The notes beneath the pieces were generated by a model that saw only the letters and a program-made list of their open reading frames with translations, made no database searches and was not told the DNA's origin. This document shows, in pieces, positions 1 through 16,877 of a DNA stretch of 16,877 bases. The translations under genes and the position numbers were made by a program. The stretch comes from Candidatus Desantisbacteria bacterium CG1_02_49_89 (GTDB taxonomy: Bacteria > Desantisbacteria > UBA1551), in assembly GCA_001871075.1 (NCBI GenBank), contig MNUP01000093.1, forward strand, positions 1 to 16,877. Reading direction: 5' to 3'. The stretch's first letter is position 1, and every line of letters begins with the position of its first letter.

Positions 1-2
1 TT

Positions 3-554
3 CCCACTGCTTTTTCAGGAAAGCAAAAAGTGGGACTCGCTTTATGCGGCCAGTGGCCAGTAAAAGACATAAATGATTCAAAGAAATTAACGGCAAAGAC
101 AAGAGAAAGGCTTTTTGAAGAGATCAATAAAAACGCTTATTCGGTGGGTGTCGGGATAGTTGATAACGAAATAATTGATAAGTCGAATATACTTGAGGCC
201 GCCTTGCTCGCGATGAGAAAGGCGGTTTTTAATTTAATGGACCCGCCCGGATATATATTAATAGACGGCCTGCAGGTTCCGTTCCCGAAAGGGCACTGCG
301 TTCCCCAGCAGGCCGTGGTCAGGGGAGACAGCAAAGTCATTTCGATCGCGGCCGCCTCCATAATAGCCAAGGTCACCAGGGACCGTATTATGGGGGAATA
401 CGCGAGAAAGTTCCCGCAGTATAAATTTGAAGTCCATAAAGGCTATCCGACAAAAGAGCACGTGCGCATCCTGAATGAACTGGGGCCGTGCCCGATCCAC
501 AGAAGGACTTTCAAACCGGTAAAAGCAGTGTCCAGTATCCAGTATCCAGTTTAA
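3..554 (+). CDS. rnhB: Ribonuclease HII, N-terminus missing (partial)
   Basis: RNase HII cleaves the RNA strand of RNA-DNA hybrids and nicks at single ribonucleotides misincorporated in DNA, in the cytoplasm. Visible family signatures are NDSKKLTAKTRE near the start, LIDGL with a catalytic Asp, GDSKV followed by SIAAASIIAKVTRDR with a second catalytic Asp, and the HKGYPTKEH block. The N-terminal block that normally carries the first two acidic catalytic residues (DEAGRG, then GPVVAA) is absent. The frame is open to the window edge, but the codons before GTG at 30 (PTAFSGKQK) do not resemble it. Either the gene starts outside and is divergent, the sequence edge is chimeric, or GTG 30 is a spurious start of a broken gene. 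The last codons come from a 7-bp tandem repeat, so the C-terminal SSIQYPV looks like repeat-derived tail. yraN follows, a common pairing. Confidence 0.9.
   Translation, partial: PTAFSGKQKVGLALCGQWPVKDINDSKKLTAKTRERLFEEINKNAYSVGVGIVDNEIIDKSNILEAALLAMRKAVFNLMDPPGYILIDGLQVPFPKGHCVPQQAVVRGDSKVISIAAASIIAKVTRDRIMGEYARKFPQYKFEVHKGYPTKEHVRILNELGPCPIHRRTFKPVKAVSSIQYPV
531..551 (+). repeat. Three tandem 7-bp units TCCAGTA
   Basis: TCCAGTA occurs at 531-537 and 538-544, and TCCAGTT at 545-551, immediately followed by the TAA stop of rnhB. The repeat is translated in the rnhB frame and supplies its last residues. No spacer structure is present, so it is a simple tandem repeat and not CRISPR-like. Confidence 0.8.
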
Positions 555-592
555 TAATATTATAATATTTAAAATTTCTTTCATTATAGAGA

Positions 593-617
593 GTAGCGGT
601 CGGATTTATCGGGACAT
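593..617 (+). repeat. Palindromic intergenic repeat, copy 1 (degenerate)
   Basis: GTAGCGGT followed by GGATTTATCGGGACAT. This matches 11128-11153 except for one missing base and one substitution in the left palindrome arm. It lies between rnhB and yraN, in the leader of yraN. The intact copy can fold into a perfect 8-bp-arm hairpin; this copy has a damaged arm. Confidence 0.75.
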
Positions 618-642
618 AATAATAAAAGGATTGAGCGAATCT

Positions 643-1008
643 ATGGACAAAATAGGTTTGGGCAAGCGCGGTGAGGATATCGCGGCTGGTTACCTGAAAA
701 AGCGGGGTTATAAGATAATAGAAAGGAATTACAGGTCCAGGCTGGGCGAGATAGACATAGTTGCCGCGCATAGGTCCTTCACTGTTTTTGTGGAAGTTAA
801 GACCAGGACAGGGAACGATTTCGGCTTTCCGCAGGAATCAGTTGAAGAGCGTAAGCAGCGCAGGATGGTCAGGGTAGCCCAGGTCTATATAAAGCACAGG
901 AGGCTGCCTGATGGTCATTTCAGGTTTGATGTAGTCAGCATAGATTTTTCCGGGAAAAAGCCGTCGGTAAACCTGATCCCGGGCGCTTTTTTGTCCGAAC
1001 CCGAGTGA
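643..1008 (+). CDS. yraN: YraN / UPF0102 family nuclease-like protein
   Basis: A 121-residue protein of the YraN family (UPF0102), which has a predicted restriction-endonuclease-like fold; its cellular role is poorly established. Visible family blocks are KIGLGKRGEDIAAGYL, RGYKIIERNYR, LGEIDIVA, FVEVKTRTGNDFG and the later RKQRRM. The E-I-D and E-V-K residues match the PD-(D/E)xK-like core of the family, and the length is typical. ATG 643 is chosen over TTG 631 because AAAGGA at 625-630 leaves no spacing before the TTG; its distance to the ATG is about 12 nt, which is rather long. yraN commonly sits between rnhB and comM/dprA. Here rnhB is in place but comM is about 15 kb away. Confidence 0.93.
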   Translation: MDKIGLGKRGEDIAAGYLKKRGYKIIERNYRSRLGEIDIVAAHRSFTVFVEVKTRTGNDFGFPQESVEERKQRRMVRVAQVYIKHRRLPDGHFRFDVVSIDFSGKKPSVNLIPGAFLSEPE

Positions 1009-1039
1009 CGGTAAAAATCATGATTTCAGCTGTTTTTCC

Positions 1040-1068
1040 TTGACTTTTTTGTAAAAAATAGATATAAT
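1040..1068 (+). promoter_or_regulatory. Sigma70-type promoter of the FlgD-Ig/PorV operon
   Basis: TTGACT at 1040-1045, a 17-bp spacer and TATAAT at 1063-1068. The start codon at 1102 lies about 33 nt beyond the -10. A 12-bp palindrome, AAATCATGATTT, lies just upstream at 1015-1026. Confidence 0.8.
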
Positions 1069-1101
1069 ATATAGTAGTAATTTAATAAATAAGAGAAAAA
1101 T

Positions 1102-2151
1102 ATGAAAAAAATCTTGTGTTCCACCACAATTGTATCTTTGGTCCTGCTTGGTTTCTGCTTGGCAGTGCCTTCTGTATGTCATGCATCGCTGCATTCAATA
1201 ACCGATCTTGCGGTAAGCGAGGCCGGTTATGATTCAGCAGGCTTTTACGTCAAGCTTTCCTGGACCGCGACAACAAATGACGACCCGATTGATTTCGGGG
1301 CGCAGTTCCTCTATTATTTATACAGCCGCAACGGCCGGGACGGCTTATCCTCTGCTTCTTTGGACAGCCAGTGCATAGCAACTACATCATCTAATAGTTA
1401 TAGCTGGCATCCGTCCGTGACCCAGGATTATATGTTTATGGTGATCGCTACCGAAACCTTCGGGTTGCACGTGGGGGACAGCACCTGTTCAAACACGGCG
1501 GTAAATCATTGCCCTTACGGTTTATACGGCACCGAAGGGACCAACGGGGCAAGCTGGAGTTTTCCCTTTAGCCTTCGGGGTAACGCTTATGTGAATGTCA
1601 GGATCTACGCGCCCGGCGCAATCCTTAATCAGGACACTTACGGCCATACGGTTCACGACGCCGCATACAACAGCTGCATAAGAAACCTTGTTGTAAAGCA
1701 GTTAATGTCTTACGGGTCGCAGAGCGCCTCGTGGAACTGCAAAGACGACACGGGAACTTATGTTACCAGCGGTAATTACCTGGTTCTGGTCGAGGCAATA
1801 TTAAACGACACCGAAGTGATAGGCAGCGAGACCGTCACCGCGTCTGTAAACGTCGAGATAGGCCAGACCGTGCACACTTACCCGAACCCGTCAAAAGGCC
1901 AGCCGATCAATTTTGAATATATTGTCGGCACCGCGCCTGCCGAAATTACCATTGAAGTTTATACGATAACCGGGGAGCTTGTCTGGACCAATACTTATAA
2001 TTACGCGAGCACCGGAACGAAAACAGAGATGTGGAATTGCCTGAACAGTTCCGGATGTTTGATCGGTAGCGACATATACGTTTACAGGATAATCCAGAAG
2101 GTCGGCACTGATACGACTATCGCGGTAAAAAAACTCATTTACGTGAGATAA
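1102..2151 (+). CDS. Secreted protein with FlgD-type Ig-like repeats
   Basis: A 349-residue exported protein. Residues 1-28 form a signal peptide (MKK, a hydrophobic core, then VCHA before SLHS). The next ~100 residues look like a fibronectin-III-type beta sandwich. Two repeats resembling the FlgD Ig-like / type A C-terminal sorting fold follow: one near VRIYAPGAIL ... SWNCKDDTGTYVTSGNY, and a terminal one beginning HTYPNPSKG, with IEVYTITGELVW, then WNCLNSSG and ending KKLIYVR. Such domains end many secreted proteins in phyla with type IX-like secretion. It has its own promoter, and the PorV-family gene starts 1 nt after its stop, so the two are co-transcribed and probably translationally coupled. 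An extracellular or cell-surface location is inferred; no catalytic motif is seen. The Shine-Dalgarno is weak (AAGAGAAAAA). Confidence 0.85.
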   Translation: MKKILCSTTIVSLVLLGFCLAVPSVCHASLHSITDLAVSEAGYDSAGFYVKLSWTATTNDDPIDFGAQFLYYLYSRNGRDGLSSASLDSQCIATTSSNSYSWHPSVTQDYMFMVIATETFGLHVGDSTCSNTAVNHCPYGLYGTEGTNGASWSFPFSLRGNAYVNVRIYAPGAILNQDTYGHTVHDAAYNSCIRNLVVKQLMSYGSQSASWNCKDDTGTYVTSGNYLVLVEAILNDTEVIGSETVTASVNVEIGQTVHTYPNPSKGQPINFEYIVGTAPAEITIEVYTITGELVWTNTYNYASTGTKTEMWNCLNSSGCLIGSDIYVYRIIQKVGTDTTIAVKKLIYVR

Positions 2152-2152
2152 A

Positions 2153-3145
2153 ATGAAAAAAGAAAAAAGACCTATTTTATGCTTAAGCATAACAATAATT
2201 ATGGCATGCGCCTTTATTTTCAGCGTGTTTTGTACGCATGCCGGCGCGCAGATAACAAACGTGGGAACGAGCACCGCGAATTTCCTTAAAATTGGGCTCG
2301 GGGGACGTTCCGCCGGAATGGGCGGTGCTGTTGTTGCCTCGGGCGAGGGCGTTGAATCTCTTTTCTGCAATCCCGCCGGACTTTCTTTGGCGAAAATGGT
2401 GGAATTGGGCGCCAGCTTCAATAACTGGTTTGAAGGCATATCCAACACGTACCTGGCATTCGGGTATCCTTTTAAGAACGGCAAAACCGTCCTGGGCCTG
2501 ACTGCCGCTTACTGGAACATGGGCGAGATCGAGGTCACATCGACATCCTCGACAGTCGAAAGGTATGCGACCGTTACCGAGGGTTTCGGCGGAGTTTCTA
2601 TCAGCCACGCGTTAATGCCCGGCCTGCTTGCAGGCATATCTGTGAAATATATATTCCAGGACCTGGTTGCCTGTTCAGTAAACGGTGTTTCGGCGGATGT
2701 CGGTCTGGTTATACTACTCGGTGATATGGTCCGTATCGGAGTTGCCGGGCAGAATTTAGGGACGGTCCAGGCGGTAGGCGGAACCCAGGATGCGCTTCCA
2801 ACAGTGGTAAAGGCGGGCGGTTCTCTAACACTCTGGAAAACCGCCACGATCGAGGTGGACGCAGTGATACCCAGGGATAATGATGTAAAGCTGCAGGCCG
2901 GCCTGGAATACCTGATAAAGTCTTCGGAATACAATAGCGCGATAGCCCTTCGCGCAGGATACAACCAGGCAGAAGCTACGAGTGCCACAGCAGCCCCGAG
3001 CGACCTTTCGGGGATCTCGGTCGGAATAGGAATAAGGGGATGTGTGGGAGAAGGCTCTTCCGAGAATATGCTTATTGATTACGCCTACGTTCCTTTCGGG
3101 GGTTTCGGCGTGACCCACAGGTTCTCCATGGTGATGAGATTCTAA
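2153..3145 (+). CDS. PorV/PorQ family outer-membrane barrel protein
   Basis: A 330-residue protein with an N-terminal signal peptide (about 33 residues, ending HAGAQ). The PorV/PorQ (UPF0164-like) signature follows: FLKIGLGGRSAGMGGA, VESLFCNPAGLS, then alternating beta strands and a terminal Phe (MVMRF), as expected for an outer-membrane beta barrel. In type IX secretion PorV binds the C-terminal domain of exported proteins at the outer membrane. The gene lies 1 nt behind one for a protein with just such a domain, so it may be a dedicated partner; this is inference. No other type IX components (PorT, SprA, PorU) are in the window. A terminator follows at 3189-3219. Confidence 0.88.
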   Translation: MKKEKRPILCLSITIIMACAFIFSVFCTHAGAQITNVGTSTANFLKIGLGGRSAGMGGAVVASGEGVESLFCNPAGLSLAKMVELGASFNNWFEGISNTYLAFGYPFKNGKTVLGLTAAYWNMGEIEVTSTSSTVERYATVTEGFGGVSISHALMPGLLAGISVKYIFQDLVACSVNGVSADVGLVILLGDMVRIGVAGQNLGTVQAVGGTQDALPTVVKAGGSLTLWKTATIEVDAVIPRDNDVKLQAGLEYLIKSSEYNSAIALRAGYNQAEATSATAAPSDLSGISVGIGIRGCVGEGSSENMLIDYAYVPFGGFGVTHRFSMVMRF

Positions 3146-3157
3146 ACTACTTTGAAA

Positions 3158-3185
3158 TGTCATTGCGAGTGGAACGAAGCAATCT
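3158..3185 (+). repeat. Interspersed repeat TGTCATTGCGAG...GAAGCAATCT, copy 1
   Basis: TGTCATTGCGAG and GAAGCAATCT are separated by 6 bp. The same pair occurs in reverse complement at 15997-16025 with a 7-bp gap. It lies between the PorV stop and its terminator. Repeats of this type are, as I recall, widespread in environmental bacterial genomes. Confidence 0.75.
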
Positions 3186-3188
3186 AAG

Positions 3189-3219
3189 AATGGGCTCGAT
3201 GACCTCGGGCCCATTTTTT
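3189..3219 (+). terminator. Intrinsic terminator after the PorV gene
   Basis: AATGGGC at 3189-3195 pairs with GCCCATT at 3209-3215, with further partial pairing inside the loop (CTCGA/CTCGG), and a T-run at 3214-3219. Confidence 0.8.
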
Positions 3220-3226
3220 ATTTAAA

Positions 3227-3262
3227 GATGATTACGGTGATTATTGACTGATGATTACAGTG
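3227..3262 (+). repeat. Direct repeat GATGATTACRGTG, two copies
   Basis: GATGATTACGGTG at 3227-3239 and GATGATTACAGTG at 3250-3262, 23 bp apart. A third, inverted copy (GCTGATTACGGTGAT when reverse complemented, 14 of 15 matching) lies at 4585-4599, so the copies flank the MFS gene in opposite orientation. The following stretch 3291-3315 is a short CTAACCAA-type simple repeat. Confidence 0.65.
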
Positions 3263-3335
3263 TTAAAAACAAATAAAACAATAGTTTTATCTAACCAACT
3301 AACAAACTAACCAACGGTATTTCGGGGCGCTCCGC

Positions 3336-4478
3336 ATGAGCAGAAATGTAAAAGTGTTACTGCTGATATCGGTCATATTCGGGCTCGCGCTGGGGATCTA
3401 CGAGTTTATTTTCCCGCTTTACCTGAACGATATGCACATTTCCTTCCGGAACATGGGGATCATATTCTCGCTGAGTTCCATAGCGATGTTCTTTATAAGG
3501 ATCCACGCCGGCCAGCTCGCGGACGTCCACGGAAGAAAAAAGTTTTACTCGCTTGCGTTACTGGGCTCGGGCTTAGCCAGCCTTTTTACTCCTTTTACCC
3601 TGAGGATCTCTTTGCAGACGGTCCTGAAAAGTCTCAGGGAAGCGTGCGCGGTGGTGCAGGAGAGCATCCATTCCGTCGCGCTTTACGAGAATGTAAAGTC
3701 AAAATTCCTGGATTTCATAGGCAAGACCGTGGGCGCGCAGTGGGTTTTCCAGGGCCTGGGAGCCCTGGTCGCGGGCGGGATGCTGGTATTTTTCGGATAC
3801 AGGAACATTTTTCTTTTCAACGCGGGGCTGCTTTTTTCCGCCTTCCTGATCTTCACAATTTTTTTCAGCGAGAAGGACTTTAAAAAAAGCGATCCTTCCG
3901 CGGCCGTGCCGTTCAGGAAGCTTTACGCGCTTGACTTCAGCCGCCCGATGATGATCATAATGCTGTCAAGTTTCGTGTTCAACATAGGGATGGGAAGCAG
4001 CCACTCGTTCATAATGCCGCTTTTTTTCCTGGATAAATTTGCGATCTCAAAGGGCGCGGTAAGCATCGTAATGGCGGTCCACCGCCTGACCCTGGGCCTT
4101 CCCATGATCTTCGCGGGATGGTTCATAAACGAAAAAATGAACCTAAAGCGTATTTACATATGGTTCATCGCGCTGGAAGGGATAATGATGGCGGCTTCCG
4201 CCCTGATACCGAATTTTTTCATTGCGACCGCGGTCTGGCTCGCGCACGATTACGTCGGCGCTGCGTTCTGGAGTCCGGTGTCAAAAACCCTTATCCAGCG
4301 GTATTCAAGGCAGGAGTCCCGTGCCTACGACGTGAGCAAGGTAGCGGCTTTCTCAACCCTGGGCCTGATAATCGGCCCGCTTATTGCCGGGTGGCTCGCG
4401 GGTATTTCGATAAGCGCCCCGTTCTTCGCGGCCGGGATGATCATGATAGTGTCCGCGCTGATGCTTGTTCCCCTCTAA
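3336..4478 (+). CDS. Major facilitator superfamily transporter
   Basis: A 380-residue, strongly hydrophobic membrane protein with about 11-12 predicted transmembrane segments. The MFS motif A is clear between the second and third segments: GQLADVHGRKKF at residues 59-70. A weaker half-repeat occurs after the central loop near residue 185, where the charged stretch SEKDFKKSD lies. The substrate cannot be read from sequence; drug/metabolite efflux and sugar uptake are both possible. The protein ends directly at the last hydrophobic helix (ALMLVPL) with no cytoplasmic tail, and a repeat begins 6 bp after the stop, so the tail may have been lost. ATG 3336 has only a weak Shine-Dalgarno (GGGGCGC). 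It is transcribed alone, between a terminator and the aldolase promoter. Confidence 0.9.
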   Translation: MSRNVKVLLLISVIFGLALGIYEFIFPLYLNDMHISFRNMGIIFSLSSIAMFFIRIHAGQLADVHGRKKFYSLALLGSGLASLFTPFTLRISLQTVLKSLREACAVVQESIHSVALYENVKSKFLDFIGKTVGAQWVFQGLGALVAGGMLVFFGYRNIFLFNAGLLFSAFLIFTIFFSEKDFKKSDPSAAVPFRKLYALDFSRPMMIIMLSSFVFNIGMGSSHSFIMPLFFLDKFAISKGAVSIVMAVHRLTLGLPMIFAGWFINEKMNLKRIYIWFIALEGIMMAASALIPNFFIATAVWLAHDYVGAAFWSPVSKTLIQRYSRQESRAYDVSKVAAFSTLGLIIGPLIAGWLAGISISAPFFAAGMIMIVSALMLVPL

Positions 4479-4483
4479 AAGAC

Positions 4484-4509
4484 AACCACGGAGACACGGA
4501 GGCACAGAG
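4484..4509 (+). repeat. Repeat of the CCACGGAGACACGGAGGCAC type
   Basis: CACGGAGACACGGAGGCACAG lies 6 bp after the MFS stop. It is internally repetitive (GGAGACAC / GGAGGCAC). As I recall, this kind of sequence is a common interspersed element in environmental genomes; only one copy is in this window. Confidence 0.5.
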
Positions 4510-4530
4510 AACCACAATTTATATATTTTC

Positions 4531-4559
4531 TTGACAAAATATCTTTTATCTGGTATAAT
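4531..4559 (+). promoter_or_regulatory. Near-perfect sigma70 promoter of the aldolase gene
   Basis: TTGACA at 4531-4536, a 17-bp spacer and TATAAT at 4554-4559, with an extended -10 TG at 4551-4552. This is one of the strongest-looking promoters in the window, as expected for a central glycolytic gene. The leader is about 55 nt and ends in AAGGAGG at 4607-4613, 7 nt before the ATG. Confidence 0.88.
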
Positions 4560-4620
4560 TTTTAACATCGTAATCTCTTTTGAAATCACCGTAATCAGCA
4601 TTTAAAAAGGAGGAAAGGAA

Positions 4621-5817
4621 ATGGCAGCAAAACTATACTCGTTCGTGCCCCTTATGCAGGCAGCAGAGCAGGCTTCTTTGAAAGGGCACCCTTCGGCAGT
4701 GGGCGCTTTCAACGTAAATTTTTACGCCCAGGCAGAAGGCATACTCGAAGGGCTTAAAAGGGCGGAAGCACCCGGAATAATACAGGCAAGCAAGGGGGCG
4801 AATAAGTTCCAGGGAGGCGCGGACAAGATCCAGTACATGCTCCTGAAAGCAATGGATAATATGAAGTTCGGAAATCCCATTGCCCTGCACCTTGACCACG
4901 GTGACACAAAGAGCGCGAAAGACTGCGTTGACAAGGGATTCAGCTCGGTAATGATAGACGCTTCCAAGCTGGACGAGCCGCAGAACATAGAAACCACGAA
5001 AGAGATCGTGTTATACGCGCACGCCAAAGGTGTTGGTGTTGAGGGCGAATACGGGAAACTCGCCGGAGTGGAAGAAGACATCGCTCACGAAAACACAACC
5101 TACGCGGACCCCAAGTTCGTGCCGGTTTTCCTGGACAGGTCAGGCGCGGATGCCCTTGCCGTGGCATACGGCACCTCGCACGGCCCTAACAAGGGAAAGA
5201 CAAGCGCCCTTAACGTGGGCATAGTCACAGAAAGTTACGCGGGCCTGAAGGCGTACCGCATGAACACGCGGTATTTCCTGGTGGGCCACGGCTCTTCAAC
5301 CGTCCCGAAAGAACTTGTGGATGAGATAAACAGGTTCGGAGGAACGCTGAAGGGCACAAGCGGCGTGCCGGATTACATGATAAAGAACGCGATAAAGGAA
5401 GGGATAAGGAAGGTCAACATAGATACCGATCTGCGGCTCGGAATAACCGCCGTGTTCAGGAAATATTTAAGCGACCATAAGGACATAGAGAAGAAGTCGG
5501 AAATACTGGGAGTGATAAAAAGGGTTTTCTCGGGTGAAACGCCGGCGAAGGACAAGGACGGGAACCCCGTTGATTCCGGAGGTCTTGTTGACCCAAGGAG
5601 CTACCTGGACCCGGTAATGGCGATGGACCCCGGTATCCTGAGGGAAGATTACAGGAAGCTTAAAGACGAAGCCTTCATCGAAGTAATGAACATGGTAAGG
5701 GAAAGGATCGCGGAGCACGTGAAGGGCCTCTGCGTCATGTTCGGTTCCGCCGGTCTTGCTTCCCAGGTCGATACGGGGATGACGCTGGAAGCAATGGCCG
5801 CGCAATACGGCAAATAA
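4621..5817 (+). CDS. fba: Class II fructose-bisphosphate aldolase
   Basis: A 398-residue zinc-dependent aldolase that interconverts fructose 1,6-bisphosphate with dihydroxyacetone phosphate and glyceraldehyde 3-phosphate in glycolysis and gluconeogenesis. Visible signatures are GAFNVNF near residue 28, the LHLDHG block at 89-94 (Asp92 as likely proton donor, His93 as zinc ligand), GEYGKLAGVEED at 142-153, GTSHGPNKG with zinc ligand His187, GHGSSTVP with His223, and VNIDTDLR at 265-272 for phosphate binding. At 398 residues it is longer than the ~300-350 of common class II enzymes, with extra sequence toward the C-terminus (ETPAKDKDGNPVDSG). A tagatose-bisphosphate aldolase role is the main alternative. 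It is monocistronic: strong promoter and AAGGAGG in front, terminator behind. Confidence 0.93.
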   Translation: MAAKLYSFVPLMQAAEQASLKGHPSAVGAFNVNFYAQAEGILEGLKRAEAPGIIQASKGANKFQGGADKIQYMLLKAMDNMKFGNPIALHLDHGDTKSAKDCVDKGFSSVMIDASKLDEPQNIETTKEIVLYAHAKGVGVEGEYGKLAGVEEDIAHENTTYADPKFVPVFLDRSGADALAVAYGTSHGPNKGKTSALNVGIVTESYAGLKAYRMNTRYFLVGHGSSTVPKELVDEINRFGGTLKGTSGVPDYMIKNAIKEGIRKVNIDTDLRLGITAVFRKYLSDHKDIEKKSEILGVIKRVFSGETPAKDKDGNPVDSGGLVDPRSYLDPVMAMDPGILREDYRKLKDEAFIEVMNMVRERIAEHVKGLCVMFGSAGLASQVDTGMTLEAMAAQYGK

Positions 5818-5858
5818 AACTGCGGGCAGCATCCGTTTTCTTTTTCTGCAAGTAAAAG

Positions 5859-5887
5859 ATCCCCGTTTGTTTGCGGGGATTTTTTAT
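5859..5887 (+). terminator. Intrinsic terminator after the aldolase gene
   Basis: ATCCCCG at 5859-5865 and CGGGGAT at 5874-5880 form a 7-bp stem with an 8-nt loop, followed by a T-run from 5880. Confidence 0.9.
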
Positions 5888-5940
5888 TTTATACGAAGCG
5901 AGTGCAGCGAACGAAGAGAGTACAACAGGGCAGGGAAAAG

Positions 5941-6912
5941 ATGGGCATAATAGAAGCGAGAGAACTCGTAAAAAAATTCAAGAGCATAACCGCAGTGGAC
6001 GGCATATCATTTGACGTGCCGCAGGGGGAGCTTTTCGGCATACTGGGCCCCAACGGCGCGGGTAAGACCACAACCATAAAGATGCTTACAACCTTGCTGA
6101 TGCCCACGTCGGGCAGCGCCTTTGTGGCCGGCTTTGACGTATACAGGCAGAGGGATGAGATCCGCGAAAGCATAGGGATAGTTTTTCAGAACGTGGCGCT
6201 GGACCTTTACATGACCGGCAGGGAAAACCTGGAATTCCACGCGTGGATGTATGACATGCCCGGAAAGCTCATGCGCGACAGGATAAAGGAAATACTCAAG
6301 CTTGTGGAGCTTTCAGGCAGGGCTGACGACCTTGTGGAGACCTATTCCGGCGGCATGCGCAGGCGGCTTGAGATAGCCAGGGGCCTTATGCACCGCCCAA
6401 AAATACTTTTCATGGACGAGCCTACGCTGGGGCTTGACGCCCAGACAAGGCGCAGGATATGGGAATACATACGGGTGCTTAACAAGGGAGAAAAGATCAC
6501 CATCATCCTTACAACGCATTACATGGAAGAAGCGGATTTCCTCTGCGAGAGGGTGGGTATAATTGACCGGGGCAGGATAGTCGCTATGGACTCACCCGAA
6601 AACCTGAAGGGAATAATTGGTTCGGATTCGGTCACGCTGGACGTGGACTCCGGGGACTGCGGCCTTTTTGAGCAGCTCGGGTTTGTGAAGAGCTGCGGAA
6701 AAACAGGCGGCCTGTTCAGCCTGAACGTGGAAGACGGGGAGGGTAAGATACCGGAAATAATGCTGTTCGCCCAGGCGCACGGCATAAAGGTCCGAAGGGT
6801 CGGGCTTAAAAGGCCCAGCCTTGAGGACGTTTTCCTGAAATTTACCGGGACCAAGATACGGGAGGGTTCAGGGACCGAAGAGGAAGAAGAGGAAGAGACG
6901 GGCAGGCAATGA
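5941..6912 (+). CDS. ABC transporter ATP-binding protein, DrrA-type
   Basis: A 323-residue ATPase subunit of an ABC-2-type exporter. Motifs in order: Walker A GPNGAGKT (36-43), Q-loop VFQN (81-84), signature YSGGMRRR (135-142), Walker B ILFMDEP (155-161) and H-loop TTHYMEE (from 191). The ENLEFHAWMYDMPG stretch and the C-terminal LEDVFLKFTG are typical of the DrrA/NodI group, which exports drugs, lipids or polysaccharides. An acidic run of seven Glu (TEEEEEEETG) closes the protein. ATG 5941 is chosen because a Shine-Dalgarno-like CAGGGA precedes it; the GTG at 5902 would add 13 unlikely residues encoded by repeat-like DNA. The stop overlaps the permease start by 4 nt (ATGA), so the two subunits are translationally coupled. 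Confidence 0.93.
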   Translation: MGIIEARELVKKFKSITAVDGISFDVPQGELFGILGPNGAGKTTTIKMLTTLLMPTSGSAFVAGFDVYRQRDEIRESIGIVFQNVALDLYMTGRENLEFHAWMYDMPGKLMRDRIKEILKLVELSGRADDLVETYSGGMRRRLEIARGLMHRPKILFMDEPTLGLDAQTRRRIWEYIRVLNKGEKITIILTTHYMEEADFLCERVGIIDRGRIVAMDSPENLKGIIGSDSVTLDVDSGDCGLFEQLGFVKSCGKTGGLFSLNVEDGEGKIPEIMLFAQAHGIKVRRVGLKRPSLEDVFLKFTGTKIREGSGTEEEEEEETGRQ

Positions 6913-7685
6913 AACCAATAAAAATAAAGGCGATATACATAATATGGCTGAGAGAAATGCGCAGGATATGGCGCTTCAAAAGCGAGCTCATAGGTTCGCT
7001 TGTGATGCCGGTCATGTTCCTGGTTTTCCTGGGGCTGGGGCTCAACGGCGCCGCTGTGCCCGGCATTCCCAGGGGAGTCAGCTACATTGATTTCATAATG
7101 GCGGGCGTGATCGGGATGACGCTTCTTTTCAACAGTATGTTCGGGGGAATGGACCTTCTCTGGGAAAAGGAGATGGGATTCCTCAAAGAAGTGATGGTGT
7201 CACCCGTATCCCGGCTTTCGATCTTTATCGGGAAGGTCGTGGCAAGCTCCACCACTTCGATAATTGAAAGCGTGATGATACTGCTCCTGGGCATGCTGCT
7301 GGGATTCAAGTTCCCCGATTTCGGCAGGTTCATGCTCACCCTGATGTTCATGCTTGTGACCTCATTCACTTTCCTGGGCCTGGGGCTCGCGATCTCGTCA
7401 AGGATGAAAGACACGCAGGGTTTCCCTGTAGTTATGAATTTCGTCATATTCCCGCTCTTCTTTTTGTCAGGGGCTTTCTACCCGGTTGAGGCGCTTCCGG
7501 GGATCCTCAGGCCGCTGTGTTATTTCGACCCGCTCACCTACGGGGTTGACGGGATGCGGGCGGTGCTGATAGGAGTTTCCTCCATGCCCCCGATCCTTGA
7601 TTTCGCGGTCCTTTCGCTCTTCTGCCTTGCTATAATCCTGATCGGGGTTCACCTGTTTGAGACGGGAAGCGACATAGGGAACTGA
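6909..7685 (+). CDS. ABC-2 type transporter permease, DrrB-like
   Basis: A 258-residue inner-membrane protein with about six transmembrane segments and a short cytoplasmic N-terminus (MKPIKIKAIYIIWLREMRRIWRF, here broken up only for description of its basic, amphipathic character). The ABC-2 signature is present near the end: FFLSGAFYPVEALPG, then FDPLTYGVDGMRAVLIG. It forms the channel half of the exporter with the preceding ATPase, whose stop overlaps its start. The substrate is not evident. The large exported protein encoded 52 bp downstream may be functionally linked, but it carries its own Sec signal and so would not need this pump for export. Confidence in the family is high and in any role low. 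Confidence 0.92.
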   Translation: MKPIKIKAIYIIWLREMRRIWRFKSELIGSLVMPVMFLVFLGLGLNGAAVPGIPRGVSYIDFIMAGVIGMTLLFNSMFGGMDLLWEKEMGFLKEVMVSPVSRLSIFIGKVVASSTTSIIESVMILLLGMLLGFKFPDFGRFMLTLMFMLVTSFTFLGLGLAISSRMKDTQGFPVVMNFVIFPLFFLSGAFYPVEALPGILRPLCYFDPLTYGVDGMRAVLIGVSSMPPILDFAVLSLFCLAIILIGVHLFETGSDIGN

Positions 7686-7737
7686 ATATCGCATTGCGTT
7701 ATCTTGAATGAAATTTAATATTGAACCGGGAGGCGTG

Positions 7738-10700
7738 ATGAAACTTAGTGCCGGGATCGGTTTGCTGTGCCTGTGTTTCGCGCTGGGCGTGAAGGCGCAC
7801 GCGACAAAGATCGTAGAGCCGGAGAAGAACCCGGCCCAGAATTTCTGCACCAACGGCGGGTTTGAGGACGGGCAGGACGCTGGCAGGCCGGCGTGCTGGG
7901 ATTATTTCGGCAGGGAGTTTGAGCTCACCTCTGACGCGCATTCGGGAAATTACGCCATAATCCTGCGCGCGGAGGGCAGCAACCCGATGGGCCTTAACCG
8001 CAGGCAGGTGCCGGGCGGCACAGGGTCGATGATCACCCTGAAGAAAGGCAGGATCTCGTTCTGGTACAAGATCATTTCCTCCGAAACTAAAGGGGATAAC
8101 TTTCGTTTCTTCGCCATAGCTGTGCCTGAAAAAGGCGCTGAGCTGGGCAGGGCGCAGTTCACTTTCCCGTCCGAACACGTCGGAGACGGAAAATGGCACA
8201 GGGGGGAATTCAGCTATGATTTTTCAACCAACGAAGCCATAGCGTATATCCACGTCGCTCCCAGGATAAACGAGGGCGGCACTGCGGGAAAAGGTGAAAT
8301 AATCCTTGATGATATTGCCGTTTCCATTATAGGCCCGAAGCTGAGGATCTCGTCCTTGTCGGTTTCAAAAGCTGTTATAAAACCGGGGGATGAAGCAGAG
8401 TTGGCAGTGGGTGTTGAAAACTGCGGGGATATGCCTGCCGAAGGAATAAAGGTATCCGTGTCTACGATGCCGCAGGGCATGCGGCTTGAGCCTTCAAGCG
8501 CGCAGATCGTAGATAGCCTTGAGCCGGAAAGATCCGCGCAATTCTCCTGGAAGATAAAACCCGCAAAGGACGGAATATACGACAGGCTCACCGCTGTTGT
8601 TTCAGCGAAGGATTTCCCGAAAACAGAGATCTCGTCTCTTGTTATCGCGGGGCGGACCCCGCCCATGATCGCCGAAAAGGGAAAAGCAAGGGCGTACAAG
8701 GCAGGCGCGGACGCGGACGCGGTCCTTGAAAACGAGAGCGTAAGGCTTATCGTGGCAAAAAATATTTTCGGTTACGGGTGCGCCTCAATAGATGTGATGA
8801 CTAAAGACGGCTGGAAAAGAGCCGCGGGTTTCCCGCACCTGGGTTTCCTTGCCCTGAACGTCAAAGGCAGGGCGGAAAGATACCCGGTCTTCTGCGAAAA
8901 CTGCGAGCCGGAGGACAATCCTTCTTCAGGCAGGCTGAAGTTTTCGGGGAAACTTTATGACAGCGGGAAATGCGAGTGGAAATTTTCTTTTATATTTGAG
9001 TTGAAGGACAGATCGAAAAGGATAGAGGTTGAGTCAAAGGCATGGCCTTCCGAGGACAGGGAGCTTTTGTGTTTCCAGGGAGTGACCCTGCTTGCGGGAG
9101 AGGGAGGTTTCGGCGGCTTAAAGGACGAAGCCTGGGTCCCGGGCCTGGAATACCTCAGCTCCGAAGAGCAGTCCTCAAACAAGCTGGACGCGGTTTACCC
9201 GATAAGCGAGCGCTACGTTCCCCACCCGCACAGGATCACCATTCCCCTGCTTGCTGTAGTTAAGGACAGTATGCTTGTCAGCCTGCAATGGGATATGCTG
9301 CAGAAATGGGACGGCACAAACATCAAGCCAAGCGCCGTGTTTTCAAGCCCCAACCATCACGAGGGCCAGGACAACCACCTGATGGCGCTTTTCGTGCCTT
9401 CAGTGCCTGAGTGGGTCAATGAGAACGAGCGCGAAGCATCAAAGCCGTATAAGCTGGGGAAGAATAAGCCTGTTACCCTGAAAGCGCAGATGGTCGCGGA
9501 CTATCCCGCGAAGCTTATCAATTCCGTGGACCACTGGTTCAGCGCGTTCGGGGTGCCTGATATGCCGGAAATGCCGCGCACTTTTGAAGAGGGTATAAGG
9601 CTTTCGCTGGACGGGGAAAATTTCAGGTACGTGCCTGAGAAAAAGGGATGGTACGGAACAAGCAACAAGGCGTACGGCGCAGGTCCGAACCCGGACCTGT
9701 GCGTGTATATGTGGATCGATTCAATAAGAACGCCGGACGCGGGCAGGAAGCAGCAGCTGCGCGGCCGGGTCCTTGAAGTCGCGAAAAAATTGGGCACAGG
9801 CCGGGGTATAAACCTTTCCCTGCATCTGGGCAAAGCATATCTTGCGATGAAGGGCGAGATGTCCCGGATCCGCAGCCTACGCGCAAGCCAGAAGCCTGAC
9901 GGAGGCTGGGCATGGACGCCGCCTGACAAGCAGAAAGAGATCCTTGGCAAAAAGGGCAAAGAGGTTTCAGGCACAACAGCAAGGAACGCAAGGGATCTGA
10001 TGAGGATCGCGAGGATCACAGGGGACTCTGTTTGCCTGAGCACGGGAATGAAAGCCCTGAAGTTCCTTGAAACGGTTGACAGGATCCCAAGGGGAGGCCA
10101 GACCTGGGAAGTGCCTTTGCACACCCCTGATGTTATAGTCGCGGCTGACGCGTGCATGGCTTCTATCGACGCGTACAGGATAACCGCGGATAAACACTAT
10201 CTGGATGAGGCAAGATACTGGGCGTATACCGGCATCCCTTTCTTCTATATGTGGAAACTGCCTGAAAGGCCGATAATGCTTTACGCGTCGATCCCGGTGC
10301 TGGGAGCAACGATGTATGTCGGTTCCTGGTTCGGCCAGCCTGTCCAGTGGTGCGGGATAGCGCATATTTATCCTCTTCTGCACCTTGCGAAATACGACAA
10401 TTCGCTTCCGTGGCGCAAGCTTGCGGAAGGGATGACAATATGCTCGATGCAGCAGCAGTTCACGATGGACCTGCGGATGTATCCTGATAAGAAAGACACC
10501 CCGGACAGCAAATTATACTGGGATTACCGTAAGGGCATCGAGGATAACGTGGGCCTGTACCCGGATAACTTCGCGCTTGTGAACGGAAAACAGGTGTGCT
10601 GGGAATACATGATCTCGCCAAACACGCACTACCCCCTGACCCGGTGCATCTACAATTTCCTGGGCGTGGAACCTGAAGCCCAGACAGAGATTTTGCGCTC

Positions 10701-11022
10701 AGGCGATGCAAGGGTCCATATTACAACAGTCGCGAAGATTACAAAGGCTGAATTGGCCGGGGGCAAAATATCGGTTGATCTGCAGTTCTTCCCGGAAGAA
10801 ATCTGCCAGGGCATCGTATGCGGTATCTCCAGGCCTGCAAAAGTAACGAAGAACGGGACAGAGATCCCGTTCTTCGAGGCAATTGACGATCCGGCAGAGG
10901 GCTGGGAATTCCATACCAGGTCAGCGGATTCTCAGGAAGGTTTTCTGGTCTGGAAGATCACGCATTCCAGATCCGACAAACTTGAGATTTCCGGTTCTTC
11001 CGTATTGCCCGTCGGTAAATAG
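7738..11022 (+). CDS. Large exported multidomain protein, possibly carbohydrate-active
   Basis: A 1094-residue protein I do not recognise. ATG 7738 is chosen because GGGAGG (7728-7733) precedes it and it opens a good signal peptide (MKLSAGIGLLCLCFALGVKA, residues 1-20); ATG 7708 would put ten polar residues in front. From sequence character: residues ~30-200 look like a jelly-roll carbohydrate-binding-type module (NGGFEDG ... ILDDIAV); ~205-305 resemble a CARDB/NEW3-type beta domain (VKPGDEAELAVGVENCGD-like pattern); ~325-560 are beta-rich; ~610-985 are helical with QKPDGGWAW near 718, reminiscent of alpha/alpha-toroid enzymes; the tail is again beta. Super-sandwich plus toroid is the plan of several glycoside hydrolase and polysaccharide lyase families, hence the guess; no catalytic residues are identified. 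It follows the ABC genes by 52 bp. Confidence 0.8.
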   Translation: MKLSAGIGLLCLCFALGVKAHATKIVEPEKNPAQNFCTNGGFEDGQDAGRPACWDYFGREFELTSDAHSGNYAIILRAEGSNPMGLNRRQVPGGTGSMITLKKGRISFWYKIISSETKGDNFRFFAIAVPEKGAELGRAQFTFPSEHVGDGKWHRGEFSYDFSTNEAIAYIHVAPRINEGGTAGKGEIILDDIAVSIIGPKLRISSLSVSKAVIKPGDEAELAVGVENCGDMPAEGIKVSVSTMPQGMRLEPSSAQIVDSLEPERSAQFSWKIKPAKDGIYDRLTAVVSAKDFPKTEISSLVIAGRTPPMIAEKGKARAYKAGADADAVLENESVRLIVAKNIFGYGCASIDVMTKDGWKRAAGFPHLGFLALNVKGRAERYPVFCENCEPEDNPSSGRLKFSGKLYDSGKCEWKFSFIFELKDRSKRIEVESKAWPSEDRELLCFQGVTLLAGEGGFGGLKDEAWVPGLEYLSSEEQSSNKLDAVYPISERYVPHPHRITIPLLAVVKDSMLVSLQWDMLQKWDGTNIKPSAVFSSPNHHEGQDNHLMALFVPSVPEWVNENEREASKPYKLGKNKPVTLKAQMVADYPAKLINSVDHWFSAFGVPDMPEMPRTFEEGIRLSLDGENFRYVPEKKGWYGTSNKAYGAGPNPDLCVYMWIDSIRTPDAGRKQQLRGRVLEVAKKLGTGRGINLSLHLGKAYLAMKGEMSRIRSLRASQKPDGGWAWTPPDKQKEILGKKGKEVSGTTARNARDLMRIARITGDSVCLSTGMKALKFLETVDRIPRGGQTWEVPLHTPDVIVAADACMASIDAYRITADKHYLDEARYWAYTGIPFFYMWKLPERPIMLYASIPVLGATMYVGSWFGQPVQWCGIAHIYPLLHLAKYDNSLPWRKLAEGMTICSMQQQFTMDLRMYPDKKDTPDSKLYWDYRKGIEDNVGLYPDNFALVNGKQVCWEYMISPNTHYPLTRCIYNFLGVEPEAQTEILRSGDARVHITTVAKITKAELAGGKISVDLQFFPEEICQGIVCGISRPAKVTKNGTEIPFFEAIDDPAEGWEFHTRSADSQEGFLVWKITHSRSDKLEISGSSVLPVGK

Positions 11023-11034
11023 TAATCTATATTT

Positions 11035-11080
11035 CCTCTCCCCTTGCTTGCCCGCCAATATTGGTGGAGGGTGGGAGAGG
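11035..11080. repeat. Nested inverted repeat CCTCTCCC / GGGAGAGG
   Basis: CCTCTCCC at 11035-11042 and GGGAGAGG at 11073-11080 enclose the palindrome CCAATATTGG at 11055-11064. There is no T-run, so it is unlikely to be a standard terminator for the upstream gene. It is the first of five palindromic elements in the gene-free stretch 11023-11414. Confidence 0.6.
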
Positions 11081-11127
11081 ATTAAGGTGAGGGGATACTT
11101 AATAGGGTAAGATTTCGCCCGTGTTTT

Positions 11128-11153
11128 GTAGCGGTCCCGATTTATCGGGACAT
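11128..11153 (+). repeat. Palindromic intergenic repeat, copy 2 (intact)
   Basis: GTAGCGGT followed by the perfect 18-bp palindrome GTCCCGATTTATCGGGAC (11134-11151). It is the intact version of the element at 593-617. Confidence 0.8.
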
Positions 11154-11190
11154 CTTTCGTGGGTTGCTGGCTGTGTTTGTTTTCGTAACT

Positions 11191-11206
11191 CAGGGCTTCA
11201 GCCCTG
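11191..11206. repeat. Palindrome CAGGGCTTCAGCCCTG
   Basis: A 7-bp-arm perfect inverted repeat with centre TC. Its build (arms ending AGGGCT/AGCCCT) parallels the neighbouring AAGGCT/AGCCTT palindrome at 11244-11261, so the two are probably related elements. Confidence 0.65.
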
Positions 11207-11236
11207 AATGTTTCAAATAGGGTTTTAATTTATCTT

Positions 11237-11263
11237 TCGTAGGGCAAGGCTTTAGCCTTGCGA
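11237..11263 (+). repeat. 27-bp palindromic repeat around GCAAGGCTTTAGCCTTGC, copy 1
   Basis: The stretch holds the palindrome GCAAGGCTTTAGCCTTGC (11244-11261) preceded by TCGTAGG. Its reverse complement matches 15958-15984 at 26 of 27 positions, the only change being in the hairpin centre. Confidence 0.85.
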
Positions 11264-11272
11264 TATTTCCTT

Positions 11273-11382
11273 GACCCCTGCTACTCCGACCCCTATAGCC
11301 CCGATAAATCGGGGCTTAACATAGGGGCCTGCGAGCCAGAGCTGGGTCGATGGCTCTACGGTCGGAGTAAGCTGCTGGGGTC
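11273..11382. repeat. 110-bp imperfect inverted-repeat element
   Basis: The outer arms are GACCCCTGCTACTCCGACC (11273-11291) and, at 11360-11382, GGTCGGAGTA then GCTGCTGGGGTC with a few extra bases. Inside, CCCCTAT (from 11290) and ATAGGGG enclose AGCCCCGATAAATCGGGGCT (11297-11316 region), and GAGCC/GGCTC form another small stem near 11333-11356. The whole could fold as a branched RNA or DNA structure. No open frame or transposase is present; a MITE-like or REP-like element is the best guess. Confidence 0.6.
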
Positions 11383-11414
11383 TTCGTCTCCGGGATCGAA
11401 TGGTAGCTTTTTCC

Positions 11415-11443
11415 TTGACAAATTCGAACATCTATGTTATACT
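11415..11443 (+). promoter_or_regulatory. Promoter of the toxin-antitoxin operon
   Basis: TTGACA at 11415-11420, a 17-bp spacer and TATACT at 11438-11443. The antitoxin ATG lies about 48 nt downstream of the -10. Confidence 0.85.
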
Positions 11444-11474
11444 ATTAAACAGTTGGAAAGTTAAACTATCAAAC
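11441..11474 (+). promoter_or_regulatory. Candidate operator: direct repeat ACTATYAAAC
   Basis: ACTATTAAAC at 11441-11450 overlaps the -10, and ACTATCAAAC at 11465-11474 lies in the leader, 24 bp away. Antitoxins with AbrB folds often repress their own promoter, so this placement suits an operator. That is inference; no binding data exist here. Confidence 0.4.
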
Positions 11475-11491
11475 ATAACAGGAGATGAACT

Positions 11492-11770
11492 ATGGACACA
11501 GAAGTAGTCAGGATAAAAACCAAATACCAGATCGTGATCCCTGTCGCTCTGAGGAAAAAGCTGTCATTTAAAATAGGCGATCTTTTGGAAGCAAGGGTCA
11601 AGGGGGATGAAGTTCTTTTAAAACCCGTAAAAACAATTTCAAAGGACCAGGCGTGGTTCTGGACAGAACGCTGGCAGAAAATGGAAAAAGAGGCGCAGGA
11701 GGACATTGATGCCGGCAGAGTGGAAGAATTTAATAATATTGATGACCTTATAAAGGCTCTGAAAAAATGA
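11492..11770 (+). CDS. AbrB/MazE-type antitoxin
   Basis: A 92-residue protein. Residues 1-46 form a swapped-hairpin AbrB/SpoVT DNA-binding domain (VVRIKTKYQIVIPVALRKKL then FKIGDLLEARVKGDEVLLKP). The remaining half is charged and helical (WFWTERWQKMEKEAQEDIDAG to the end, written here in pieces), as expected of the toxin-binding tail of an antitoxin. It has a clear promoter and GGAGATG at 11481-11487 in front of ATG 11492. The toxin start overlaps its stop by 4 nt (ATGA), the typical coupling of type II modules. Expected role: neutralise the toxin by direct binding and repress the operon. AbrB-fold antitoxins are best known with MazF or PIN toxins; here the partner looks like RelE. Confidence 0.85.
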   Translation: MDTEVVRIKTKYQIVIPVALRKKLSFKIGDLLEARVKGDEVLLKPVKTISKDQAWFWTERWQKMEKEAQEDIDAGRVEEFNNIDDLIKALKK

Positions 11771-12027
11771 GATTTATCTTTACGAAGAAATTCAGAAAAT
11801 GCTATGAGCCGCTGCCCGCGGAAATACAGGAAACAACTAAGGAAAAATTGCGCCTTCTGGTACAGAATCCCCGCCACCCTTCTTTGAGGGTTAAGAAAAT
11901 GCAGGGGGCCAAAGGTATCTGGGATGCAAGCGTCACGATGGATTACCGGCTGACATTTGAAATGGCGGCTGATAAATTAATTTTAAGAGCCATCGGCAAA
12001 CACGACGAAACTCTCAAAAATCCTTAA
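11767..12027 (+). CDS. RelE/ParE-superfamily toxin
   Basis: An 86-residue protein of the RelE-like fold: N-terminal strand and helix FIFTKKFRKCYEPLPAEIQ, a long helix with LRLLVQNPRHPSLRVKKM, then the strands IWDASVTMDYRLTFEM and LILRAIGKHDETL. The KHD near the C-terminus and the DYR pair are where RelE-family mRNA interferases usually place basic and catalytic residues, so ribosome-dependent mRNA cleavage is likely. A ParE-type gyrase poison is the alternative, as the fold does not separate them. It overlaps the antitoxin gene by 4 nt and shares its promoter. The frame is intact, so the module could be functional. Confidence 0.83.
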   Translation: MRFIFTKKFRKCYEPLPAEIQETTKEKLRLLVQNPRHPSLRVKKMQGAKGIWDASVTMDYRLTFEMAADKLILRAIGKHDETLKNP

Positions 12028-12338
12028 GATTGATAAGATGTAAATAAATAAAAACCTTTTTCTTGTCCCATTGATCTTTCGCCCGCCCCGATGTCCATCG
12101 GGGCGGATAGGGCAGACCTTTTCGAAGACCCCCGCCAAATGCCCGGTTGTTTAAAATTAGTTTACGCTTTACCCCCCCCCACCCCCACAGGCAGAAATAC
12201 CCACTGGAATAGGCCCAGAACTGCACCAGTAGGGGTTCTATGGCGTTCTGGGGCGAGTTCTCCCTATATATAAACATCTATCAAGCCTAATAGAGAAATT
12301 CAACCGTGCTTGTCTGGGTGTATTATTCGGTAAATTGC
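12028..12338. other. Gene-free stretch with hairpin and C-run
   Basis: No credible gene is visible. CCGCCCCGAT and ATCGGGGCGG (12083-12106) form a GC-rich hairpin. A C9-A-C5 tract lies at 12172-12186. The stretch 12187-12275 is GC-rich relative to the AT-rich DNA that follows and is open in two frames, but without a Shine-Dalgarno or family resemblance. It may be a decayed or interspersed element. Confidence 0.5.
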
Positions 12339-12366
12339 TTGATTTTAAAGGGAATTGTGGTATAAT
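12339..12366 (+). promoter_or_regulatory. Upstream promoter-like site before the ATPase
   Basis: TTGATT at 12339-12344, a 16-bp spacer and TATAAT at 12361-12366 with an extended -10 TGG. It would give a leader of about 140 nt running through the four palindromic boxes. Confidence 0.5.
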
Positions 12367-12380
12367 CAAAGTCAGGTCAA

Positions 12381-12454
12381 TATTATAAACTATTTATGGT
12401 TTATAAAACTTAATCTGCAATATTTAGTTTATAAACCTTTTTAAGTTTATAAAC
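12381..12454. promoter_or_regulatory. Four GTTTATAAAC-type boxes, candidate operators
   Basis: Boxes start at 12381 (TATTATAAAC, 8 of 10), 12399 (GTTTATAAA then AC with one extra A), 12427 (perfect) and 12445 (perfect). Start-to-start distances are 18, 28 and 18 bp, i.e. two pairs with the same inner spacing. The last box ends 8 bp before the -35 of the proximal promoter. The arrangement suits a dimeric regulator; the downstream ATPase has a C-terminal winged helix and could be that regulator (inference). Confidence 0.6.
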
Positions 12455-12462
12455 TTTTATGC

Positions 12463-12491
12463 TTGACTTTTAATTTATAATATGATATAAT
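12463..12491 (+). promoter_or_regulatory. Proximal promoter of the ATPase gene
   Basis: TTGACT at 12463-12468, a 17-bp spacer and TATAAT at 12486-12491 with TG at 12483-12484. GGGAGG at 12503-12508 is placed 5 nt before ATG 12514, so the leader is only about 15 nt. Confidence 0.8.
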
Positions 12492-12513
12492 AAAAGCGTA
12501 AAGGGAGGTCTTT

Positions 12514-13782
12514 ATGCAAATATGGGAAAAAATGGGTTTCAGAGATAATCCGTATGATAAGGATAGCCTGGAAGTAAGCGAACAAGGTTCCAATCTTTTT
12601 ATAGACCGAGATTCGGAAAGCAAATATTTCCAGACAGTGCTTTCGTCCGCAAGCGGCGGATTAGTAATGGTCGAGGGTGACGTGGGTGTCGGAAAGACAA
12701 GTTTCATAAATATCCAGCAATACCAAAGTCTTAAGAAGAAAGATGACATGCCGTATCTGCTTCCGTGTTTTGAAACAGTCGAGATCTGCGAGCCGATTGA
12801 TACTTTCCAAATCCTGCTTTCTGTTTTGTCGCACTGTTTCCAAGCATTGGAGAGCATTTTAAAGGACGAGATAAAAAAGGATGATAGGCTCAACGAGATT
12901 TCTCGTCTAATTGGGCAGTCTATCCTGTCTTCCCTTTCCTGGCAGGCAGGCGTTAGTATACCGGGTGGCGCAGGCGGATCAGTCGGATTAGGAAGTACTA
13001 AAACACAAACAGTGCCTGCGGGAGTGTCTGCCCAGATACTTATCAATGCATTAGACAATATGCAAAAGATAATAAGGGAGAAATATGGATTTGAGGGAGT
13101 TTACGTGCTCTTAAATAATTTAAACGTAATATCCGATTCTGGAATAGTAGCGCTTTTTGACCGTATGCGCGACATTTTCGTGAAAAGAAAAAATTTCTGG
13201 TGGATTTTGTTAGCCAGGAAAGGGATATTTTCAATGATGGAAAGAGAAAGTAGCCGCGCAAGTGAAATGTTCAACGGAGAACCCATAGTATTGGCACCTC
13301 TTCCCTGGCCCGAAATAGAAAGGGCAATAGACCTTAGAATAAAATATTTCCGTACAAGAGAGGACGCTGAACCGCCCGTACCAATAGAGATAGTCCATCT
13401 TTTATATGATATTTCCAAGGGAGAAATAAGGTATATCTTTAAAAGGATAACGGATTTAGTTATAAATTTTAAATCTAAATACCCGTCGACTGGAGCCATA
13501 AACTATGATGAGGCATTACTTACCCTGCGTCAATTAGCAGCGGAAAGGCTTAAAGAGCAGAGGTCTTTGTCAAAAACCGACTGGGTCGTGTTGGAAAAGA
13601 TGGCGGATGCAGGCGAGTTCAGGCCTAAAGACTTCCAATGGTTTGGTTTGAAAAGTGCCCAATCCTTGAACAAATACATACAAAAATTCCTGGAGCTAAA
13701 TTTACTTTATAGATTTGAGGAAGGGAAAGCATCCATCTACCGTTGTGCTGGAGACGTGAAACTATATTATCAAAAAAAGTAA
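12514..13782 (+). CDS. Orphan AAA/STAND-like P-loop ATPase with C-terminal winged helix
   Basis: A 422-residue protein. The N-terminal MGFRDNPYD motif resembles the start of ExeA/TniB/Orc-like ATPases. Walker A is GDVGVGKTS at 55-63. The expected Walker B strand reads VYVLLNNLN (197-204), with Asn-Asn in place of acidic residues, so hydrolysis may be weak or the base may lie elsewhere. WWILLARKG (229-237) suits a sensor-1 strand and GEIRYIFKR (303-311) a sensor-2 Arg. Residues ~345-415 look like a winged helix (SLSKTDWVVLEKM ... QSLNKYIQKFLELNLLYRFE). A Gly-rich hydrophobic insert (146-171) is unusual. The gene stands alone, with its own promoters and palindromic boxes, and is more AT-rich than its neighbours, suggesting transfer. 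A DNA-binding regulatory or defence switch is possible; its function is unknown. Confidence 0.8.
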   Translation: MQIWEKMGFRDNPYDKDSLEVSEQGSNLFIDRDSESKYFQTVLSSASGGLVMVEGDVGVGKTSFINIQQYQSLKKKDDMPYLLPCFETVEICEPIDTFQILLSVLSHCFQALESILKDEIKKDDRLNEISRLIGQSILSSLSWQAGVSIPGGAGGSVGLGSTKTQTVPAGVSAQILINALDNMQKIIREKYGFEGVYVLLNNLNVISDSGIVALFDRMRDIFVKRKNFWWILLARKGIFSMMERESSRASEMFNGEPIVLAPLPWPEIERAIDLRIKYFRTREDAEPPVPIEIVHLLYDISKGEIRYIFKRITDLVINFKSKYPSTGAINYDEALLTLRQLAAERLKEQRSLSKTDWVVLEKMADAGEFRPKDFQWFGLKSAQSLNKYIQKFLELNLLYRFEEGKASIYRCAGDVKLYYQKK

Positions 13783-13801
13783 ATAAAGGGGACGGTTCTA
13801 T

Positions 13802-13891
13802 TTTTCTAACCAAAAGCAGAATTTCAATAAATTCCCGGATGAGTTCGGCTGGTGGGAAAAAAGAATCAGGTATAAAGAAGCAAAAGGATAA
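13802..13891 (+). pseudogene. Possible 3' remnant of a gene
   Basis: Reading from 13802 gives an open stretch ending FNKFPDEFGWWEKRIRYKEAKG, split here as FNKFPDEFGWW and EKRIRYKEAKG, then TAA at 13889. It has protein-like composition but no start codon or family assignment. It follows an AAGGGGACGGTTCTATTTTT-like sequence (from 13787) that I associate with transposon-derived repeats in environmental genomes. It may equally be chance. Confidence 0.25.
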
Positions 13892-13913
13892 GCGAAATCC
13901 TGTCGGACAATAA

Positions 13914-13927
13914 AAGTAATTTTACTT
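13914..13927. repeat. Palindrome AAGTAATTTTACTT upstream of the EamA gene
   Basis: A perfect 6-bp-arm inverted repeat with centre TT, 44 bp before the ATG. It could be an operator; nothing else supports that. Confidence 0.35.
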
Positions 13928-13970
13928 ACTTCCGTTAAATATTTTTACTTAAATTAAAAAGGTGGGAAAG

Positions 13971-14399
13971 ATGAATAAACTATTTTCGTCCTGGCAGTTA
14001 TTTGCTCTGGGTTCGGCTTTTTTCGCGAGCCTTACGGCTATATTCGGCAAGATCGGCGTGAGCAAGATGAATTCCGATTTCGCCACGTTTATCCGCACGG
14101 TTGTCGTCCTGTTTATCATCGCGCTGATCGTTACGATCAGGAACGAATGGAGTTTTACGGATATTCCGAAAGTATCGCTTTTATTCCTGGTGCTGTCCGC
14201 GGTTACCACGGGTTTTTCCTGGCTCTGTTATTACCACGCTCTTAAAATAGGGCCTGCGAACAGGGTCGCGCCCATAGACAAGCTGAGCGTTGTATTGGTC
14301 ATAATTTTCGCCGCGATGTTCCTTAAGGAACGCGTAACGTGGAAGGTTGGTTTAGGGGGGTTGCTGGTAACAGCAGGAGCTGTATTTCTGGCATTTTAA
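13971..14399 (+). CDS. EamA/DMT-family small membrane transporter
   Basis: A 142-residue, single-domain member of the drug/metabolite transporter superfamily with about four to five transmembrane helices. EamA-type features are ALGSAFFASLTAIFGKIGV at the N-terminus, the AVTTGFSWLCYYHALKIG block (in two pieces AVTTGFSW and LCYYHALKIG) and PIDKLSVVLVIIFAAMFLKER before the last helix. Most EamA proteins have two such domains (~300 residues), so this is a half-size form expected to work as a dimer. The substrate is unknown. ATG 13971 is preferred to GTG 13962 because GGTGGG at 13961-13966 then serves as the Shine-Dalgarno. It is transcribed apart from its neighbours and no clear promoter is seen. 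Confidence 0.85.
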   Translation: MNKLFSSWQLFALGSAFFASLTAIFGKIGVSKMNSDFATFIRTVVVLFIIALIVTIRNEWSFTDIPKVSLLFLVLSAVTTGFSWLCYYHALKIGPANRVAPIDKLSVVLVIIFAAMFLKERVTWKVGLGGLLVTAGAVFLAF

Positions 14400-14438
14400 C
14401 AATGGGGTTAATCAATAGAAGGTCAGCCGGGGCTTTGC

Positions 14439-14467
14439 TTGACTTTATTTTCAATGTGTGGTATAAT
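14439..14467 (+). promoter_or_regulatory. Promoter of DUF5678-like module 1
   Basis: TTGACT at 14439-14444, a 17-bp spacer and TATAAT at 14462-14467, extended -10 TGG. The 35-nt stretch 14437-14471 is identical at 31 positions to 15080-15114, the promoter of module 2, so promoter and gene were copied together. Confidence 0.85.
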
Positions 14468-14510
14468 GTTACTATCATACACCAGATTTATTTATCAGGA
14501 GGCAAAGGAA

Positions 14511-14702
14511 ATGAAAGCATTGGATATGACGCCAGTTATTAAGAAATATTCAGGATTTTTTGTAGCTTTGAGCTATGACAGAAAAAAAGTATTAGGCAAA
14601 GGATATACGCCCGAAAAAGCCCTTAAGGAAGCAAGGGAGAAGGGATTTAAAGACCCTATTTTGACAAAAATCCCCGTTAAAAACAGCTTATATTTATTAT
14701 GA
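14511..14702 (+). CDS. DUF5678-like small protein (module 1)
   Basis: A 63-residue protein with the pattern YSGFFVALSYDRKKVLGKG, then TPEKALKEAREKGFKDP and a short hydrophobic end. This matches the DUF5678 pattern as I recall it (W/F-V-A-L-S, Asp/Arg-Lys-Lys-V, G-x-G/S, then EA..A...G..DP). It is paralogous to the product of 15171-15383. ATG 14511 is set by AGGAGG at 14497-14502, 8 nt upstream; earlier in-frame starts lie inside the promoter. The stop overlaps by 4 nt (ATGA) an ATG opening a 22-codon frame that looks like the start of a protease partner gene (see 14699). Function is unknown; its constant partner suggests it is a substrate, adaptor or inhibitor of that protease. Confidence 0.8.
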   Translation: MKALDMTPVIKKYSGFFVALSYDRKKVLGKGYTPEKALKEAREKGFKDPILTKIPVKNSLYLL

Positions 14703-14767
14703 AGGAAATAAAATTCCCTTACATAATAACTCACAATAAAAAAAAGGTGTCAGGTCTTGACATGTGA
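14699..14767 (+). pseudogene. Truncated start of a retropepsin-like partner gene
   Basis: The frame begins at an ATG that overlaps the TGA of the DUF5678-like gene and reads MKEIKFPYIITHNKKK before running into the mobile-element end at 14746 and stopping at 14765. In module 2 the intact protease starts MATLTIPYYKLPYKP, a similar Ile/Phe-Pro-Tyr-Tyr/Ile beginning, and also overlaps its DUF5678-like gene. I infer that this is the stump of a second protease gene cut by the element; the resemblance is short and could be chance. Confidence 0.45.
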
Positions 14768-14785
14768 CATATCTTATGATATAAT
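14757..14785 (+). promoter_or_regulatory. Promoter inside the mobile-element remnant
   Basis: TTGACA at 14757-14762, a 17-bp spacer and TATAAT at 14780-14785: perfect consensus, starting within the element's left end. It would drive the transposase stump and read on toward module 2. Confidence 0.8.
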
Positions 14786-14843
14786 CCCTTTTATACAGTA
14801 TCCAATGAGTTAATCCAACCTAAAGAAAGGATCTCCCGCCAAA

Positions 14844-15026
14844 ATGGGCAGGCCGTTAAGGATCGAATTCGAGGATGGTTTCTATCATATCACTTCAAGG
14901 GGAAACGAAAGGAAAAAGATATTCCTGGACGATTATGACAGGAAGAAATTCCTGGAGTTCCTGAAAGAGTATCACCTTAAATTCAGGGCGGTCTTCCATT
15001 GTTTCATCATGGGGGTCAGACCTTGA
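14844..15026 (+). pseudogene. Truncated REP-associated tyrosine transposase (Y1/IS200-like)
   Basis: A 60-residue stump. MGRPLRIEFEDGFYHITSRG, NERKKIFLDDYDRKKFLEFL and FRAVFHCFIM match the N-terminal ~55 residues of REP-associated tyrosine transposases (usual length about 200-300). The family then continues with an N-H-x-H block holding the metal-binding His pair, and later the catalytic Tyr; both are missing. Instead the frame runs into GVRP and stops within the right-end repeat. The protein cannot be an active transposase. AAGAAAGG at 14823-14830 is a plausible but distant ribosome site. Confidence 0.85.
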
Positions 15027-15043
15027 ATATAGGAATTATTCTC

Positions 15044-15072
15044 TTGACTTCCTCTGCTCATTCTGATATAAA
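15044..15072 (+). promoter_or_regulatory. Upstream tandem promoter of module 2
   Basis: TTGACT at 15044-15049, a 17-bp spacer and TATAAA at 15067-15072 with TG at 15064-15065. It lies 38 bp before the better promoter at 15082. Confidence 0.55.
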
Positions 15073-15081
15073 TTATTACGC

Positions 15082-15110
15082 TTGACTTTATTTTCAAAAT
15101 ATGGTATAAT
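15082..15110 (+). promoter_or_regulatory. Promoter of the DUF5678/retropepsin module 2
   Basis: TTGACT at 15082-15087, a 17-bp spacer and TATAAT at 15105-15110, extended -10 TGG. It is nearly the same sequence as the module 1 promoter. Confidence 0.85.
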
Positions 15111-15170
15111 ATTAATGTCGGATTACGTAGCTACTTGAAATCCATAAATAAATTCTGCAAAGAGGGAAAT

Positions 15171-15383
15171 ATGGCAAGAGAAAATAAGGTTGTTGATTTG
15201 ACATCTGCTTTATCCCGATATGAAGGTAAGTGGGTGGCTTTATCCAGGGATGAAAAGAAAGTAGTAGGGAGCGGCAGGACCCTCAAAGAAGCAGTGAGGG
15301 TTGCAGGGAAAAAGAACTGCAAAGACCCTGTTTACACCCAGGTTTTTTCGTTCAGTAAAGGGCTTGCCCCATGGCTACTTTAA
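15171..15383 (+). CDS. DUF5678-like small protein (module 2)
   Basis: A 70-residue protein. Core: LSRYEGKWVALSRDEKKVVG, SGRTLKEAVRVAGKKNCKDP, then VYTQVFSFSKGLAPWLL. The WVALS...KKVVGSG...EA...A pattern fits DUF5678 as I recall it and aligns with the module 1 protein through YxGxxVALSxDxKKVxGxGxTxxxA. ATG 15171 is chosen for AGAGGG at 15161-15166; an upstream TTG at 15135 would add unrelated residues. The last 13 nt overlap the protease gene, so production of the two proteins is coupled. It is probably a soluble cytoplasmic protein of unknown function. Confidence 0.82.
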   Translation: MARENKVVDLTSALSRYEGKWVALSRDEKKVVGSGRTLKEAVRVAGKKNCKDPVYTQVFSFSKGLAPWLL

Positions 15384-15796
15384 CAATTCCATACTATAAA
15401 CTTCCATATAAACCGAGTGAAGCCTTCCCCGAGGAAGAAAATGTCTGGAGACCCTTCGTTGAAGTCCGGATAAATAATAAGACGGCACACATTGACTGCC
15501 TTGCCTTGCTTGATTCGGGGGCAGACAATTGCCTTTTTCCGGCCGAAATCGGCGAATATTTGGGAGTTGATATCAGGAAAGGGAAAACCAAGGAATTTGG
15601 AGGAATCGGGAAAGGAAAAATTAAAGCCTATTTTCATGACGTGCTTTTGCGGATAGAAAATATATCTTTTAAGTGTTGCGCAGGTTTCACTTATGACAGA
15701 CTACCATACGTGCTGTTGGGTCAGAATGGCTTTTTTGACCAGTGTATTATAAGTTTTGACCTGCCCCAGAGAATCATTCGCATTTCTGTTCCTTAA
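15371..15796 (+). CDS. Retropepsin-like aspartic protease
   Basis: A 141-residue protein with the single-domain aspartic protease layout. The catalytic loop is LLDSGADNCLF, with D-S-G-A at residues 48-51, followed by the IGEYLGVDIRKG helix and turn, GGIGKGKIKAYFH near the flap region, and VLLGQNGFFDQ at 114-124, the hydrophobic-hydrophobic-Gly block typical of retropepsins. Like retroviral proteases and bacterial relatives it should work as a homodimer, each subunit giving one Asp. No signal peptide or transmembrane segment is present, so it is cytoplasmic. Its start lies inside the DUF5678-like gene (13-nt overlap). A terminator at 15835-15859 closes the two-gene unit. The target protein is unknown; the DUF5678-like partner is a natural candidate for substrate or regulator. 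Confidence 0.85.
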   Translation: MATLTIPYYKLPYKPSEAFPEEENVWRPFVEVRINNKTAHIDCLALLDSGADNCLFPAEIGEYLGVDIRKGKTKEFGGIGKGKIKAYFHDVLLRIENISFKCCAGFTYDRLPYVLLGQNGFFDQCIISFDLPQRIIRISVP

Positions 15797-15834
15797 TAAT
15801 CTCTGAGAATTGGAATTTTTAATAAAAAACGCAG

Positions 15835-15859
15835 AAAACCGCCAAAAAAGGCGGTTTTT
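15835..15859 (+). terminator. Intrinsic terminator after the protease gene
   Basis: AAAACCGCC (15835-15843), a loop of six A, and GGCGGTTTT (15850-15858), continuing as T. Confidence 0.92.
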
Positions 15860-15869
15860 CTACTTTTTC

Positions 15870-15897
15870 TTGCTTTTTTGCCAAAATAGTATATAAT
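15870..15897 (+). promoter_or_regulatory. Probable promoter of comM
   Basis: TTGCTT at 15870-15875, a 16-bp spacer and TATAAT at 15892-15897. The leader to the ATG at 16039 would be about 135 nt and holds three repeats. Confidence 0.6.
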
Positions 15898-15905
15898 ATA
15901 AAGTC

Positions 15906-15952
15906 TAATAAATTAGATAATTAGACGACTGGATAATTGGATAACTGGTTAA
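15906..15952 (+). repeat. Short degenerate tandem repeats (ATAATTAG / GGATAAYTGG)
   Basis: AATTAGATAATTAGACGA is followed by TGGATAATTGGATAACTGG. The units are 8-10 bp and imperfect. The style resembles the TCCAGTA and CTAACCAA stretches elsewhere in the window. Confidence 0.5.
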
Positions 15953-15957
15953 AGCAT

Positions 15958-15984
15958 TCGCAAGGCTGAAGCCTTGCCCTACGA
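15958..15984 (-). repeat. 27-bp palindromic repeat around GCAAGGCTTCAGCCTTGC, copy 2
   Basis: Reverse complement of 11237-11263 with one difference in 27. It lies in the leader of comM. Confidence 0.85.
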
Positions 15985-15996
15985 CTGCTAAGAACG

Positions 15997-16025
15997 AGAT
16001 TGCTTCACTATCGCTCGCAATGACA
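15997..16025 (-). repeat. Interspersed repeat TGTCATTGCGAG...GAAGCAATCT, copy 2
   Basis: AGATTGCTTC at 15997-16006 and CTCGCAATGACA at 16014-16025, the reverse complement of the pair at 3158-3185. It abuts the comM Shine-Dalgarno (AGGAGAG at 16025-16031). Confidence 0.75.
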
Positions 16026-16038
16026 GGAGAGAGAAGAT

Positions 16039-16877
16039 ATGCTGGCACGTGTGTATTCATCGGCGATTATAGGGGTGGACGCGTATACCGTTGAAGTAGA
16101 AGTTGACATCGGCAAAGGCCTCCCTGTATTTGATATAGTAGGGCTGCCTGACGCTTCGGTAAAAGAAGCAAAAAAACGCGTCCGGTCCGCGATCAAGAAC
16201 AGCCAGTTTGAGTTCCCCGCGCAAAGGATCACGGTAAACCTCGCGCCTGCCGACATCAAGAAAGAAGGTTCTTCCTTTGACCTTCCGATCGCCATAGGCA
16301 TATTAGTCGCTACAGGACAGCTTGAAGCCGAGGAATTCGGGGATTTCATAATACTCGGAGAGCTTGCGCTTGACGGCAGGATAAGAAAGATAAACGGAAC
16401 CCTGCCCATAGCCATCGCAGGCAAGAAAGCCAAAAAGTCGCTTGTAATACCTTCGGAGAACGCGAAAGAAGCGGCTATTGTGGAAAAGCTTGACGTGTTC
16501 GCGGTTGACAACCTGAATAAAACATGCGAATTCCTCAGCGCAAAGTCAACGATACAGCCCTATTCATATAACATAAAGGAGGCGTGGAAGGAAGCCTCGG
16601 AATACGAAGTGGATTTCTCCGACGTGAAAGGCCAGTATCACGTGAAGCGCGCCCTTGAGGTCGCGGCAGCCGGAGGGCACAACTGCATTATGGTAGGGCC
16701 GCCGGGTTCAGGCAAGACAATGCTTGCCCGAAGGCTTTCCACTATCCTTCCTTCTATGGTGCTTGACGAGGCGATCGAGACAACAAAGCTTCACAGCATA
16801 GTTGGGCTTGTGCCTTCAGAAAAAGCTATGATCGCGACCCGGCCTTTCAGGGCTCCGCACCACACGGTCTCGGACGT
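16039..16877 (+). CDS. comM: YifB/ComM family Mg-chelatase-like AAA+ ATPase, 5' part
   Basis: The frame opens at ATG 16039 and is still open at the window edge (279 codons of a protein usually about 500 residues). It begins MLARVYSSAIIGVDAYTVEV, followed by GLPVFDIVGLPDASVKEAK, the N-terminal domain blocks FPAQRITVNLAPADIKKEG and SSFDLPIAIGIL, then GELALDGRIRKINGTLP. The AAA+ part starts with DFSDVKGQYHVKRALEVAAAGG; Walker A is GPPGSGKT at 220-227, and RPFRAPHHT is near the edge. ComM is a hexameric helicase that promotes branch migration during integration of transforming DNA. AGGAGAG precedes the start by 7 nt. Its usual neighbours rnhB and yraN lie at the other end of the window. Confidence 0.93.
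   Translation, partial: MLARVYSSAIIGVDAYTVEVEVDIGKGLPVFDIVGLPDASVKEAKKRVRSAIKNSQFEFPAQRITVNLAPADIKKEGSSFDLPIAIGILVATGQLEAEEFGDFIILGELALDGRIRKINGTLPIAIAGKKAKKSLVIPSENAKEAAIVEKLDVFAVDNLNKTCEFLSAKSTIQPYSYNIKEAWKEASEYEVDFSDVKGQYHVKRALEVAAAGGHNCIMVGPPGSGKTMLARRLSTILPSMVLDEAIETTKLHSIVGLVPSEKAMIATRPFRAPHHTVSD

Follow-up and report, generated by a model that had tools for sequence, protein, structure and literature searches.

Pairing of DUF5678 genes with genes for cytoplasmic retropepsin-like proteases in Desantisbacteria and Omnitrophota

The two units of the window

The window, i.e., the whole stretch of 16,877 nucleotides analysed here (contig MNUP01000093.1 of Candidatus Desantisbacteria bacterium CG1_02_49_89), is part of a 2.48-Mb genome (G000), which is 93.5% complete. 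It contains two units with DUF5678 genes, both on the forward strand. Unit 2 consists of two genes alone and ends before yifB. The first gene (15171–15383, + strand) encodes a DUF5678 protein of 70 amino acids (Pfam, 31.0 bits; cut-off 23.2), and the second (15371–15796, + strand) a cytoplasmic retropepsin-like aspartic protease of 141 amino acids, with matches to Asp_protease_2 and RVP above cut-off and the catalytic motif D48-S-G-A. The frames overlap by 13 nucleotides (15371–15383), as described in an earlier note on this DNA, and the DSGA and LLGQNGFFD motifs given there are both present in the protease. The terminator which the note had assigned to this unit corresponds to a terminator-like hairpin of 10 pairs at 15834–15859 (+ strand; predicted). 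The layout is that of a type II toxin-antitoxin system, with a two-gene operon, a small first gene and overlapping frames.

The catalytic aspartate was invariant across an alignment of 32 protease sequences, and the D-[ST]-G-A motif was found together with a retropepsin fold (clan AA), the fold match having been made on a relative (L117). With the model TIGR03698 (clan_AA_DTGF) the window protease reached 13.6 bits, under the curated cut-off of 57.35; 9 of the 32 relatives matched this model at E 0.01.

Unit 1 encodes a DUF5678 protein of 63 amino acids (14511–14702, + strand; 25.6 bits, cut-off 23.2). Here one correction to the earlier picture is needed: this unit is a broken pair and not a lone small gene. 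An ATG at 14699–14701 overlaps the DUF5678 stop codon as ATGA and opens a leftover protease start of 13 codons, MKEIKFPYIITHN (14699–14739, + strand), which was recognized by sequence reading and by the same arrangement in a second genome (L006), and which carries the FPY start common to many proteases of the family. The protease frame then runs into a dispersed, transposase-associated repeat element (about 14740–15068, + strand; boundaries approximate), both ends of which recur elsewhere in the genome, and is broken by it. The element carries a truncated open reading frame (14844–15026, + strand), with a predicted perfect consensus promoter ahead of it (14757–14785). This frame had no Pfam or NCBIfam match; by its resemblance, we take it for the beginning of a transposase of the REP-associated (IS200-like) kind.

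The syntenic DUF5678 gene of the second genome likewise stands before yifB. The protease behind it has decayed, its C-terminal LLGQAGFF region being still readable and its start lying in a different frame. The two DUF5678 genes differ by 13 synonymous and 5 non-synonymous codons (dN 0.037, dS 0.54, dN/dS about 0.07); the gene of unit 1 is under purifying selection. DNA identity was 89% between 14511–14702 of the window and 1474–1665 of L006, and 65% for the adjacent yifB, which gave no usable dS. A more recent exchange of the DUF5678 gene than of this neighbour is possible.

Each unit is preceded by a predicted promoter of the type TTGACT-17-TATAAT with extended TG, at 14437–14471 (unit 1) and 15080–15114 (unit 2), both on the + strand. 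Their near identity over 35 nucleotides, as claimed in the note, was confirmed, with 31 of 35 bases alike (88.6%; E 8e-8 in a self-comparison). The motif was not found elsewhere in the 2.48-Mb genome with up to 3 mismatches permitted, and similarity by chance was dropped as an explanation because of this uniqueness. Since chance alone also yields such sites (5.2 promoter-like and 4.0 terminator-like ones expected in shuffles of the region), the individual elements are treated as predictions.

The two DUF5678 proteins are the only clear members of the family in the whole genome and are indeed paralogues, both above the Pfam cut-off, with 44% identity over 57 amino acids. This low identity points to an old duplication, and a recent tandem duplication was dropped for the same reason. 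Thus, of the duplicated module which the note had proposed, the duplication stands, but it is old, and the protease of unit 1 has been lost to a mobile element. Two DUF5678–retropepsin pairs in tandem, a second case resembling the window, were seen at an Omnitrophota locus (L135).

Two other parts of the window may be mentioned. At 11492–12027, 2.4 kb upstream of the DUF5678 units, a MazE/AbrB-like gene is followed, with an ATGA overlap, by a ParE_like gene (under the Pfam cut-off); this pair looks like a conventional toxin-antitoxin system. An open reading frame of 422 amino acids (12514–13782) gave weak matches alone (AAA_16 and others), with no family above cut-off.

Occurrence and coupling of the gene pair

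The searches for pairs covered Desantisbacteria, Omnitrophota and the phylum of an Oxalicibacterium genome (G003). The sole other genome of the window's phylum that was covered (G001) is of the same order as G000 and also contains DUF5678–retropepsin pairs: two further intact ones were found, with overlaps of 4 nucleotides (L004) and 13 nucleotides (L008) and with low sequence identity. A third protease of G001 is present as stop-broken remains (L010/L011), which are 57% identical to the window protease. At L004, a gene for a group II intron-type reverse transcriptase (1–1440) stops just short of the −10 box of the pair; its position gives the impression of an intron insertion in the promoter. 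A scan of genome collections led to an Omnitrophota pair (L016). PF18929 had no match in 398 genomes of the G003 phylum, in a run which gave no signal anywhere at all.

In 384 Omnitrophota genomes, Pfam DUF5678 was found at 74 places in 64 genomes. Directly downstream and on the same strand, 64 of the 74 genes have a retropepsin by profile matches, a count which takes in weak matches (a DTGA protease could be read at L076, L089 and L094); about six of these 64 proteases are truncated or interrupted. Another six DUF5678 genes show a protease start or decayed remains: at L031 and L060 the contig ends within the pair, after a visible protease start, and remains are present at L070 (E 8e-6), L085 (E 0.01) and, as judged by eye, L046 and L047. 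Orphans, as far as could be seen, are the genes at L023, L054, L056 and L090.

For the reverse direction, the alignment of 32 protease sequences was searched against the same 384 genomes. This yielded 85 places at E 1.7e-13 or better, 52 of which were the Pfam pairs. Among the other 33, a DUF5678-like gene was recognized upstream in 22 with our own profile (L016 by arrangement) and in two by eye (L145, L146); these 24 added pairs are no Pfam DUF5678 matches. Six of the remaining proteases begin at a contig edge, and three are without partner (L141, L143, L144), with L143 and L144 having an upstream gene in common which is no DUF5678. The retropepsin at L141 is truncated and directly follows a Phd/RelE-like pair. 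DUF5678 or a divergent form of it was therefore upstream of 76 of the 79 scorable retropepsins of this class, a count which is partly circular, since the profile was built from paired proteases. In a second, longer class of retropepsins (about 200–260 amino acids, weaker matches), DUF5678 was upstream in none of 8. PF18929 was matched by 70 of 77 DUF5678 relatives at E 0.1.

Adjacency had been chosen beforehand as the observation on which the idea of a module could fail; the partner was found next to the gene from both sides (64/74 and 76/79, respectively). The association of the two genes is ancient and nearly obligatory.

In most pairs, the protease starts 1 to 22 nucleotides inside the DUF5678 gene. 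The overlaps are of the types −1 (TAATG), −4 (ATGA) and −10 to −22 nucleotides, with TAATG or ATGA being commonest, where among several possible starts the script took the one nearest to the DUF5678 stop. Pairwise distances of the two proteins were correlated over 78 pairs (r = 0.70; permuted maximum 0.10), to which linkage alone could contribute. The neighbouring open reading frames, 72 in number, contained 97 Pfam families, none in more than three; with such varied neighbours, the two genes act as one unit that is not bound to a fixed context. The two-gene module of the earlier note is thus supported by adjacency, stop-start overlap, co-divergence and variable neighbourhood. A promoter-like site with at least 10 of 12 positions was present within 160 nucleotides upstream in 49% of the genes tested, and the best site in this range had a mean score of 9.5 of 12, compared with 7.8 in shuffles.

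About 10 proteases are decayed beside an intact DUF5678 gene and the reverse was seen in 2 cases from one clade, in metagenome assemblies, which can hold false frameshifts. A hand estimate, which allowed for the longer protease gene, was suggestive, but not significant, for a loss of the protease before DUF5678 more often than by chance.

A fusion was found in 14 Omnitrophota genomes, where a shikimate kinase (AroK) of about 240–270 amino acids ends in a C-terminal DUF5678 domain and the protease gene still follows (L029, L033, L035, L038, L043, L045, L051, L057, L061, L062, L063, L065, L071, L073). In all 14 genomes checked, which belong to one Omnitrophota group, no shikimate kinase other than the fused one was found. 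DUF5678 is thus a portable domain which stays with the protease.

Structural models and relation to known systems

The model of the window DUF5678 protein showed a short helix, followed by a beta-beta-alpha-beta arrangement (pLDDT 77; core 85–91). A fold search of the PDB with this model gave no match at E 0.001. The best match with VIA-align 2, to deaminases (Z 3.8, about 5 Å rmsd), was discarded as uninformative, and the top rows of a PDB profile search, designed repeat proteins over 17 positions only, as spurious. HicB (6g1c) appeared in the Foldseek list with poor TM values of 0.14–0.25 and E 2.9–5.3.

At L117 both genes lie in one frame, with the DUF5678 stop codon between them, which allowed the read-through to be folded as a single chain, i.e., a pseudo-complex with TAA translated as G. 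Two confident domains (pLDDT 94) with a low-confidence junction were obtained; the pTM of 0.71 is near the value which one fixed domain alone could yield. The protease part had its best Foldseek match with APRick of Rickettsia (APRc; 5c9f, 5c9b; E 2e-6, TM 0.72 on the target), from which it differs by an identity of only 18%, and also matched HIV-type proteases. By sequence profile, Ddi1-type eukaryotic retropepsins were the best match among solved structures (E 8e-9), with APRick and viral proteases also found. Retropepsins of the Ddi1 type are parts of larger eukaryotic proteins of the ubiquitin pathway.

Two bacterial operons with retropepsins offer themselves for comparison. RimB, encoded in the rimABK operon of Pseudomonas, shortens RpsF at its C-terminal tail (PMC11957791), and is similar in being a cytoplasmic retropepsin-like protease with operon partners and a function in regulated proteolysis; its partners are, however, the ATP-grasp ligase RimK and the phosphodiesterase RimA, and DUF5678 is not mentioned in the accessible portions of that paper (PMC11957791). 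RloA from the rlo operon of Pseudomonas aeruginosa is likewise an operon-encoded retropepsin fold, but is secreted, with signal peptides and the partners RloB and RloC; the accessible portions of the report do not mention DUF5678 either (PMC12239564). An ATP-grasp gene (RimK/RloC) was absent from the window unit and from the 25 commonest neighbour families across the loci.

Members of the protease family matched the PADLOC models PDC-M52B (2e-9) and PDC-M08B (2e-7), which, by their names, are presumably the B genes of multi-gene phage-defence candidates. Related retropepsins have therefore already been flagged as possible parts of phage defence. The corresponding A-gene models had no match at E 0.1 among 77 DUF5678 proteins; thus, this protease family fits the B models of PDC-M08 and PDC-M52, whereas DUF5678 does not fit their A models. 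Searches for the retropepsin and for DUF5678 in plasmids, as well as a phage search with the protease from L042, found nothing; of 29 stretches matched in viral contigs, none was a relative.

The small proteins belong to PF18929, a family without an assigned function. In the open literature searched, as far as its texts were accessible, DUF5678 had a sole mention, in a plant-pathogen study, and a link to a protease was not described; the terms "retropepsin" and "toxin-antitoxin" never occurred together in one paper. Within these bounds the system is, as the note had called it, undescribed, and the pairing of DUF5678 with a retropepsin is so as far as the searches reach.

Possible roles of the DUF5678 protein

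A pairing so old and so close to obligatory points to a probable role of the small protein in controlling or guiding the protease. In our preferred explanation, held tentatively and at slightly less than even confidence, DUF5678 would be an antidote-like or adaptor-like control partner, cognate to a cytoplasmic retropepsin and translationally coupled to it, the two forming a self-contained module for regulated proteolysis. Direct support exists for both family assignments, the gene order, the overlap, the near-obligatory pairing, the co-divergence and the conservation of the catalytic motif. The first gene would provide the DUF5678 protein, a mini-domain of the beta-beta-alpha-beta type whose C-terminal tail is mostly hydrophobic; ribosomes finishing this protein are predicted to restart on the overlapping second gene and to produce the retropepsin, which presumably acts as a homodimer. 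DUF5678 would most likely bind its cognate protease and hold it in check like an antidote, until a putative signal, or turnover of DUF5678, may free the protease for its cellular target. If the small gene could not be lost ahead of the protease, orphan DUF5678 genes beside decayed or cut proteases, such as those seen here, would be the expected outcome.

To our knowledge, few bacterial retropepsins have been characterized, and a small protein so closely coupled to one of them would reveal how these enzymes are kept under control in the cytoplasm. For DUF5678, the pairing supplies a partner which is nearly obligatory as well as a role open to testing, and this in phyla known mainly through metagenomes; the fusion with AroK makes this role directly testable on one enzyme.

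The same fusion fits a tag or adaptor equally well. DUF5678 could be a recognition element, the protease recognizing or cleaving DUF5678 itself or its fusion partners, AroK among them, and thereby setting the level or activity of tagged proteins. The sole shikimate kinase being fused to DUF5678, with the protease gene next to it, in all 14 genomes of one group would agree with this, as would the mostly hydrophobic C-termini of DUF5678 (-YLL, -TAL, -SIL, -VQIY) and the precedent of RimB, which trims the tail of RpsF (PMC11957791). Most DUF5678 proteins stand alone, however, without a tagged cargo, and we consider this role possible, but on the unlikely side. A strict toxin-antitoxin or abortive infection system, in which the protease, once free, would kill or arrest the cell and would be neutralized by DUF5678, is a stronger form of the preferred explanation, so that our confidences in the two overlap in part. 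The antidote-first order with overlap, the patchy occurrence in multiple copies (by Pfam in 64 of 384 genomes), the decay of proteases beside remaining small genes and the PADLOC matches of the proteases (PDC-M52B, PDC-M08B) are consistent with it. DUF5678, on the other hand, matched no PADLOC partner model above noise, the neighbour families were unlike those of defence islands except in single cases, no members were found in the plasmids, phages and viral contigs searched, and a fusion to a housekeeping enzyme would be unusual for a toxin-antitoxin pair; this strict form appears unlikely. Similarly doubtful is a proteolytic toxin-antitoxin-like system with an HIV-protease-like effector and DUF5678 as co-translated antidote, which in one clade would be fused to the only shikimate kinase. 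If DUF5678 did restrain a protease effector, a new enzyme class would be added to the antidote-controlled systems, among which we know of no protease of this class to date.

Both proteins could also serve the same process in a housekeeping operon, never touching each other, and adjacency of genes cannot alone prove contact. This appears improbable in view of the co-divergence of the two proteins, to which linkage alone could contribute, and of the stop-start overlap, which is kept across highly diverged subfamilies and in varied neighbourhoods.
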